From the NCBI GenBank assembly GCA_902787975.1, contig CADAIP010000014.1, forward strand, positions 1-64,000: 64,000 nucleotides of DNA, read 5' to 3'. This DNA is from Oscillospiraceae bacterium. GTDB lineage: Bacteria; Bacillota; Clostridia; Saccharofermentanales; Saccharofermentanaceae. Shown piece after piece: positions 1-64,000 of the stretch. Both the position numbers and the translations under genes were made by a program. Below the pieces are notes generated by a model. That model saw only the letters and a program-made list of their open reading frames with translations. It ran no database searches and was not told the origin of the DNA. The number at the start of each line of letters is the position of its first letter. Within the stretch, counting starts at the first letter, position 1.

Positions 1-71
1 TCTTCCAGAGATGCTATCAGGATTCAAGAGATCGTTATGCTTCTTACGTTAAGAAGGCTAACGAGGCTTAA
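1..71 (+). CDS. C-terminal end of an unidentified protein (partial)
   Basis: The frame running 3-71 is open from the window edge and encodes 22 residues ending in KKANEA before a TAA stop at 69-71. A good intrinsic terminator follows 32 bases later, which supports a real gene end. The visible tail is too short to identify; it is basic and tyrosine-rich. The rest of the gene lies outside the window. Confidence 0.5.
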   Translation, partial: FQRCYQDSRDRYASYVKKANEA

Positions 72-103
72 TCCTTAAGCTTTAGATCTAACAAATCGAA
101 AAC

Positions 104-136
104 GGGGCTGTCCCATCAGGGGCAGCCTCTTTTTTG
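104..136 (+). terminator. Intrinsic terminator after the leftmost gene
   Basis: An 11-bp stem (104-114 with 119-129, two G-U pairs) closes an ATCA loop and is followed by a run of six T. It separates the upstream gene from the dnaD operon. Confidence 0.85.
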
Positions 137-190
137 TCCTTATAACGGGAAAGTTTGCCCCAAACTGTACCCAATCGCGTACATAATCCA

Positions 191-199
191 TGCTATAAT
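191..199 (+). promoter_or_regulatory. Extended -10 promoter of the dnaD operon
   Basis: TGC-TATAAT at 191-199 is a consensus extended -10. The -35 position (about 171-176) is poor, which is usual for this promoter class. The start codon follows 37 bases later. It is the only good promoter between the terminator and the dnaD-like gene. Confidence 0.65.
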
Positions 200-236
200 T
201 AGCAAAGCAATTTAAGGAAGAGAGTTCTTATTTGGA

Positions 237-1301
237 ATGAAGAGTAACAAGGGCATGGAAGATTATTCAAAACTGCTTATTAATGACAGTCTTCTGCCTG
301 ACATTTTCCTCGTCAGATACGCACAGGAACTGAGCAAAAACGCTTTGCTCGTTTACCTGTGGCTTAACATGACTGATAAGAATGACGGCTTTGACGAGAA
401 GGACATTAAGGCACTTAAGATCATTCGCGAAGAAGACATCGCGCCGGCTCTTGCAGAACTCATGGCAGCAAGCCTTATCAACCGCAAAGATAAGACATAT
501 GCATTCGAAGATATAAAGGCCAGAGAGATCGGCGATTATATCTCAAGCGCCATCGCACGCGGCAAAGATCCGGAACTTACGGGTCTCATGAGCAACGAGA
601 AGGACAGGAAGATCCTTGCTGATTCCATCTCCTCAACGTTCTATCAGGGCGAGCTTCCTTATATTTTCTACAGACTTATAGATAAGTGTCTCAACGATTA
701 TAAATTCGATTCGAGAGTGTGCTATAAGCTTTTCGAAGAGGGTTACGAGCAGTCCATCCACAGGTCTTTGCAGCAGATGGAGAAGATGGCGCGTGACTGG
801 TATGACAAGGGCTATACGGATATCAAGAGTCTTGAGAAGCAATTGGAGATCAACAAGAGAACTAAGAAGATCATTAAACTTTGCGGCAGTCTTTTAAGAA
901 AGAGACTTAACGGCCTTGATATCGACCGCGTTACAAGCTGGGTTGAAGAACTCGATGTCACGGAAGAGCTTGTAAACCTTGCTTTTAAAGAGAATGAATA
1001 CAGAAGCAATCTTGCTCTGGTACATGTAGGAGAGACTCTTAAGAAGTGGCATGACCAGGGAATTAAGACTGCTGAAGATGCTGCCAGATTCAGTGAGGAA
1101 GAGCACAAAGAGAACAAGCGCAATGCTACCAGAAGGAAGACAAAAGCAGGTTCCGTATGGCGCACCGGTGAGGAAGCAGGCATTGCAAGTGCAGCGGCAG
1201 CAGAAGTTCCGGCAGCGAAGGCTCCCGAAGAGACAAATAACGACGACGATATTCCTGACGATATTCTTGATATGTTTGGAGACGCAGATGAAGACAATTA
1301 A
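237..1301 (+). CDS. DnaD-domain primosomal protein
   Basis: This is a replication-restart or initiation protein of the DnaB/DnaD family, which helps load the replicative helicase with a DnaC/DnaI-type loader. The 354 residues show a winged-helix-like N-terminus (about 15-95) and two DnaD-type modules: one around 140-210 ending in W-x3-GYTDIKSLE, one around 225-290 ending in W-x3-GIKTAEDA. Both are the hallmark tryptophan/glycine motif of DnaD domains. The C-terminal 70 residues are low-complexity, basic then very acidic. ATG 237 is the only start in frame after a stop at 213; the GGAAGAG site lies a rather long 14 bases upstream. The stop overlaps the dnaC-like start by 14 bases, so the two are translationally coupled. 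The family call is firm; which DnaB/DnaD ortholog it is remains open. Confidence 0.88.
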   Translation: MKSNKGMEDYSKLLINDSLLPDIFLVRYAQELSKNALLVYLWLNMTDKNDGFDEKDIKALKIIREEDIAPALAELMAASLINRKDKTYAFEDIKAREIGDYISSAIARGKDPELTGLMSNEKDRKILADSISSTFYQGELPYIFYRLIDKCLNDYKFDSRVCYKLFEEGYEQSIHRSLQQMEKMARDWYDKGYTDIKSLEKQLEINKRTKKIIKLCGSLLRKRLNGLDIDRVTSWVEELDVTEELVNLAFKENEYRSNLALVHVGETLKKWHDQGIKTAEDAARFSEEEHKENKRNATRRKTKAGSVWRTGEEAGIASAAAAEVPAAKAPEETNNDDDIPDDILDMFGDADEDN

Positions 1302-2184
1302 AGAATTGATCAGTGAGAGTCTGACAGAAGTTGCAGCATCAAGAGAGATTAACCGCGAAGAGAATATCAGACGCGTATATAAGGCATGCCCGGAACTCAG
1401 GGATATAGATGACCAGATACTTAACGTTCGCAATAACAGATTTATCGCCGTAATCGATAAGGACGAGCGCCTCATAAAGAGATTCGATATAGCTGAGGAA
1501 GAGCTTCAGGCCAAGCGCGATAAGATAATCCTCAGAAATAACATTGATCCTGAGTTTGATGTTATAAAGAACATCTGTGACAAGTGCGGTGATACGGGCT
1601 TTACAAAGGGTTCCGACGGCACGCTCAAGGTATGTTCATGCAGGAAAAGGGAGCTCGAGACATGCTATGAGAACAGCGGTATGGCTGATTTCACTTCATA
1701 TAAGATGAAGAATTACAGAGATGATTATCTTGGTGATGCTTCAGGCAGAAAGAAGATAAAGAATGAGCTTCTTAAGGTCCTTCTGGGACTTTCCGAGGGC
1801 GATGAGAAATCATCCTTGTGGATCTATTCTGCAGCTCCCCAGTCAGGTAAGACTTTCCTTTCCGTATGCGTATGCAAGACTGCCATAAACCTCGGCAAGA
1901 GTGCGTACTACGGCAAGTGTGAGGATCTGGCTGTTATCGGTACGGATACATTAGATGACATCAAGAGGATCGATTTCCTCGTGCTTGATGATTTTGCTGA
2001 TTCGGTAACGATGACAAACAACATCGGCTCGATCCTGAACAGCATTCTCGAGATAAGGGCGGCTTCGAAGCTTCCCACAGTACTTGTTACGCCTTTCCCG
2101 AAGACGGAGCTTGTAAACAAGTGTGACATGAGGATCAGCGGCAAGTTATCCTCTGCCAAGCTGATAACTAAAGAAGGCAGGTAA
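1288..2184 (+). CDS. DnaC/DnaI-like helicase loader ATPase
   Basis: A 298-residue AAA+ ATPase of the DnaC/DnaI/IstB group, expected to load the replicative helicase at origins or stalled forks. A zinc-binding motif is visible near residues 93-114 (CDKCGDTG, then CSC), as in Firmicute DnaC/DnaI proteins. Walker A (around 190) reads AAPQSGKT, so the usual first glycine is alanine. Walker B is LVLDD about 50 residues later. The start is ATG 1288, inside the end of the dnaD-like gene, because homologous sequence begins there; the frame stays open upstream to 1051 but only as a shadow of the DnaD frame. The stop overlaps the acpS start (TAATG). The role is inferred from family and from pairing with DnaD. 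Confidence 0.87.
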   Translation: MKTIKELISESLTEVAASREINREENIRRVYKACPELRDIDDQILNVRNNRFIAVIDKDERLIKRFDIAEEELQAKRDKIILRNNIDPEFDVIKNICDKCGDTGFTKGSDGTLKVCSCRKRELETCYENSGMADFTSYKMKNYRDDYLGDASGRKKIKNELLKVLLGLSEGDEKSSLWIYSAAPQSGKTFLSVCVCKTAINLGKSAYYGKCEDLAVIGTDTLDDIKRIDFLVLDDFADSVTMTNNIGSILNSILEIRAASKLPTVLVTPFPKTELVNKCDMRISGKLSSAKLITKEGR

Positions 2185-2591
2185 TGATCCAAAAGATGGA
2201 CGTTCGCTGCGGAATCGATATCGTGGATATCTCTAGAATCTTAAAGAAAGTAAATGACGGTAATACGTCATTTTTCAGTAAGTGCTTTACCGAAGATGAG
2301 ATAAAGTATTGCGAGGCAGTTAATAATGCGGGCAAAAAAGCCGAGCGTTATGCTGCCAGGTTTGCCGCCAAAGAAGCTGTCGGCAAGGCTCTGGGCACAG
2401 GTCTTATGAGTGAAGGTGTCGGAATGCACGATATAGAAGTAGTTAAAGATGAGAGGGGCACACCCGGAATAAGACTTTCCGGCGGTGCTCTTAAGCATGC
2501 AAATGAACTGGGCATGAGTTCCATTTCGATAAGCTTGTCACATGACGGCGGAGTTGCCGCTGCTTATTGCGTGATGTTATTGGAGAAGTAA
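2184..2591 (+). CDS. acpS: Holo-[acyl-carrier-protein] synthase
   Basis: Transfers 4'-phosphopantetheine from coenzyme A to acyl carrier protein, activating fatty-acid synthesis in the cytoplasm. The 135 residues match the compact AcpS fold. GIDIVDISRI at the N-terminus supplies magnesium ligand Asp12, and ARFAAKEAVGKALGTG supplies Glu64. ISLSHDGGVAAAYC near the end is the CoA-binding strand. The start ATG 2184 shares a base with the dnaC-like stop; an internal ATG (Met5) sits closer to the conserved core and could be the true start. The gene is embedded in the dnaD-dnaC operon. Confidence 0.95.
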   Translation: MIQKMDVRCGIDIVDISRILKKVNDGNTSFFSKCFTEDEIKYCEAVNNAGKKAERYAARFAAKEAVGKALGTGLMSEGVGMHDIEVVKDERGTPGIRLSGGALKHANELGMSSISISLSHDGGVAAAYCVMLLEK

Positions 2592-2593
2592 TT

Positions 2594-3856
2594 ATGAAGA
2601 GGCGCGATAAACAGGAAGAAGGCAGCAACAGTATCTTTAAGATTTTCGAGCGCAAGAAACCCAAGCAGGTAGTAGGCGAGGAGGTTGCGCCCAAGACGAT
2701 AAGGCACCTCGAGCGGCCCGTTAAGCTTCCCTTCCTCGCAGATATGGATGAGGGCAAGGAACAGTACGGCAGCGCCGAAGACATGCAGGATAAGTGGGGT
2801 CTTTCGGAAAAGCAGGCTACGCTTGGCGGAGCCAGAAAGAGAAAGCTTCTGGGCCTTGCGATCGCATTCTCTGCATTTATTTTGCTCCTTACGGGCATTT
2901 TCTATATTCTCCCGAGAGTATTGCCTGACTTGTTCCGAGGAACGAACATCGAACTCTTCGTTGAGCCTGTTATCAATCTTGAATATGATGAACCGGATTA
3001 CAGGGTCGTCATCGACAGTACCGTTGCCCTTATGAAAGCGCCGCAGCCTGATTCCACAAGAATAGCTGAAGTTCTTTATAACGAACCTGTACGTTACATC
3101 AGCGACAGCGATAACGGTTATTGCAAGATCCAGACAATGGACGGACTCATAGGTTATGTAAAGGCTTCAAGTCTTCTTGAAGACATGGATTCTGTCGAGC
3201 CCGATATCCACCAGTATAAGCTCATCGTATCTGACCCTTCGAAAAACATAATGACTCACGCAAGTAACGGTACCTTGATCAAGAAGGTCATGATGAACAC
3301 CGTGCTTTATGCGGATATTAAGAGAGAAGGCGTTTACCAGGTAGCTCTTCCGGGCGGAGATTCCGGCTGGATTGGTTCTTCGGGTGTCATCGAACTCTCA
3401 ACAAGAGGTGATACAGAAGAGGTATCAAGCCGATATTTCGTCAGCTCGGTCCTTACATTCGTTAATGCGAGATACATTGAAAACGGCATGTCCATAGACG
3501 GAGCTTCCATAAACGGTGCCGTATACGTCAGTGCCGAGATCAACGGCATCGATATTCCCAGGACCATGGAAGGACAGGCGCAGGCGGGTATAGAGGTTAT
3601 TCCTGAACCCGACGCGGTTACGGGCCAGATACGAGTAGATCAGATACTGCCTGGTGACATAGTATTCCTGTCGAGCCCCAAGAAACCTGGTGATACAGAG
3701 ATATATGAAATGGCCGTTTGTACCGATACAGGCACGCTTTTCATGCTGTCTCCTGCAAGGACTACGGTACGATTACGCAACTTTAAATCGGGCGATGAGA
3801 TATGTGAAAGAATAATAACCATAAGGCGTATTTTCAGCGCTAAAGTTACAAACTGA
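2594..3856 (+). CDS. Single-pass membrane protein with SH3-like domain
   Basis: Function unknown. The 420-residue protein has a hydrophilic, lysine-rich cytoplasmic N-terminus of about 75 residues, one membrane helix at about 82-107, and an extracellular part. That part contains a bacterial SH3-like repeat (about 135-190, ending in GLIGYVKASSLLED) of the type that binds cell-wall peptides, and a second similar stretch around 205-270 with a GWIGSSGVIEL ending. ATG 2594 is chosen because GGAGAAG lies 5 bases upstream; an ATG 27 bases earlier lacks a site. It lies 3 bases after acpS, so it is probably co-transcribed. A wall-sensing role is inference. Confidence 0.75.
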   Translation: MKRRDKQEEGSNSIFKIFERKKPKQVVGEEVAPKTIRHLERPVKLPFLADMDEGKEQYGSAEDMQDKWGLSEKQATLGGARKRKLLGLAIAFSAFILLLTGIFYILPRVLPDLFRGTNIELFVEPVINLEYDEPDYRVVIDSTVALMKAPQPDSTRIAEVLYNEPVRYISDSDNGYCKIQTMDGLIGYVKASSLLEDMDSVEPDIHQYKLIVSDPSKNIMTHASNGTLIKKVMMNTVLYADIKREGVYQVALPGGDSGWIGSSGVIELSTRGDTEEVSSRYFVSSVLTFVNARYIENGMSIDGASINGAVYVSAEINGIDIPRTMEGQAQAGIEVIPEPDAVTGQIRVDQILPGDIVFLSSPKKPGDTEIYEMAVCTDTGTLFMLSPARTTVRLRNFKSGDEICERIITIRRIFSAKVTN

Positions 3857-3885
3857 AAAGAGCCTAAAAAGTCTTGAAAATAATG

Positions 3886-3914
3886 TTGCATACTCAAATA
3901 GGTTGTGGTATTAT
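3886..3914 (+). promoter_or_regulatory. Promoter of rpmB
   Basis: TTGCAT (3886-3891) and TATTAT (3909-3914) are separated by 17 bases and lie 36 bases upstream of the rpmB start, giving a short leader with a strong ribosome site. Confidence 0.75.
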
Positions 3915-3949
3915 TCATAGGCATTTGAATTCTAACAGGAGGTGTTTGC

Positions 3950-4147
3950 ATGGCTAAGTGTGAAGTTTGCGAGAAGGACATGTTCTTCGGCAGAAAGATT
4001 AGAATCACGCGTTCACAGATTTCAAGACGCGCGCTTACTACGCAGCAGGCTAACGTACACAGAGTTAAGGTTGTTGTTGACGGCACCCCCAAGTCAATGA
4101 ACGTTTGCACACGTTGTCTTCGTTCAGGCAAGGTTGAAAGAGCGTAA
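3950..4147 (+). CDS. rpmB: 50S ribosomal protein bL28
   Basis: A structural protein of the large ribosomal subunit. The 65 residues fit the family: it opens MAKCEVC, has the basic RRALTTQQANVHRV segment, and ends VCTRCLRSGKVERA. The two CxxC pairs (CEVC and CTRC) mark the zinc-binding form. A perfect AGGAGGTG site (3937-3944) lies 5 bases before ATG 3950. The gene has its own promoter and terminator, so it is monocistronic. Confidence 0.96.
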   Translation: MAKCEVCEKDMFFGRKIRITRSQISRRALTTQQANVHRVKVVVDGTPKSMNVCTRCLRSGKVERA

Positions 4148-4171
4148 GACTCAAACTTTAACGGTGATTCA

Positions 4172-4207
4172 AGAGGTTGTCTCATATGAGGCGACCTCTT
4201 TTTTATT
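4172..4207. terminator. Bidirectional terminator between rpmB and the minus-strand membrane gene
   Basis: A stem of about 12 bp (4172-4183 with 4188-4199, with G-U pairs) is followed by TTTTTTT on the plus strand. The minus strand also ends in a short T tract, so it can serve both converging genes. The minus-strand stop at 4203 lies within it. Confidence 0.8.
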
Positions 4208-5933
4208 TGTGATGGTAAATAGAGAAATCCTCAGTACGATCTACAAGTTGATAGTTCTGTGATACAAATTCCGAAAAACTGGGCCATGTGTATTCATCAT
4301 ACAAGACTATTATGTCAGATTCGCCATAATACATATTATAATATGCTGACAATTTTTGGATATCCTCAGGTGCCCATAAATTTGCAGTATTTGGCTTCAA
4401 ATCAGTCATAAGGTAAAAAGCCATAGCTACTTGTCCACAAGTAATAGTTTTATCATTAACATCAATAGATTCTTTTAGCTTTTTTTCAGCCAGTTCGAAA
4501 CGGTTTGCCTGAACTGAAGTTTCAAACAAGCCTTTATATATGCCTGATTTGATCTGTGTATCACATTCATACGGTCTGGAACAAAAATCACCAAAAACCA
4601 CATAATCAGTTGATGAATAATATAAAGAAAAAACATTCATTGCAATTAAAATTGTTGAGAGAGAATTAAAAATATATTTTCCTATTCGTTTATTATGTTC
4701 TCTGATAACTTCTCCCATCAGTAGAATAGTTAATATAGCAGCAGATCTAACACCGGCAGAAAACTTGAACGGCCCATAAGTTGCTGTAAAAAAATATGAT
4801 AATCCCGCAACATAAGACGAGATCACAAGAATCATTGTCAGATTCAGATAACGTTCGCGTTTTTTCGAATCTTTTTTTAGCAGATGATACAGAGGAACAG
4901 AGTAGATAGACAAATACGTCATTAAATTATTCAGACAACTGTTTTGTTCAATGTTTTCCAGCAGAAGAATTACACAACCAAAAATCATTATAGAGCAGAA
5001 AATAAGAATTCGGTTCTTGTTTTTGCGTAATAGAATACACAATAAAACATCAACAGCAAAAATAATAATTGATTCCAAATAGTACTCTTCTAAATTATTA
5101 ATAAAATCAGCTATCCTATTAGAAGTTTCCGACAATGAAGAAAGATAAAAATATAACGTTCCACCGGATTCTGAGTTTGCCTCAGCAAAAACAAAAAGAT
5201 TATTTACACCTACTTTTAATACATATAATAAAAATATACAAAAAACGGATAACGCTCCAAGAATATAAAAGATTACAAACAAATTGTGTTCTCTTTTGGC
5301 TTCCTTTCTTTTATATGCAAACAAAAAAATAAGGAAATACAGATAAACAATAATCATTGTGGGATACGCATATACCATACAAGCATGTGATACGCCAGCA
5401 AGAAATATAAGAATAAAAGATAATTTATGCGATACATTTTTATATGAACTGATTACATAGAAAATCAGGAAAAGACCAATTAATCTGAAAAATGATTCCC
5501 AATTATCGTACCACATGTGGAATGAAAGGAATGAAACTGCCGACACATATATTAAAACCGCGAATAATACATGTGTACGGTCAAACTGGAGAGAAAGGAT
5601 CTTAAAAATATATATTGATAAAAGAATTTGCAGAATAATAAATATTAATCGTGAATAAAGAATAATACCTTCTGAAGATCCTGTAATCTTATGAAAAACA
5701 AAGAGAAACGGATATAAGAATATATCGCCTGTTTGGAGATAATCCCAATTTTCGACAAGATATTTATTGCCTTGAATTGTTCTATATGCTTGTGCTACAT
5801 TATACGCTTCATCATAAAAACTGATACACAAGAAACTTCTTATTATGGTCATCAAAATCAAAAACAGATTGATGACCATAAATATTCTAACGTATCGAAT
5901 GTGTTTTCTGTTTTGGATTTCCGCCTTGATCAT
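4203..5933 (-). CDS. AT-rich polytopic membrane protein, GT-C glycosyltransferase-like
   Basis: A 576-residue protein with about a dozen hydrophobic helices and no close family that I can name. After the first helix comes ISFYDEAYNVAQAY, an Asp-Glu pair in the first external loop, as in GT-C glycosyltransferases that use lipid-phosphate sugar donors. The C-terminal 120 residues are soluble. It is strikingly richer in A/T than its neighbours, with AAA, ATA and TTA codons frequent, which suggests transfer. The start ATG 5933 is 20 bases after the serS stop and has no recognisable ribosome site, so expression may be weak or depend on coupling. The enzymatic role is inference from topology and the DE motif only. 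Confidence 0.7.
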   Translation of the reverse strand: MIKAEIQNRKHIRYVRIFMVINLFLILMTIIRSFLCISFYDEAYNVAQAYRTIQGNKYLVENWDYLQTGDIFLYPFLFVFHKITGSSEGIILYSRLIFIILQILLSIYIFKILSLQFDRTHVLFAVLIYVSAVSFLSFHMWYDNWESFFRLIGLFLIFYVISSYKNVSHKLSFILIFLAGVSHACMVYAYPTMIIVYLYFLIFLFAYKRKEAKREHNLFVIFYILGALSVFCIFLLYVLKVGVNNLFVFAEANSESGGTLYFYLSSLSETSNRIADFINNLEEYYLESIIIFAVDVLLCILLRKNKNRILIFCSIMIFGCVILLLENIEQNSCLNNLMTYLSIYSVPLYHLLKKDSKKRERYLNLTMILVISSYVAGLSYFFTATYGPFKFSAGVRSAAILTILLMGEVIREHNKRIGKYIFNSLSTILIAMNVFSLYYSSTDYVVFGDFCSRPYECDTQIKSGIYKGLFETSVQANRFELAEKKLKESIDVNDKTITCGQVAMAFYLMTDLKPNTANLWAPEDIQKLSAYYNMYYGESDIIVLYDEYTWPSFSEFVSQNYQLVDRTEDFSIYHHK

Positions 5934-5953
5934 AATATATTAATTGGAAATCT

Positions 5954-7234
5954 TTATACTCCGATAACGGACTTTCCGCCCATGTAAGGTCTCAATGCCT
6001 CAGGGATCCTGATGGAGCCGTCTTCATTAAGGTTGTTTTCGAGGAAAGCGATGAGCATTCTCGGAGGAGCAACGCATGTATTGTTAAGAGTGTGGGCAAG
6101 GTATGTGCCCTCAGAACCTCTGATCCTGATCTTAAGACGTCTTGCCTGTGCGTCGCCCAGGTTGGAGCAGGAACCTACTTCGAAATACTTCTTCTGTCTG
6201 GGGGACCATGCTTCAACGTCGCAGGACTTAACCTTGAGGTCAGCGAGGTCGCCGGAGCAGCACTCGAGTGTTCTTACGGGGATGTCGAGTGAACGGAAGT
6301 AATCTACTGTGTTCTGCCAGAGCTTGTTGTACCATGTCATGGAATCTTCAGGCTTGCAGACAACGATCATCTCCTGCTTTTCGAACTGGTGAATTCTGTA
6401 AACACCACGCTCTTCGATGCCGTGAGCACCGACTTCCTTACGGAAGCAGGGAGAGTAGGATGTGAGTGTCTGGGGGAGCTGGTCCTCTTCTGTGATCGTA
6501 TCGATGAACTTACCGATCATGGAGTGCTCGGAAGTACCGATGAGGTAGAGGTCCTCGCCCTCGATCTTATACATCATGTTCTCCATTTCAGCAAAGCTCA
6601 TAACACCGGTAACAACGGAAGATCTGATCATGTAAGGTGGAATGTAGTATGTAAATCCGCGGTCGATCATGAAGTCGCGTGCATAGGAAAGGCATGCAGA
6701 GTGAAGTCTTGCGATGTCACCCTTGAGGTAATAGAAGCCGTTTCCTGATGTCTCTCTTGCCTGGTCGAGCTCGATGCCGTCAAGCTTTTCCATAATGTCT
6801 ACGTGATAGGGAACTTCAAAATCAGGAACGAAAGGCTCACCGAAACGCTCGATCTCAACATTCTCTGAATCGTCTTTGCCGATCGGAACGGAAGGATCGA
6901 TGATGTTAGGGATAACGAGCATGATCTTTCTGATCTCTTCTTCGAGTTCAGTCTCCTTGACTGTAAGAGCCTCAAGCTCTTCAGCCATATCTGTGACCTG
7001 CTTCTTGATCTCTTCAGCTTCTTCCTTCTTGCCCTGTCCCATGAGAGCGCCGATCTGCTTACTTACCTTGTTGCGGTTAGCTCTCAAAGCTTCCGCACGG
7101 GTCTTGCTCTCGCGGAATTCTTTATCAAGTTCGATAACCTTGTCTACCAGGGGGAGTTTCTCGTCCTGGAACTTGTTCTTGATGTTCTGTTTTACGATGT
7201 CCGGATTGGCGCGTAAGAATTTAATGTCAAGCAT
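5954..7234 (-). CDS. serS: Seryl-tRNA synthetase
   Basis: A class II aminoacyl-tRNA synthetase that charges tRNA-Ser in the cytoplasm. The 426 residues begin MLDIKFLRANPDIVKQN, followed by the long antiparallel coiled-coil arm (about 30-105) that grips the tRNA variable arm. Motif 2 is visible at FRKEVGAHG...RIHQFEKQEM. Motif 3 reads HTLNNTCVAPPRMLIAFLE, the variant with NNT in place of the more usual NGS. ATG 7234 has AAGAGGTGAC just upstream. It lies 55 bases after the DUF4015 gene on the same strand and is probably co-transcribed. No T-box leader is present. Confidence 0.96.
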   Translation of the reverse strand: MLDIKFLRANPDIVKQNIKNKFQDEKLPLVDKVIELDKEFRESKTRAEALRANRNKVSKQIGALMGQGKKEEAEEIKKQVTDMAEELEALTVKETELEEEIRKIMLVIPNIIDPSVPIGKDDSENVEIERFGEPFVPDFEVPYHVDIMEKLDGIELDQARETSGNGFYYLKGDIARLHSACLSYARDFMIDRGFTYYIPPYMIRSSVVTGVMSFAEMENMMYKIEGEDLYLIGTSEHSMIGKFIDTITEEDQLPQTLTSYSPCFRKEVGAHGIEERGVYRIHQFEKQEMIVVCKPEDSMTWYNKLWQNTVDYFRSLDIPVRTLECCSGDLADLKVKSCDVEAWSPRQKKYFEVGSCSNLGDAQARRLKIRIRGSEGTYLAHTLNNTCVAPPRMLIAFLENNLNEDGSIRIPEALRPYMGGKSVIGV

Positions 7235-7289
7235 ATTGTCACCTCTTAATTAATTAACCTCAATATTGTATTCTTTGAAACCTCAGGTT

Positions 7290-8630
7290 TCAATCTGTCT
7301 CGACCGACATATTGCCGTCGTAAGCACCTGAAGGATATCTGCACGAAGGATCCCATAGGATATATTCCTGAATTCCGAGATCGTGGATCGCCTTAATTTG
7401 GGAATTGATTTCCCTGTAACCGTATTCTATGTAGTTGCCCTTGCCGATGTAAGAGGCCGTAAATGCCTGAAGATAAGGTCTTACAGCCGTAAATCCGGGC
7501 TGCTTGTAGATGGCCTGGCATTCGTGAAGCACGCTATATACCATGAGGTAAGGCTGTTTGTCCGGATAATCGAAAACATGACCGCCGAGCATTGTTCCCA
7601 ATGCATAGTGGGAAGGGTAGACCATCGGGCAGCAGGAGTCGATGCCTGTCATGCCGAGTGTCTCAAAATCCTGTCCGATTATCTTTGCATCATTGGGAGA
7701 TGTTAATACGATACCGAAAATATCTGCAGATACCGCAACACCATAAGTATCCTGGATCCTGATCCTTGCTTCCTGAAGGAATCTGTTTACTGCTTCAGAC
7801 TTCTCGGGATACTGGCCTTCTTCACCGAAGTAAGGCTTAACCTTATTCTTGGTGGGGCCTGCCGGGAAACGCACGTAGTCGAACTGGATCTCGTCAACGC
7901 CGTGTTCAGCGGCTTCGATACCGATCTCAATTAAGTAATCCCAGTTTTCGACGCAGTAAGGACTTAAGAAGGGCTTGTTACCTTCGTTGCTGAACTGTAC
8001 AACATTGCCGTCAGCATCCTGGATAGCTCTTTCGGGGAAGTGCTGGGCAGCGACCTGGTCATTGAAGGATACGATTCTTCCAATGACTCTGATGTTGTTG
8101 GCGTGGCACTTCTCGATGACTGCATCAAGATCGTACGCATCCCAAACATAGCCGATCTCGTTGGCTGTGGGGACCTTGGACATGTAGGGAAGGCCGTATT
8201 CGTTCTTAAGATCGATAACTATCGTGTTAAGCTCGCTGTTGTTGCAGAGCTCAATTGCCTTGTCGAGAGCCGAACCGGAACCGATATATAAGCCCTTTAC
8301 TTCGAAATGATCGGGAACCTTGACCTGGTCTTCGGGAAGCTCGGGGAGCGGACGCCAGTAAGAATCTGCAAGAGGAGTAGCCTCAAGCAGTTCGGAGTGA
8401 TAAACGGTAGGTTCGGTAAAAGTAGCTTCAGTTGAGACGAGAGTCGCAAAGACGGGAGTGCTGTCTGAAGTCTCTGCCGTTCTTGCATAGTTAATGATCT
8501 TGGTTATGCCCAAAGTGATAAGGATAACTGCAAGAAGTGCGGAAACGGATAAAAGGATCGTGATGATCTTTTTGAGTTTCTGGATCTCAGCATCATTAGT
8601 ATTAGTATTTAAATTACTATTATTAAGCAT
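7290..8630 (-). CDS. Membrane-anchored DUF4015 glycoside-hydrolase-like protein
   Basis: A 446-residue protein with one N-terminal membrane helix (about 22-45) and a TIM-barrel-like external domain of the DUF4015 putative glycosidase family. Family features seen are KGLYIGSGSAL, NTIVIDLKNEYG, a conserved FDYVRFPAG loop and ILWDPSCRYPSG near the end. A role in polysaccharide or peptidoglycan turnover is inferred from the fold. ATG 8630 is favoured over TTG 8657: neither has a Shine-Dalgarno site, but a consensus promoter (TTGTTC-N17-TATAAT) ends 6 bases before ATG 8630, so the mRNA would begin at or near the start codon and the TTG would be upstream of transcription. It is followed by serS. 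Confidence 0.85.
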   Translation of the reverse strand: MLNNSNLNTNTNDAEIQKLKKIITILLSVSALLAVILITLGITKIINYARTAETSDSTPVFATLVSTEATFTEPTVYHSELLEATPLADSYWRPLPELPEDQVKVPDHFEVKGLYIGSGSALDKAIELCNNSELNTIVIDLKNEYGLPYMSKVPTANEIGYVWDAYDLDAVIEKCHANNIRVIGRIVSFNDQVAAQHFPERAIQDADGNVVQFSNEGNKPFLSPYCVENWDYLIEIGIEAAEHGVDEIQFDYVRFPAGPTKNKVKPYFGEEGQYPEKSEAVNRFLQEARIRIQDTYGVAVSADIFGIVLTSPNDAKIIGQDFETLGMTGIDSCCPMVYPSHYALGTMLGGHVFDYPDKQPYLMVYSVLHECQAIYKQPGFTAVRPYLQAFTASYIGKGNYIEYGYREINSQIKAIHDLGIQEYILWDPSCRYPSGAYDGNMSVETD

Positions 8631-8636
8631 AGGACA

Positions 8637-8665
8637 ATTATACAGACCTGTCTTCAAAAGAACAA
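8637..8665 (-). promoter_or_regulatory. Promoter predicting a leaderless mRNA for the DUF4015 gene
   Basis: Read on the minus strand, TTGTTC (8665-8660), a 17-base spacer and TATAAT (8642-8637) are followed by only 6 bases and then ATG at 8630. Standard geometry puts the transcription start at the A of the start codon. Confidence 0.7.
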
Positions 8666-8747
8666 TCGGAAAAGGGACACGTGCGCAAAGAGTATCAACC
8701 TGTGATAAAATCTGATTATAAATAATTGACTTTTTAGCAGGTTGGAA

Positions 8748-9173
8748 ATGATAGTTCGTAATTGTGCCGGCGGAATAGTATTTACAGGGGATAAGGTACT
8801 TCTTGTCGCTAATGACAAGGAGGAATGGGGTTTCCCAAAAGGCTCCGTTAAGACAGACAGCGATCTGAGTTTGTCTGAATTTGCCAAAACGCGTGTAAAG
8901 ATAGAGACATCTGTCGATGCCAAGGTCATTGCGCCCTGCGGCAAGACAAATTACGAGTACTATTCGATATCAAGAAGAAAGCCTGTCCATAACAATATCT
9001 CCTGGTTTGTAATGAAGGCCGACAGCGAGGAATGCAAAGCCGATCCCGAATCCGGAACGGTAACCTGCAAGTTCGTCGGCGTTGCCGTTGCACTTAATGA
9101 GATCACATACAGCCAGGATAAATCTCTCCTCATGATGGCTTATCAGAAGTACAGGGAGAGCATGAAGGATTGA
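8748..9173 (+). CDS. Degenerate Nudix-fold protein
   Basis: A 141-residue protein with the start of a Nudix hydrolase fold: CAGGIVFTGDKVLLVAND followed by WGFPKGSVKTDSD is typical of the strand before the Nudix box. The box itself is decayed. The conserved glycine is present, but the following RE-x2-EE glutamates that bind magnesium appear as TRVKIET, with only one acidic residue. Hydrolase activity is therefore doubtful. ATG 8748 is preferred to TTG 8742 because AGGTTGGA precedes it. It is divergent from the DUF4015 gene and its stop overlaps the yigZ start, suggesting coupling. Confidence 0.72.
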   Translation: MIVRNCAGGIVFTGDKVLLVANDKEEWGFPKGSVKTDSDLSLSEFAKTRVKIETSVDAKVIAPCGKTNYEYYSISRRKPVHNNISWFVMKADSEECKADPESGTVTCKFVGVAVALNEITYSQDKSLLMMAYQKYRESMKD

Positions 9174-9811
9174 GCCCTAGCGTAACTCTCAGCAAGACCG
9201 GTGATTCCAAGATCGAAGTCAAGAAGTCGGTCTTTATCGGAAAGAGCTTTCATATAACATCACCCGAAGAAGCCGCTAATTATCTTGCCGAAGAACGCAA
9301 GAAGTATCCTGATGCAAGGCATCTGTGTTATGCGTGGGTACTGGGCGGTGAAGTGTCCAGACAGAAATCCAGTGACGACGGCGAGCCGCAGGGTACGGCA
9401 GGCCAGCCCTTGTTAGAGCTTTTGACTTCAAACGGTTTTACGGATTCGCTCATCTGTGTCACCAGATATTTCGGAGGAACTCTTCTCGGCAAGGGAGGAC
9501 TTAAGAGAGCTTATACCGACAGCGGCAGAGCGGCTCTTGAAGCAGGGGAGCCGGTTACGTTGATCCAGGCTCTAAAGTGGAGACAGAACTGTTCTTATCC
9601 GGTTTTCGAGATGCTCTCGCGCAAGGCTTCCCAGTCCGGCTGGACCCTCGAAAATGTGGAGTACGGCCAGGATGTTGCATTTGATATCATAGTTCCGGAA
9701 AAGAGCGGGGACGAGCTTAAGAGGGTGTGCCTTGATCTTTCGGGAGGCGCGCTCGTGCTTGGGGATTCAGAGAGCCTTCTTATGATGGGAGAGAAAGCTT
9801 CCGTTTCCTGA
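9170..9811 (+). CDS. YigZ/IMPACT family protein
   Basis: A 213-residue member of the IMPACT/YigZ family, conserved proteins of unclear biochemical role linked to translation or peptide metabolism. Conserved segments are KKSVFIGKSFHI, RHLCYAWVLGG, SSDDGEPQGTAGQPLLE and VTRYFGGTLLGKGGL, together diagnostic of the N-terminal domain. The C-terminal half (about 135-210) corresponds to the ferredoxin-like DUF1949 region. The start is TTG 9170, which overlaps the preceding stop (TTGA); GGGAGAG lies 12 bases upstream. The next ATG comes too late, inside the conserved domain. Confidence 0.9.
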   Translation: MSPSVTLSKTGDSKIEVKKSVFIGKSFHITSPEEAANYLAEERKKYPDARHLCYAWVLGGEVSRQKSSDDGEPQGTAGQPLLELLTSNGFTDSLICVTRYFGGTLLGKGGLKRAYTDSGRAALEAGEPVTLIQALKWRQNCSYPVFEMLSRKASQSGWTLENVEYGQDVAFDIIVPEKSGDELKRVCLDLSGGALVLGDSESLLMMGEKASVS

Positions 9812-9813
9812 CT

Positions 9814-9833
9814 TGCGATTTGGACCAAAATCG
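9814..9833. promoter_or_regulatory. Imperfect palindrome upstream of htrA
   Basis: GCGATTT and AAATCGC arms enclose a short GGACCA centre, between the yigZ stop and the htrA-like start. There is no T tract, so it is not a terminator. It could be an operator or simply chance; there is no further support. Confidence 0.3.
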
Positions 9834-9897
9834 CCCAAAATATGTGAGATGTCGGGGGTAGAATATCACCTGACGGACAAGGGAGACGTGATCACGC

Positions 9898-11157
9898 ATG
9901 GAAAACGACAATAAGGAAATGAACGAAAGACAGGAGCGCATTCCTCAGAACTCAAAGGAAAAGAGCTACCGTCTGACGATATTCGTCTTATCAGTGATCC
10001 TTTTGGCATGCGTAATATTCTCCGGTTTCCAGTCCGTATATATCTTCAAGCTCAACAGCGGCCGCGAAGGAATACTCTCATATACAAGAACTGGTTCGAC
10101 TACCACAGAGACCACCACCGGTGAGGTCCCTGAAGAAACAGAAGATAAGCCTGCCGAAGAACGTCCCGAACCATGGTTCTCACTGGAAGATGCAGCTTAT
10201 GTCCCTTCAGCTGACAAGACCAGGATGACCACCGTGGAGATCGCAAAGCAGGTAAGTCCTGCTACCGTGTCCCTGAAGGTAATAGGTGTTGATAACGATA
10301 CTGAGACGGTCATAGGATCAGGTACAGGATTCATTATCACGGATGACGGATATATCGTTACAAATAAGCATGTTGTCGTTCTCGCTGAAGAGGCGGTAAG
10401 CACATATTACGTAACCGTTGTACTGCCGGGCGACGAACTCCCCGTCAGGGCAGAGGTCGTCGGAAGTGATACGCAGACAGACATTGCGGTCCTTAAGGTG
10501 GATACTGACAAAAAGCTGCCCTGTGTCAAATTGGGCGACTCCGATCTTCTTCAGGCAGGTGAGCTTGCAGTGGTAATCGGAAATGCTCTGGGATCTTTGG
10601 ACGATTCCGTTACGGTCGGAGTAATCTCGGCGCCTTCAAGAGAGATCAACCGCAACGGATACCGTGTTGAGGTTATCCAGACAGATGCTTCGGTAAATCC
10701 GGGAAGCAGCGGCGGACCGCTCATCAATTCATATGGCGAAGTAGTCGGCATCACTAATTCCAAGATAGTAACATCCACATCCGAGAATGTTGGATTTGCA
10801 ATTCCTGTCAATGCCGTTAAAAAGGTAATCGAAGACATCATCAATTACGGCAAGGTGGTAGACCGCCCTTATCTCGGTGTTTCCGTAAGATATGTTCCTG
10901 AAGGTTCTTATTATGGCGCTGAGGGCGGAATCTTCGTTGAAGAGATAGTAATGAACGGACCTGCTTACAATGCCGGGTTCAAACTCGGAGACAAACTCAT
11001 ATCGATGGACGGTGTTGAAATAAAAGAGACCGGTGATATTATTAAGGTGCGCGATTCACATAAGGTCGGAGATACGATAGAAGTCGTAGTCGAACGTGAC
11101 GGCAAAGAAATGACACTGTCACTTACGATAGCAGACAGTGCCAATTTCCCTGATTAA
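9898..11157 (+). CDS. HtrA/DegP-type membrane-anchored serine protease
   Basis: A 419-residue surface quality-control protease. It has a cytoplasmic N-terminus, one membrane helix (about 26-50), a Thr/Glu-rich linker (about 65-95), a trypsin-like domain and a C-terminal PDZ domain (about 320-410). The catalytic triad is visible: His158 (TNKHVV), Asp195 (TDIAVLKV) and Ser271 (NPGSSGGPL; the family usually has GNSGG). PYLGVSVR and AYNAGFKLGDKL are PDZ signatures. ATG 9898 is preceded by AAGGGAGA at a spacing of about 12. A weak -10 (TAGAAT, 9859-9864) may drive it. The following tiny membrane gene is likely co-transcribed. Confidence 0.92.
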   Translation: MENDNKEMNERQERIPQNSKEKSYRLTIFVLSVILLACVIFSGFQSVYIFKLNSGREGILSYTRTGSTTTETTTGEVPEETEDKPAEERPEPWFSLEDAAYVPSADKTRMTTVEIAKQVSPATVSLKVIGVDNDTETVIGSGTGFIITDDGYIVTNKHVVVLAEEAVSTYYVTVVLPGDELPVRAEVVGSDTQTDIAVLKVDTDKKLPCVKLGDSDLLQAGELAVVIGNALGSLDDSVTVGVISAPSREINRNGYRVEVIQTDASVNPGSSGGPLINSYGEVVGITNSKIVTSTSENVGFAIPVNAVKKVIEDIINYGKVVDRPYLGVSVRYVPEGSYYGAEGGIFVEEIVMNGPAYNAGFKLGDKLISMDGVEIKETGDIIKVRDSHKVGDTIEVVVERDGKEMTLSLTIADSANFPD

Positions 11158-11187
11158 GCGCAAACTATATTTAAGGATGTTGATTAT

Positions 11188-11316
11188 ATGAGCAGCGGAA
11201 ACAATAAGAAAATCGGAACCAAGGTTATGGCTTGGATATTGATCGGAGCTATGCTCCTTACTTTTGTTTTCGCGATCGTTGTCGTATTGGTCCAGCAGTT
11301 TTCGATGGGCGCATAA
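11188..11316 (+). CDS. 42-residue single-pass membrane peptide
   Basis: A very short gene with a clear start at ATG 11188 and an AAGGATG site about 10 bases upstream. The product has a basic N-terminus (SSGNNKKIGTK) and one membrane helix of about 22 residues (VMAWILIGAM onward), ending QQFSMGA. The layout, with a lysine-rich head then a K-V-x-A/V-W-I-L-type helix start, resembles DUF4044-type small Firmicute proteins, but the match is by eye. It starts 30 bases after htrA, so it may be co-expressed with the protease. Function unknown. Confidence 0.65.
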   Translation: MSSGNNKKIGTKVMAWILIGAMLLTFVFAIVVVLVQQFSMGA

Positions 11317-11340
11317 GATAAAGGGGATAAACCCTTTACC

Positions 11341-13092
11341 TTACGGTACGTCCTTTATCTGAGCCAATCCGTCTTCATGGAATTCCCAAACATATTCTGA
11401 AGCTTTTCCGCTGATGAACTGCTGATAGTTGTTCATTCTGAGGAAGCTGTTTACCCTGTCATACCATTCGGGGTTGGGCGATTCTGAAATGAAGTAGATT
11501 ATGTAGAATGTTCCGTTGACCTCGATCATGGTCTTATCACCGAGTTTACGGTCAGGCGAGAATATCCATTCAGCCATGGCCCCTGTATATTTAGCCTGAT
11601 ATATCTGGCTGTCGTGAACTATCGCGAGTTCTCCGGCGAGGATATAGTCGTTATAAAGATTTTCTACCTCATTGCAGCTGTCGGCATCTTCGATGTAGTC
11701 GAAGATCTCCTGGCCCAATGCCTGTGTAGCGGCGATGTCGGGCTGCATGTTCTCGTTCAGCTGCTGGTTAGCAGTGATGATGTAGCAGTTGCGAAGATGC
11801 TCTGACATACGGTCTCTTGATACGAATACAAGAATGATGGGGAAGCCGTCTTCGTCAGGGATTATGGTCGCATCGCCGATTTGTCTTGTCTCGTCAAAGA
11901 GCCATCTTCTGAAATCGACATGTGTTACGTCCTCGAAACGGCAGTTTGCGATAAGCGTGGAGTCAGGCTGTGAAAGCGTGTTTGCGGCAACACCTGAAAA
12001 GTACTTGGCAGCGCATGACTCGAACTTTGAAGGATCGCCGTTCATTGCGTCAATGATCTTCTCGGCATGGAGGTTCGCCGTATCGATAAATGCCTGGTCT
12101 CTCTGCTCGTAGGTGATCCTTAAGATCTTGTAACTTACGAGGTCATAGATCGTTCTAGACTGTTTATATGCATGCTCGGCCTGCTCGTCTGAAGCTGAGA
12201 GCTGGATGAGCTTCTCACCCTCTGCGTAGTCTTCCGTGAAGTATTTTTTCGCGAGCGTGTTGATGATTATCTGCTCATCGACCTGGCTTCCGAATACACC
12301 CTTTATGTATGTGTCGAGAGGCACACCGAGTTCATCAGCCTTACCCTTGAGCCAGTTGATGTATGCATTGGCTCTGTCATAGTGAGCCTTCTCAATTACA
12401 AATCCCTGGGCTGTGGCATCGTCGTAGAGGATCTCGATCTTCTGGAGATCCTGTGCAGTTACATATCTGAAGTAATCTCTGTAAGTCTGGAAGTTCTCAT
12501 CGTCAAGATAAGGAGATGAGAGCATTTTTTCCGTGTCCGCAGCGAAAAGGTCGACACCTTCATTCAAGAGCTCATAGTGGTACATGAAACTGAATTCGCC
12601 GCTTGATATGTCTCTTCCGTTAATTGTAAGAGGGCTCTTGAATGATTCATCCATGCCCGTATCAAGTGCAAAAGAAAGGATCGCGATTCCGGCTACCATT
12701 AAGATTCCCAAAAGGACAAAGAGGATACCGGCATTTTTTCTGTGCTTGACCTGCTCAAGTGCATCTTCGTTCCTGTCGAGGTTGATCTCAGTAGGGATCT
12801 CCTCTTCCTTGGGTTCATCCTTGACCTTGCTGTTCTTGCTCTCGGGCAGGGAAGGCAGGTCGGGAACTATTGCTGTATCAGCGGGCTTACCGGTGAGAAG
12901 TTCGGGATCGATCTCTGCAAGATCGTTTAATGTGACACTCTTCTTGGGCTCTTCAACCGGGGAGTCCATGAAATCATTGGTCGGATTGCTCTCTGAAGAA
13001 GCAAGTACCTCTGTCGTTAAAGCATTCTCGTCAACCACCGGCTTACGGGCTTTTTTATCGTCATTTCTATTCTGTCTGTTTTTACCCTTCAT
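11341..13092 (-). CDS. Membrane-anchored SurA/PrsA-like protein
   Basis: A 583-residue protein with a long hydrophilic, acidic cytoplasmic N-terminus (about 1-115), one membrane helix (about 121-143) and a large extracellular helical domain. The first external segment has the pattern of SurA/PrsA N-terminal chaperone domains (NGRDISSGEFSFMYHYEL, then long amphipathic helices). Two later segments (about 310-430 and 490-560) have the length and IGD/LGDKTMI-type endings of parvulin domains but lack convincing active-site motifs. It is probably an extracytoplasmic folding factor, by inference. ATG 13092 is chosen over TTG 13095 because AAGGGGAA lies 8 bases upstream. It converges on htrA. Confidence 0.75.
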   Translation of the reverse strand: MKGKNRQNRNDDKKARKPVVDENALTTEVLASSESNPTNDFMDSPVEEPKKSVTLNDLAEIDPELLTGKPADTAIVPDLPSLPESKNSKVKDEPKEEEIPTEINLDRNEDALEQVKHRKNAGILFVLLGILMVAGIAILSFALDTGMDESFKSPLTINGRDISSGEFSFMYHYELLNEGVDLFAADTEKMLSSPYLDDENFQTYRDYFRYVTAQDLQKIEILYDDATAQGFVIEKAHYDRANAYINWLKGKADELGVPLDTYIKGVFGSQVDEQIIINTLAKKYFTEDYAEGEKLIQLSASDEQAEHAYKQSRTIYDLVSYKILRITYEQRDQAFIDTANLHAEKIIDAMNGDPSKFESCAAKYFSGVAANTLSQPDSTLIANCRFEDVTHVDFRRWLFDETRQIGDATIIPDEDGFPIILVFVSRDRMSEHLRNCYIITANQQLNENMQPDIAATQALGQEIFDYIEDADSCNEVENLYNDYILAGELAIVHDSQIYQAKYTGAMAEWIFSPDRKLGDKTMIEVNGTFYIIYFISESPNPEWYDRVNSFLRMNNYQQFISGKASEYVWEFHEDGLAQIKDVP

Positions 13093-13112
13093 CAAAATTC
13101 CCCTTCGATTAG

Positions 13113-13148
13113 TTACAGGTTAAAGACACTTTATCATAAAAGAAGAAA
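13113..13148 (-). promoter_or_regulatory. Probable promoter of the SurA/PrsA-like gene
   Basis: On the minus strand a TTTACC -35 and a TATGAT -10 are 17 bases apart, about 30 bases before the start codon. The -35 is weak and exact coordinates are approximate. Confidence 0.4.
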
Positions 13149-13164
13149 CATATAAGGTAAAGTG

Positions 13165-13173
13165 TGCTATTAT
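13165..13173 (+). promoter_or_regulatory. Extended -10 promoter of the yfhO operon
   Basis: TGC-TATTAT at 13165-13173 is an extended -10 without a good -35, 44 bases before the first YfhO start and divergent from the SurA/PrsA-like gene. Confidence 0.5.
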
Positions 13174-13217
13174 TAACACGTTTGTAATCTAAGAATAATA
13201 AATACCAGGGGTATTAT

Positions 13218-14246
13218 GTGGGAAAAAATAGTCCAATACTGAGAGAAAAGAGTGGCACTTTGGGTGTGCTTAAGGAATATTGGCCCCAATTTCTTCTGGC
13301 ATTTCTGTTCCCTACGCTTACAGTGCTAGCTGCTTTTGCGGTAACAGGTTGTTACCCGTTCGGTGACAGGACGATGCTTACTGTCGACCTTTATCACCAA
13401 TATTGTCCTTTCCTTGTGGCGTTCAGGAACAAAGTTCTGTCCGGAGAGTCGCTTTTCTATACCTGGAATGACGGTCTGGGTCAGGAATACTATGCCGCTT
13501 ATGCCAATTATGCGGCAAGCCCCCTCAATATCTTTGCGATTTTCTTTAACGCAAAGACCATGCCCATATTTATCGAGTTCATAACATGTCTCCGTGCAGG
13601 TCTTTCTTCGGTCTTCATGGTGCTGTTCCTATCTGCCAATGACAACAAGAGGATAGACAATATAACTGTCGTGTTCAGCTCATCCTATGCGCTTTGCGGA
13701 TGGTTCATATCCTTTTTCTGGAACATTATGTGGTGCGACGCCGTCGTGCTTTTGCCGTTGATAGTGCTCGGCCTTCGAAAACTCCTTCTCGAGAAAAAGT
13801 GCGGCCTTTATGCCGTAACTCTTGCCATAGCCATCATCAGCAACTACTATTCCGGCTACTTCCTCTGTCTTTTCCTCGTTCTTTTCGCGCCGGCATATTA
13901 TGTCTGCCTTTTTTCCCGCGAGAAGCCCAAGGGCGATCCCGGAAGGCTCTGCTTTAAGACGTTTATTGGAAGTGCCGTCCGTTTTGCCTTATCAAGTATA
14001 TGTGCAGCAGGTGCTTCAGCGGTATTGTCCATACCGACATATCTGATCCTGAGAAACTGTTCAGCCACGGGCGACGAACTGAAGATGGATTATGTTCTTC
14101 AGAATAATCTGTTTGATTTCTTCGGAAGACTGATGGTATCCGCTAACCCCAATATCAGAGACGGTATGGCCAATGTATACAGCGGGCTCGTAATTAACTC
14201 AAGCATAAGATCGTATTCGGATCGCTTTTGGGCATCCTGTACTTAA
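13218..14246 (+). CDS. YfhO family membrane protein, N-terminal part of a frameshifted gene
   Basis: This is the first 342 residues of a YfhO-type polytopic protein, a family linked in Bacillus subtilis to sugar modification of lipoteichoic acid. Diagnostic segments are DLYHQYCPFLVAFRNKVL, GESLFYTWNDGLGQEYYAAYAN and SPLNIFAIFF. Eight or more helices follow. After NVYSGLV (about 14190) the frame leaves the family pattern and stops at 14244. The continuation, KIVFGSLLGILYLSFSNRTLNFIWHG, is in another frame from about 14207. Compared with the intact paralog at 34637, about 14 residues are also missing, so this looks like a deletion of roughly 40 bases rather than a single-base slip. GTG/ATG choice at the start is not critical; 13218 follows AGGGG. 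Confidence 0.8.
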   Translation: MGKNSPILREKSGTLGVLKEYWPQFLLAFLFPTLTVLAAFAVTGCYPFGDRTMLTVDLYHQYCPFLVAFRNKVLSGESLFYTWNDGLGQEYYAAYANYAASPLNIFAIFFNAKTMPIFIEFITCLRAGLSSVFMVLFLSANDNKRIDNITVVFSSSYALCGWFISFFWNIMWCDAVVLLPLIVLGLRKLLLEKKCGLYAVTLAIAIISNYYSGYFLCLFLVLFAPAYYVCLFSREKPKGDPGRLCFKTFIGSAVRFALSSICAAGASAVLSIPTYLILRNCSATGDELKMDYVLQNNLFDFFGRLMVSANPNIRDGMANVYSGLVINSSIRSYSDRFWASCT

Positions 14247-16021
14247 GTTTTTCAAACCGTACGCTCAATTTCATCTGGCACGGATTCCATTTCCCGAACC
14301 AGATCCCTTTCAGAGAATCCTTCCTCATGAGCTTCCTTCTAGTGTTTGTCGGATTCCTCACCATAAGACGCATACGCAGTCTCGGTGCTAAATACATCAC
14401 CGGAGCTGTATTGAGTTCAGCTGCTTTCCTGATCCTTTTCGAAAAGTTCGGCTCCGGCAACGAGGGATATATCCAGATAGGCACAACGCTTCTTTTCCTC
14501 ATTATCCAGGGTGCGGCTCTTCATACGGTAAGCAACATCAGATCCGGAAAGAGTGAGTTTTATTGCGAGACTCTCCTTACGGTCACAATGATGATCGAGA
14601 TGTTTGCGGCATCACTTACGACGATCGGCCTTGTCGCTTACCACGAAGGTTTTTCAAGCTATGCGCCTTTTGGCAAGAACAAGGACTCGGTAACCTATTA
14701 TGCTATGCAGGTCGAAGGAACAGAAGGCCACATGAATTTTGAACGTTCGGAGCTTTTCCCGAACAATGTCTGTGACCTCCAGTCACTTTATGACGTTAAG
14801 GGTCTCTCGATCTTCTCTTCAACTACCAGAGAGAGCTTCGTCAAATACATGAGAAACTACGGTTTCCACAATAACGGGATCAACGGACTCCGCAATGCGG
14901 GAATCACGCGCGTTACCGCGACACTCCTTAATGCCAGAAACATGATCGAGATAGATAAGACACAGGCTGTTCCGGCTCTGTTTGAACAGGAATACAAGGA
15001 CGGAATAATCACTGCCTGGGGTAATCCTGATGCATTAAGCGTCGGATTCATGACTGATCCTGCAGTAATTGATTATGCGCCTGACTACGATAAGAATCTT
15101 GATGTTTTCGATAAGACAAACGGATGGGTAAACAGCATGGGCGCACCTGACGTCTACAAGCCGGTAGTGATCACGACCAATTCTTCGAGTGGTCTCTCAA
15201 CAACTGACAAACACGATGACGTTATTGTATACAGCGCTGCTGGAAGTGCTCCCAATGACGGTTATTCTTTCAGCATTACGGTTGATGATGCTGACATGGG
15301 AGCAGATATTTACATCTATGCAAATGCCAAAAAGGGCGGAAATGTCACGATAACCAATAATGGAAGTGTCCAGAAATTTGAGATCAGAAGTTATCAGATA
15401 ATCTGCCTCGGAACATATCAGGGAACTCCCATCGAGCTTACCGTTAAATATTCCGAGAATCCGGGTTCATCGGTCTTCGTATACGGATACCAGCTTGACC
15501 GCGCAGGCTATGACAAGATGCTTGAGATATTAGGAGATGAGCAGCTTGAGGTAACGGCTTACGATTCAACATCTCTGTCCGGACACATTGATGTCAAGGA
15601 AGACGGGCTCCTTTTCCTGAGCATTCCTTATGCTGAAGGCTGGTCGGCTGTAGTTGACGGCGAGCAGGCAGAAGTAGTATCCATCCAGGATGCTCTCATG
15701 GGAATCAGACTTGGCAGTGGAAGCCACGATATTACAATCAGATACACTCCCGCAGGCTTTAAAGAAGGACTTCTGATAAGTGCTGTATCAGTATTTGCCA
15801 TCGCATTGATGTTTGTGATACCGGCAATTACAGGAAAAGCGAAAAAGAATAAGGAAACTGTTGCTGCTGCCGGTGTTTCAGATGCTGCAGCGGAAATGGA
15901 CAAATCTGAAGAAGTCATTGAAGAAGTGCCTGTCACTGAAATAATTGAACAGACCGAAGAAGCATCTGAACAGAATGATAATAGTGAAGAGCAGTCAGAA
16001 CCGGAGGACAAAGATGATTAA
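14228..16021 (+). CDS. YfhO family membrane protein, C-terminal part of a frameshifted gene
   Basis: The remaining 597 residues of the broken YfhO gene. It begins with the conserved FSNRTLNFIWHGFHFPNQIPFR segment, continues through several helices, then has a large extracellular region (about 150-530) of beta-rich repeats. It ends in a final helix (about 515-540) and an acidic Glu/Ser-rich cytoplasmic tail. The listed start (TTG 14228) is only the first possible initiator after the lesion; no ribosome site supports independent translation. The end overlaps the next gene's start by 8 bases, so the locus retains operon structure and the lesion is either recent or an assembly fault. Confidence 0.75.
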   Translation: MGILYLSFSNRTLNFIWHGFHFPNQIPFRESFLMSFLLVFVGFLTIRRIRSLGAKYITGAVLSSAAFLILFEKFGSGNEGYIQIGTTLLFLIIQGAALHTVSNIRSGKSEFYCETLLTVTMMIEMFAASLTTIGLVAYHEGFSSYAPFGKNKDSVTYYAMQVEGTEGHMNFERSELFPNNVCDLQSLYDVKGLSIFSSTTRESFVKYMRNYGFHNNGINGLRNAGITRVTATLLNARNMIEIDKTQAVPALFEQEYKDGIITAWGNPDALSVGFMTDPAVIDYAPDYDKNLDVFDKTNGWVNSMGAPDVYKPVVITTNSSSGLSTTDKHDDVIVYSAAGSAPNDGYSFSITVDDADMGADIYIYANAKKGGNVTITNNGSVQKFEIRSYQIICLGTYQGTPIELTVKYSENPGSSVFVYGYQLDRAGYDKMLEILGDEQLEVTAYDSTSLSGHIDVKEDGLLFLSIPYAEGWSAVVDGEQAEVVSIQDALMGIRLGSGSHDITIRYTPAGFKEGLLISAVSVFAIALMFVIPAITGKAKKNKETVAAAGVSDAAAEMDKSEEVIEEVPVTEIIEQTEEASEQNDNSEEQSEPEDKDD

Positions 16022-18296
16022 ATCCCCGGTGAAGCTCAAAACTTACGACGGATTAGTCTTTTGTTTTATAGCCTCAGTCATTATTGCCGTTCTGGCATAT
16101 AACATCGGTCTTGTGACAGAACCGGGCAAGATCCTTCCTGTCGGAATATCCATGAGAAACGGAAATATGGGCGAAAATATCCTCCGTGGCATAGATCTTG
16201 CAATGGAAGACCTTGAACTGATCAGATCAGGCAAAGCCTATAACGAGGCGTGGAGACTTCTGACATTTATCCATTTGGATATCTTTTTCTATCTTGCTTT
16301 GCTTGCGCCAAAGGCTGCCAGAACTATACTTCTTATCGGTTATTATCTGAGATTCGGTCTGTGCTGCTCTGCGATGTATTACTTCATGACTGAGCATATC
16401 AAGCTTTCCAGACTGCCTTCAGCACTTCTCGGCGTAATGTACACTTTCTCATCCCAGATTGTCTTTACGGCTCAGTCGGCTTCGCTGATGAATATGGCAA
16501 TAATGCTGCCGGTTGTGCTTTCTGCGTTTGATTCATATCTTCAGAAGAGAACGTGGAAGTCGTTCATAATCGCATGTCTTACTTCATTCGGCCTTGCGAT
16601 CACCGGCGGTTACGGACTGATCACAGGTATCCCTTTGATGATACTTGTATCTCTTCTGATGTGCATCAGCTTATACAGCACGTTCAAGATGGCAATTACC
16701 TCATGGCTCAAGCTTCTGGGCGGAATGGTTACGGGAGTTGCTTTGTCCTCGGCTTTTGCTATACCGGGACTTCTTGGCATGAATATAAGTGTTGATGTGG
16801 CCGAGAGTTTTAAAAATGCAAAAGTAAATTACACCGTTTTTGATCTGATACGCGGCACGTTCCTTTTAAGGTCCGGCAGTGTCTATCAGAATGCCGTTCC
16901 TTTGTTTTACATCGGAATATTTACTCTGGTCGCGGTTATTGCCTTTGCTCTGAATGAGACGATACCGATAAGATTGAAGGCTGCTTCAGCTGTAATTATC
17001 GCAGTCATTCATATAACCTGCAGTTCATCTTTCGTAAATGAGACGGTCAGTCTTTTCGGCACATCATCCATGCTTCTTGCTTCAAGACTTATCTGCCTTG
17101 AAGTCATTCTGTTTTTCATTGCAGGAATCGGCATCAGAAATGCGAAGAGCCTCGTAAAAGGAGACTTCGTTGCTGCATGTCTCATTCCGTTGTTTTTACT
17201 TGTTATTTCCGGCAACAACACTTCCGGTACGACTTTTGCCAGTCCCATCGTCATATCAACGTTTCTTGGAATCGTGGCCGAAGCATCGTTGTTTTATGCG
17301 CTTGCAAAAGACAAGCTTTCCCATAAAGGAAAATATGCTGTGCTTTTCATTGTTTTCTTTTTTGTCGGCGTAAACACCGCTTTCATATTCTTTAACAACA
17401 CGATTCAGAAAAAAGCAGTCGATGAATATTTTAAGGTCGATTACGGTGACAGCTCTTCTGAAAATCTAATTTATGACAGTGATTTTGAACTTCCGGGAAT
17501 TAACAGTGGAGACAGTTACCAGCTGATTCCGGGGGATCTTCAGAATGCTGAGGCCGGCGATACCGTTATTGATGAGATCAACTTTGCTTCAATGAGAGTC
17601 TCGGGCGGGAAACTCTTTGAAGAGATCATCCTTGTTCCTTCCGACAAGAAGGAATTGAGAAGGGAAGGCCTCAACACTTACCTTTTGAGAGAGGGTACAA
17701 ATGATTTGACATTCTATCCATTTACCGCATCAGAAGACGAAAGGATGTTTATATACTGTAATGCAACGGATGGCGCTACCGTAAGCTTAATAACGGAAAG
17801 CGGAGATTCTGTAAGAGCATTTACCGGTCCGTTCTTTACAGAACTTGAGCCTGTTACGGGAGAAGTTAACATAGAGTTTATGATCGTATCCGGCAGCGAT
17901 GATGCATGCCGCATATCCCTCTACAGTCTGAATGAGTCTGCTCTCAATTCATTAAAGTCATTGTCAGGCACTGCTACTGATCCGAGATTCATGATAGATG
18001 TTTCCGGCATTGAAGGAACCTGCACAATTGTTTTGCCATATGCATATGATGATACAAAAATCAGGATTGACGGTATCAGTTGTGACACTTTCGATTATTG
18101 CGGTAAGCTGGCTACGACTTTTGTCTGCAACAACGGCAATCTTATGGAAGTTTCAATTGAAAGGAAAGACATGGGAATACTTCCGGGCATACTGGTCAGT
18201 GTGTTTATCGCAGCATGCCTTGTCGCAATTCCTGTTGCCCATATGTATAATGAAAAGAAGAAAGTAACCGGTGAAGGGACCGAAAGCAATGCTTAG
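16014..18296 (+). CDS. Second YfhO-like polytopic membrane protein
   Basis: A 760-residue membrane protein with about 12 hydrophobic helices in the first 480 residues and a beta-rich extracellular domain (about 490-730), then a final helix and a short basic tail. The architecture matches YfhO proteins, and it has SSQIVFTAQSASLMNMAIMLPVVL in the place of the family's central helices, but the DLYHQY and SPLN motifs are absent, so it is a divergent relative. ATG 16014 has GGAGG 7 bases upstream; the frame extends upstream without a good site. It overlaps both neighbours and is surely co-transcribed. A partner role with the upstream YfhO is inference. Confidence 0.75.
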   Translation: MIKSPVKLKTYDGLVFCFIASVIIAVLAYNIGLVTEPGKILPVGISMRNGNMGENILRGIDLAMEDLELIRSGKAYNEAWRLLTFIHLDIFFYLALLAPKAARTILLIGYYLRFGLCCSAMYYFMTEHIKLSRLPSALLGVMYTFSSQIVFTAQSASLMNMAIMLPVVLSAFDSYLQKRTWKSFIIACLTSFGLAITGGYGLITGIPLMILVSLLMCISLYSTFKMAITSWLKLLGGMVTGVALSSAFAIPGLLGMNISVDVAESFKNAKVNYTVFDLIRGTFLLRSGSVYQNAVPLFYIGIFTLVAVIAFALNETIPIRLKAASAVIIAVIHITCSSSFVNETVSLFGTSSMLLASRLICLEVILFFIAGIGIRNAKSLVKGDFVAACLIPLFLLVISGNNTSGTTFASPIVISTFLGIVAEASLFYALAKDKLSHKGKYAVLFIVFFFVGVNTAFIFFNNTIQKKAVDEYFKVDYGDSSSENLIYDSDFELPGINSGDSYQLIPGDLQNAEAGDTVIDEINFASMRVSGGKLFEEIILVPSDKKELRREGLNTYLLREGTNDLTFYPFTASEDERMFIYCNATDGATVSLITESGDSVRAFTGPFFTELEPVTGEVNIEFMIVSGSDDACRISLYSLNESALNSLKSLSGTATDPRFMIDVSGIEGTCTIVLPYAYDDTKIRIDGISCDTFDYCGKLATTFVCNNGNLMEVSIERKDMGILPGILVSVFIAACLVAIPVAHMYNEKKKVTGEGTESNA

Positions 18297-19278
18297 CAGG
18301 AAAATTACAGACGGCACTGAATTCGTAGTTTTTGACATGGAATGGAATCAGCCGATGCCGGGGAAAGAATACCCTTTTGATGTAAGCAAGCTTACCGGCG
18401 AGATCATCGAGATTGGTGCTTTCAAATATGTTTATGACAACGGCGAACTGATCTATAAGGATTCATTCTCAACCGACATTATTCCGGTGAAGTATACAAA
18501 GCTTCATTACCATGTTAAGAAAGTAACGCATAAGAAGAACGCTGATCTTTTGAACGGTATCCCGTTCAGAGACGCTTATTCACAATTCAGGGAATTTTGC
18601 GGTGATGCGATCCTGGTAGGATGGGGCAGTTCAGATCCGTCCATGCTCAAGATGAATCTTGAATTCTTTGAGATGGATTCCAAGCTGAATATGTTTTTCC
18701 TTGACCTCCAGCCGATTTTCTCGCTTTTTGCCGGCCTTCAGGGAACACAGCGGAGCGTGGAAGCTGCCGTTGATTTTTATAATATTGATAAAAATGAAAT
18801 ATTTCACAGTGCTACGGCAGATGCTCATTATACCGGTGCCGTATTTGAAGAAATCTTCAAACACAACAAGCCTTCTGCAGTAATATCTGCTATTTCAAGC
18901 TCTTCCATTGACCCGGATGTTCCGTCTGATTTCAGCTTTGTAGGTCCTGAGTGCCTTGACGGTACAAGTGCGTTTGCAACTTCGGTCAGTTTTATGAGAG
19001 ATTGTCCGTTGTGCGGAAAGAAGCTGTCAATAAAGATACCTTCATTCAGGATCCGCAAATCACAGTATGCACTGCTTGAGTGCAGGGAACACGGCGAACT
19101 CTTCTCAAGAACAAGAGTGAAGAAAAATAAAGCCGGAAATTACTATGCGGCGTCGGTAATGCGCTTTGCTACCCAGAACGATTACTGGCTTGTTGCATCT
19201 AAAAAAGAGGAATTCGATAAGTACGGAGAGAAGGGTAAACCCGCCGAAAAGACTGAAATTGAAGAAAATGTAACGTAA
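18289..19278 (+). CDS. DEDDh 3'-5' exonuclease with C-terminal zinc-ribbon-like motif
   Basis: A 329-residue nuclease of the DnaQ/RNase T fold. VVFDMEWNQ holds the first Asp and Glu, GEIIEIGAF follows as in the family, and HSATADAHYTG supplies the histidine and final aspartate of the DEDDh type. The region after 230 has CPLCGKK and later CREHGE, a plausible zinc ribbon. The substrate (RNA or DNA) cannot be told from sequence. ATG 18289 has GAAGGGA 9 bases upstream and is preferred to GTG 18271. It overlaps the preceding YfhO-like stop by 8 bases, an odd operon partner with no obvious functional link. Confidence 0.82.
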   Translation: MLSRKITDGTEFVVFDMEWNQPMPGKEYPFDVSKLTGEIIEIGAFKYVYDNGELIYKDSFSTDIIPVKYTKLHYHVKKVTHKKNADLLNGIPFRDAYSQFREFCGDAILVGWGSSDPSMLKMNLEFFEMDSKLNMFFLDLQPIFSLFAGLQGTQRSVEAAVDFYNIDKNEIFHSATADAHYTGAVFEEIFKHNKPSAVISAISSSSIDPDVPSDFSFVGPECLDGTSAFATSVSFMRDCPLCGKKLSIKIPSFRIRKSQYALLECREHGELFSRTRVKKNKAGNYYAASVMRFATQNDYWLVASKKEEFDKYGEKGKPAEKTEIEENVT

Positions 19279-19291
19279 ATTGTAAACGGAA

Positions 19292-19366
19292 TGTTAACAA
19301 ACTATGTAAAAAAAGTTAGCAAAGTTCGAATTTTCTGTTGAAATTTGAATGGAGATGACTTAAAAT
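19292..19366 (+). promoter_or_regulatory. Promoter of the PilX-like gene with upstream TTAACAAA repeats
   Basis: TTGAAA (19338-19343), a 17-base spacer and TAAAAT (19361-19366) form a strong promoter. Upstream lie TGTTAACAAA (19292-19301) and GTTAGCAAA (19315-19323), about two helical turns apart and again about two turns from the -35. The same arrangement, including TGTTGAAATTTG, recurs before the minor-pilin operon at 32761-32833. The leader of about 86 bases ends in AAGGAAGG. Confidence 0.8.
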
Positions 19367-19458
19367 AGGCTTAGAAAATAGGGTGAACTGTGCGGGGTAT
19401 TCTCGCCGAAGCCAGTAAAATAAATAACTTTAGACCATAATGAAGGAAGGTGCTTCTT

Positions 19459-21795
19459 ATGATTAAAAGATTAGGTAAAGCTAAGAAGAGCAAGCAGGGC
19501 GCGTTGCTTATATTCGTTGTCCTCATTCTGGCGCTCGCAATAATCTTTATTTCGGCAGCCATGATGCTCACCAATGCTACCAGAAGCCGTTTGTATGAGA
19601 GTACAATGACCACGCAGGCCAGACTTACCTGTACATCGGCAGTCGAAGTTTTCCTTGAGGCTCTTGAAACTCAGGAAATCACAGATGAACAGCTGGGAGG
19701 AAACATTAAGACAGGCCATGGCGGACAATTGATCCGAATGGTAGTTGAGGGTGTTCCCGGCATGTCGGCTACAGGTACTGACAACTGCACATTCCTTGAT
19801 CTGTATTATCCGAATCACCCGGATCATAAGATTGTTAATGCTGACTTTACAACTACTATAGGTGATGAGACAGAAAGCATAAGAGTTGTGCTTACTGTTG
19901 ATAGCAGTGGACCTAATTATGGTAGTCGTTTCAAGAATCAGATTGAAGTTGATTCCGATGTACAGACAGAGACAATGCGTTTCTTCTTTGGTGAAGGTAT
20001 GACGAATCCTGATCTGCCGCAGCCAACAGATAATACAATCCTCTTAAGAGGTCACGGCACTGATTCTGCCGGCGGCGGAGTTTTCTATTCTGATATGGTA
20101 TTTGCTCCCGGAGAACAGTCACATTGGGGATCTGACAACAGGTTTGAGGGAAACACGATTTTCCTTAATGGTGCAACGTTCTATTCATCTCATGATATGG
20201 TTCACTATTCTGGTGATATCTATTTCATCGGTGCAGCAGGCGGTTCAGCAGCAGGCTTTTTGTATGATGGTGGTGATCGTGCGAATGAATATAAAACAGT
20301 CAATTTTTCAAACAGTAAGTTTGTATTCTTAAACAGATCTGCTCAGGTCGCTACTGAGGATGCCTATAAAGATGACGGCGAACACATAGAGAGAGTTCTT
20401 AAAGGATTGCCTGCTGAAGGAAATGTCAACGAGGTTTCACCAGTATCAACAAAGTATTGCTATTTTGTTACAGAGGATACTGAAGCAGCTAATAACGGTC
20501 AAGAAATAGTCTTTAAGTCAACTGGTGAAACTATTTCAACCACCAGACAGCACAACAACGGCTTAACTTCTTATAATTTAAGTAATGCTTGGGCAAGTTC
20601 AATAGACTATTCAAATCCTGGTGATGATATAATTGAGGTAAATAATAACCTCAGAAGATATTCTGCATCTGATTTCTGTAACGTAAATAAAGCTTTCCCT
20701 GATGTCGTAGAGAAGGTGTTCTGTGATTTCAGTCCTGACGGATACGAGACAGCAGGTCCTGGTGGAGTAGTTTTAGAGTATGATACTTATCTAAAGAATG
20801 GTTCAGTAGTTACTAAAGGTACTACAATTGCCGCAGGTACAGAGTATGAAGCAACACCTCTTACAGCAAGATTCCCTTCTTGGTTAAGAACCGGACATGT
20901 AGCAGATGGTGCTATTCCTAATACATACAAATTGGCATTGACTACCTCTGCTCTTAATCAAAAGGCTTCACAGCAGGGACATGCTGGTTATGTATATCTT
21001 GCACCCGGCTATTACTATTTCACTTCGGGCGACACCGCGTATCAGAGTGACACGGATCCGTTTGTAATTACTATTGATGGAAGTCATGCAAGCAGCTATC
21101 GTTTCTATTTTGCAGAAAACACAACATTTAATTTAGGTACTCTGGTATTCGCTGTATATAATGTTTCTGATGACACTACCCCGATAGTGTTTATCATGGA
21201 ACCCGGTGCACGTATCAATTTTGGTGGAGCAAACTATAGAGAAACAGGCAATATTTGTAACGCAGGCTTCATTTCAGTACAACATGTTGACGAACACGGC
21301 AATGCGTTGTATGAAGGCAATGATAATGGTGCATCTATGGCTAGCTGGATTCGCAATAACGCATATACATCTGAGCTTTCTGATTGGGGCGGCGGATATT
21401 ATACTCAGGAAATAGAACATGCTACACATACTATCAAGTATCCATATGCTTATGATGGTGTTAGAAGACCGACAGTTTATATGTTTGGTGCCGGTAATAA
21501 CATTTTGCAGATTGGTGACCGTAATATGATCGAAGCTTATATCGGTTTGTATGGATCAGGAAGTACTTTCGGATTCAACAACTGCAACCAGGCAACTGTA
21601 CCGATTTATATCTATGGTAGAATCGAAACAAATAACTATGGAATTAGTGGTTCTACCGGTTCACCTGGAGGCTTGTGTATGCCTTATTGCCCTCAGCCTG
21701 GTGGAGTTGAAGAGAGTGAGAAGCAGACAGGCCTTGCTAAGTCAAAGTACAGCGTTGCTGACCTCATCTACTACAGAGTATTACCTTCAACGTAA
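19459..21795 (+). CDS. Large PilX-like surface protein
   Basis: A 778-residue secreted or anchored protein with no close family I recognise. The N-terminus (basic KRLGKAKKSKQG, then ALLIFVVLILALAIIFISAAMML) resembles PilX or other non-methylated pilus-associated proteins: a short basic leader ending in glycine, then a 22-residue helix. The rest is a long extracellular region rich in Gly, Ser, Thr, Asn and Tyr, with beta-type repeats. It shares promoter architecture with the minor-pilin operon and lies 5.7 kb upstream of pilB, so a pilus tip or adhesin role is plausible, but that is inference. ATG 19459 is chosen because AAGGAAGG lies 8 bases before it. It is monocistronic, ended by a strong terminator. 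Confidence 0.7.
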   Translation: MIKRLGKAKKSKQGALLIFVVLILALAIIFISAAMMLTNATRSRLYESTMTTQARLTCTSAVEVFLEALETQEITDEQLGGNIKTGHGGQLIRMVVEGVPGMSATGTDNCTFLDLYYPNHPDHKIVNADFTTTIGDETESIRVVLTVDSSGPNYGSRFKNQIEVDSDVQTETMRFFFGEGMTNPDLPQPTDNTILLRGHGTDSAGGGVFYSDMVFAPGEQSHWGSDNRFEGNTIFLNGATFYSSHDMVHYSGDIYFIGAAGGSAAGFLYDGGDRANEYKTVNFSNSKFVFLNRSAQVATEDAYKDDGEHIERVLKGLPAEGNVNEVSPVSTKYCYFVTEDTEAANNGQEIVFKSTGETISTTRQHNNGLTSYNLSNAWASSIDYSNPGDDIIEVNNNLRRYSASDFCNVNKAFPDVVEKVFCDFSPDGYETAGPGGVVLEYDTYLKNGSVVTKGTTIAAGTEYEATPLTARFPSWLRTGHVADGAIPNTYKLALTTSALNQKASQQGHAGYVYLAPGYYYFTSGDTAYQSDTDPFVITIDGSHASSYRFYFAENTTFNLGTLVFAVYNVSDDTTPIVFIMEPGARINFGGANYRETGNICNAGFISVQHVDEHGNALYEGNDNGASMASWIRNNAYTSELSDWGGGYYTQEIEHATHTIKYPYAYDGVRRPTVYMFGAGNNILQIGDRNMIEAYIGLYGSGSTFGFNNCNQATVPIYIYGRIETNNYGISGSTGSPGGLCMPYCPQPGGVEESEKQTGLAKSKYSVADLIYYRVLPST

Positions 21796-21812
21796 TCAGT
21801 AAAACAACAAGA

Positions 21813-21846
21813 AAATAGGCTGTCAGATGACAGCCTATTTTTTTAT
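21813..21846. terminator. Bidirectional terminator
   Basis: AAATAGGCTGTCA pairs with TGACAGCCTATTT around a short loop (21813-21839), followed by a T run on the plus strand and preceded by an A run, which gives T's on the minus strand. It separates the PilX-like gene from the converging yebC operon. Confidence 0.88.
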
Positions 21847-21852
21847 GTTTTT

Positions 21853-22299
21853 TCATTCAAGGATAAGTATGTTTTGAAGAAAAACTAAATCTTCGGAAAT
21901 TGAATTGAATGATTGAATTGACAATTTTGAATCGGTAGTGCAGCTGACCTCATAAACCGAAATGCTTTCGTCATCAGCTATTACCATTTCAGATTTAGAT
22001 ATTAGTGGGCTGAAAGCATCATATAAAGGATTATTAGCATCAAGGAGTCTGGTTCCCTTATCAGTCAGATAAATTATGAGGTTCTTAAAATCCGAATGAG
22101 CAAGAACATTTAGAAATGATCTCATAAGTTCTCTGCCGTGATCAGAATCTGATGAATAGAAGTCATGCTTAATTAGAACATATTTTGAAGACACATCATC
22201 TTCAATCTTATGCTGCATTACTTCCATGACTACATTGTCTGAATATTGTTCTATAACTGGTTCTGAATACTCAAGACTGTTTTTTGGTTTGCTGTTCAT
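21853..22299 (-). CDS. DsrE/YedF-like protein lacking the usual cysteines
   Basis: A 148-residue cytoplasmic protein. The segment GRELMRSFLNVLAHSDFKNLIIYLTDKGTRLL, with a variable loop and a C-terminal LxxxNSISEDLVFLQN, follows the pattern of the C-terminal DsrE-like domain of YedF proteins (there: GR-LM-SFL-L...I-Y--GV-L). The cysteine pair expected where those proteins bind sulfur or selenium is replaced by ADDESISVYEV, so a sulfur-transfer role is unlikely. It is the last gene of the yebC operon; ATG 22299 has GGAGGG 8 bases upstream and overlaps the DUF6062 gene end. The assignment is by eye and tentative. Confidence 0.6.
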   Translation of the reverse strand: MNSKPKNSLEYSEPVIEQYSDNVVMEVMQHKIEDDVSSKYVLIKHDFYSSDSDHGRELMRSFLNVLAHSDFKNLIIYLTDKGTRLLDANNPLYDAFSPLISKSEMVIADDESISVYEVSCTTDSKLSIQSFNSISEDLVFLQNILILE

Positions 22300-23032
22300 C
22301 AAAATCCCTCCCGTCAGAAGATAAGAAACGCATGGAGCGCTGAATTGAATTTTTACTCGTGCCCCATGGTTTATCCGTATTTCTGTAGTCGAATTTCAAA
22401 GTGAAATACTCAACATCGGAGATTAGTGAATCAAATGTATTGGTATTGTTGGTGTAAAGAGCCTCGACAAAATCAGAAGCTTCATTCTGTGAAAGCTTTG
22501 AGGCCTGTCTTAAAAGCATGGAAGTATGGGGAAGACAATGAAACTCTGATTTAAGGAACTTTTCCTTAAATTCATTATCATGCGAAAACATCCAGCAGAT
22601 GACCTCAATATAATGCCCCATGGCTTCATTGAGATTGTCACAGATAGGGCATGTGTTGATCCTTTTATCTATGAGGTCGGCTACAGAATTAAGCTTCTGT
22701 TTGTAATCAGGATTTCTTCCCTTTAACAAACCTGCTTTGGCCGGAATAGCGGCCTTCATTTTAGGATTAAGATCTTCGTTAAAATCTTTCAAATGTGTAT
22801 GCATAACAAGACCGAGTCCAAGCCTGTTGGTAACAGCTTTATTGAGTTTCCCCATATGTACAGGGCAGAAACCTGTCTTGTTTGTAATCTTTCTGGTATC
22901 TGGTTCCATCAGTGAGGGACCTAGATAGTATTCCAGATAATTCATTTCAGCCTTATCTCTGAGTCTGCATATGGGACATCCGCAAGACTCATTGTAGGCA
23001 TCGTTAACGGGAATCATGTATATTTTTTCCAT
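22271..23032 (-). CDS. DUF6062 family protein
   Basis: A 253-residue protein of the DUF6062 family, uncharacterised and common in Clostridia. It opens MEKIYMIPVNDAYNESCGCPICRLRD and carries four Cys/His clusters: CGCPIC (about 17-22), FCPVH (55-59), CPICDN (about 129-134) and FHCLPH (about 167-172). These suggest two zinc or other metal sites. It is mostly helical and probably cytoplasmic. ATG 23032 overlaps the stop of the P-loop/Asp23 gene, and the end overlaps the YedF-like gene, so the three are tightly coupled. Function unknown. Confidence 0.82.
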   Translation of the reverse strand: MEKIYMIPVNDAYNESCGCPICRLRDKAEMNYLEYYLGPSLMEPDTRKITNKTGFCPVHMGKLNKAVTNRLGLGLVMHTHLKDFNEDLNPKMKAAIPAKAGLLKGRNPDYKQKLNSVADLIDKRINTCPICDNLNEAMGHYIEVICWMFSHDNEFKEKFLKSEFHCLPHTSMLLRQASKLSQNEASDFVEALYTNNTNTFDSLISDVEYFTLKFDYRNTDKPWGTSKNSIQRSMRFLSSDGRDFDEQQTKKQS

Positions 23033-24111
23033 CAGGCACCCTCCGAATCAGTATTTCTTGGCATATGTATAAGACGGCTGGCTCTGACATTCACACTGTT
23101 CATAGTGATCGATGTGAATTCCTCGACAGCGCTTCCTACACGCTGTTGGGCTTTTACAAGCACCTTTTGCGCATCGTAACCGTAGTAGAGAGCCAGATCA
23201 AGACTGATCATAACGCCAAATGTCTGCTTCTCGGTTTTGAATGAAGTCACTTCAGCAAAACCGGGAACATCTTTAAGAACTATCTTAATAAGATCTAATA
23301 TGGCTTCATCAGATATAGAATAAGAACCCAGGGAAGAGAATGTCGGTCTGACGACAGTCCTGTCTGAGTCAGGAGCGAGCGGGGCAACTCCACGCTCACG
23401 GTCAAACCTTTGTCTGAGTTTGCTGAAAGGGTCTGAAAAGTAGCCGGAAAACTCATGCTTTATCTCCATGCTTGGAACAGGGATCGTATGCATGCCTTCA
23501 TTCATTCTGGTACTGCGTGCAAGGCGTCTTTCTTCCTCGGTCGAGACATCTTCAATCCTGATAAGCATAGCAGGCTTATTAAGCCAAAGGTTATTGCAAA
23601 TCTTATCAAGCATTGAATCAGAAGTGCCGAGAATCATCAATGCTCGCGGCATTGATTCAACAAGTGCACGCCTCATTACAGAGGATCTCGTGGGATCGAC
23701 AAATATGGCCTGTCTTACAGACTCCATCTTTGTCGGAGCCTTCTTAGCTGAGGTTCCTGCAACGATACGGCTTCCGTTAATAAGAAGACCGTCATCGATT
23801 ATGTAATGAATGTTATTGTCTCTGGCAACTTTTATGGCACGGGTACTTTTACCCGTGCCTGAAGGTCCGACAAAAGCAATTACAGCAATATTAGATAATA
23901 CTTCGCGTGTAAGCTGTTCATTAGAAAGAACCAGCTCAATGCTTCGCTCAAAATTCTGAGTCGAATAGTCAGAACTGGTATTCTGGGCTGAAGTGCCCGA
24001 TCGGTCAAAACGCTTAAGTGTACCGCGAAATTCAGACAGAAGAGTCTTGCGCGCTACCGTAGCGCTTTTAGCTGAAATTTGTTCCTGCTTTGATTCTTCG
24101 CGGTTGTCCAA
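23032..24111 (-). CDS. P-loop NTPase fused to an Asp23-like domain
   Basis: A 359-residue two-domain protein. After a disordered N-terminus (about 1-55), a P-loop domain has Walker A GPSGTGKST at about 82-90 and an ATP-binding-like core to about 230. The C-terminal 100 residues (from YSISDEAILDLIKIVLKDVPG through NSVNVRASRLIHM) match the Asp23/YloU fold, usually a stand-alone membrane-associated stress protein. No membrane helix is present. The start is TTG 24111, 13 bases after the yebC stop, with AAAGGA 11 bases upstream; no better start exists. It is the second gene of the yebC operon. The combined function is unknown. Confidence 0.78.
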   Translation of the reverse strand: MDNREESKQEQISAKSATVARKTLLSEFRGTLKRFDRSGTSAQNTSSDYSTQNFERSIELVLSNEQLTREVLSNIAVIAFVGPSGTGKSTRAIKVARDNNIHYIIDDGLLINGSRIVAGTSAKKAPTKMESVRQAIFVDPTRSSVMRRALVESMPRALMILGTSDSMLDKICNNLWLNKPAMLIRIEDVSTEEERRLARSTRMNEGMHTIPVPSMEIKHEFSGYFSDPFSKLRQRFDRERGVAPLAPDSDRTVVRPTFSSLGSYSISDEAILDLIKIVLKDVPGFAEVTSFKTEKQTFGVMISLDLALYYGYDAQKVLVKAQQRVGSAVEEFTSITMNSVNVRASRLIHMPRNTDSEGA

Positions 24112-24124
24112 ATTACTATGTCCT

Positions 24125-24850
24125 TTAGCCGTTCCAGTTATGGAACACTTCCTGGATATCCTCGTTCTCGTCCATCATGTCGAGCATCTTCTCAAGCTGA
24201 GCGATGGCATCGGGATCAGTTACTTCAGCTGTTGTCATGGCAACAGGGCCGAGTGTGGAATCTGCAATGACATAATTCCTGGCTTCAAGAGCATCTCTGA
24301 CATCGTAATAATCAGTTGTTGAAGTTGAGATGATGTAGAATTCGTCATCGCTGTCAAAATCAGCAGCTCCGCAATCTAATGCATCACCCATAACCTGATC
24401 TTCATCCTCATAATCCTCTTTGGAAATAAGGATCGTACCCTTTTCGTTGAAAAGGAAGGAAACGGAACCGTCAACACCGAGGTTGCCGCCATTCTTATCA
24501 AAAATGTGTCTAAGATCAGCTGCTGTACGATTGCGGTTATTGGTCAGAGTCTTGACCATGATAGCAACGCCTGCGGGACCGTAACCTTCGTATGTGATCT
24601 CCTCATAATCGTCGCCTTCGCCTGCCTCTGCAGCCTTCTTGATAGCGCGGTTGATGTTGTCATTAGGCATATTTGCAGCCTTGGCCTTTGCAACAACTAC
24701 TTTCAGCCTGGAATTACTGTTGGGGTCAGGACCGCCTGCCTTGACTGCTACTGCTATCTCTTTGGCAAATTTAGTGAATACAGCGCCCTTTGCTGCATCA
24801 GACGCTTCTTTCTTTCTGCGGATATTGCTCCATTTTGAATGACCTGACAT
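24125..24850 (-). CDS. yebC: YebC/PmpR family protein
   Basis: A 241-residue member of the YebC/TACO1 family, which acts as transcription regulator or translation factor easing ribosome stalls. The opening MSGHSKWSNIRRKKEASDAA is diagnostic, as are YEGYGPAGVAIMVKTLTNNRNRTAADLRHIF and GSVSFLF. It is complete at family length. ATG 24850 has GGAGGAA just upstream. Two overlapping TATAAT boxes (24877-24882 and 24894-24899 on the minus strand) lie 27-49 bases upstream, though with poor -35 elements. It heads an operon with the P-loop/Asp23, DUF6062 and YedF-like genes. Confidence 0.95.
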   Translation of the reverse strand: MSGHSKWSNIRRKKEASDAAKGAVFTKFAKEIAVAVKAGGPDPNSNSRLKVVVAKAKAANMPNDNINRAIKKAAEAGEGDDYEEITYEGYGPAGVAIMVKTLTNNRNRTAADLRHIFDKNGGNLGVDGSVSFLFNEKGTILISKEDYEDEDQVMGDALDCGAADFDSDDEFYIISTSTTDYYDVRDALEARNYVIADSTLGPVAMTTAEVTDPDAIAQLEKMLDMMDENEDIQEVFHNWNG

Positions 24851-24876
24851 TGGTGTTCCTCCAAGTTGAATTTCGT

Positions 24877-24899
24877 ATTATAATAACCATAATATTATA
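24877..24899 (-). promoter_or_regulatory. Candidate promoter region of the yebC operon
   Basis: Two perfect minus-strand TATAAT hexamers 17 bases apart lie just upstream of yebC. Neither has a good -35, so it is uncertain which is used. The rest of the 270-base gap to pilB holds the divergent pil promoter and nothing else that I can recognise. Confidence 0.45.
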
Positions 24900-25003
24900 C
24901 AGTTTTCGGACTGATATATAAATATGGCTATCGGGTTCATTTCGTGTAATCTTGCCGACATCTGATTGTCAAATTTATTTTTTGTGCAGATTGTCTTTTT
25001 ATC

Positions 25004-25032
25004 TTGTTATTTACCTCATTCTGTTGTATAGT
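25004..25032 (+). promoter_or_regulatory. Promoter of the pilB operon
   Basis: TTGTTA (25004-25009) and TATAGT (25027-25032) are exactly 17 bases apart, giving a leader of about 80 bases before pilB. The leader contains a small GGCG/CGCC hairpin near 25053-25068. No riboswitch was recognised in it. Confidence 0.65.
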
Positions 25033-25120
25033 TCTAACATCTATGCTTGGGCGAAGTGCGCCTGTTTGTTTGTGTGCATTACTTAAGTGTGAATTTTTAT
25101 AGGATTGTCGGGAGGGTTCG

Positions 25121-26785
25121 ATGAAGAGATTAGGTGATATTCTGGTCGAAAGTGGCTTCCTAAATGCTACCGAACTTGCAGAAGTACTTAGTATTCAGAA
25201 GGAAACCGGTAAACGTCTTGGTGAGGTTATCGTTGAGAGTGGTTTGATGTCAGAGTTTGATATCTTGAGAGCGGTTTCAAGCCAGTACAATTATCCGATC
25301 ATTGATCTGTCAGGTATTGATGTAGATCCTAAGGCTACAGCACTGCTTACACAGAAGTTCTGCGAAGAGAATGTAGTATTCCCGATTGGTTTTGATAACG
25401 ACAATCTGGTTGTTGCTATTGACGACCCGATGAATATTACGATTGAGGATGAGCTCCAGTTCCAGACCGGATATCAGGTATCCCTGATGCTCGCAACACA
25501 TTCCTCCATCGTCGATGCCATTAAAGTTAATTATGGTAGAGATAGCGCCAACAAGGCCGCTGAAGAGCTTGGTGCAAGTTTCGAAGAGGAAAGCCTTGAT
25601 GATAATTCCGAGCTTTCCGAAGCAGTCAACAGTGCACCTGTTGTTAAGCTCGTTAACTCCATGATCGAATACGCTATCCGTTCAGGCTCATCCGATATTC
25701 ATATTGAGCCTCTCGAAGACCGGGTAAGAGTCCGTATCCGTATCGACGGTGTCATGCAGGAAGTCATGAGCAACCCGGTTTCCGCTAAAGACGCCATTAC
25801 AACGAGAATTAAGATCCTAGGCGGTATGAACATTGCAGAGAAGCGTATCCCGCAGGACGGCCGTATTACAACTGTAATCAATGGCGAACCGGTCGACATG
25901 CGTGTATCCATTCTTCCTTGCGTTACCGGTGAAAAGACGGTTATCCGTATTCTCGCCAAGAACGACGCAAACCTTAACAGATCTTATCTTGGTATCAGCG
26001 CACGCAATAACGAGATGATCGATAAGATGATCAAGATCCCTCAGGGAATCATTCTTATTTCAGGTCCTACCGGATCAGGTAAGACAACTACGCTTTATAC
26101 TCTCCTTGCAGAGAAAAACACAGATGAAGTTAATATCATTACCATTGAGGACCCTGTAGAAATCAGGATCCCGGGTTTGAATCAGGTTCAGGTTAATACT
26201 AAGGCAGGAATGACATTCGCAAGCGGTCTGAGATCAGTTTTGCGTCAGGACCCTGATATCTGTCTCGTCGGTGAGATCCGTGACGGTGAGACTGCTGAGA
26301 TCGCTATGAGAGCTGCAATCACCGGACACTTGGTTTTCAGTACTATCCATACAAACGATGCGGTTTCATCAATCAACCGTCTTATCGATATGGGCCTCGA
26401 GCCTTACATGGTTTCGTCAGCCTTGGTCGGCGTTATTTCTCAGCGTCTTGTTCGTCGTATCTGCACAAACTGCAGAGAGTCATATGATCCTGATGAGAAT
26501 GACATAGCTTATCTCAGACTTGATGCTGGTCAGAAGTTATATCGTGGTAAGGGATGCACAGAGTGCAATGAAAAGGGATTTAAGGGACGTATTGCTATTC
26601 ATGAGATTGTAACTATTACAAGAAAAATGAAGGCTTTGCTTGAGAAGAGAGCAAGCGAAGATGAGATGCGCGTTCTAGCTGTTGAAGAAGGAACACAGAT
26701 GCTCCAGGATTCAGCTAGAGACCTTGTACTTGAAGGTATTACGACGGTCTCAGAACTTAACAGAGTTGCTTACACGATTGACTGA
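25121..26785 (+). CDS. pilB: Type IV pilus assembly ATPase
   Basis: The extension motor that powers pilin polymerisation from the cytoplasmic face. The 554 residues show the N-terminal regulatory domain (about 1-150, opening MKRLGDILVESGFL) and the GspE ATPase core. Walker A is GPTGSGKTTTLYTLL (about 315-330), Walker B region is DPDICLVGEIRD, and the histidine box GHLVFSTIHTNDA follows. The zinc tetracysteine is present as CTNC and CTEC, which distinguishes PilB/GspE from PilT. The GGGAGGG site lies 6 bases before ATG 25121. It heads an operon running to pilO. Confidence 0.95.
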   Translation: MKRLGDILVESGFLNATELAEVLSIQKETGKRLGEVIVESGLMSEFDILRAVSSQYNYPIIDLSGIDVDPKATALLTQKFCEENVVFPIGFDNDNLVVAIDDPMNITIEDELQFQTGYQVSLMLATHSSIVDAIKVNYGRDSANKAAEELGASFEEESLDDNSELSEAVNSAPVVKLVNSMIEYAIRSGSSDIHIEPLEDRVRVRIRIDGVMQEVMSNPVSAKDAITTRIKILGGMNIAEKRIPQDGRITTVINGEPVDMRVSILPCVTGEKTVIRILAKNDANLNRSYLGISARNNEMIDKMIKIPQGIILISGPTGSGKTTTLYTLLAEKNTDEVNIITIEDPVEIRIPGLNQVQVNTKAGMTFASGLRSVLRQDPDICLVGEIRDGETAEIAMRAAITGHLVFSTIHTNDAVSSINRLIDMGLEPYMVSSALVGVISQRLVRRICTNCRESYDPDENDIAYLRLDAGQKLYRGKGCTECNEKGFKGRIAIHEIVTITRKMKALLEKRASEDEMRVLAVEEGTQMLQDSARDLVLEGITTVSELNRVAYTID

Positions 26786-26802
26786 TAAGGAGGTTTATTA
26801 AC

Positions 26803-27915
26803 GTGGAAGGATTTAGTTTATCGATCGAATCGATCTTGGCTGAATCGGTAAAGATGGGGGCATCCGATACCCATATTACTGTAGGATTGCCGCCGATGAT
26901 TCGTGTAGACGGTATGTTGATGCCGTTGGGAAATCAGCCGCTTACAGCTGCAGATACCGAGTATCTTTGTAAGTCAATGATTGACAAGTCAAGACAGCAG
27001 TATCTGAACGAGAGAGGTGAGATCGACTTCTCTTACATTGTTGAGAACTACAGCCGTTTCAGATGTAATGTCTTCAAACAGCGTGGTACTTATGCACTGG
27101 CTGCAAGAACTATTACAAATGAGATTCCTACTTGCGAGCAGTTGGGTCTGCCTAACGTATTCAAGGAACTCGTTATGAAGCCTCGTGGACTTATCCTTGT
27201 TACCGGTCCTACGGGTTCAGGTAAGTCTACTACACTTGCTGCAATGATCGGTCACGTAAACATGACCAAGAAGTGTCACATCCTTACATTGGAGGAACCT
27301 ATCGAGTATCTCCACATGCATGGTGAGGCTATGATCAACCAGAGAGAAATCCACGAGGATACACTCTCATTTGCAAACGCACTCAGAGCTGCTCTTCGTG
27401 AGGACCCTGATATTATCCTCGTCGGAGAGATGCGTGACCTCGATACTATCAGTACTGCTATTACAGCAGCCGAGACGGGTCACCTTGTTCTTTCAACACT
27501 CCATACGTCATCTGCAGGCGATACTGTTAACCGTATCATCGACGTTTATCCGCCTCATCAGCAGGATCAGATCAGAGTTCAGCTCGCTACTGTTCTTGTT
27601 GCAGTTATCTGTCAGACACTCGTTCAGAGAGTCGGCGGCGGTAGATGTGCTGCTTTCGAGATTATGATCGCCAACGATGCTATCAGGAACAACATTCGTG
27701 AAGGTAAGACGTATCAGATAGACAGTGCTATCGCTACGAGCCTCCAGCAGGGAATGTGCCCTCTCGATTTCTATCTTGCAGAACTGGTTAAGCGAAACAT
27801 GATCACTAGAGACACTGCTATCCAGAGATGCAGATTCCCCGAAGATCTCAAGCGCTTCATTAACAATGCCGGACAGACCCAGAGTCCGTTGTTCGGTGAT
27901 TTGGAGTATGCCTGA
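26803..27915 (+). CDS. pilT: Type IV pilus retraction ATPase
   Basis: The motor for pilus disassembly and twitching. The 370 residues carry an N-terminal PAS-like domain (GASDTHITVGLPPMIRVDG), Walker A GPTGSGKSTTLAAM (about 131-144), an Asp box (LEEPIEYL), Walker B DPDIILVGEMRD, and HLVLSTLHTSSAGDTVNRI. The C-terminal AIRNNIREGKTYQI is the PilT retraction motif (AIRNLIRE in most). The tetracysteine of PilB is missing, as expected. The start is GTG 26803 with a full AAGGAGG site (26787-26794). It lies 17 bases after pilB. Confidence 0.94.
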   Translation: MEGFSLSIESILAESVKMGASDTHITVGLPPMIRVDGMLMPLGNQPLTAADTEYLCKSMIDKSRQQYLNERGEIDFSYIVENYSRFRCNVFKQRGTYALAARTITNEIPTCEQLGLPNVFKELVMKPRGLILVTGPTGSGKSTTLAAMIGHVNMTKKCHILTLEEPIEYLHMHGEAMINQREIHEDTLSFANALRAALREDPDIILVGEMRDLDTISTAITAAETGHLVLSTLHTSSAGDTVNRIIDVYPPHQQDQIRVQLATVLVAVICQTLVQRVGGGRCAAFEIMIANDAIRNNIREGKTYQIDSAIATSLQQGMCPLDFYLAELVKRNMITRDTAIQRCRFPEDLKRFINNAGQTQSPLFGDLEYA

Positions 27916-27959
27916 TTACCGGGTAATTATTGTAAATCTAATAAGGAGGGAAATAACAG

Positions 27960-29168
27960 ATGGCTAATTTCAGATATCAGATTATCGATTCCAAAGGTAA
28001 AATGTCTGAAGGCATCATTGAAGCTGCATCCATCGGTGAAGCATCTAGAAAACTTAAGCAAGACGGCAAATATATAGCGTCTTTGTCCTTGGATAAGGGC
28101 GGTGGATTGGCTAACATCAACATTGGCAGCCCTAAGTTGAAGACAAAGGATCTTGTTGTAATTTCCAGACAGCTTGCTTCACTCTTGTCAGCAGGTATTA
28201 CAGTCGTAAGATCACTTGACATGTTGTATCAGCAGCTTGAATCAAAGAAAGCAAAGAAGTGCATTGGTGAAATTTATGAATCAGTGCAGAGTGGTAGATC
28301 ACTTTCGGAAGCTTTCGGAGAACAGAGGGGAGTCCTGCCGAATATCATGGTAAGTATGATTTCTGCAGGTGAGGAATCAGGACGTCTCGATGAGATCATG
28401 GAGAGACTTGCTGACCACTTTGCTAAAGAGGCAAAGGTCAAGAATAAGGTTTCTTCTGCGATGGTCTATCCTAAGATCCTTGCTGGTCTTACGTTGGTCG
28501 TCAGCGTCAGCCTTTTGACATTCCTCGTTCCTAAGATCGGTGATACGATCAAAGAACTCGGTGGTGAATTGCCGGCTCTTACAAAATTCTTGTTGAATTT
28601 GTCTGATTCGCTGGTTCACTATTGGTATATTTATATTGCCGTAGCAGGTCTTCTTATCTATGGCTTTAAGTTTTGGAAGAGTACCGATAAGGGTGGTGAG
28701 ACTTGGGCTAAAATCATGCTCAGGGCTCCGATTATCGGTAAAGCTACGAAGATGAGCGCTTCGGCCAGATTTACAAGAACGGTTTCAACATTGCTTAAAT
28801 CCGGTATCTCTGTACTTCAGGCTGTAGAGATTACTGAGAAGTCGCTTGATAACCTTATTTTGATGAAAAAATTGTCTGAAGCTCGTGTAGAGATCAGAAA
28901 AGGTACATCATTATCCAGAGCAATCAGAGATATCAAGGAATTCCCTCCAATGATCTATGCTATGACTGCAATCGGTGAGGAGTCCGGTACTTTGGATATG
29001 ATTCTGGAGAAAGCGGCAGATTACTTTGAAGATGAAGCTGATGCAGCTACAGCTAAAATGGTATCTGCTCTCGAGCCTGCCATGATCATTGTCATGGCTA
29101 TCATCATCGGTGTCGTTGTCGGAGGTATCGCAATGCCTATCTTCACAATGGCTCAGTGGCTCTTGTAA
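27960..29168 (+). CDS. pilC: Type IV pilus inner-membrane platform protein
   Basis: The membrane core on which PilB and PilT act. The 402 residues hold the two tandem T2SF domains: first about 70-190 (LVVISRQLASLLSAGITVVRSLDML and SMISAGEESGRLDE), second about 270-395 (RFTRTVSTLLKSGISVLQAVEIT and AIGEESGTLD). Three membrane helices fall at about 165-190, 215-235 and 370-395. The paired GEESG motifs are diagnostic. AAGGAGGG precedes ATG 27960. It is part of the pilB-pilO operon. Confidence 0.94.
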   Translation: MANFRYQIIDSKGKMSEGIIEAASIGEASRKLKQDGKYIASLSLDKGGGLANINIGSPKLKTKDLVVISRQLASLLSAGITVVRSLDMLYQQLESKKAKKCIGEIYESVQSGRSLSEAFGEQRGVLPNIMVSMISAGEESGRLDEIMERLADHFAKEAKVKNKVSSAMVYPKILAGLTLVVSVSLLTFLVPKIGDTIKELGGELPALTKFLLNLSDSLVHYWYIYIAVAGLLIYGFKFWKSTDKGGETWAKIMLRAPIIGKATKMSASARFTRTVSTLLKSGISVLQAVEITEKSLDNLILMKKLSEARVEIRKGTSLSRAIRDIKEFPPMIYAMTAIGEESGTLDMILEKAADYFEDEADAATAKMVSALEPAMIIVMAIIIGVVVGGIAMPIFTMAQWLL

Positions 29169-29198
29169 TCCCTGTAAAGAATGAAAGGAGATAAATAA

Positions 29199-30311
29199 AT
29201 GGATTTTTCAATAGGTAGAAGCGGAAATGAATTGGTTATCGATTGTTCCAGTTCTGACCTCAAATTAGCTGTCGGAAACTACAATCCTAAGACAGGCAAT
29301 ATTTCAATCGAGAAAATGGGCATTGTTCCTCTTGAAGGCGATGCAGTTAATGATGGTGCAATTTCAGATTCATTCGGTATCGTAATGGCTCTTAAGCATG
29401 CTATTGCAAGACTCGACATCAGAATGAAGAGTTGCATAATCACAACAGAAGGTGCTTTCGTTCATACAAGAGACCTTGAGCTCCCTGTTGTTAAGGAAGA
29501 TCAGCTTAAAGATATGGTTAAATACGAGATCTTGGGTCAGGGTTCCAACAGAGATATGTCTATCGACTATCTTGTATACGGAACTACTAAGGACGCTGAG
29601 ACAAATGCTGATAAGCTCCAGGTAAGAGCTACAGCAATCCCTACAGACGTTATCAAAGATTATCGTGAATTCCTTAAGAACATGGATCTTAACCCTGTTG
29701 CTCTTGACGTTAACCCTAATGCAGTAAGAAAACTTTTCGAGCAGGGTATTATCAACGGCAACGTAAATATTAAGCAGTCAACGATTCTTTTGATCGAACT
29801 GTCAAGCAAGACAACAACTGTTACGGTTCTTGATAAGGGTTTCCCGGTTCTTTCAAGAAGACTTCAGTTTGGACACGGCAACATCAGACAGGTTGCTGAT
29901 TCTGTTAAGAAACTTCAGAACGGCAGCCAGCAGTCCTCTCTTGCAAGAAGACTTAACATCACAACAGCTGAAGCTGAAGCTAGTGTACCTGTTGAGGATA
30001 TTGATGTTTGGAATGAGACTGTTGCAGAGACACCTGCTCTCCAGAGTGCTGTCAATGCTTACTTCAAGAGCCTCGTTGATGCAGTATCCCGTACGGCACA
30101 GTTCTCTATTGCCAAGTATCACATTGATGCGATCAGCACCTGCTTCCTTTATGGTTCCGGGGCAGGCTATAAGAAGATTGACAAGGAGCTTGCACGTCAG
30201 CTCGGAACACAGGTTGAGATTCTCAAGGCTCTCAGCACTGTAAGTGGTCCTAAGGACTTCGAGATCGGCAAGTTCATAAATTGTTGCGGCGCTTTGATCC
30301 GCCACGATTAA
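29199..30311 (+). CDS. pilM: PilM-like actin-fold pilus assembly protein
   Basis: A 370-residue cytoplasmic protein of the PilM/FtsA fold, expected to bind the N-terminus of PilN and connect the alignment complex to the motor. It has ATP-site-like segments (DCSSSDLKLAVG near 15-26, ILLIELSSKTTTVTVLDKG near 203-220 and FLYGSGAGYK near 325). Similarity to canonical PilM is modest; identification leans on gene order. ATG 29199 has AAAGGAG upstream. It lies between pilC and pilN, as in other systems. Confidence 0.82.
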   Translation: MDFSIGRSGNELVIDCSSSDLKLAVGNYNPKTGNISIEKMGIVPLEGDAVNDGAISDSFGIVMALKHAIARLDIRMKSCIITTEGAFVHTRDLELPVVKEDQLKDMVKYEILGQGSNRDMSIDYLVYGTTKDAETNADKLQVRATAIPTDVIKDYREFLKNMDLNPVALDVNPNAVRKLFEQGIINGNVNIKQSTILLIELSSKTTTVTVLDKGFPVLSRRLQFGHGNIRQVADSVKKLQNGSQQSSLARRLNITTAEAEASVPVEDIDVWNETVAETPALQSAVNAYFKSLVDAVSRTAQFSIAKYHIDAISTCFLYGSGAGYKKIDKELARQLGTQVEILKALSTVSGPKDFEIGKFINCCGALIRHD

Positions 30312-30326
30312 GGAGGGGTATACTTT

Positions 30327-31268
30327 ATGGCTAAGGCTAGTGGAATTAACAAAAGATTATTGGCTAAGAAAGATGTAAACTTCTTTGCCGAGTTTACAGC
30401 CAATGCAGCAAAGGCCGCAAGAATGTTAGGTTACGGTGTTGCTGTAGGTGTTTTAGTAGTTTTTGTTGTCCTTGCATTTATCGTTGCTTTCTTTATTAGA
30501 AATACGATCATCAAGGGTCAGATCAAAGATTTGGAGGCAATCCTTGCAAGTCCTGATTATGCTTCGCTTGAACAGGATTATGCTATGTTGACTGAGCAGT
30601 TAAACGAAATGACAAATTACTATTTTGCTCTTACACAGATGCGTAAGACAGTTGATCAGATCGATGCTGCTCCTACAGATCTTCCTGACGTAATTGCTAA
30701 GTGCATTCCCAGTGATTCATTCATTACGAATTACACAATTACAAATTCTACTTTGGAGATGGATGGTTATACATTTACATATTACAGCCCTGTAGATATG
30801 GTAAATATGTTAAATGATAAAGGTGTTTTCACTGCAAGACCTACGATTACGACAACTAGAGTAGAGATGGCAACTATGGTTTCTGTTGAAGACCTTATTA
30901 GCGGAAATGTAGTTGATGCTATTAATAACTACTATACTTTTAATATTTCCGGCTTACTTGTAGGAAATGTTCATCTTTCTGTTACTCGCTATGTTGATGG
31001 TGCTGAGACTGCAACTGTTCTTGGCGGTGTTGACACTGTTGATGTAAGAGCTGGTGATTCTTTCACTCTCAATGGTATTTCCGAATTCAATTATGCAGGA
31101 ATTACTTATAGACTCACTAGAATTCTTGTAGATGGTGTTCAGGTTGATGATGTAAGCTTCAATCAAGTTATGACAACCGGTAATTATGTTGATGTTGCTC
31201 GTGCCAACAGCGATATAAGATTGTATTACACACCTGTAGCTGCTGCCGAAGCACAGGCTGAAGGCTGA
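30327..31268 (+). CDS. pilN: PilN-like protein with an extra extracellular domain
   Basis: A 313-residue single-pass protein: basic cytoplasmic N-terminus (about 1-35), membrane helix (about 37-58), coiled coil (about 65-110), then a PilN-like fold to about 200. The remaining hundred residues (from HLSVTRYVDGAETATVLGG to DIRLYYTP) form a beta-type module resembling MucBP-like repeats, which PilN proteins usually lack. The AAGGAGGGG site precedes ATG 30327. Gene order and topology support PilN; the appended domain is unusual and its partner is unknown. Confidence 0.75.
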   Translation: MAKASGINKRLLAKKDVNFFAEFTANAAKAARMLGYGVAVGVLVVFVVLAFIVAFFIRNTIIKGQIKDLEAILASPDYASLEQDYAMLTEQLNEMTNYYFALTQMRKTVDQIDAAPTDLPDVIAKCIPSDSFITNYTITNSTLEMDGYTFTYYSPVDMVNMLNDKGVFTARPTITTTRVEMATMVSVEDLISGNVVDAINNYYTFNISGLLVGNVHLSVTRYVDGAETATVLGGVDTVDVRAGDSFTLNGISEFNYAGITYRLTRILVDGVQVDDVSFNQVMTTGNYVDVARANSDIRLYYTPVAAAEAQAEG

Positions 31269-31288
31269 ACTTAAGGGAGGTAATAAAT

Positions 31289-32287
31289 ATGAATAATCTT
31301 AGTGCTAGAGAAAAAGGATTTATGTACGTAATCACGCTGTTGATTATCGTAGTTCTCGGTTATTTCTTTGGAATCAGAACACTCAACAAAAAATATGCTG
31401 AATATCAGACTGAATTGCAGACTCTGCAGGAAAGAAAAGCTTATCTTGATCAGTTAAGAGAAAACAATGCCAGCATGGCTACAGAGATCGAGGTTCTCAA
31501 GGCTTCCTGTTCAGATATTGAGTTGTCTTTTATTGATAAGCTTGAGACAGAAGTCATCGAACAGTATGTTCTTAAGACATTTGAGGATGCAGGTTGTCCT
31601 TTCCTTATGAATGTAACCACTACAGATGTTGGAATGTCTGCAGTTACATATCCTGATGGAACAACAGCACCTGATAGTCTTGTATGTCTTCAGATTCAAG
31701 TTACTTATTCATCAACAGATGGCTATACTGTTACTCAGTATAACCGCAATCCTGACTTTACTATCGGATCCAAGACACCTGTTGCTGAAACAATTGAAGA
31801 TCTTAGCGGACAGATGGGACAGGGTGATTATGCTAAGAGACGCGGTTACGATGAGTTTATTAATGCACTTAAGAAGATTAATGCTGAAAATCCTGGTTGC
31901 ATAAAAGTTAATAGCTTATCTGCCGAAGAAAATGGTGGAGCCATGACTCTTGTTGCTACAATTAATTTCTATGGTACAAGCCTCAGAAACAGAATCTCTG
32001 TTGATGAAAGCCACGCTCCTTATACATACTGGACCGGTCACACCAATGTTGATACAAAGGGTGGATTTATCGGATTCCCTTATGTTTGCGATAATGTAAA
32101 CAGCCTCTGGTATGGTGTTGTTAATATGAATGCTGATGCACCTGCAGTTGACAAGCCGTTTGCACCTTATTGGGCTAGCGCATTGTTCCAGCAGCAGTTG
32201 GGTGAAGTTGGCGGAGACATCAAGGTTCTTCTTTATGGAGAAGAAGGTGCGAATGCTGAAGCAACTCCTACTCCGGCAGCTACATAA
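31289..32287 (+). CDS. pilO: PilO-like alignment protein with C-terminal extension
   Basis: A 332-residue single-pass protein with a short cytoplasmic head, a membrane helix (about 11-28), a coiled coil (about 30-72) and a ferredoxin-like external domain. This matches PilO topology and position after pilN. The last hundred residues, containing the YWTGHTNVDTKGGFIG and NSLWYGVVNMNADAP segments and ending in a Thr/Pro-rich tail, exceed the usual PilO length of about 200. GGGAGG precedes ATG 31289. It closes the pilB operon; no terminator was seen before the pilin promoter. Confidence 0.75.
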   Translation: MNNLSAREKGFMYVITLLIIVVLGYFFGIRTLNKKYAEYQTELQTLQERKAYLDQLRENNASMATEIEVLKASCSDIELSFIDKLETEVIEQYVLKTFEDAGCPFLMNVTTTDVGMSAVTYPDGTTAPDSLVCLQIQVTYSSTDGYTVTQYNRNPDFTIGSKTPVAETIEDLSGQMGQGDYAKRRGYDEFINALKKINAENPGCIKVNSLSAEENGGAMTLVATINFYGTSLRNRISVDESHAPYTYWTGHTNVDTKGGFIGFPYVCDNVNSLWYGVVNMNADAPAVDKPFAPYWASALFQQQLGEVGGDIKVLLYGEEGANAEATPTPAAT

Positions 32288-32328
32288 AACAAATTGTGGC
32301 AAAAAAATGAAAAAAAATGAAAAAAGTG

Positions 32329-32356
32329 TTGCAATTAAATTCTGAGTGTGTATAAT
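32329..32356 (+). promoter_or_regulatory. Strong promoter of the short pilin gene
   Basis: TTGCAA (32329-32334), a 16-base spacer and TATAAT (32351-32356). An A-rich stretch (32301-32325) just upstream is a likely UP element. An AGGAGGA site follows at 32381. This fits a highly expressed structural gene. Confidence 0.85.
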
Positions 32357-32394
32357 AAGGCTACAAACTCAAAAACTTACAGGAGGAATCTAAA

Positions 32395-32622
32395 ATGAAG
32401 AAGATTCAGAAGTCAAAGAAGGGTTTCACCCTCGTAGAAATGGTACTCGTTATCGCTATCATCGTTATCCTTGCAGCTGTTCTCGTTATCGGTATCACAA
32501 AGTATATCGCAGCAGCTAAGGCAGCTAAGCTCTCACTCTCAATGCACAATTCTTCTATCGGTGAAGTTAACGCTGCAATTGCAAGTGACACACCTCTTAA
32601 CTGGATGGGTGGCGGCATCTAA
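32395..32622 (+). CDS. Very short type IV prepilin, probable major pilin
   Basis: A 75-residue prepilin. The leader MKKIQKSKKG ends at glycine 10 and is followed by FTLVEMVLVIAIIVILAAVLV, with Glu5 of the mature form present, so prepilin peptidase should process it. The mature peptide is only 65 residues: the full N-terminal helix (to about 53) and a 20-residue tail, with no globular beta-sheet domain. It has its own strong promoter, a near-perfect ribosome site and a terminator, all consistent with the major subunit. The gene name is left open. Such short pilins are known in other phyla as PilA-N type. Confidence 0.85.
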   Translation: MKKIQKSKKGFTLVEMVLVIAIIVILAAVLVIGITKYIAAAKAAKLSLSMHNSSIGEVNAAIASDTPLNWMGGGI

Positions 32623-32649
32623 TCTAATTAGATTAAGTACTATCACAAG

Positions 32650-32680
32650 GCGGAGAACGAAAGTTCTCCGCTTTTTTTAG
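32650..32680 (+). terminator. Terminator of the short pilin gene
   Basis: GCGGAGAAC pairs perfectly with GTTCTCCGC around a GAAA tetraloop, followed by seven T. Confidence 0.93.
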
Positions 32681-32760
32681 CCCGGAAAATATATTAAAAT
32701 AGTTTGGTCAGTACCGTCAGATCGTGAGTATTACCGGCCAGAATTAACATTTTGGACAAA

Positions 32761-32833
32761 TGTTAACAAAATGTTACTGATTTTAACAAATTATTAATTT
32801 TGATGTTGAAATTTGCACAGAAGAAAGTATAAT
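32761..32833 (+). promoter_or_regulatory. Minor-pilin operon promoter with upstream TTAACAAA repeats
   Basis: TTGAAA (32806-32811), a 16-base spacer and TATAAT (32828-32833). Upstream, TGTTAACAAA (32761-32770) and TTTTAACAAA (32781-32790) repeat about 20 bases apart. The layout and the flanking TGTTGAAATTTG copy that of the PilX-like gene promoter at 19292-19366. Confidence 0.8.
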
Positions 32834-32870
32834 AAGCATATAGGTAAGTATTCTTTAATTGGAGGGACTT

Positions 32871-33092
32871 ATGCGCAGGTTAAGTAAAATGTACAATCCC
32901 AAAGGATTTACGCTTGTAGAGATAATCCTTGTTGTTGCTGTTATTCTCATACTTGCCGCTTCTGTATTTACGGGTGTCACTGATTGGATCAATAGGGCAC
33001 GTATTGCAAACGAACAAGTTATTGTTCAGTCTTCCTATGTAGAACAACAGATTAATGACAGCGAAGCAAAACTTGCTAACTACGGTTTTTGA
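32871..33092 (+). CDS. Short type IV prepilin
   Basis: A 73-residue prepilin: leader MRRLSKMYNPKG, then FTLVEIILVVAVILILAASVFTG with Glu5. The mature chain is about 61 residues, again essentially only the N-terminal helix with a short tail. ATG 32871 has GGAGGG 4 bases upstream; TTG 32859 is in frame but lies before that site. It is the first gene of a separate operon with two larger prepilins, so it is probably a minor pilin, although its size equals that of the major candidate. Confidence 0.83.
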   Translation: MRRLSKMYNPKGFTLVEIILVVAVILILAASVFTGVTDWINRARIANEQVIVQSSYVEQQINDSEAKLANYGF

Positions 33093-33102
33093 GGTATAAG
33101 TT

Positions 33103-33708
33103 ATGAAGAAGATTAATAAGTTATCCGGCGCAAAGGGTTTTACGCTCGTTGAGACCATGTTGGCTGTTTTCATCCTTGTTACTGTTTCAACTATGTTAAT
33201 TAACGGCTTTGTTACTACAATGGCTTATTCATATCAGACTTCCATTTATAGTAAGTCAAGTGCCAACAATTACAAAGCTTGCATGAATAGTGTATCTCGT
33301 TGGAGCCATATGGGTAACCAGGGTACAAACGGTAGAGAAGCTGCAGCGATCGATAAGGGTTATTACGGTTCAAACGTGCAGAAGAATCTGGTTTTTGTTA
33401 CCGGCGGTAATGTTATTGACAGTTTGTATGTAGCTGAAGTAGCAAGAACAGATCTTAGTCTTACAGTACCCGGTACAGTAAGTTACGGTTCTACAGATTT
33501 CACACCTAACAATGCATCTTATGCAGATAATCATAAGGCTATAGTTTATTATCCCGAGTATTGCATGAATGGAAGCGATGAGGATACCAAAGGTAAGATC
33601 GTAGTTAAATACGATGCTGATTCCAAAACGTATTCTTGGGTAGTAAATAATAATCAGCCTAATCTTGCAGGTGCTACAGTAGTAAGTGGTTCATCATCAT
33701 TTACTTAA
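33103..33708 (+). CDS. Minor prepilin, PilV/GspI-like
   Basis: A 201-residue prepilin with leader MKKINKLSGAKG, then FTLVETMLAVFILVTVSTMLING. The processed form has the hydrophobic helix (to about 35) and a globular domain with many Gly, Asn and Tyr. Position between two other prepilins is typical of minor pilins that prime assembly. The start ATG 33103 follows GAGG, 10 bases after the preceding stop. Subfamily is a guess from size and order. Confidence 0.8.
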   Translation: MKKINKLSGAKGFTLVETMLAVFILVTVSTMLINGFVTTMAYSYQTSIYSKSSANNYKACMNSVSRWSHMGNQGTNGREAAAIDKGYYGSNVQKNLVFVTGGNVIDSLYVAEVARTDLSLTVPGTVSYGSTDFTPNNASYADNHKAIVYYPEYCMNGSDEDTKGKIVVKYDADSKTYSWVVNNNQPNLAGATVVSGSSSFT

Positions 33709-33735
33709 TCATAGTAAATTGGGAGGAGCATCAAC

Positions 33736-34449
33736 ATGAAGAAGATATATAGGAGAAAAAAAGGTTTTACCCTAGCTGAAATGGTTCTTGTTTTAGCAAT
33801 CGTTGTAATGCTCGGCGGAATAATAGCTGGTGTATGCGCTTCTATTTCGAACTCTTTTCTTTCCACTTACAATATTGACGATTCTACTGACTATGCAATG
33901 CTTTATGCAAAAGGCTTCGAGAACTCATTTTTAACTAATTCACAGATGGATGTTGAGGGTGCTTCCGGTAAATCCTTAAAATGGACAATTGTAAATCCGG
34001 GCGGTGAAGTCGGTTCCGTACCTACTCTTACAATGATTACTTTAGACGAACATGGAAATGACGGTGCAGGTACTGCAGTATTTGATCCTGCAAATCTTTA
34101 TTCTGTTTCCTCTACCCAGAAATCCAAGTGGTCAATAAGCATGTTCTATAAGTATGATCCTGCTAACTGTTATGTAGATTATCGTATTTTTGTTAAGGAC
34201 AATTTGGGTAATAGCAAGTATGTTACCAGATATGACGGCGGTTTTTGGATTCCCCGCTTAGAAGATTGTTCTAAATATGATAATGTAGAAGGATTAAGAA
34301 CAGTTGAAGTTGTTGGTACATCGTTAACAAAGACTAACCTTACGGATCCTTCGGGAAAGTATAAGTTTACAGACGAAGAGTGGGCATTGATTGGCGATGG
34401 TGCTATGGATCCGGATTATAAGGATACTATTGTTTTCTATTACGGCTAA
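33736..34449 (+). CDS. Minor prepilin, PilW/GspJ-like
   Basis: A 237-residue prepilin with leader MKKIYRRKKG followed by FTLAEMVLVLAIVVMLGGIIAGV. Glu5 is conserved, while the fourth position is Ala rather than Val. The globular part shows an aromatic-rich segment (YDGGFWIPRLEDC). The site GGGAGGAG lies 8 bases before ATG 33736. It ends the minor-pilin operon. Confidence 0.8.
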   Translation: MKKIYRRKKGFTLAEMVLVLAIVVMLGGIIAGVCASISNSFLSTYNIDDSTDYAMLYAKGFENSFLTNSQMDVEGASGKSLKWTIVNPGGEVGSVPTLTMITLDEHGNDGAGTAVFDPANLYSVSSTQKSKWSISMFYKYDPANCYVDYRIFVKDNLGNSKYVTRYDGGFWIPRLEDCSKYDNVEGLRTVEVVGTSLTKTNLTDPSGKYKFTDEEWALIGDGAMDPDYKDTIVFYYG

Positions 34450-34482
34450 TTAAAAATATGTAATACTTTGAATTAAATTACA

Positions 34483-34507
34483 GGGGTGTCGCATAAGCAA
34501 CACCCCT
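34483..34507 (+). terminator. Weak terminator after the minor-pilin operon
   Basis: GGGGTGT and ACACCCC form a 7-bp stem around a CGCATAAGCA loop; only a short T-rich stretch (TTAATATTT) follows. The rest of the gap to 34637 holds the next promoter. Confidence 0.5.
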
Positions 34508-34552
34508 TAATATTTCATAATGGCATTCCATCTGAACGAGAAGGCTCAAAAG

Positions 34553-34581
34553 TTGAAATCATAAATGTATTTTGCTATATT
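34553..34581 (+). promoter_or_regulatory. Promoter of the third YfhO gene
   Basis: TTGAAA (34553-34558), 17-base spacer, TATATT (34576-34581), 55 bases before the start codon. Confidence 0.65.
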
Positions 34582-34636
34582 CACTTTGTAATATTAGGGG
34601 AATTAATAGCATTTCCGGGTTAACTGATTTGAAATT

Positions 34637-37375
34637 ATGTATACAACAAAAAGAATTCAAACAAATCAAAAGACTAATAATGAAATATCTTTATTCTCAG
34701 GTTCTATAAAGATACCCTATACATTATTATCATTCTTAATACCTTTTTTCCTCATTATAGTAGTTTATGTAGCAGCTGATATAGCTCCGTTTGGCGATAA
34801 TACGCTGATCATAGCTGATGCCAGTTCTTTGTATATCAGTGATCTTTCATATATCTCGAGAGCTCTACTAGGGAAAGAAGATTTTTTCTACACATTCCAA
34901 CAGGGAATAGGTTTAAATGCTTTTAGTGCAAACGGAAATTTATGGAATCCGGTTAACCTGATAGCTGTTTTCTTTAATCTGAAGGACTATGCTACATTGT
35001 ATTCGCTTGTTATGGCAATTGATATGTCACTTTGCGGACTGACAATGTATTTATTCCTTTCAAACAACATAAAGAAAAAGGCTACTAATTTAATTTTCTC
35101 AACATGTTATTCTCTTATTGGCTTCAATATTGCCAACTGTTTTCAATACAGTTTCATGTTAAGCGTCGTGTTGCTTCCGTTAGTTGCATGGGGAATTCAG
35201 AATATCCTAAAAGGAAAGAAACCCTGGCTCTACCTGTGCTCACTTAGTTTCGCAGTATTTACTAATTCATACCTGACTTATATGATCTGCATCGGATCGG
35301 TTGCCATGTTCGTAACGTGGTATATAAAGGATGAGCCAAATTACAGACCAAGAAGAAAGTTAATAATCAGAGACTACATTCTCTCATCAATTGTATCAGG
35401 ATTACTTTCTACTGCATTCTGGTGGCCTGGATTGGTTGCTATAAGAGGAGGCCGTCTGGAACAGACGACATCATCTGAATTCTCATTTGCTGAAAACATG
35501 CCGATACTGGACTTTTTTGCTAAATTCTTTGTTGGAGCAAATGATACGGATCAATTGATTAACGGATTACCAAATATCTTTTGCGGAACGTTAGCCCTTT
35601 TTCTTGTAATAGCCTATTTTATAGACAGAAGAAATACCAAGCGTGCTAAGTACTGCTATGCATCTATATTAGTTTTCTATTTTCTGACCTTTTACATAAA
35701 GGCTTTATCGATGGCAGTCCAGGGTTTCTCAACTACAAACTGGTTTAATTTCCGCTACTCATATATTTTCTCATTTCTTCTCCTGATAATTGCCTGTCTT
35801 GAGTTTAATGGCATCAGGGAGATTCACAAAGAAGATCTGAAACGTTCGGTGATAGTTTTCGGTTTGATCGTAATAGCTGTTTTCTCTAAGAGTTACAGTT
35901 TTGTAAGCGGCGGAGAAATGCTTATAAACGTAATTGTCTTAGTTGTAATCCTGGCATTGTTTGTATTGGGCCGCAAAAAAACAGATGATAATGCACGCAA
36001 ACTGATAAGCATGCTTTTGTTAATAGTTTGTTCGTGTGAAATGGGTTTGAATTATGTGATCACATATAACAAATTCATCAAAGAGGATAATTGGCAACTT
36101 AGAAATTCAGTATTAAAAGCATCAGTATTAAATGAGGAAGCAATTATCGGCACGATTCAGGAGAATGATAATTCTTTCTATAGAATCGGGAACGAGTTTA
36201 ATCTTAATGGCCAGTGCCTCAACGACCCAAGACTGATAGGTTATAACGGAATCAGTTATTTCGGTTCATGCGAGAGATTATTCGTATTCCAGGGAATGAG
36301 CAAGCTTGGTGCATCATGGAAAACAAACCGGATGTGGTATAGCAGCGGTGAACCAATGGCATTCGATTCGTTATTAGGAATAAAGTATGTTGTTGCATGG
36401 CGCGATGTGACTGAAGAAAAGGATCAATACCTTCTAGTAGAAGATACTGATGTTAATGATGCTTATTTGAATCCGTACGCGCTCCCTGTATCCATGGTAT
36501 CCACATCAGAGATTGGAAACGTGTCTTTAGGAAATGATCCTTTTGCAAACCATAATTCAATCTGGCGAGCTCTTAGCGGGATTGATGAAGATGTATTTAC
36601 TCCGGAGGAAAACATCACATTTACGATCCACAGCGGGATAAATGGTGAAAGCATTACATACGACGAAGCAATTGCTTTCTCAGAAGCTGAACAACAAAAA
36701 GAAAATAGCGAGTATTCAAGCGATGCTGCCGGAACAGACAAGGCACCAGCTGAATCAAACTATATTGAATGTAAGTTTATAGCTCAAAAAGACGGAGCCG
36801 TATATTCATATAACGGTTGTTTCGTTAATGAGATATACGGATATCCGAAAGAGACCATGAGATATCTCGGAGTATACGAAAAAGGTGATGTAGTTGTTGA
36901 CTATATTCTTGTTAATGATGATTTAATGACATCAAATGATCTGAAACTGGCATGCTCAAAATACCGTGCAGCTTATGCCAGTGACGATGCGCTCGCAATT
37001 CACAGCAAAGCTTTGCAGGAAGGTGCCGGAACAATTGATAAGATAACGGACAGTCATTTAACAGGAACTTTCACCGCCCCTGCAGACAGCCGTATTTTCT
37101 TTACGATTCCATATAACGAGAGTTGGACACTTAAGATAGACGGCGAGATCACTCCGATAGATATAACGGCAGATTTATTTATGTCTGCTCCGGTATCTGA
37201 AGGCAATCATACATTTGAATTGACGTTCTTCCCGAGCGGAATGAAAACCGGAATGATCATTTCCGGTTGTGCAGTATTGCTCTTAGTGGTTTTATGTGTC
37301 CTTAATATTAATGACAACAAAAAAGCGGCAGTCAAAAAGAGTGTTGCGGTTCAGGCATCTGACGGAAAAGAATAA
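34637..37375 (+). CDS. Intact YfhO family membrane protein
   Basis: A 912-residue polytopic membrane protein, the only intact full-length YfhO of the window. Family segments seen are DASSLYISDLSYISRAL, FFYTFQQGIGLNAFSANGNLWNPVNLIAVFF and WFNFRYSYIFSFLLLI. About 13 helices are followed by an extracellular beta-rich region (about 490-860), a final helix (about 870-890) and a basic tail. The family is tied to sugar modification of surface polymers (Bacillus subtilis YfhO acts on lipoteichoic acid); donor and target here are unknown. No good ribosome site precedes ATG 34637. It is somewhat richer in A/T than the copies at 13-18 kb. Confidence 0.83.
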   Translation: MYTTKRIQTNQKTNNEISLFSGSIKIPYTLLSFLIPFFLIIVVYVAADIAPFGDNTLIIADASSLYISDLSYISRALLGKEDFFYTFQQGIGLNAFSANGNLWNPVNLIAVFFNLKDYATLYSLVMAIDMSLCGLTMYLFLSNNIKKKATNLIFSTCYSLIGFNIANCFQYSFMLSVVLLPLVAWGIQNILKGKKPWLYLCSLSFAVFTNSYLTYMICIGSVAMFVTWYIKDEPNYRPRRKLIIRDYILSSIVSGLLSTAFWWPGLVAIRGGRLEQTTSSEFSFAENMPILDFFAKFFVGANDTDQLINGLPNIFCGTLALFLVIAYFIDRRNTKRAKYCYASILVFYFLTFYIKALSMAVQGFSTTNWFNFRYSYIFSFLLLIIACLEFNGIREIHKEDLKRSVIVFGLIVIAVFSKSYSFVSGGEMLINVIVLVVILALFVLGRKKTDDNARKLISMLLLIVCSCEMGLNYVITYNKFIKEDNWQLRNSVLKASVLNEEAIIGTIQENDNSFYRIGNEFNLNGQCLNDPRLIGYNGISYFGSCERLFVFQGMSKLGASWKTNRMWYSSGEPMAFDSLLGIKYVVAWRDVTEEKDQYLLVEDTDVNDAYLNPYALPVSMVSTSEIGNVSLGNDPFANHNSIWRALSGIDEDVFTPEENITFTIHSGINGESITYDEAIAFSEAEQQKENSEYSSDAAGTDKAPAESNYIECKFIAQKDGAVYSYNGCFVNEIYGYPKETMRYLGVYEKGDVVVDYILVNDDLMTSNDLKLACSKYRAAYASDDALAIHSKALQEGAGTIDKITDSHLTGTFTAPADSRIFFTIPYNESWTLKIDGEITPIDITADLFMSAPVSEGNHTFELTFFPSGMKTGMIISGCAVLLLVVLCVLNINDNKKAAVKKSVAVQASDGKE

Positions 37376-37379
37376 AATG

Positions 37380-37409
37380 TTGAATGAACACCTGTTTGTT
37401 TGATAGAAT
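37380..37409 (+). promoter_or_regulatory. Promoter of the pantothenate kinase operon
   Basis: TTGAAT (37380-37385), 18-base spacer, TAGAAT (37404-37409) preceded by TGA as an extended -10. Confidence 0.55.
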
Positions 37410-37433
37410 TGCGAATAAAAAAGGATAAGTAAT

Positions 37434-38261
37434 ATGAGAATCAAAGTTGGTCTGGATATTGGCGGAAGTACGACAAAGATCGTAGGCATGCAGGACGGCA
37501 AGATCATTGCCAGGGAAATCGTAAGAGCTGCAGATCCCGTTACATCCGCATTTGGTGCAGTCGGAAAACTCATTAACGATCATTCAATTTCTGTTAATGA
37601 CATTGAGCAGATAAACATTACGGGTGTAGGATCTGGATATCCCCAGGCACCTATTTTCGGAATCAAGACAGTTGTTGTTGAAGAGTTCAAGGCCACAGGT
37701 CTTGGTGGTCTCTATCTGTCAGGATTAGAGCATGCAGTTGTAGTAAGCATGGGTACAGGTACTGCATATCTAGATGCAACAAAGAACAGTGTAAGACACA
37801 TTATCGGTTCGGGTGTCGGCGGCGGTACGCTTGTCGGTCTGGGCCTGGCTCTGACAGGAACATCTGATGCAGTAAAGCTCTCGGATATGGCAACATCAGG
37901 CGATATCTTAAAATGTGATCTAACCATTGGCGATATTACTAAGAACGGCGTAACAGGACTTCCTATGAATGTTACGGCATCGAATTTCGGTAAGGCTGCT
38001 GACGATCTTTCAAGAGAAGATAAGATGGCAGGCGTATTCAACCTTGTTTATCAGGCTGTTGGTACTGTTGCCGTCATGGCATCAAGACAGTGCAATCTGA
38101 AAGATATTGTTTTCACCGGCCAGCTGACAGATCTTAAGGAATGCCAGCAGTATCTGCTGCCATTTGAAGACCTCTACGGAGTTAACATGATCATTCCTGA
38201 AGATGCCGTATTTGCCACGGCACTCGGAAGCTGTCTTGCAGAAGGGCAGGCAGATCAGTGA
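37434..38261 (+). CDS. coaW: Type II pantothenate kinase-like protein
   Basis: Phosphorylates pantothenate as the first step of coenzyme A synthesis, if the family call holds. The 275 residues have the actin-like ATPase fold: phosphate-1 motif GLDIGGSTTKIVG, VSMGTGTAYL as second phosphate motif, and GSGVGGGTLVGLGLALTG, typical of type II PanK. The length equals the family's. AAAAAGGA precedes ATG 37434. The stop overlaps the next start (GTGA). It shares an operon with acpS-unrelated membrane genes, so context adds little. Confidence 0.85.
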   Translation: MRIKVGLDIGGSTTKIVGMQDGKIIAREIVRAADPVTSAFGAVGKLINDHSISVNDIEQINITGVGSGYPQAPIFGIKTVVVEEFKATGLGGLYLSGLEHAVVVSMGTGTAYLDATKNSVRHIIGSGVGGGTLVGLGLALTGTSDAVKLSDMATSGDILKCDLTIGDITKNGVTGLPMNVTASNFGKAADDLSREDKMAGVFNLVYQAVGTVAVMASRQCNLKDIVFTGQLTDLKECQQYLLPFEDLYGVNMIIPEDAVFATALGSCLAEGQADQ

Positions 38262-39046
38262 GCAAAAAGAAAACATTGGCAAAGGACCGTGCCTGGGAGC
38301 TCGATTTCTTAAGAGGCATTGCCCTTATCATGATGCTCTTCATGCATATGTCTTGGGACGTCAGATATGAATTCGGGGCAGATATATTTTCGTATCTCGA
38401 AAAAGACTGGTTCTGGTCTTTTGTTCATCCAATAATAGTTGTTCTGTTTGTCAGTGTATCCGGAATCTGCTGCACACTGTCACGCAATAATGTTAAGAGA
38501 GGTCTGAAGCTTCTTGGAGCGTCTCTTGTACTGACTCTCGTTACATTTCTCATAACGAAGTTTGCCGGTATCGAGTGCCTCATCATTTTTAATGTACTTG
38601 CTGTACTTACTTGCGGCGTATTTCTTTATGCCCTCATTTCTTTTATTGAAAAGAAAACAAAGGCAAAAGCAAATGCAGTAAATCTGATAATGGGACTTGT
38701 TGGTCTTTATATTGTTATCTGTGGATGTAATATCAGTTATATGGATTATTGTACTGATAATCTTCTGTTCCTTCCCATAGGTTTTGAGATATCTGGAGCT
38801 CCATGGATGGCAGATTACATGCCGCTTTTCCCGTGGCTCGGAGTATTCCTTATCGGATGCGTTATCGGAAGGATCTGCTATAAGGATAAGAAGACTTTGT
38901 TTGCCGGCAGAGGAAAGGTAATGAAGGCTATAGCAAGACCTGTGGAATTCATCGGAAGACATTCACTCATAATCTATCTTGTTCATCAGCCGCTCGTATA
39001 TGCGATCTTATTCCTGATCTTTATGTTGATTAACAGTGCGCAATGA
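38258..39046 (+). CDS. DUF1624/heparan-glucosaminide acetyltransferase-like membrane protein
   Basis: A 262-residue protein with about 7 membrane helices. It opens with RAWELDFLRGIALIMMLFMHMSWD, the signature of the DUF1624 group related to heparan-alpha-glucosaminide N-acetyltransferases, including the histidine thought to carry the acyl group across the membrane. It also has PLFPWLGVFLIGCVIGR and FIGRHSLIIYLVHQPL, further family hallmarks. The substrate may be a cell-surface sugar; that is inference. The start is GTG 38258 overlapping the previous stop, and the end overlaps the DUF3810 gene (ATGA). Confidence 0.85.
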   Translation: MSKKKTLAKDRAWELDFLRGIALIMMLFMHMSWDVRYEFGADIFSYLEKDWFWSFVHPIIVVLFVSVSGICCTLSRNNVKRGLKLLGASLVLTLVTFLITKFAGIECLIIFNVLAVLTCGVFLYALISFIEKKTKAKANAVNLIMGLVGLYIVICGCNISYMDYCTDNLLFLPIGFEISGAPWMADYMPLFPWLGVFLIGCVIGRICYKDKKTLFAGRGKVMKAIARPVEFIGRHSLIIYLVHQPLVYAILFLIFMLINSAQ

Positions 39047-40227
39047 AGATACAGAACAAAGGAAAGAAAAGAACGGCGCTCAGGATCACGGCGATTGTTA
39101 TATTACCTGTACTTTGTATAGCTGCAGTTTTCTGCAATGCGTTTATTCCGCGAAATGTAGCTGATTACTATTGTACGAATATATTTCCTTATCTTTCCAA
39201 ACCGATGCAGAGCATCAACATGTTTTTCCATTATTCGCTTACGGAAAATTTTGTTGTTGTCCTGGCGCCCCTGCTTGCTATCGGACTTGTGGTGTGGTTC
39301 GTATTTCTTATAAAGAAATTCACAAGTCACGGAGCACTGACATATCTATATAAATCTTTCAGGAACCTTTTCATACTGATACTTATCGGTGCAATAATCT
39401 TTCAGACTATGCACGGGTTTAACTACAAGAGAACACGTGTGACAAAGGCCATGACGCTTACTGAAGAGGAACTGACTTTTGAAGACTACTGCGCTGCGCT
39501 TAAATGGGCTTATATGGGCATGATCGAAGCCAGGAGCCACTTGGGTGAAGACTATAACGGCGTTGCCCACATGGACGAGAGTTTTGAGAATTCTGCTTTG
39601 TATGCATGCTCGCTTCTTGATGCTTTCAGTGATGAATACAACGTTCCGCTCAGTGAGAATTATGTACGCGCAAAGCCTGTGTCAATGAGCCACTATTGGA
39701 GCTATACGCATATTGTCGGAATGTACGATCCGTTCCTTGCTGAAGTAAACGTTAACACCGATTACATGAGCATTAACGAATTCCCGATCACATTGTGCCA
39801 CGAGCTCTGTCATGCAAAAGGTTATGCGAGCGAGACGGACTGCAATACATTGGCAACCCTTGCATGCTGTTCGGCTTCAAGAGCAGATTTCAGATATGCG
39901 GGTTATTACGAGATATTCTGGAATCTTTATTATGTTGCCGACGATATAGCTGAAGCAACAGGCGAGGTTGTTCCCGAGTTCCCCGTTACTCCCGAAATGA
40001 ATCCCGTATACAGGGACATGAGAGCTTCACATATCTATTGGAGACAGATCGATAATGAAGTAGACCATATCAAAGAGATCCTTGGTATCGACATCACTGA
40101 AGCAAGTGACGTGGTTAACGATACTTTCCTTAAGACTAACGGAGAGTCAGGTGTCGATTCTTACCATGTGCCTGACAGTGTCTATGTAAGATTCTATCTG
40201 ACTTATGCAGGAGCAGAAGATGCTTGA
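39043..40227 (+). CDS. DUF3810 membrane protein with metallopeptidase motif
   Basis: A 394-residue protein with three N-terminal membrane helices (about 12-32, 67-90, 105-122) and an external domain of the DUF3810 family. The domain contains HELCHAKGYASETDCNTLA, an HExxH-type zinc motif (HELCH) with a downstream glutamate as possible third ligand, so it is a plausible surface metallopeptidase. No substrate is known. It overlaps both neighbours (4 bases with the upstream gene, 8 with hemZ), which suggests strict co-expression. Confidence 0.82.
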   Translation: MKIQNKGKKRTALRITAIVILPVLCIAAVFCNAFIPRNVADYYCTNIFPYLSKPMQSINMFFHYSLTENFVVVLAPLLAIGLVVWFVFLIKKFTSHGALTYLYKSFRNLFILILIGAIIFQTMHGFNYKRTRVTKAMTLTEEELTFEDYCAALKWAYMGMIEARSHLGEDYNGVAHMDESFENSALYACSLLDAFSDEYNVPLSENYVRAKPVSMSHYWSYTHIVGMYDPFLAEVNVNTDYMSINEFPITLCHELCHAKGYASETDCNTLATLACCSASRADFRYAGYYEIFWNLYYVADDIAEATGEVVPEFPVTPEMNPVYRDMRASHIYWRQIDNEVDHIKEILGIDITEASDVVNDTFLKTNGESGVDSYHVPDSVYVRFYLTYAGAEDA

Positions 40228-41635
40228 AGTAATACTTAAAGGTCACGATAAGTTTTATCTTGTATCTGACGTGGTCAGAATGTTTTGCGGTGTTCCGGAA
40301 GAACTGAAGGATGAGAGCAAAGTCATTGCTCCCGAAGGCCCCGACATAACACTTGTTAACGAACTTTTTCCTGACGGACGTTCGGTTACTCATTTTAATG
40401 GCAGAGACTATGAATTTGAAGGTGAATTGCTTGAGCCCGGACGCGAGATAAGAAGATCTCTTTACATGGCTCTTTCAGATATCACATCGAAAAACATGCC
40501 ATGGGGATGTCTTACCGGAATAAGACCTACACTTGTTGCATGGGAAGAAAACAGCGCCGAAGATCTCATGACAAAGTATTTTGTTAGAGCCGATAAGGCA
40601 AAGCTTGCATATGAGACTTCAAGAGAAGAACAGAGGTTGTTATCCAAAGTACCTGAGAACAGCCTGGGCGTTTATGTCGGAGTGCCTTTCTGTCCTTCAA
40701 GGTGTGAATACTGCTCATTCATTTCATCTGATATATCCTGTCACATGGACAGGCTTGTTAATTACGAAGCTGCTCTTGAGCGCGAGATAAAGCTGATGGC
40801 ACCTTCGATAGGCAGACCTCTTTCTTCATTATATGTCGGAGGCGGTACGCCTACGGTTTTCGAAGAGAGGGAATTTGCTGCGCTGCTTGATGCGATCTAT
40901 TCAAATCTCAAGATCACTCCTGATTGCGAAGTGACTGTTGAAGCAGGAAGACCTGATACGATAACCAAAGGAAAACTTGAAGCCATGAGAGATCACGGCA
41001 TCACCAGGATATGCATCAATCCTCAGACGATGAAGTCAGAGACGCTTTTAAGACTCGGAAGAAAACATACTGCAGAAGATACTGTCAGGGTATTTAGGCA
41101 GGCGTGTGATATGGGATTTGATCTGATCAACATGGATCTTATTGCAGGGCTTCCTTATGAGAATGCCGAAGAACATGTTAATTCGACAAAGAGACTGATC
41201 GAACTTGCTCCCGCGAACATTACTGTCCACACACTTTATAAGAAGAGAAGAGCTGCCATGAGCCGCGAGAAAGTAATGGACTATGAGAAGAGCAGGGGAG
41301 AATTAGATGCGTGTGTAGCAGAGAGTTATAGGCTGCTGCAGGAAGCAGGATACAGACCTTATTATATGTACCGCCAGAAAGACACGGGTCACGGACTTGA
41401 GAATACAGGTTTTGCAAAAGGCGATACGGGTAGCATCTATAACGTTGCCATGATGAGCGACTGCAGGGACGTGCTGTCTTTTGGTGCAGGCGGAATGAGC
41501 AAGAGATGCTTTAAGCAGGAAGGCGAACTTTATAAGCACAGGGTTGAAAGATGTCCCACCATTAAGGATGCTTTGACTTATATTGAGAGAGTAGACGAGA
41601 TGGCCGAAAAGAAGATCGAATTCTTTTCGATGTGA
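40220..41635 (+). CDS. hemZ: Radical SAM coproporphyrinogen dehydrogenase HemZ
   Basis: An oxygen-independent coproporphyrinogen III oxidase-family enzyme for haem synthesis in anaerobes. The 471 residues have a distinct N-terminal domain (about 1-150) typical of HemZ, then the radical SAM core: CPSRCEYCSF (the CX3CX2C cluster motif near 161-170), YVGGGTPTVF, and VTVEAGRPDTI. The C-terminal part has TVHTLYKKRRAAMS and YRPYYMYRQKD as in HemZ. ATG 40220 has GGAG 7 bases upstream, and an ATG at 40205 has none. No other haem genes are visible nearby, so the true substrate could differ. Confidence 0.88.
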   Translation: MLEVILKGHDKFYLVSDVVRMFCGVPEELKDESKVIAPEGPDITLVNELFPDGRSVTHFNGRDYEFEGELLEPGREIRRSLYMALSDITSKNMPWGCLTGIRPTLVAWEENSAEDLMTKYFVRADKAKLAYETSREEQRLLSKVPENSLGVYVGVPFCPSRCEYCSFISSDISCHMDRLVNYEAALEREIKLMAPSIGRPLSSLYVGGGTPTVFEEREFAALLDAIYSNLKITPDCEVTVEAGRPDTITKGKLEAMRDHGITRICINPQTMKSETLLRLGRKHTAEDTVRVFRQACDMGFDLINMDLIAGLPYENAEEHVNSTKRLIELAPANITVHTLYKKRRAAMSREKVMDYEKSRGELDACVAESYRLLQEAGYRPYYMYRQKDTGHGLENTGFAKGDTGSIYNVAMMSDCRDVLSFGAGGMSKRCFKQEGELYKHRVERCPTIKDALTYIERVDEMAEKKIEFFSM

Positions 41636-41653
41636 TGACAAGGAGAGATCTGT

Positions 41654-42526
41654 ATGGAAAAAACAGTCAAACTCAAAGTCATGGGACTTTTGTATCTGGT
41701 TATTGTATTATTCGGCGCTGCCATTGCATTGTTCTTCCACAGGTTATTCAGATACAACCTTCTTATCGCGTTTGCTATCGTTCTGGTGGCAGCAATTCCG
41801 GTAACTTATGTAGTTTTCAAGATCATGATAAGCAAAGAAAAGAACAAGCCTTACGGCAAGGTCTATTCTGAGTTTAGAAAAGAATTATTTACGAATGGTT
41901 ATACGGAGAAGTTTTTCGAGCTTTCCAATCAGGCGATAAACGCATATAAAAACGGAGAGAAGATAGATCAGGTATATCTCAGGGAATTTGTTCTATTTAC
42001 GGTTGATTACTATAACGCGTTGAAAAAGTATGATAAGTCACTTGAGCTCATAAAGCTGCTCGACGAAAACAGCTTTACCGGCAAGAGCACCATTTATATC
42101 GATCATGGAATGTCTGCTTTGACTTACTATGGCAGCCTTATGGAAATCTGCCGCGGCTTAAATGATAAAGGCAGCGCCATAAATCTTTTAGAGCGCGCCA
42201 AGCCCATAATGGAAATGAATCACAAGTATGAAGTGTTTAATATGTACGTAGATAACATCTACTATACTTACTACATGCTCATCGAAAACTACGAACGCGC
42301 CGGAGAGTATGCTGATAAGCTTGCATCGTATACTTCACCTGACTCTGCCAGATTCTTTACCAGATATATTGTCGAAGCCGAGTATAAACTTCACCAGGGC
42401 AAAAGACAGGAAGCAATCGAGGCATATAAAAAGATGAAATCCATCATCGAAGGTGAACAAAAGAATATATACGAATTCTATTATTCGGTGTATGCAGATC
42501 GATTAGGGATCAAGTCGGAACTATAA
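41654..42526 (+). CDS. Membrane protein with TPR-like helical domain
   Basis: A 290-residue protein of unknown function. Two N-terminal membrane helices (about 8-28 and 36-56) are followed by a soluble, all-helical domain of several 34-residue-like units (for example around 115-150, 160-195, 225-265), consistent with TPR repeats for protein contacts. The AAGGAGAG site precedes ATG 41654. It follows hemZ by 18 bases. No motif suggests enzymatic function. Confidence 0.72.
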   Translation: MEKTVKLKVMGLLYLVIVLFGAAIALFFHRLFRYNLLIAFAIVLVAAIPVTYVVFKIMISKEKNKPYGKVYSEFRKELFTNGYTEKFFELSNQAINAYKNGEKIDQVYLREFVLFTVDYYNALKKYDKSLELIKLLDENSFTGKSTIYIDHGMSALTYYGSLMEICRGLNDKGSAINLLERAKPIMEMNHKYEVFNMYVDNIYYTYYMLIENYERAGEYADKLASYTSPDSARFFTRYIVEAEYKLHQGKRQEAIEAYKKMKSIIEGEQKNIYEFYYSVYADRLGIKSEL

Positions 42527-42536
42527 CATAGAATAA

Positions 42537-42566
42537 AAAACGATCGGTCATAAAGCCGATCGTTTC
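42537..42566. terminator. Terminator between the TPR-like gene and tRNA-Pro
   Basis: AAACGATCGG pairs with CCGATCGTTT around a short loop. The minus strand has an uninterrupted T run (from AAAAAA at 42535-42540), so it best terminates the minus-strand tRNA; on the plus strand only TTTCTCGTT follows. Confidence 0.75.
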
Positions 42567-42572
42567 TCGTTC

Positions 42573-42648
42573 TGGTCGAGGTGACAGGATTCGAACCTGC
42601 GACCCCATGCTCCCAAAGCACGTACGCTACCAACTGCGCTACACCTCG
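42573..42648 (-). tRNA. tRNA-Pro (anticodon UGG)
   Basis: On the minus strand the sequence folds as a full cloverleaf: acceptor CGAGGTG pairs with CACCTCG, D-arm GCGCAGTTGGTAGC, anticodon loop CTTTGGGAG with UGG, and T-arm GCAGG-TTCGAAT-CCTGT. Discriminator A is followed by an encoded CCA (forward 42573-42575). No variable-arm extension. Confidence 0.95.
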
Positions 42649-42690
42649 ATGCCGACGACGGTAATTATATATGTTTTGATTATTATCTGC

Positions 42691-42723
42691 AAATAAAAGA
42701 CCTGCACCATATGATGCAGGTCT
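42691..42723 (-). terminator. Terminator of the small membrane protein gene
   Basis: AGACCTGCA pairs with TGCAGGTCT (42698-42723) and the minus strand continues into TTTTATTT. It separates the small membrane gene from the tRNA. Confidence 0.8.
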
Positions 42724-42747
42724 TAAATCTTGTCTTAACCGAAGCTA

Positions 42748-43041
42748 TTACTTAACGATCTTGATCTTGTCGCCAATAACAGGAATCGTGAAGTACTGAG
42801 TCTTAGCTGCAGCAATGATGCCCATGATTGCGCAGATGATGCCGCAAACCCAGCCGACGAAGGGAATGCACTCCATGATGGAGATGATGATTCCGTTGTT
42901 AACGTGACTTCTTACGAAAGGTGATGTCTTTTCAGGTGAGATCAAAAGACCCAAGAGCCAAAGGATACCTACATAAGAGAGGATAGAGAACAACTTAGCG
43001 TTAGAGGGAAGCTGCTCAGAGACGTTCTGATTTTCTGACAT
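42748..43041 (-). CDS. Small DUF4870-like membrane protein
   Basis: A 97-residue protein with an N-terminal SENQNVSEQLPSN head and three helices (about 18-35, 50-75 and a shorter one). The LFSILSYVGILWLLGLL and SHVNNGIIISIMECIPFVGWVCGIICAIMGIIAA segments match the DUF4870/YubA-like small membrane proteins. Function unknown. Start ATG 43041 has AAAGGAG about 9 bases upstream; the longer reading frame to 43230 has no such site and overlaps the next gene's start. Confidence 0.8.
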   Translation of the reverse strand: MSENQNVSEQLPSNAKLFSILSYVGILWLLGLLISPEKTSPFVRSHVNNGIIISIMECIPFVGWVCGIICAIMGIIAAAKTQYFTIPVIGDKIKIVK

Positions 43042-43113
43042 ACAGATTGCTCCTTTACTTATTTGAGATAAAATTATATTAACATAGTTGAATTGATATA
43101 GGGAGATTGCAAA

Positions 43114-43830
43114 TTGATTAAAGTTACCAGCTATAAAAGCGACAATATACATACATACGGGCTTGGCGCGACGGTTGCGATGGAGTATCTTCTCAAAAAT
43201 CGTGATGCCGTAAAAGGAATGATCCTTCATCCGGGATTCAGATCTGAAGAGACTATCGCGAAGATAAATGACATCTGTGGAAACGATATACCAGTATCCA
43301 TAGAAGAAAAGCCGTTTAACATCCTCTCAAAAAAGGATAACTGCTTCGTTATCTGCGTTATCGAAAAAAAGAAGGCCAGGCTTAACGACGGCAACCACAT
43401 GGTTCTCGTTAATCCTTCCAACTGCGGTAACCTCGGCACGATCGTAAGGAGTTGCCTGGGTTTTGGCGTAAAGGATATTGCGATAGTGGGAAAGTCTGCG
43501 GCAGATCCGTTTGATCCGAAGACGATCAGGGCGTCCATGGGGGCATGTGCAAGCGTGAGGATAGAAGTTTTCGACGAGTTTTCAGAATATGCTCAGAGAT
43601 TTCCTTCGAACAACCTTTATCCGTTCATGCTCGACGGCAGCACAAAACTTCAGAAAACCACGATAAATAAGCCGTTTTCGCTGATCATGGGCAACGAGGC
43701 GACAGGACTTGATCCATCATTTCAGAAGATAGGACAGCCCATAAGAATAGAGCATACTTCGAATATCGACAGCTTAAATATTACAATTGCCGCAAGTATC
43801 GGACTTTATGAAGCAACAAAGACTTGCTAA
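43114..43830 (+). CDS. SpoU/TrmH-family RNA 2'-O-methyltransferase
   Basis: A 238-residue knotted methyltransferase that modifies a 2'-hydroxyl in tRNA or rRNA with S-adenosylmethionine. The three SpoU motifs are visible: NPSNCGNLGTIVRSCLGFG (motif 1), LIMGNEATGLD (motif 2) and SLNITIAASIGLYEA (motif 3). The N-terminal ~90 residues form the usual substrate domain. The target nucleotide cannot be told. The start is TTG 43114 with GGGAGA 9 bases upstream; no ATG is nearby in frame. Confidence 0.87.
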   Translation: MIKVTSYKSDNIHTYGLGATVAMEYLLKNRDAVKGMILHPGFRSEETIAKINDICGNDIPVSIEEKPFNILSKKDNCFVICVIEKKKARLNDGNHMVLVNPSNCGNLGTIVRSCLGFGVKDIAIVGKSAADPFDPKTIRASMGACASVRIEVFDEFSEYAQRFPSNNLYPFMLDGSTKLQKTTINKPFSLIMGNEATGLDPSFQKIGQPIRIEHTSNIDSLNITIAASIGLYEATKTC

Positions 43831-43852
43831 TAAAAATATATCGTGATACAAT
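43824..43852 (+). promoter_or_regulatory. Promoter of rpsT
   Basis: TTGCTA (43824-43829), 17-base spacer, TACAAT (43847-43852) preceded by TGA. The -35 overlaps the end of the methyltransferase gene. Confidence 0.7.
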
Positions 43853-43895
43853 TCTTCGGTAATTTGAAGATATAACTCTAAAAAGGAGAAAAAAG

Positions 43896-44156
43896 ATGCC
43901 TAATATTAAATCAGCTATCAAGCGTGTAAGCGTTTCCGAGAAGAAGGCTGCTGCCAATAAGAGCAAGAAGAGTGCTATCCGCACAACTGTTAAGAAGGCA
44001 AAGGCTGATATCGCTAACGGCGAGAATCTTGATGCTACAATCAAGTCTACACAGAAGGCATTGGACCAGGCTGCTGCTAAGGGCCACATGAGCAAGAACG
44101 CAGCTTCCAGAACAAAGTCCAGACTTTGGACCAGGCTGCTGCTAAGGGCCACATGA
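43896..44156 (+). CDS. rpsT: 30S ribosomal protein bS20, altered by a tandem duplication
   Basis: A primary 16S rRNA-binding protein of the small subunit. The reading frame follows bS20 perfectly for 77 residues (MPNIKSAIKR to SRTKSRL) and then leaves it, ending in WTRLLLRAT. The cause is an exact 65-bp tandem duplication at 44061-44190. Removing one copy restores the 86-residue sequence ending AKSANAAKA and a TAA at 44219-44221. By coincidence the altered product is also 86 residues, with only the last nine changed, so it could remain functional. AAAGGAG precedes ATG 43896. Whether the duplication is biological or an assembly fault is unresolved. Confidence 0.9.
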   Translation: MPNIKSAIKRVSVSEKKAAANKSKKSAIRTTVKKAKADIANGENLDATIKSTQKALDQAAAKGHMSKNAASRTKSRLWTRLLLRAT

Positions 44157-44190
44157 GCAAGAACGCAGCTTCCAGAACAAAGTCCAGACT
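44061..44190 (+). repeat. 65-bp tandem duplication inside rpsT
   Basis: Copies at 44061-44125 and 44126-44190 are identical over 65 bases (the identity runs 1 base further). Both start TTGGACCAGGCTG. 65 is not a multiple of 3, so the second copy is read out of frame. Confidence 0.97.
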
Positions 44191-44246
44191 TGCTAAGTCT
44201 GCTAACGCTGCCAAGGCTTAATTGACCTAACTAAGAGAATAATTGA

Positions 44247-44280
44247 GCCGTCTGTCGGAATTTCCGGCGGACGGCTTTGT
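44247..44280 (+). terminator. Terminator of rpsT
   Basis: GCCGTCTGTCGGA pairs with TCCGGCGGACGGC, with wobble pairs, followed by TTTGTTCT. Lies between rpsT and the convergent tmcAL gene. Confidence 0.82.
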
Positions 44281-44287
44281 TCTGCGT

Positions 44288-45574
44288 TTATTTAACTATT
44301 ACGGGGATCGATTCCCATTCGGAAGCGGTGTTTTTACCGTAAAGCTTCCAGCCGAGAGAAGCAGCTCTCATGTCGAGCTCAAATATCTTTTTAAGATCCT
44401 CATTTTCAGACTGAAGTTCCAGACAGTCGGAAGGTCTGTTGATAACAGGGATCTTCGCGCATTTACCCATTATCTTAAGACAATACTTACCTTCGGAATT
44501 AAAGCCCAGCACTCTGATGTAGGGAGGTCGCTTTATCTCAAGATAAGATCCGTCCTGGTCTGTCATCAGGCTTGCCAGGGCACGCTGGATCCTGGAAACC
44601 GTATATCTCTTTGTTGATATCTTTTTCTCGAAAACCTTAAGGTCGTGATCGTCATCAGGTATGGTGTCAGGTCTGATATCAGATGCAAAGTTTTTGATAT
44701 AGCCTGACAGGTCGTCGCTCATGTAAGCGATACTGTCAAGCCCGGAAGCATTTGCCGTAAGCATAGCATTCCTGATGTAGCCAACGTAATCAGGATATCT
44801 GAAAACTCCTGAAGAAGCAGATGACAGCATTACGCCGAGCGAACGGTCAGGCATGTGTCCGTTAAGTTTGCCGGCGATGGCTGACTGGCTGAAATGAGGT
44901 GCCTCTGATAAGATCGCGTTGCGGATAGATGTCGCACTCGCAAAGTCCGCACTGATGTCAGAAGAGTGGTAGCCTTCGCCCTCGCGCCTTAGCATGATCA
45001 CGTTGATCCTGTGTTTCTTATCGATCTTTTTAAGTGCCATCAGATAGTCTAATGCGAGTATGGAATTAGGACTTGAGAGTACCGGATCCAGATCGCCTCC
45101 GATACCATTTTGGGATGCCAGATCCTTTATGGCTGCAGCTCTTGCCTGGGGGAAACTGATCCCCGTGGAAATATATTCATTCAGCTTAGTGTTGAAAACT
45201 TCATCGTTTGCGAAATCCATATCCGCAAGAGCTTTAAGGACATCTGTATTATCCGTATCAACACCGAAAGCGATGTCGGTTACGACACCCGTGGAGATCA
45301 GTTCGGAAACGGCCCCTTCCGCAAATCTCGAAGAAGGTGCACATGAAAAACTGAAGGGGAGTTCAAGAACAACATCCGCGCTGCAAAGAAGAGCCTGTCT
45401 GGCACGTACTGCAGGAGGACAGATTGCAGGAAGACCGCGCTGTGTGAAAAAGCCGGACATGACGGGCATAACGATAGCCCTCGGATCATTTACGATCTCA
45501 CGGGCCTTTCTGATCAGGTATTCGTGACCGTTATGGAATGGATTAAATTCCGCAATTATTCCTATGACCCGCAA
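44288..45574 (-). CDS. tmcAL: tRNA(Met) cytidine acetate ligase TmcAL
   Basis: Activates acetate with ATP and acetylates the wobble cytidine of elongator tRNA-Met. The 428 residues open MRVIGIIAEFNPFHNGHEYLI, the nucleotidyltransferase HxGH-like signature of the YlbM/TmcAL family, and continue with VMPVMSGFFTQRGLPAI and SCAPSSRFAEGAV, also typical. The start is TTG 45574 with GAGGAT 12 bases upstream; the conserved GIIAEFNPFHNGH begins at residue 5, so a later start is impossible. It is transcribed alone, away from the unknown gene at 45643. Confidence 0.92.
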   Translation of the reverse strand: MRVIGIIAEFNPFHNGHEYLIRKAREIVNDPRAIVMPVMSGFFTQRGLPAICPPAVRARQALLCSADVVLELPFSFSCAPSSRFAEGAVSELISTGVVTDIAFGVDTDNTDVLKALADMDFANDEVFNTKLNEYISTGISFPQARAAAIKDLASQNGIGGDLDPVLSSPNSILALDYLMALKKIDKKHRINVIMLRREGEGYHSSDISADFASATSIRNAILSEAPHFSQSAIAGKLNGHMPDRSLGVMLSSASSGVFRYPDYVGYIRNAMLTANASGLDSIAYMSDDLSGYIKNFASDIRPDTIPDDDHDLKVFEKKISTKRYTVSRIQRALASLMTDQDGSYLEIKRPPYIRVLGFNSEGKYCLKIMGKCAKIPVINRPSDCLELQSENEDLKKIFELDMRAASLGWKLYGKNTASEWESIPVIVK

Positions 45575-45596
45575 TTTATGTATATCCTCTGCTTTT

Positions 45597-45604
45597 GGTA
45601 TAAT
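45597..45604 (+). promoter_or_regulatory. Extended -10 promoter for the gene at 45643
   Basis: TGG-TATAAT (45596-45604) is an extended -10; the -35 is poor. It lies 38 bases before the start codon. Confidence 0.5.
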
Positions 45605-45642
45605 CTGTGATTGTAAAGATTATATTTCATAAGGCGGAGTTT

Positions 45643-46992
45643 ATGCAACGCAAGGAGATAGCCGGTGTCGGCATAGGAAAGATCGTAACTGGAGCAATAA
45701 TAATTGCACTTGCTCTTGGCGTGACAATATTCTATCTGTTTTACACCGGCAGGTTCGGAGGAGGAACAAAGCTCAGGCTCACTTCTCCTACTCATGTCGG
45801 TTACGAATACAGCCACCTTGCTGCCGATAACAATATCGTAAGCGATTATCTTTTCGGAAGGACAAAAAAACTGATCGTTGCAAAGGGCGGTGACGGAATC
45901 CTTGCAGCTACTTCATATACGATTGAAGGACGTCTCGTTACCCAGGAAGCTGAAAACTCCGGAATCTACGGTCTGTCAGATCAGGCGCTGCTCCTCAAGT
46001 GTTATGTAAGGGCGGGAGACAGGGCAAACGCCGTAGCCCTCAAGGAAGAGGTCGTGAAGCGGTTCAGACTTCCTGACGGAACTTACCGGGCATTTGTTTA
46101 TTCCGATCCTGCAAGACTTGAAGATGTCGTCTCCGTATCAGCATCAATGGACTGGCTTGATGCCATGATGGAATACTACGTCTCATACGGAAGCGAAGGC
46201 GATTACAAAGAGATCAGGACCATGGTCGGCAATCTTTTCGACAGCGAGGGAAAAGTGGTTACGGAGAAGATATCCGTTGCTAAATATGTTGAATCACTTT
46301 ATGTCAGCCTTGAAGATACTAGCATCTATGATGAAGATGACGAAGGCTCAATGGAGCAGCTCTACGGAACCCTCACGGGAGATTCTGACAGCCTTGAGGT
46401 CGAGAACAATGAGATATCCGAAGAAGTCGAAGGCGTACTGCTTTCAAACATCAATTTAAGACTGATTAGAGACCTCGAAAACAATGGCCTTATCGCTGCA
46501 GGCGCATACGAAAAGGCGCTTGAAGCAGTGAAAAACGGCTTTGCGGGCGCGGGATATTCATTCTATGCATATGCTACGGCAGGTGCCATGGACTGCGGCG
46601 CTTATCTTTACAGCGGCCAGAGCACCGGAACCATCGACATCGCGCAGAACGTTAAGACGATGAAAAACCTTGCTGAAGTCGGCGAGCTCGACAGCAGTTC
46701 ATATGCCGAGTTCAAGGGCCAGGTCATGAATACCGGAAGGATCTACACCGAATTTGTCCTCATGACAGGAAATTACTCCGGAAGAGAAGCGATGAGCGCT
46801 TATTCCGACGGCCTCATGATTGCTTACTATCAGGGCGATACGGACCTTTATAACAAGCTCTCGGATACCCTCGGCAAAAGGGTTGCGACCAAATCGTCGA
46901 GTCCTGCCATTTACATGATCTTCAGGGAAGAAAACGACAGATATGTCTTCTATGCAAGGGAGAATCTGAGCGCACGTCTCGCTACCTCGTAA
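45643..46992 (+). CDS. Anchored protein of unknown function, possibly all-alpha barrel
   Basis: A 449-residue protein with a basic head, one membrane helix (about 12-35) and a large extracytoplasmic domain. Its helical pattern, with GIYGLSDQALLLKCYVRAGD and later repeats of long paired helices, resembles the (alpha/alpha) barrels of glycosidases, but I see no catalytic signature and cannot name a family. An acidic, Glu/Asp-rich insert lies around 215-250. ATG 45643 is chosen because AAGGCGGAG lies 4 bases upstream; the frame is open to 45607 without such a site. Confidence 0.68.
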   Translation: MQRKEIAGVGIGKIVTGAIIIALALGVTIFYLFYTGRFGGGTKLRLTSPTHVGYEYSHLAADNNIVSDYLFGRTKKLIVAKGGDGILAATSYTIEGRLVTQEAENSGIYGLSDQALLLKCYVRAGDRANAVALKEEVVKRFRLPDGTYRAFVYSDPARLEDVVSVSASMDWLDAMMEYYVSYGSEGDYKEIRTMVGNLFDSEGKVVTEKISVAKYVESLYVSLEDTSIYDEDDEGSMEQLYGTLTGDSDSLEVENNEISEEVEGVLLSNINLRLIRDLENNGLIAAGAYEKALEAVKNGFAGAGYSFYAYATAGAMDCGAYLYSGQSTGTIDIAQNVKTMKNLAEVGELDSSSYAEFKGQVMNTGRIYTEFVLMTGNYSGREAMSAYSDGLMIAYYQGDTDLYNKLSDTLGKRVATKSSSPAIYMIFREENDRYVFYARENLSARLATS

Positions 46993-47008
46993 ATACCATA
47001 TTTCTTAT

Positions 47009-47037
47009 TTGAAATAATATAGGTTTACGAGTATACT
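47009..47037 (+). promoter_or_regulatory. Promoter of pta-ackA
   Basis: TTGAAA (47009-47014), 17-base spacer, TATACT (47032-47037), 38 bases before the pta start. Confidence 0.8.
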
Positions 47038-47074
47038 TTTGACGACTAAAAATTCCAGAAGGAGATTAATATAT

Positions 47075-48163
47075 ATGGCATTTATTGATGACATCATGGC
47101 CAGAGCAAAAGCTGACAAGAAGACCATCGTTCTTCCTGAGTCCATGGACAAGAGAACATTCGAGGCTGCCGAGAAGATCCTTAAGGCAGACATGGCTAAC
47201 CTCATCATCATCGGTACACCCGACGAGATCGCTAAGAATTCCGAAGGTTTTGACATTACAGGCGCAACACTTGTTGATCCTTTCAACGATCCCAACAAGC
47301 AGAAATATATCGATAAGTTTGTTGAGCTCCGCGGTGTAGACACCATGGTAGCTGCAGCTAAGAAGAAGGCAGAGAAGAAGGGCCTTTCCGAGGAAGAGAC
47401 AAACGCTCTTATCGCTGACGCTCAGAAGAAGGGCATCACACCTGAGAAGGCTGAGGAGAAGATGAACTCCGACTACATGTACTATGCATGCCTCATGTGC
47501 AAGTGCGGCGATGCTGACGGTGCTGTTTCCGGTGCTTGCCACTCAACAGGTAATACTATTCTTCCTGCACTCCAGCTCCTTAAGACAAAGCCCGGCATCT
47601 CTTCAGTATCCGGCTTCTTCCTTATGGACGTTCCCAACTGCGACCTCGGTGAGCATGGTCTCTTCATTTTCGCTGACTGCGCAGTTAACACAGACGTAGA
47701 TTCTGCAAAGCTCGCTGAGATTGCTAAGCTCTCCGCTGAGTCTTTCGAGCAGTTCATCGGCGCACCTGCTAAGGTTGCCATGCTCTCATATTCTTCATAC
47801 GGTTCAGCAAAGCACGCTGACGTTGATAAGGTTTCCAACGCCGTTAAGATCGCTAAGGAAAAGTATCCTGATCTCGTAGTTGACGGCGAGCTCCAGCTCG
47901 ACGCAGCTCTCGTTGAAGAGGTTGGTCAGCTCAAGGCACCCGGATCACCGGTTGCAGGTCACGCTAACACATTGGTATTCCCTTCACTCGAAGCAGGCAA
48001 CATCGGTTACAAGCTCGTTCAGAGACTTGCAAAGGCACCCGCTTACGGACCGGTTCTCCAGGGTCTTGCACTCCCTGTAAACGACCTCTCAAGAGGATGC
48101 AACGCTGATGATATCGTCGGAACAGTTGCTATCACAGCAGTTCAGGCTCAGGCACAGGGCTGA
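47075..48163 (+). CDS. pta: Phosphate acetyltransferase
   Basis: Converts acetyl-CoA and phosphate to acetyl phosphate, the first step of acetate production. The 362 residues match the stand-alone PTA family: VLPESMDKRTFEAAEKI, CLMCKCGDADGAVSGACHSTGNTI, SSVSGFFLMDVPN and SYSSYGSAKHADVDKVSNA are visible, ending with PVNDLSRGCNADDIVGTVA. Codon use is highly biased, as expected for abundant enzymes. AGAAGGAG precedes ATG 47075; the frame extends upstream to 47039 but no homologous sequence does. It is followed by ackA, 38 bases away. Confidence 0.95.
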   Translation: MAFIDDIMARAKADKKTIVLPESMDKRTFEAAEKILKADMANLIIIGTPDEIAKNSEGFDITGATLVDPFNDPNKQKYIDKFVELRGVDTMVAAAKKKAEKKGLSEEETNALIADAQKKGITPEKAEEKMNSDYMYYACLMCKCGDADGAVSGACHSTGNTILPALQLLKTKPGISSVSGFFLMDVPNCDLGEHGLFIFADCAVNTDVDSAKLAEIAKLSAESFEQFIGAPAKVAMLSYSSYGSAKHADVDKVSNAVKIAKEKYPDLVVDGELQLDAALVEEVGQLKAPGSPVAGHANTLVFPSLEAGNIGYKLVQRLAKAPAYGPVLQGLALPVNDLSRGCNADDIVGTVAITAVQAQAQG

Positions 48164-48201
48164 TTTAATTCGTAAACTTTAAAGACAGGAGTAACAGTCT
48201 A

Positions 48202-49011
48202 ATGAAGATTTTAGTAATCAACTGCGGAAGCTCTTCCGCGAAGTTCCAGCTTTTCGACATCGATACAGGTGATGTCCTCGCTAAGGGTAATGCCGAGAGA
48301 ATCGGAATCGACGGCAAGCTCACATACAAGCCCACAGGCAAGGATGAGTTCGTTTCAACAGAACCCATGCCTGACCACAAAGTTGCTGTAAGAATGATCC
48401 TCGACGCTCTCGTTGACAAGGATCACGGCGTTATCGCCGACGTTTCTGAGATCGCAGCAGTAGGTCACAGAGTCCTCCACGGCGGTAAGTACTATAGCGA
48501 ATCAGTTATCGTTAATGACGACGTTAAGAAAGTTATCAGAGATTGCTTCCCCTTGGGACCTCTCCACAATCCTGCAAACCTCATCGGTATTGAGGCATGC
48601 GAAGATGTTCTTCCTGCAGGCACACCCCAGGTTGCAGTATTCGATACGGCATTCCATCAGACAATGCCCGCAAAGGCTTACACATATGCTCTCCCTTATG
48701 AGATCTCTGAGAAGTACGACATCCGCCGTTACGGTTTCCATGGTACATCTCACCGTTATGTAAGCCACAGAGTTGCTGATTTCCTCGGCAAGAAGTATGA
48801 GGATCTTAAGATCATCACATGCCACCTCGGCAACGGTTCTTCTTTCGCAGCTGTTAAGGACGGCAAGTGCCAGGATACATCTATGGGTCTTACACCTCTT
48901 GCAGGTATCTGCATGGGTACAAGAACAGGTGACATCGATCCCGCTATCGTTCCTTTCCTCATGAAGAATGAGAACCTCACACCTGACGAGATGGATACAC
49001 TGAGATCTTGA
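48202..49011 (+). CDS. ackA: Acetate kinase, N-terminal part of a frameshifted gene
   Basis: Makes ATP from acetyl phosphate and ADP, the second step of the Pta-AckA pathway. The 269 residues cover the first two thirds of Ack[50 protein letters not shown], and [15 protein letters not shown]. The frame follows the family to MDTL (codon ending 49002) and then reads RS-stop. Comparison with family sequence shows about 16-18 residues (usually LNKKSGVLGxSGVSSDFR) missing at this point. ATG 48202 has GGAGT 9 bases upstream. See the C-terminal part for the continuation. Confidence 0.9.
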
Positions 49012-49057
49012 GAAGGCAGCTAAGGAAGGCAACGACAGAGCTCAGCTCGCTCTCGAC

Positions 49058-49345
49058 ATGTTCGCTTACCAGGGCAAGAAGATCATCGGTTCCTATGCAG
49101 CAGCTATGGAAGGCGTTGACGTTATCGTATTCACAGCAGGTATCGGCGAGAACACAGACCACATGAGAAAGGCTATGTGTGAAGGCCTCGAGTTCATGGG
49201 CGTTGAGTTTGACGACGAAGCCAACAACGGTCTCCGCGGCAAGGAAGCTATCATTTCCAAGCCCACATCAAAGGTAACAGTTTGCGTTATTCCTACAAAT
49301 GAGGAACTTGCAATCGCTCAGGAAACAGAGCGTCTCGTAAGATAA
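49058..49345 (+). CDS. ackA: Acetate kinase, C-terminal part of a frameshifted gene
   Basis: The remaining family sequence continues in another frame from about 49003 ([11 protein letters not shown]) through MFAYQGKKIIGSYAAAMEG, VDVIVFTAGIGENTDHMR and the end CVIPTNEELAIAQET. The ATG at 49058 is merely the first in frame; there is no ribosome site for separate translation. The junction ACACT/GAGATC at 49001/49002 is consistent with a deletion of about 53 bases. As it stands, functional acetate kinase cannot be made from this locus. Confidence 0.85.
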   Translation: MFAYQGKKIIGSYAAAMEGVDVIVFTAGIGENTDHMRKAMCEGLEFMGVEFDDEANNGLRGKEAIISKPTSKVTVCVIPTNEELAIAQETERLVR

Positions 49346-49369
49346 TTCGGGTGATATAACAAATATCTG

Positions 49370-49407
49370 ATAAGAGGGTGCCGGTTGGTGCCCTCTTATT
49401 GTTTGTT
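49370..49407 (+). terminator. Terminator of pta-ackA
   Basis: ATAAGAGGG pairs with CCCTCTTAT, with extra pairs possible inside, followed by TGTTTGTT. Confidence 0.8.
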
Positions 49408-49454
49408 CTTATGATTTTCCCGAAAAACATAAACCTTGAGAACCCTGATCAGCA

Positions 49455-49547
49455 TCTGTAATTGTTCCTCGTTTTTTACGTCAACAATTACAGAAAACCG
49501 CGGATTTCTGTAATTGTCGTACTGTTTTTGATCAAACAATTACAGAA
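49455..49547. repeat. Four alternating copies of CTGTAATTGT forming competing hairpins
   Basis: TCTGTAATTGTT (49455-49466) pairs perfectly with AACAATTACAGA (49483-49494). TTCTGTAATTGT (49506-49517) pairs perfectly with ACAATTACAGAA (49536-49547). The inner two arms can also pair with each other (13 bp around an ACCGCGGA-type centre), so alternative folds exist. The array lies between two converging terminators and outside any reading frame. Loops of 16 and 18 bases differ in sequence. Its role is unknown. Confidence 0.9.
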
Positions 49548-49565
49548 CGGCAATGGAGAGGCATA

Positions 49566-49600
49566 TAAAAAGGGCGCCTCTATTGCCTGAGACGTCCTGT
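49566..49600 (-). terminator. Terminator of the ktrB-ktrA operon
   Basis: On the minus strand GGACGTCTC and GAGGCGCCC pair with one mismatch and a G-U, followed by TTTTTATA. Confidence 0.7.
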
Positions 49601-49622
49601 GGTTTTCTGCATTATCAAAGGA

Positions 49623-50276
49623 TCAATAGTTAATATTGAGACCTTTTCTGATATCCTTGTCGGCACCGAAGATCGTTACCGTGTCACCTTCTTCGAAAAG
49701 GAAGTCGGCAGGAAATTCAAGTACAACTTCGCCGTTTCTCTTGATCGATAAAACGTTGAGGTGGAGTTTTTTTCTGATTGCAAGTTCAGCGAGGCTCTTG
49801 CCGATCCATTCCTTGGGCACCTTGATCTCAAAAATTGAGAAGTCGCCCGGATAATCAAGATAGTCGACGACTCTTCCGGAACACCAGCGGATCGCCGCCC
49901 ATTCTGCAAGCTGCTTTTCAGGGAATACAACTGAATCCGCACCGTTTGCAAGAAGAAATTTCTTCTGGACTGAACGTGCTGCTCTAGCTACGACATACTT
50001 TGCGCCGCACTCCTTGAGCATTGAAGTGGTCTCAAGTGAAGCCTGGAAATCGTCACCGATGGCAACGAAGCAGACGTCAAAGTTTTCGACGCCTAATGAT
50101 CTTACGAAAGACTCGTTTGTAGCGTCGCCGATAAGTGAACTTGTGACCATTCCCAGTACGGGTTCCAGACGCTCTTCGGAAGCATCAACAGCGAGGATCT
50201 GGTCGCCGGCTTTGTTGAGCTGGTCGATGAGATGATAGCCGAAACGTCCGATTCCGATTACGAGTATGTTCTTCAT
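49623..50276 (-). CDS. ktrA: TrkA/KtrA-type potassium channel regulatory subunit
   Basis: A cytoplasmic RCK protein that gates the KtrB potassium channel in response to nucleotides. The 217 residues show the Rossmann domain with MKNILVIGIGRFGYHLIDQL (GxGxxG), acidic Asp at DASEER and GDATNESFVRSLGV, and a C-terminal RCK-C domain (about 140-217, EGDTVTIFGADKDI). ATG 50276 is preferred to the upstream extension because AAAGGAA precedes it. It follows ktrB by 20 bases in the same operon. KtrA versus TrkA naming is by length and partner. Confidence 0.9.
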   Translation of the reverse strand: MKNILVIGIGRFGYHLIDQLNKAGDQILAVDASEERLEPVLGMVTSSLIGDATNESFVRSLGVENFDVCFVAIGDDFQASLETTSMLKECGAKYVVARAARSVQKKFLLANGADSVVFPEKQLAEWAAIRWCSGRVVDYLDYPGDFSIFEIKVPKEWIGKSLAELAIRKKLHLNVLSIKRNGEVVLEFPADFLFEEGDTVTIFGADKDIRKGLNINY

Positions 50277-50296
50277 GTTGTTTCCTTTCTGCCGGA

Positions 50297-51634
50297 TCAA
50301 CCGACCGCTATGTTATCAGCCGGGTACTGCCTGTTGCCTGTCGATTTTCTGGTTATTGCAGCGAAGACAAGCGTGAGGCCGCCCACACGTCCCATGTACA
50401 TAGAGAATATTAGAATGAACTTGGATATTGTTGAAAGACCGGGAGTGATTCCCATGGACAAGCCGACGGTAGCGACGGCGGATGCGCTCTCGAATAATGT
50501 TTTCATGAACGAAATGTGCTCGATCTTTGAGATGAGCATGGCACTGATGAGAGCGATCATGATATCGAGCATGAATACCGCAATGGCGCCATAGATTGCT
50601 TCGGGCTTGATCCTGCGCTTGAAGACAGCAGGTGATTTCTCATGCTTGAATACAGAGACCATGGTAAAGAAAAGCACAGCGATCGTTGTGATCTTCATAC
50701 CGCCTGCAGTGGATCCCGGAGCGCCTCCTATGAGCATCAGGATGTCAGTAAGGAGTATGCCTGTGCCTGAGAAGGAGTTGTAGTCAGTTGTGTTGAAACC
50801 TGCCGTTCTCGGAGTGATTGCCTGGAAGAGAGATGCCAGGAATCTGTCACCTAAAGGAAGTTTACCGTATTCGCCGAAGAACAAATAGATCATGGGCACA
50901 CCGATCAGGAATATCTCCATAACGATGATTATCTTGCTCTGTGTACTGTATCTTGAGAACTTTAATCCGTGTCTTCTGATGTCGAGCCATGTAAGGAATC
51001 CCAAACCTCCCGTTAGGATCAGGAAGAAAAGCGTGATTACGATAACCGGATTATCTGCATAGGGCATCATTGAAGAGAATTCACCATGAGAACCATTAAG
51101 ATCAAAGCCGGCATTACAGAAAGCTGAAATTGAAGAAAAAACGGAAACCCAGATTCCCTTGAGAATACCATATTCGCTGATGAATACCGGTGACATGGCG
51201 ACGGCTCCCGCAGCTTCGAAAATAACCGTTCCGATGCAGATGAATCTTGTGTATTTTAGGATCTCGCCGAGGTTAGGCGCGGAGACCGCTTCCTGAAGTG
51301 TAGTCCTTGCCTGAAGGCTGATCTTCTTGCCGATGAGCCTTGATAAGATGGTTGTCATGGTAACGACGCCCATACCGCCGATCTGGATCATGGTAAGTAT
51401 TACGACCTGCCCGAAAATGGACCAGTGTGAAGCTGTGTCATAGAGTACAAGTCCGGTAACGCAGCTTGCCGATGTTGCCGTAAAGAATGCGTTGGTAAAG
51501 CTTGTCCATTCCCCTGTCCTGGTGGAGATGGGGAGCATGAGGAGCAATGTGCCTGCGAGGATCATCGTGAGGAATCCCAGGAGTATGCTCTGTGAACCGC
51601 TTAATCTGAAATGTAAGACCTTCTTATCACTCAT
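50297..51634 (-). CDS. ktrB: KtrB/TrkH-type potassium transporter subunit
   Basis: The ion-conducting subunit of a potassium uptake system, about 445 residues. Its four repeated pore loops each carry the selectivity glycine: SASCVTGLVLYD, SAFCNAGFDLN, TPRTAGFNTTDY and SASAVATVGLSMG. Eight or more membrane helices flank them. ATG 51634 is preferred to TTG 51661; it has no Shine-Dalgarno site, but an extended -10 (TGT-TATAAT) ends 6 bases upstream, so its mRNA may be leaderless, as for the DUF4015 gene. It forms an operon with ktrA. Confidence 0.92.
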   Translation of the reverse strand: MSDKKVLHFRLSGSQSILLGFLTMILAGTLLLMLPISTRTGEWTSFTNAFFTATSASCVTGLVLYDTASHWSIFGQVVILTMIQIGGMGVVTMTTILSRLIGKKISLQARTTLQEAVSAPNLGEILKYTRFICIGTVIFEAAGAVAMSPVFISEYGILKGIWVSVFSSISAFCNAGFDLNGSHGEFSSMMPYADNPVIVITLFFLILTGGLGFLTWLDIRRHGLKFSRYSTQSKIIIVMEIFLIGVPMIYLFFGEYGKLPLGDRFLASLFQAITPRTAGFNTTDYNSFSGTGILLTDILMLIGGAPGSTAGGMKITTIAVLFFTMVSVFKHEKSPAVFKRRIKPEAIYGAIAVFMLDIMIALISAMLISKIEHISFMKTLFESASAVATVGLSMGITPGLSTISKFILIFSMYMGRVGGLTLVFAAITRKSTGNRQYPADNIAVG

Positions 51635-51640
51635 TCTGTT

Positions 51641-51649
51641 ATTATAACA
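51641..51649 (-). promoter_or_regulatory. Extended -10 directly upstream of ktrB
   Basis: On the minus strand TGT-TATAAT is followed by AACAGA and then ATG at 51634, the same 6-base distance as in the DUF4015 gene. A second minus-strand TATAAT near 51676-51681 could give a longer leader, so a leaderless mRNA is not certain. Confidence 0.5.
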
Positions 51650-51739
51650 ATGTTGAAGCAATATTTTATAAATATTATAATAGCAAAGAAAAATGCGGAT
51701 TCAGCGCATTAATGTTGATAATTCAGGAAATAGACTCAG

Positions 51740-53047
51740 GTGTATTTGGTTAAGGAATTATATATAGACCCGGGCACCGGCGGAATGCTTTTTACCGTCC
51801 TGTTTGGAATCGTCAGTGTGGCAGTGTTTTCGCTTCGCGCTTTACTTTTGAAACTTAAATTTTCTTCCGGCGGCAAGGGAGCCAAGACAAATAAGAAAAA
51901 GATCCCGATAGCCATATTTACCGATCACAAGAGATATTGGAACGTCTTTGAGCCTCTCCTCAATGAATTTGAGAAGCGCCATCAGAAAGTCGTATATTTC
52001 ACATGTTCCAAGGATGATCCCATTTTCGACAAGAAGTATGAATATATCACCGGAGAATACCTTGGAGAAGGCAATAAGGCTTTTGCCAAGCTTAATCTTC
52101 TGAATGCTTATGTTGTAGTAGCATCCACTCCGAGCCTTGATGTATTCCAGTGGAAGCGCTCTAAGAACGTGGATTACTATATTCATGTCCAGCATGGTGC
52201 AAATGACATATCGATGTACCGTATGTTTGGTACGGACCACTTTGATGCATTGCCTCTGTCGGGTGAATATCAGGTAAAACAGGTAAGACAACTAGAGCAG
52301 ATGCGCGGCATAAAAAAACGCGAGACGCCTCTTGTCGGAATTCCATATATGGATGAAATGAAGAAGAGACTTGAAGCAGCCGGCGATGTCGGTCCTCATG
52401 AGAAAACGGTACTTCTGGCTCCATCATGGGGAAAGAGCGGCATTCTTTCAAGATTCGGCGAGAAACTGATAGATGCACTTATCGATACAGGATATAAGAT
52501 CATCGTAAGACCGCACCCCCAGTCTTTGATCACGGAAAAAGAGATGATGGACAGACTTATGTCCAAATATACCGATGAATCAAAGGTGATCTGGAACAGA
52601 GATAATGACAACTTTGAAGTACTCAGACAGGCAGATATCCTCATATCAGACTTCTCGGGCATTATCTTTGATTTCACGCTGGTCTTCGATAAACCGCTGA
52701 TCTATACAGATACAAAGTATGACATCGGACCTTACGATGCTTACTGGATAGACGAGAAACCATGGACATTCAGGATACTTCCCGAACTTGGTCTTGAACT
52801 TAATGAAGAAAACGTCAGCAACGTTAAAAGTCTCATAGACAGATGCTTAGAAGACCCGTCGTTTGCAAGGGGCCGTGACAAGGCACGCGCTGAGACCTGG
52901 GTGCCTATGGGCGAAGGAACGAAGCGAACTGTTGACTTCATAATGGGAAAATATAATGAGGTAGTTGCCAAAGCTTCCGAAAACAAAAAACAGGAAAAGC
53001 CGGCCAAGAACAAGAGATTCAGGCTTGAACTGAAGAAGGGAGCTTAA
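51740..53047 (+). CDS. TagF-like CDP-glycerol glycerophosphotransferase family protein
   Basis: A 435-residue protein with one N-terminal membrane helix (about 13-36) and a GT-B-like domain of the CDP-glycerol glycerophosphotransferase family, which builds or primes poly(glycerol phosphate) of teichoic acids. Visible family features are HVQHGANDISMY (HGxxx near 152), TVLLAPSWG, IVRPHPQSL and ADILISDFSGIIFDFTLVFDKPLIY. The last is diagnostic. The start is GTG 51740 (MYLVKELY) with AGGAAA 10 bases upstream; a TTG 6 bases later is possible. It lies 6 bases before the YidC-sulfatase gene. Confidence 0.85.
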   Translation: MYLVKELYIDPGTGGMLFTVLFGIVSVAVFSLRALLLKLKFSSGGKGAKTNKKKIPIAIFTDHKRYWNVFEPLLNEFEKRHQKVVYFTCSKDDPIFDKKYEYITGEYLGEGNKAFAKLNLLNAYVVVASTPSLDVFQWKRSKNVDYYIHVQHGANDISMYRMFGTDHFDALPLSGEYQVKQVRQLEQMRGIKKRETPLVGIPYMDEMKKRLEAAGDVGPHEKTVLLAPSWGKSGILSRFGEKLIDALIDTGYKIIVRPHPQSLITEKEMMDRLMSKYTDESKVIWNRDNDNFEVLRQADILISDFSGIIFDFTLVFDKPLIYTDTKYDIGPYDAYWIDEKPWTFRILPELGLELNEENVSNVKSLIDRCLEDPSFARGRDKARAETWVPMGEGTKRTVDFIMGKYNEVVAKASENKKQEKPAKNKRFRLELKKGA

Positions 53048-53053
53048 AGAAAC

Positions 53054-55687
53054 ATGTCTTTTCTTTCTTTTATCAATTCATTGTTCATAGCTCCTCTTAA
53101 ACTTTTGTTTGAGCTGTTCTATTACTATGCTTATAAATTTACCGACAGTGCGGGATTATCCATTGTTGTAATCAGCCTTATCGTTAATTTCCTGGTATTG
53201 CCCCTGTATAAACGGGCAGATGAGATACAGGCGGAAGAACGTGAGATCCAGGCAACGATGGCACCGATGATCAAGCATCTTAAAAAGACATTCAAAGGTG
53301 ATGAACGTTTCATGATGCTTCAGGAATACTACCGCATCAACAATTACAAGCCGATTTATGCTTTGAAGAGTACTGTCTCACTCCTTTTACAGATTCCGTT
53401 CTTTATTGCGGCTTATGATCTTTTGTCAGGATTGAAGGTCTTACAGGGAGAGTCATTCCTTTTCATGACTGATCTTGCCAAAGAAGATGCAATGTTTTCC
53501 ATCGGAAGTTTCCCTGTAAATGTCCTTCCGATACTTATGACACTGATTAATATCGTATCCGGAATCATCTATACCAAAGGACATTCTTTAAGAGAAAAGA
53601 TCCAGGTATATGGTCTTGCCGCCGTCTTCCTCGTGCTGCTTTACCGTTCACCTTCAGGTCTTGTTTTCTACTGGCTCCTGAATAACGTATTCTCCCTTTG
53701 TAAGAACATCATTACAAGTTTAATGAAGCCTAAGAATAAAGCGGAAACCAAAGCAGAATCAAAGCCACAGAAAGCGGTTCCGGCATTAGGAAAGAAGAAC
53801 TTTTCTCTGATAATGCTTTCGTGTTCGGCACTTGCTGTCCTTACAGGCATTATGATTCCTTCTGATGTTATAGTCCAGAATCCTGCGGAGATGACTAATA
53901 TGTTCAGTTCAGATCCGCACAACCCACTTCTTTATCTTGTGATCAGTGCATTAATAGCCATAGGCGCATTTGTGATATGGGTTCCTGTATTTACATATCT
54001 TTCAAGTGAGAAAGCGAAAAATGCAATTGCTTATATCCTTCCGGGTCTGACAGTATCAGGCATAGTTAATTACATCGGATTCAACAAGAATTTCGGAATG
54101 GTATCCAACAAACTTACCTTCGACTATAAGATGGAATATGGATTGGGTCAGATCCTCTTGAATCTTCTGGTTGATGCAGTGATTTGTGCAGTTTTGGTTT
54201 TTGTAGTGAAGAAGTGGCGAAAGTTCATCAGACCTTTGCTTCTGATTTCCCTTCTGGTTGTATCCTTCCTTTCAGTTATGCGAATAGCTGCGATAGCTAT
54301 CTTTGCCACCGACAACAATTACTATTACGCTAACACGGAAGAAGATGTCAGCGTTCCTCTTTCTACTACAGGTCAGAACGTGGTAATACTGATGATCGAT
54401 AAAATGAACGGTTCCTGTATTCCGTACATTTTTAACGAACGTCCTGACGTTGCCGCCCAGTTTGACGGTTTTACTTATTATCCGAATACGGTTTCTTTTG
54501 GTAAATATACAAACACCGGATCAGCATCTGTTTTCGGCGGTTACGATTACAGACCGCAGGAAATGAACAGGCGTTCGGATACGCTTTTGAAGGATAAACA
54601 AAATGAGGCACTGCTTGTGCTTCCAGTTATCTTTTCGAAAAATGGCTGGAATGTAACGATAGGAGATCCTACTTATGCGAATTACCAGTGGAGACCTGAT
54701 GTCAGTATCTACGATCAATACGAAGGCATAACCGCATACAACATGTCCGGTGTGTTCAATAACAGAATGCCTACTCTTGTAAATGCCGGTGAAGATCTTG
54801 AGACAAGACTTAACCGCAATATGTTCTGCTACGGAATAATGAAATCCCTGCCTTACGCATTGCAGCCGGGCTTTTACACGGATGGAGAGTATTTCAATCT
54901 GAATCTTGTTAACTATTCATATGCCGGAAACTCCCTGCATACACAACAGGGTCTGTTTGAGTGGCACATTCAGGAATATGCAGTCCTTGATGCGTTGTGT
55001 GACGTGACAGATGTAACATCTGATGACACTAACTGTTTCTTTGTTTTATCAAACGGTTCGACACATGACATTTGTCTTCTCCAGGAACCGGATTATGTTC
55101 CTGCGGTCAGCATTGATAACACGGAATATGATGCTGCCCACGAGGACCGTTTTACTGTTGACGGAGTAACAATGCATATGGACAGAAATTATCTTTCCTA
55201 TGCGGCTTATCAATGCAGCATGGAAACCTGCATAGCTCTCGGAAACTGGTTTGATTATCTTCGTGAAAACGGATTATACGATAATACAAGGATCATAATA
55301 GTCGCCGATCACGGCAACAGTTTGAAGCAGTTCGATGAACTTTTGGTTGATGATATTGATTTCGATGCCGAGGGCGTTAACCCTATTCTTATGGTTAAGG
55401 ATTTCAACAGTACGGGATTTACCGTAAATACGGAATTCATGACCAATGCAGATACTCCGTCTCTGGCACTTAACGGAATCGTAGATGATCCTGTTAATCC
55501 GTTTACAAATAATCCTATCTTCCAGGATTGCAAATCTAACGAGCTCTATCTTTACATTTCTGAAGAAGTCAATACCGGCACAAACAATGGTACTCAGTTT
55601 GAGGATCCTGAAGCCTATTGGGTTTCAGTCCACGATAATATCTACGATGACGAAAACTGGGCTCTCTGCCCTGATGGACCAAATTGA
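53054..55687 (+). CDS. YidC/Oxa1-like domain fused to a sulfatase-family domain
   Basis: An 877-residue two-part protein. Residues 1-225 match a YidC/Oxa1 insertase: GLSIVVISLIVNFLVLPL, the cytoplasmic hairpin with MAPMIKHLKKTFKGDERFMMLQEYY, then IPFFIAAYDLL and SGLVFYWLLNNVFS. The arginine normally conserved in the first groove helix is Asn45. Five further helices (about 250-415) lead to an extracellular alkaline-phosphatase-superfamily domain (about 440-870). Its metal residues fit Asp449 (VILMIDKMN), a Thr nucleophile around 486-488 (KYTNTGSAS), His671 (STHD) and Asp752-His753 (VADHGNS), as in lipoteichoic-acid synthase-type enzymes. AGGGAG precedes ATG 53054. It is coupled to the TagF-like gene. 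Confidence 0.83.
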   Translation: MSFLSFINSLFIAPLKLLFELFYYYAYKFTDSAGLSIVVISLIVNFLVLPLYKRADEIQAEEREIQATMAPMIKHLKKTFKGDERFMMLQEYYRINNYKPIYALKSTVSLLLQIPFFIAAYDLLSGLKVLQGESFLFMTDLAKEDAMFSIGSFPVNVLPILMTLINIVSGIIYTKGHSLREKIQVYGLAAVFLVLLYRSPSGLVFYWLLNNVFSLCKNIITSLMKPKNKAETKAESKPQKAVPALGKKNFSLIMLSCSALAVLTGIMIPSDVIVQNPAEMTNMFSSDPHNPLLYLVISALIAIGAFVIWVPVFTYLSSEKAKNAIAYILPGLTVSGIVNYIGFNKNFGMVSNKLTFDYKMEYGLGQILLNLLVDAVICAVLVFVVKKWRKFIRPLLLISLLVVSFLSVMRIAAIAIFATDNNYYYANTEEDVSVPLSTTGQNVVILMIDKMNGSCIPYIFNERPDVAAQFDGFTYYPNTVSFGKYTNTGSASVFGGYDYRPQEMNRRSDTLLKDKQNEALLVLPVIFSKNGWNVTIGDPTYANYQWRPDVSIYDQYEGITAYNMSGVFNNRMPTLVNAGEDLETRLNRNMFCYGIMKSLPYALQPGFYTDGEYFNLNLVNYSYAGNSLHTQQGLFEWHIQEYAVLDALCDVTDVTSDDTNCFFVLSNGSTHDICLLQEPDYVPAVSIDNTEYDAAHEDRFTVDGVTMHMDRNYLSYAAYQCSMETCIALGNWFDYLRENGLYDNTRIIIVADHGNSLKQFDELLVDDIDFDAEGVNPILMVKDFNSTGFTVNTEFMTNADTPSLALNGIVDDPVNPFTNNPIFQDCKSNELYLYISEEVNTGTNNGTQFEDPEAYWVSVHDNIYDDENWALCPDGPN

Positions 55688-55724
55688 CCTTTTTCCGTTA
55701 GTTAAAGAAAAACTGTCCTATTAT

Positions 55725-55757
55725 TTGACAGCCATATCTCTTTATAACTGATATAAT
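55725..55757 (+). promoter_or_regulatory. Candidate promoter of pcrA
   Basis: TTGACA (55725-55730) and TGA-TATAAT (55749-55757) are both near-consensus but 21 bases apart, too far for normal pairing; the extended -10 may act alone. Confidence 0.5.
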
Positions 55758-55789
55758 CTCTTAAACTTGTTTTCAGGGAGTAATTTGTT

Positions 55790-58222
55790 TTGTCAGACGA
55801 TAATTTCAACAATTCAGAAGAGTTTTTCAAAGAACTCGAAGGTATATACGGCCAGAGTAACGATGCGGCCTTTGATCAGGATGCAGACCAGCTGCTTGTT
55901 GGACTTAACAATGAGCAGAGACAGGCCGTAACCCACCTTGACGGCCCGCTGCTTATTCTTGCAGGAGCAGGTTCCGGTAAGACCAGGGTTATCACTTACC
56001 GCATTGCCTACATGATGAGGAAGCACAACGTTGCTCCTTCATCCATTCTTGCGATTACATTTACCAACAAGGCTGCAAATGAAATGCGCCAGAGAATCGA
56101 GGGCTTGGTCGGTGAACGCTCCAAGTATATCTGGTGCGGCACGTTCCACAGCATTTTCGCAAGGCTCTTAAGACGACATGCCGAACTTCTGGGCTATACG
56201 AAGAACTTCTCCATTATCGATACCGATGACCAGTTGAAGCTCGTCAAGGAAGCTATGAAAGAGCTTGATATTGCCGACAGCCAGTTCAAGCCCAAATCTG
56301 TACAGAACGAGATTTCAAATGCCAAGAACAAGTTCATCGATGTTGAAGAATATTCTCTTCTTGCCGGCAAGGAATATTTCCTTGGTGTCGTTGCAAGGAT
56401 ATACAAGAGATACCAGGAAAAACTTCTGGCCAATAATGCGATGGACTTTGACGATATCCTCGTCAACATGGTAAAGCTTTTGGAGAGCAATCCTGACATC
56501 AGGGAGCTCTACAGAAACAAGTTCAGATACATCATGGTCGATGAGTATCAGGATACGAACATGCCGCAGTACCGCGCAGTAATGCAGCTTGCTTCAGGCA
56601 ACGGTAATATCTGCGTCGTAGGTGACGACGACCAGTCCATCTATTCTTTCAGAGGCGCAGACGTAAGACTCATCCTTAAATTCGAGAAGGATTTCCCGGG
56701 AGCGAGCGTCATCAAGCTCGAAGAGAATTACCGTTCGACCAAGACCATTCTCGATGCGGCAAACTGCGTCATCGCAAACAATACGAAGCGTAAGAGCAAG
56801 CGCTTAAGGACTGAGGGCGATGCGGGCGAGAAGATCATCGTAATGAATGCCGATACGAGCAACGGCGAAGCCGATTTTGTCGGAAGGACCATTAAGATGA
56901 TGGCCGATAAGGGCAAGTTCAAGTATTCAGACTGTGCAGTGCTTTATAGAATGAACGCCCTTTCACGTAACATAGAAACGACGCTCCATAATCTCGGCAT
57001 TCCTTTCAGGGTCTATGGCGGAATGAGGTTCTATGACCGTAAGGAGATCAAGGACATTCTCGCTTATCTGAAGCTCATTAACGATCCTAAAGATAACATC
57101 GCATTCGAGAGAATAATCAACGTTCCCAAAAGAGGGATCGGCGATACCACCATCGAGAAGATCAGGCAGTATGCCATTACTGACAATATCAGTATGTTCG
57201 AATGTGCGATGCATGCGGTGGATTATCCCGAACTCGTCAGGTCAGCATCGAAGATCGGCGCTTTCACGGATCTTATCAATTCGATGAGAGACAAGCTCAA
57301 AGAGAATGAGATGGATTTTGCGCAGTTCGTCGATTATGTCGAGAACGAATCCGGAATCATCGAAGAGATTACTGAACAGCGCGAGAAGAAAGGTGACATT
57401 ATCGACAGAGTCGAGAACCTCAAGGAGCTTTTGTCTGAAGCCAAGGAATACGACAAGGCGCACCGCGCCGAGCCCGTTGACATGGATAACCTTGAGATAG
57501 ACGAAGGAGACGGCTTACCGGTCGAAGTCGATGACGACTTCTTCTTTGATACAGCCACTGCTGATACCACGGAAGGAATACTCGGTCTTTATCTTGAGAA
57601 TGCATCTCTATTTACCGAAGGTGATGACTACGATGATAATGACGACTACGTAAAGCTCATGTCCATACACAGCGCAAAGGGACTTGAGTTCGGTGCCGTA
57701 TTCATTATCGGTCTTGAAGAAGGCGTATTCCCGAGCTACAGATCCGTCCAGAGCGTTGAAGATACGGAAGAAGAGAGAAGACTCATGTATGTTGCGATCA
57801 CGAGAGCAAAGAAGAACCTGTTCATTGTGCTTTCAAGACAGAGAATGCTCTTTGGTCAGACAAACTGCAACCAGCCTTCAAGATTCATAAAAGAGATCAA
57901 TCCCGAACTCCTTTACCTCATGGGTTCCAAGAGGGAGACTCCCAAGGAAGTTCCGGAAGGAGAGAGCAACAGGGAGAAATCCAAGAAGTCGATCGCTTCC
58001 GCAATCAAGTCACAGTTTACGAAGGAGAAGCCTTCTGGCGCACGCGAAGGACAGCTTAAGCCTGATGAGATCGTTGTCGGCATGAATGTTATCCATCCGA
58101 GATTCGGCGAAGGAGTCATACTCAAGGTCGAACCTGTCGGAGGCGATGCCCTCATAACGGTCGATTTCGACGGAATGCGCAAGAATATGCTTGCCAATGC
58201 CGCAGGACTAAAGAAAGCGTAG
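55790..58222 (+). CDS. pcrA: UvrD/PcrA-type DNA helicase
   Basis: A superfamily 1 helicase for repair and replication-conflict clearance. The 810 residues show all motifs: QRQAV (Q motif), LAGAGSGKT (I), TFTNKAANEM (Ia), DEYQDT (II), GDDDQSIYSFRGAD (III), LEENYRST (IV), HSAKGLEF (V) and VAITRAK (VI). The C-terminal tail (about 735-810) has the linker and a Tudor-like NPxFGEG-type segment (HPRFGEGVI) known to bind RNA polymerase. The start is TTG 55790 with GGGAG 12 bases upstream; an acidic 40-residue lead precedes the Q motif. Confidence 0.94.
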   Translation: MSDDNFNNSEEFFKELEGIYGQSNDAAFDQDADQLLVGLNNEQRQAVTHLDGPLLILAGAGSGKTRVITYRIAYMMRKHNVAPSSILAITFTNKAANEMRQRIEGLVGERSKYIWCGTFHSIFARLLRRHAELLGYTKNFSIIDTDDQLKLVKEAMKELDIADSQFKPKSVQNEISNAKNKFIDVEEYSLLAGKEYFLGVVARIYKRYQEKLLANNAMDFDDILVNMVKLLESNPDIRELYRNKFRYIMVDEYQDTNMPQYRAVMQLASGNGNICVVGDDDQSIYSFRGADVRLILKFEKDFPGASVIKLEENYRSTKTILDAANCVIANNTKRKSKRLRTEGDAGEKIIVMNADTSNGEADFVGRTIKMMADKGKFKYSDCAVLYRMNALSRNIETTLHNLGIPFRVYGGMRFYDRKEIKDILAYLKLINDPKDNIAFERIINVPKRGIGDTTIEKIRQYAITDNISMFECAMHAVDYPELVRSASKIGAFTDLINSMRDKLKENEMDFAQFVDYVENESGIIEEITEQREKKGDIIDRVENLKELLSEAKEYDKAHRAEPVDMDNLEIDEGDGLPVEVDDDFFFDTATADTTEGILGLYLENASLFTEGDDYDDNDDYVKLMSIHSAKGLEFGAVFIIGLEEGVFPSYRSVQSVEDTEEERRLMYVAITRAKKNLFIVLSRQRMLFGQTNCNQPSRFIKEINPELLYLMGSKRETPKEVPEGESNREKSKKSIASAIKSQFTKEKPSGAREGQLKPDEIVVGMNVIHPRFGEGVILKVEPVGGDALITVDFDGMRKNMLANAAGLKKA

Positions 58223-58273
58223 TGTGTAATGTAGTATAATTACATAATGTGCTTTATAAGGAGACCATAACTG

Positions 58274-59503
58274 ATGTCAGATAATCTCAGCTTTCAGGAC
58301 CTTTACGCCGACAGTATAGCCTGTATCGGAAAGTCGGATAAGATATCAGAGGCTACAAGAGCCAAGATAAAGATGCTGCAGGATCAGAAAGACAAGATCC
58401 TCAGTGTCAATGCGACCAAGTGTTCAGAATCCAGGGGCAGGGTCGATCCTGAAAATGACGGTGACATCAGGAACTGCTTCGAGCGCGACATGGGAAGGAT
58501 CATATATTCACAGGCCTTCAGACGCTTAAAGCATAAGACGCAGGTCTTCTTCAATCCCGCGAACGATCACATCTGTTCCAGACTTGAGCACGTTATCTAC
58601 GTTGACTATATCGCTTCGACCATTGGAAACGCATTGAACCTCAATACGGATCTCATTAGGGCGATCGCATTGGGTCACGATGTCGGACATACGCCGTTCG
58701 GTCACAGCGGTGAGAGAATACTTAATAAGAAGCTTAAAGAGGTCGACAGCAAGCTTTATTTTGAGCATGAATCCAACGGTCTGCGTGTACTGAATATCCT
58801 CGAAAAGAGGAACGGCAAAGACGGTCTTAATCTCACATTTGAAGTAAGGGACGGAATCATCTCACACTGCGGTGAATACTATTCCGAGAGAAGACTTGAA
58901 CCCTGCAGGGATAAGACCGAAGAAGACCTCTCATATCTGATCCCGAAGAAAGACCGTAAGGGTCCTGCAACTTTAGAGGGTTGTGTCGTAAGATTTGCTG
59001 ATAAGATCGCTTATGTCGGAAGAGATATCGAAGATGCTTTGAGAACAGGCGTTATCGCTAATGAATTTGATGTTCCTGCAGTTGCTGACGGTGTGGGCAG
59101 TTCTAATTCCGAGATAATCAATTTCCTTGTTCAGGACATTATCGAGAACAGCATGGACAAGGGCTGCATCATGATGAGCGATCACGCGGGAGATGCGCTT
59201 GAGCACACGCTTAAAGAGAACGTATCAAAGATCTACAGGGCACAGAAAGTTCAGACGTATGAGAAGTACTGCGACGTAATGCTCGAAGGCCTTTTCGATG
59301 CTTTCTATCAGGCTGTCCTGAATCTTGAGAAGGCAAAAGAATCCAAGTCGTCATCGATCAGGAAGTTTGCCGAATTTGTAACTAATCATCCGGAATATAA
59401 AGCAGGCATCGACACACCGCTCCCGATCTATGTATCGGATTATATTGCGGGAATGACTGATTCCTTTGCGGTAAGCTGCTTTAACGAGATGTATAAGAGC
59501 TGA
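58274..59503 (+). CDS. dGTPase-like HD-domain triphosphohydrolase
   Basis: A 409-residue HD protein of the dGTP triphosphohydrolase family, which hydrolyses deoxynucleoside triphosphates and so affects nucleotide pools. Visible are RIIYSQAFRRLKHKTQVF, SRLEHVIYVDYIAS (His), LGHDVGHTPFGHSGER (HD pair and catalytic loop) and FADKIAYVGRDIEDAL (second Asp). AAGGAGA precedes ATG 58274. It sits just before a YfbR-like nucleotidase, consistent with nucleotide metabolism. Substrate specificity is not certain from sequence. Confidence 0.9.
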   Translation: MSDNLSFQDLYADSIACIGKSDKISEATRAKIKMLQDQKDKILSVNATKCSESRGRVDPENDGDIRNCFERDMGRIIYSQAFRRLKHKTQVFFNPANDHICSRLEHVIYVDYIASTIGNALNLNTDLIRAIALGHDVGHTPFGHSGERILNKKLKEVDSKLYFEHESNGLRVLNILEKRNGKDGLNLTFEVRDGIISHCGEYYSERRLEPCRDKTEEDLSYLIPKKDRKGPATLEGCVVRFADKIAYVGRDIEDALRTGVIANEFDVPAVADGVGSSNSEIINFLVQDIIENSMDKGCIMMSDHAGDALEHTLKENVSKIYRAQKVQTYEKYCDVMLEGLFDAFYQAVLNLEKAKESKSSSIRKFAEFVTNHPEYKAGIDTPLPIYVSDYIAGMTDSFAVSCFNEMYKS

Positions 59504-59514
59504 TGGAGATAAAT

Positions 59515-60150
59515 ATGGATAATAAGGAAGAATTCGGATTTTTTGCGATGCTTGACCGCATGCAGTACATCGAAAGATGGGCGCTGATGCGTAACAGCAG
59601 AACAGAGAACATTAAAGAACACAGTTTTGACGTTGCGGTAATCGCACACTGCTTAACTATCCTTCACAACAAATTTGAGAAGGATAATGAAGGTGCTATT
59701 ATGCTTGACCCTTATAAGGTCCAGGCATATGCGCTTTATCACGACTGCACGGAGATCTTGACAGGTGATCTCCCGACGCCGATCAAGTATCGCAACAAAG
59801 AGATAACAAAGGCTTATAAGGAAGTTGAATCCGAAGCAGCTGCAAGCCTTGTTGAGCTTCTGCCCGATGATAAGGAAATGAGAGACATCTACCTTGATCT
59901 TTTGGCTCCGTCATTTTCCACAGAGGAAGAGAAGCTTACACATAAGCTCGTTAAGGCTGCAGATAAGATCGCAGCTTATATCAAGTGCTTAAGAGAAGAG
60001 AGCAGTGGCAACGCAGAATTTTCTGCCGCAAAATCTTCCACTGGTAAGATCATCAGAGAGATGAATATGCCTGAAGCAACGTATTTCATGGACCATTTTG
60101 TTCCTTCATACGGATACACCTTGGATAAGATAACCGGGAGGGACGAGTAA
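59515..60150 (+). CDS. YfbR-like 5'-deoxynucleotidase
   Basis: A 211-residue HD-domain phosphatase of the YfbR family that removes the 5'-phosphate from deoxynucleoside monophosphates. Key residues are seen in ENIKEHSFDVAVIAHCL (His), ALYHDCTEILTGDLPTPIKY (HD pair with the YfbR-specific TGDLPTP loop) and KAADKIAAYIKCL (final Asp). ATG 59515 has GGAG 5 bases upstream, closer to ideal than the ATG at 59503. It follows the dGTPase-like gene by 11 bases; the two together could turn dNTPs to nucleosides. Confidence 0.9.
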   Translation: MDNKEEFGFFAMLDRMQYIERWALMRNSRTENIKEHSFDVAVIAHCLTILHNKFEKDNEGAIMLDPYKVQAYALYHDCTEILTGDLPTPIKYRNKEITKAYKEVESEAAASLVELLPDDKEMRDIYLDLLAPSFSTEEEKLTHKLVKAADKIAAYIKCLREESSGNAEFSAAKSSTGKIIREMNMPEATYFMDHFVPSYGYTLDKITGRDE

Positions 60151-60153
60151 GAG

Positions 60154-62682
60154 ATGTTTAAAAGACGTCCTGAGTATTTTGCGGTTGCCGTAATAGGCGG
60201 GCTTCTCGCAATAGCGGCTTCCGTGATAACGGTGATGAGCCTTGATACCGGAATAACGGAACCCGACAAGAAGACTTTGAAAACAGCGGACGATATTGTT
60301 GCCCGCGCAGGTTTACTGACTGCCTGCACCGATGATGAGATCAAGATCGCCAAGGCGCGCGTGGAAGATGGTCTTGTATCGTGCGGTGACTATGTCATTT
60401 CCGTAATGACTTCACCCGAATATCTTCTTACCGGTGTTTCCGATGAGAGATTTGCGCAGGACTTAAGTTATGTAATTTACGGTGAGACCAGACAGGATGA
60501 AGTTCAATACATCCTTGATGATCTTAAGAGCACGACAAGAGCTGCTGCCATAGACAGAGCCATTTCTTCTGAAAACAGCAATCTTAAGGCTTCATCAACA
60601 CCTACAAGAAAGGGCTCCGTGATCTCAAATGTCAGCCTTGCATCAACCATTGATTCTCCCGAACAATACACTGTTGGAATTAGAGAAGCGGCAGGTTCAT
60701 ATTCGGCTACCGGAGATGAAGTCAGAACGGACTTTTTCGTTGACGGTTCACTCTATTACGGATATCTGAAGTTTAACGATAACAACGGCAATTCCGATTA
60801 CCGCGAGTTTGTTCTGTCATGGGATACAGCAGACTGCGCTCCCGGAAGACATGAAGTTTACGCTCTCATCAGAAGTTCAGACGGAAGAGGAACCGTAATC
60901 TCGGGAGGAGAGATAACGATCCCTGAGAAAGTAACCATCTATCCGAATTCTGTTGCCGAGGGACTCATACCCAGCGGAAACAATAACGCATGGTACATGA
61001 TCGATTGCGGTGAAGATGACTGCTACATCGATTTTGCAGGACTTACCGATGACATCAGAGTAACTCTTTACGACCTCAAGGGAAATATTATCGGAAGCAA
61101 CGAAAACCCCGGCATTCCTTACGCGATGCTCAGAGGCAAAAAACAGGATACTGCTGCTGTTGCAGAAGAGACTGGCATTGCAGGAGTTTCCAACTGCTAT
61201 TATGTCTGCGTAAGCAGAACGGGTTCGGGCAGTGACATCGAGAAAGACATCGACTTTACGATGATACAGTCCAGAGAGTGTGCTTATTTTGACGGCAGTT
61301 ATATGGCTGTTACAGGTGACGACGGCAATGGAAGACTCAGACTTACAGACAAGAACATGGTCACTTATGATGTCGAGAGAAAGAAGGCCGGAATCATTCC
61401 GATCAACGGAGCACTGTCCGGTTGCTACATCAACGATTCCACACCTGACAAGTTCCTGAATATCTATCCTGACTTCGATTACTTTAACCGTAATTACGCT
61501 TACTATATGGACAGCTCAAAGGACATCGCGATCAGATGTACGCCTCTTGAAGGATATTCTGCAAGCGTAACGATCAAGGCTAATTCCAATGGAGTTGAAA
61601 CGGTATTGGATCAGGGCCAGCTCTACACCATACCTTCGGGCGAGACTGTAATCACATGTACTGTTACGGGTTTTGACGGTACATCCGACAGCTATTATTT
61701 CTTCCTGCTCAACGGTGATGATGAGGGTGATTTCAGAGAAAATACACTTACTAAATTCCCGACAAGTTACTTCAGCGGATTGTGGCTTATCCACAGCCTC
61801 AAGCCCAACTATATATTTACGCCATACTACACGAATCTGTCGTTTGATACGGCAGTCGTTGCAGAAGACAGCAAGGCAAGAAGCCTCATCCAGTATTCGT
61901 CTTATCCGGCTTTTGTTAAGCCCAACAGCGAAGTATACGATAAACCTGACTGGATGATGTGCAAGACTGATGTAGTAAGTTACTTCTTGGATCCGAGAAA
62001 TTTCCTCACACCTGAGAAGATCTTCGCATTTGAGCTCCTTGGGTTTGACCCTAATGTCCACACAGTGGATGGTGTAAGAGAGATCATCAGAGGTTCGTTC
62101 ATGGACGGCGATCCTGAGTACGATTATGCACAGATAATCTACGAAGCCGGTCAGAATGCGGGCGTATCGCCTTACTTCCTCGCGAGCAGGATAATCCAGG
62201 AGATGGGATACTCCGGTGAATCCGCATTGTCCAGAGGTGATCTTACAGGTTACGAAGGTTACTACAACTTCTATAATATCGGTGCTTATGCTACGACTGA
62301 GCCGGGTGGTGCGGTTATCAACGGCGCGAAGTATGCACAGTGGGGAAGAGACTGGGAAGGCCAGGAAATAACGGATACAGAAGCAACATATCTCCTACCG
62401 TGGACTTCTGTTGAAAGAGCGATCATGGGCGGTGCAATCTGGATTGCTACAGGCTATATCGATAAGGGCCAGAATACTCTTTATTTCCAGAAGTTTGACG
62501 TGCTTGATGATGGTACGGACAAATATGATCACCAGTATGCACAGAACATCATGATGGCATATTCTGAAGGTATGAGATATTACAGAAGTTACGATTCAAT
62601 AGGCATGACTGATGCAGGTTTTGAATTTGTCATTCCTGTATACAACAACATGCCGGAAGCTTACGGGTATCTGCCGGAATGA
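60154..62682 (+). CDS. Cell-wall N-acetylglucosaminidase with N-terminal DUF4214-like region
   Basis: An 842-residue secreted or anchored protein. A membrane helix (about 10-31) is followed by a DUF4214-like helical segment (about 45-145, with MTSPEYLLTGVSDERFAQDLSYVIYGE), a beta-rich middle of several sandwich-like domains (about 165-560), and a C-terminal glucosaminidase domain (about 610-835). The last shows NAGVSPYFLASRIIQEMGYSG, whose Glu is the likely acid catalyst, and GYYNFYNIGAY, typical of clostridial LytD/Acm-type peptidoglycan hydrolases. It starts 3 bases after the YfbR-like gene and overlaps the next gene by 4 bases. Confidence 0.82.
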   Translation: MFKRRPEYFAVAVIGGLLAIAASVITVMSLDTGITEPDKKTLKTADDIVARAGLLTACTDDEIKIAKARVEDGLVSCGDYVISVMTSPEYLLTGVSDERFAQDLSYVIYGETRQDEVQYILDDLKSTTRAAAIDRAISSENSNLKASSTPTRKGSVISNVSLASTIDSPEQYTVGIREAAGSYSATGDEVRTDFFVDGSLYYGYLKFNDNNGNSDYREFVLSWDTADCAPGRHEVYALIRSSDGRGTVISGGEITIPEKVTIYPNSVAEGLIPSGNNNAWYMIDCGEDDCYIDFAGLTDDIRVTLYDLKGNIIGSNENPGIPYAMLRGKKQDTAAVAEETGIAGVSNCYYVCVSRTGSGSDIEKDIDFTMIQSRECAYFDGSYMAVTGDDGNGRLRLTDKNMVTYDVERKKAGIIPINGALSGCYINDSTPDKFLNIYPDFDYFNRNYAYYMDSSKDIAIRCTPLEGYSASVTIKANSNGVETVLDQGQLYTIPSGETVITCTVTGFDGTSDSYYFFLLNGDDEGDFRENTLTKFPTSYFSGLWLIHSLKPNYIFTPYYTNLSFDTAVVAEDSKARSLIQYSSYPAFVKPNSEVYDKPDWMMCKTDVVSYFLDPRNFLTPEKIFAFELLGFDPNVHTVDGVREIIRGSFMDGDPEYDYAQIIYEAGQNAGVSPYFLASRIIQEMGYSGESALSRGDLTGYEGYYNFYNIGAYATTEPGGAVINGAKYAQWGRDWEGQEITDTEATYLLPWTSVERAIMGGAIWIATGYIDKGQNTLYFQKFDVLDDGTDKYDHQYAQNIMMAYSEGMRYYRSYDSIGMTDAGFEFVIPVYNNMPEAYGYLPE

Positions 62683-64000
62683 GAAAGCTCTTTGACAGGA
62701 AAACAGGTGCATTGATAAAAAAGACCGCAGCGTCTTTGTTTGCGTTCGTCTTTGCTTTTGTTTTCTGTCTTGCTTATTCGGACGGCGTAACTGTTAATGC
62801 TGATTCGGAAGTTACCATTTCCGCTGTTACGAAAAAAACAGATGCAGGACCCGGCGACATCATTATAGTCGATGTCGTTGCAAACAGTTTCCCGAATATT
62901 TCCGAGTTCGGACCTATCGAGTTTAATTTTGATGCCGATAAAGCCGAGTATGTTTCGTTTGAGCAGGGCAAAGATCTGTCAAATTATGTATTTACCGAGA
63001 CCCAGACTGTCGGTGTTCTGAAGGTTAGCGGCATGGACCAGCTGATGAACGTAACTACGGACGATAACGGTGATGAGATAGTAACAACCTCATTTTCATC
63101 TGACAGCCAGGTTACATTGTTTTCGATCGTTTTGAGACTTTATCCTGAAAGCTATGGTGAGATTAACTGCTGGATAGGAAACACAGGAACTTTTATTTCA
63201 GTTGATGATACCGTTACTGCAAAGCCGGGAACCGGAGTTACACTGCCGATCATCAGAACGGGATTATCGAGCGATGCCACGCTCGCTTCTTTGAAGATCA
63301 GAGGAACGACGATTACTCCTGAGTTTAATCCCAACATTACGGAATACAGCTGTTCCGTTGAGCGTTCCGTTACGGAAGTTCAGGTCTCGGTACTTGCGAA
63401 CAATCTATGGGCTGCGGTTATTATCGACGGCAACCAGTATCTGAACATGGGCGACAATATCGTCAATGTAAATGTTACTGCCCAGGACGGAATCAGCCAC
63501 ATGCATTACACGATCCATGTATTGCGAAAAGAAAGTAACGTTCCTGAAGATGCATCGCTGGTCGATTTTGAAGGAAACACTTACACTTTCCTTGATGCGC
63601 CGGATGATATTTCGATTCCCGAAGGCTTTACCCAGACTACAAGATATATCAACGGCTACAGTGTCCCTGCATATGTAAGAGACGGCGTTACCAGCGTTCT
63701 GCTTTATCTGTTCGACGGTACACAGCAACCCGGTTTCTATTTCTATAACAGTACTGAGAAAACGGTTCTCAGATACAATCCCGAGAATACGTTGATCGAA
63801 TCATCGGCTATTCTAAAGGTCGTTGATGTTCCGAGTAATTCGATGCTCCCGGATGAATTCAAGCCGGTTGATCTTGATATGGGAACGATAATCCTGCACG
63901 GCTATCAGAATGCTGACGGAGATTTCATCTGCTACATGGCTGATGAAGGCGGAAATGCGGACTTCTACTACATCGATAAGACGACAGGTTCCATCAGTCT
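62679..64000 (+). CDS. Secreted protein with cadherin-like beta-sandwich domain (partial)
   Basis: An open frame of 440 codons running off the right edge. ATG 62679 overlaps the preceding stop (ATGA). The N-terminus has a signal peptide or anchor (RKLFDRKTGALIKKTAASLFAF onward, hydrophobic to about residue 40, with a likely cleavage near 45). A cohesin-like beta domain (about 50-190) is followed by a cadherin-like module (about 200-285, with LASLKIRGTTITPEFNPNITEYSCSV), as in clostridial cell-surface proteins. Continued translation shows no stop. Because of its open end this gene is easily missed by ORF finders. It is probably co-transcribed with the glucosaminidase. Confidence 0.85.
   Translation, partial: MRKLFDRKTGALIKKTAASLFAFVFAFVFCLAYSDGVTVNADSEVTISAVTKKTDAGPGDIIIVDVVANSFPNISEFGPIEFNFDADKAEYVSFEQGKDLSNYVFTETQTVGVLKVSGMDQLMNVTTDDNGDEIVTTSFSSDSQVTLFSIVLRLYPESYGEINCWIGNTGTFISVDDTVTAKPGTGVTLPIIRTGLSSDATLASLKIRGTTITPEFNPNITEYSCSVERSVTEVQVSVLANNLWAAVIIDGNQYLNMGDNIVNVNVTAQDGISHMHYTIHVLRKESNVPEDASLVDFEGNTYTFLDAPDDISIPEGFTQTTRYINGYSVPAYVRDGVTSVLLYLFDGTQQPGFYFYNSTEKTVLRYNPENTLIESSAILKVVDVPSNSMLPDEFKPVDLDMGTIILHGYQNADGDFICYMADEGGNADFYYIDKTTGSIS

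Follow-up and report, generated by a model that had tools for sequence, protein, structure and literature searches.

A YidC/Oxa1 module fused to an LtaS/EptA-type extracellular enzyme domain, and its probable pairing with a PF04464 transferase in gut bacteria

What is a membrane-insertase fold doing on the same polypeptide as an extracellular enzyme? The question is raised by one open reading frame in the window, the whole stretch of 64,000 nucleotides analysed here (contig CADAIP010000014.1, from an Oscillospiraceae bacterium of a Saccharofermentans-like genus). The fused enzyme probably serves, in a group of gut bacteria, to attach small phosphorus-containing groups such as aminoethylphosphonate (AEP) and phosphocholine to the cell surface. 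The protein and its parts are as follows.

53054 to 55687, + strand: YidC-AP (alkaline-phosphatase superfamily) fusion protein, 877 aa (open reading frame, Pfam and NCBIfam matches, AlphaFold2).
53054 to 53728, + strand: YidC/Oxa1 module, residues 1-225, with an amphipathic helix, five transmembrane helices and the cytosolic C1 hairpin (PF02096; Z 18.4 to 3wo7; 58% mean pairwise identity).
53789 to 54343, + strand: five-helix membrane region of LtaS/EptA/PbgA type, residues 246-430 (AlphaFold2 helices; PbgA 6xlp alignment; 29% identity).
54368 to 55684, + strand: extracellular AP-superfamily domain, residues 439-877 (PF00884; Z 17-20 to AP-superfamily structures).

An earlier note on this DNA had described a YidC fold joined through five extra helices to an extracellular AP-superfamily domain, and Pfam, AlphaFold2 and topology agree on that layout. 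In the domain search that the note proposed, PF02096 (residues 34-221, E 6.3e-22, 78.7 bits against a cut-off of 35) and PF00884 (residues 441-759, E 1.9e-6, 27.9 bits against 25) both exceed their curated cut-offs, as does the YidC model TIGR03592. AlphaFold2 folded the whole fusion, with 26 homologs, at a mean pLDDT of 81, placing the extra helices at 247-275, 291-316, 319-344, 364-387 and 389-425, with a YidC fold at 1-225 and an AP fold at 439-877; the layout therefore passed both refuting checks that the note had named. From loop charge and hydropathy, read by the positive-inside pattern, C1, the 206-249 linker and the last short loop lie inside, and the AP domain is predicted outside.

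Matches to the AP domain dominated a full-length structure search, which made a separate model and search of the YidC part necessary. Folded alone (pLDDT 82), this part matched Bacillus halodurans YidC 3wo7 with Z 18.4 over 208 residues at 3.3 Å and Escherichia coli YidC 6al2 with Z 17.8, while structures from outside the YidC/Oxa1 family reached at most Z 7; as modelled, residues 1-225 are a true YidC/Oxa1 fold. The AP part gave Z values of about 17-20 to phosphonate monoester hydrolases, sulfatases, LtaS/LtaP, EptC (Z 18.0 for its domain) and PbgA. The alignment with PbgA 6xlp spans residues 237-877, thus including the five-helix region, with an rmsd of 15 Å over that length, and therefore the relative placing of the five-helix and AP parts is not reproduced.

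Regarding the active site, the metal residues of the phosphatase part had been thought intact, and they hold up across the family: five predicted catalytic positions are identical in all 91 unique homologs.

54398 to 54400, + strand: Asp449, predicted metal ligand (invariant, 91/91).
54509 to 54511, + strand: Thr486, predicted nucleophile, without a formylglycine CxPxR signature (invariant, 91/91).
55064 to 55066, + strand: His671, predicted active-site residue (invariant, 91/91).
55307 to 55312, + strand: Asp752-His753, predicted metal ligands (invariant, 91/91).

Thr486 is likely the nucleophile, as read from these alignments, and a threonine nucleophile is also found in LtaS and EptA. The formylglycine signature C/S-x-P-x-R is absent from the fusions, although a phosphonate monoester hydrolase is a top structural match. 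Because of the threonine and the missing signature, the fusion does not count as a sulfatase proper, and formylglycine sulfatase or phosphonate monoester hydrolase activity was ruled out on the same grounds. Among the NCBIfam matches of the fusion at E up to 1, there is no LtaS model, and similarity of predicted folds does not by itself identify the substrate of the AP domain.

The immediate neighbour of the fusion gene gives a further lead, as the earlier note had seen in pointing to a translationally close TagF-like gene; it ends 6 nt upstream of the fusion ATG.

51740 to 53047, + strand: partner gene, a PF04464 (TagF/TarF-like) transferase of 435 aa with an N-terminal hydrophobic 'YIDPGTGGM' segment (PF04464, E 1.3e-13).
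53036 to 53042, + strand: AAGGGAG, which resembles a Shine-Dalgarno site and falls within the 3' end of the partner gene (sequence).

The short gap and the AAGGGAG motif within the partner make translational coupling of the two genes probable; many other partner-fusion pairs overlap by 1-4 nt. The partner exceeds the PF04464 cut-off (51.1 bits against 22.1) and falls far short of the TarF/TarL equivalog (16.8 bits against 550); it is a putative cytosolic, membrane-anchored transferase of CMP/CDP-linked head groups. The idea that the fusion always neighbours a CDP-glycerol transferase was too strong, since a same-strand PF04464 gene within 300 bp accompanies 44 of 83 fusions. Tandem fusion copies appear to share one PF04464 gene, and the partner is absent at three loci of one genome (L127, L128 and L132). 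In the genome of the window, the three PF04464 matches each lie beside a fusion, and the PF00884 matches are the four fusions alone.

The same parts also occur in other arrangements, as found in the swapped fusions below.

L162, 6791 to 8695, and L184, 9048 to 11180: YidC-PF04464 swapped fusions, a separate YidC lineage beside an unfused AP-superfamily gene (Pfam).

In the first of these (genome G477), a PF00884 membrane protein is followed by the YidC-PF04464 fusion, with both domains above cut-off (PF02096, E 8e-31; PF04464, E 3e-11), and the gene directly after it encodes an 88-aa membrane protein of its own, whose 'YIDP' stretch resembles the partner's N-terminal segment. A search of the phylum sample for YidC-PF04464 proteins returned one further full fusion (L184, genome G455), which lies in a glycan cluster and shares 4 nt with an AP-superfamily gene. 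Meanwhile, genome G433 (L107) carries an AEP operon and, after it, a stand-alone PF04464 gene plus two PF00884 membrane proteins, with no YidC; its PF04464 protein is 36-37% identical to the PF04464 part of the swapped fusions. That YidC, PF04464 and AP enzymes turn up side by side in varying fusions suggests that the three are likely one functional unit.

Co-divergence points the same way. In a mirror-tree comparison, partner divergence correlated with that of the YidC domain at r 0.915 and with that of the AP domain at r 0.843, with partial r of 0.68 and 0.18, respectively, and YidC ahead in 99% of subsamples, a difference that is modest and from which relatedness is not fully removed. From these observations, it is rather probable that the YidC module couples physically or functionally to the PF04464 enzyme, and we hold with similar confidence that fusion and PF04464 protein form a surface-transferase unit. 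The earlier suggestion that the YidC part may handle a lipid-linked polymer or a partner protein for the enzyme domain is thereby upheld as to a handling role for the enzyme and its PF04464 partner, from the 44/83 adjacency, the co-divergence and the swapped fusion; its lipid half is taken up below as a tentative reading.

As to the chemistry, genes for CTP-dependent activation of AEP, phosphocholine or glycerol-phosphate-like head groups recur beside the fusions. The AEP set comprises PepM with a cytidylyltransferase domain, the phosphonopyruvate decarboxylase Ppd and the AEP transaminase PhnW (TIGR02320, TIGR03297 and TIGR03301 above cut-off), together with a 600-aa NTP-transferase/aminotransferase protein, PntC-like in layout, and an Fe-alcohol dehydrogenase. 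PepM/Ppd/PhnW or the dehydrogenase are found beside fusions at L083, L084 and L130 and in arrays of the genus (L038, L039, L050, L061-L063, L069, L070), a PntC-like gene at L129, LicA/LicC-like genes (LicC-like plus choline kinase) at L124, L125 and L131, and a CTP-transferase gene at L133. Outside the genus, 9 of 13 loci have activation genes near the fusion; counting only phosphonate and choline-kinase genes no more than 6 kb away, the figure is just 16 of 54 loci. The window locus has no activation genes within 6 kb, its neighbours being trkA/trkH and pcrA. Elsewhere in the same genome, an AEP cluster (NTP-transferase, PhnW, PepM-CTP, Ppd) sits in a glycan cluster about 28 kb from a fusion on contig C9, and on contig C11 a fusion-partner pair faces a BCCT transporter, a LicC-like gene and a LicC/choline-kinase gene.

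PepM is present in 31 of 35 genomes of the genus, in 0 of 24 others of the order and in 16 of 398 in the phylum sample, where all three fusion genomes carry it (hypergeometric p about 5e-5, or 1e-3 without the genome of the window). One genome has PepM without the fusion (G021) and another fusions without PepM (G019). For surface phosphonates in general, nucleotidyl activation is the rule (PMC6697681).

Some features of these neighbourhoods stand apart. Next to the swapped fusion of L162, a short ORF (9465-9896) carries only a PntC-like N-terminal stretch and is an apparent remnant. At L133, a divergent YidC fusion of 787 aa (9414-11777) has a C-terminal half below the PF00884 cut-off with a weak LtaS match (E 0.001), and the CTP-transferase gene sits between it and its PF04464 partner. 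In the window itself, an acetate-kinase-like gene appears to be split into two ORFs (48202-49345; 269 and 95 aa) where the relative L072 has a single 398-aa ORF, either through an assembly error or because the gene is broken, and an 842-aa protein (60154-62682), with an N-terminal hydrophobic segment and a sub-threshold Cadherin-like match as its sole Pfam hit, keeps synteny with the fusion in seven loci.

Taken with the active site, these neighbourhoods make us lean, by a little, towards an LtaS/EptA-type transferase that would decorate surface polymers with CMP/CDP-activated phosphono or phospho groups, with the YidC module as the link between the cytosolic enzyme and the exterior. Counting against this reading are the window locus with its lack of activation genes, the low figure of 16 in 54 loci, the genomes G019 and G021, and the three loci that have no partner. 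Whether most members use AEP- or choline-type rather than polyglycerol-phosphate chemistry is evenly balanced in our judgement. In the proposed sequence of events, head groups such as AEP and phosphocholine would be activated in the cytosol as CMP-AEP or CDP-choline, for which the genes are present in the genome of the window and beside fusions elsewhere. The membrane-anchored PF04464 enzyme, with donors presumably of that type, would then detach the head group from its nucleotide and load it onto a lipid, or onto a carrier linked to one, in the inner leaflet. The YidC module would take over this product, letting its polar head cross the membrane through the open groove, or would dock both enzymes; the coupling part of this step is backed by the swapped fusion and the co-divergence. 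Finally, Thr486 of the extracellular domain would accept the head group and hand it to a surface glycan or teichoic-like polymer, as the fold and the invariant residues suggest. Acceptors or head groups would differ from one paralog to another.

How far the YidC module takes part in transport is the most tentative point. In vitro, phospholipids are scrambled by purified insertases of the Oxa1 family, YidC among them, along a path that simulations put in the groove (PMC10491306, preprint); a lipid-passing role is therefore possible, and this scrambling may be incidental. Lipid flipping by the module is offered as a minority view, and the same doubt attaches to its fuller form, in which an Oxa1 fold might have been recruited as a dedicated translocator of head groups, moving an AEP-, choline- or glycerol-phosphate-lipid from the PF04464 enzyme through the hydrophilic groove to the fused transferase. 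Slightly less probable still is docking without any transport, where the module would be a platform holding the PF04464 enzyme beside the AP enzyme. The swapped fusion and the co-divergence require physical coupling alone, but a complete five-helix YidC fold with a conserved polar groove exceeds what a docking peg needs.

The surface-transferase reading also has to be weighed against a polymerase of the LTA or teichoic type, in which the PF04464 gene and the fusion would make a polyglycerol-phosphate-like polymer with the YidC module as an accessory. The AP domain and five-helix layout are LtaS-like, PF04464 is the CDP-glycerol glycerophosphotransferase family, and the divergent fusion of L133, with its intervening CTP-transferase, shows the weak C-terminal LtaS match. 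However, the partner stays far under the TarF/TarL equivalog cut-offs, the fusion matches no LtaS model, and among the activation genes nearby, those of AEP or choline type predominate over glycerol-type ones, leaving the polymerase with about one chance in five.

A further possibility is that the module still works as an insertase, and here the groove residue is central.

53186 to 53188, + strand: codon of Asn45, at the groove arginine position (E. coli R366; alignment).

The earlier note had seen that the conserved groove arginine is replaced by Asn45, which indeed aligns with E. coli R366. Among 104 fusions, this position is N in 84, S in 17, Q in 2 and T in 1, never Arg or Lys; the positively charged groove residue used to define YidC/Oxa1 membership is thus lacking, while the polar groove residues of the module are invariant. 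The position has been called strictly conserved and positively charged (PMC8920935). As an observation in its own right, rnpA-yidC-jag housekeeping YidCs from several genomes of another family contrast with that claim, having N in L136 and L143 and Y in L137, L138, L139 and L142 (that of L135 is truncated at the position); the housekeeping YidC of the window genome has R. The E. coli mutant R366A is able to complement, and neutral replacements of R366 are defective only in combination with an apolar or almost apolar residue 517 (PMC8920935); the fusion residue aligned with 517 is the aromatic W207. In Streptococcus mutans YidC2, R73 is essential although a Trp occupies the position matching 517, and the effect of the groove arginine is therefore context-dependent. 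The view that the domain may no longer insert proteins does not follow from Asn45, because the other-family housekeeping YidCs lack the charge too; with these and the complementation by R366A, a missing groove arginine was rejected as proof of lost function.

A dedicated insertase or chaperone, acting mainly on its own AP domain, the five helices or the partner, would be in keeping with the full YidC fold, the invariant polar groove, strong purifying selection and the dispensability of the groove arginine in some YidCs (the other-family housekeeping proteins; PMC8920935). Against it, a separate housekeeping YidC is present in 12 of 13 genomes checked, the exception (G507) being 84% complete, and the co-divergence with PF04464 and the swapped YidC-PF04464 fusion point to enzymes, not to general insertion. 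In addition, LtaS, EptA and proteins of the PbgA type are not known to require an insertase fused to them, and we regard this reading as unlikely, on a par with the polymerase. The YidC domains of the fusions form one clade (support 0.80), about 20% identical to housekeeping YidC and encoded outside the rnpA-yidC-jag locus.

An artefact of chance domain matches or chimeric assembly, hinted at by a PF00884 score barely above cut-off, is practically negligible, as the architecture recurs in 91 unique homologs drawn from many genomes (the same layout in independent members excluding a chimera), structure comparison confirms both folds and dN/dS is about 0.1 over all parts. Purifying selection is strongest on the YidC domain, and mean pairwise identity across the family is 58% for the YidC module, 46% for the AP domain and 29% for the five-helix region. 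Gene conversion as the cause of this YidC conservation was rejected, because synonymous sites are equally saturated in all three parts.

The fusion is a paralogous family. It occurs in 32 of 35 genomes of the window's genus, with as many as 18 matched stretches in one genome and frequent tandem arrangements, and was not found in 24 genomes from other families of the order. In the phylum sample, it is present in at least 3 of 398 genomes, a lower bound as two candidates were scored per genome; another family has it in 9 of 200 genera, and the order of a third lineage in one of 189 genomes. Between the two families, the YidC domains of the fusions are 54% identical and the housekeeping YidCs 26%, which suggests horizontal transfer, strong constraint, or both. 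In a cultured carrier (loci L036/L055), the partner shares 93% and the YidC domain 94% identity with its counterpart in the window. Carriage by plasmids or phages and a role as a defence system were set aside, as plasmid and phage collections and PADLOC, respectively, gave no match.

The fusion, its paralog expansion and the swapped form were not found described in the open literature, including searches for YidC with LTA synthase, PEP mutase and CDP-glycerol/sulfatase, which is not proof of absence. If the proposal is true, an insertase fold takes part in cell-surface construction, and natural swapped fusions and paralogs are available to dissect this role; on the minority translocator reading, members of the Oxa1 superfamily would also transport lipids physiologically, apart from protein insertion. 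The proposal also supplies candidate enzymes for late surface phosphonate tailoring, after CMP-AEP, and with a cultured rumen bacterium and liposomes one could test directly whether the lipid scrambling seen for Oxa1-family proteins is physiological.

Compared with known systems, the gene content of several fusion neighbourhoods matches the PntC/PepM phosphonate tailoring and Lic1 phosphocholine pathways; a word search of the main text of PMC6697681 gave no mention of sulfatase-type proteins. LtaS and LtaP (PDB 2w5q, 4uoo and 4uop matched) have, like the fusion, five transmembrane helices and an extracellular AP domain with a Thr nucleophile, but no YidC module, while the fusion reaches no LtaS equivalog and its neighbours suggest AEP or choline head groups. 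The phosphoethanolamine transferases EptA/EptC/MCR and PbgA/YejM share the layout (EptC, Z 18.0; PbgA 6xlp, 237-877), but lack the YidC module and PF04464 partner and act in a Gram-negative lipid A/LPS context. EptA takes its zwitterionic head group off a lipid and places it on a glycolipid of the surface, and a reaction of this kind is what is proposed for the fusion. With the YidC/SpoIIIJ/Oxa1 insertases, the fusion shares the complete fold and the PF02096 and TIGR03592 scores above cut-off, differing in the attached enzyme, a groove that is never Arg or Lys and a locus outside rnpA-yidC-jag. The partner belongs to PF04464 as do TagF/TarF/TarL, but is divergent, with an 'IDPGTG' N-terminal membrane segment and scores below the TarF/TarL cut-offs. 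MprF, an aminoacyl-phospholipid synthase fused to a flippase, is an earlier example of a head-group enzyme that carries a lipid-flipping module in the same protein, although its folds are unrelated, its enzyme is cytosolic and its flippase is not of Oxa1 type. Each part of the fusion comes from a known family and the proposed reaction is of a known type. A task for the Oxa1 fold other than protein insertion would, if proven, be new.
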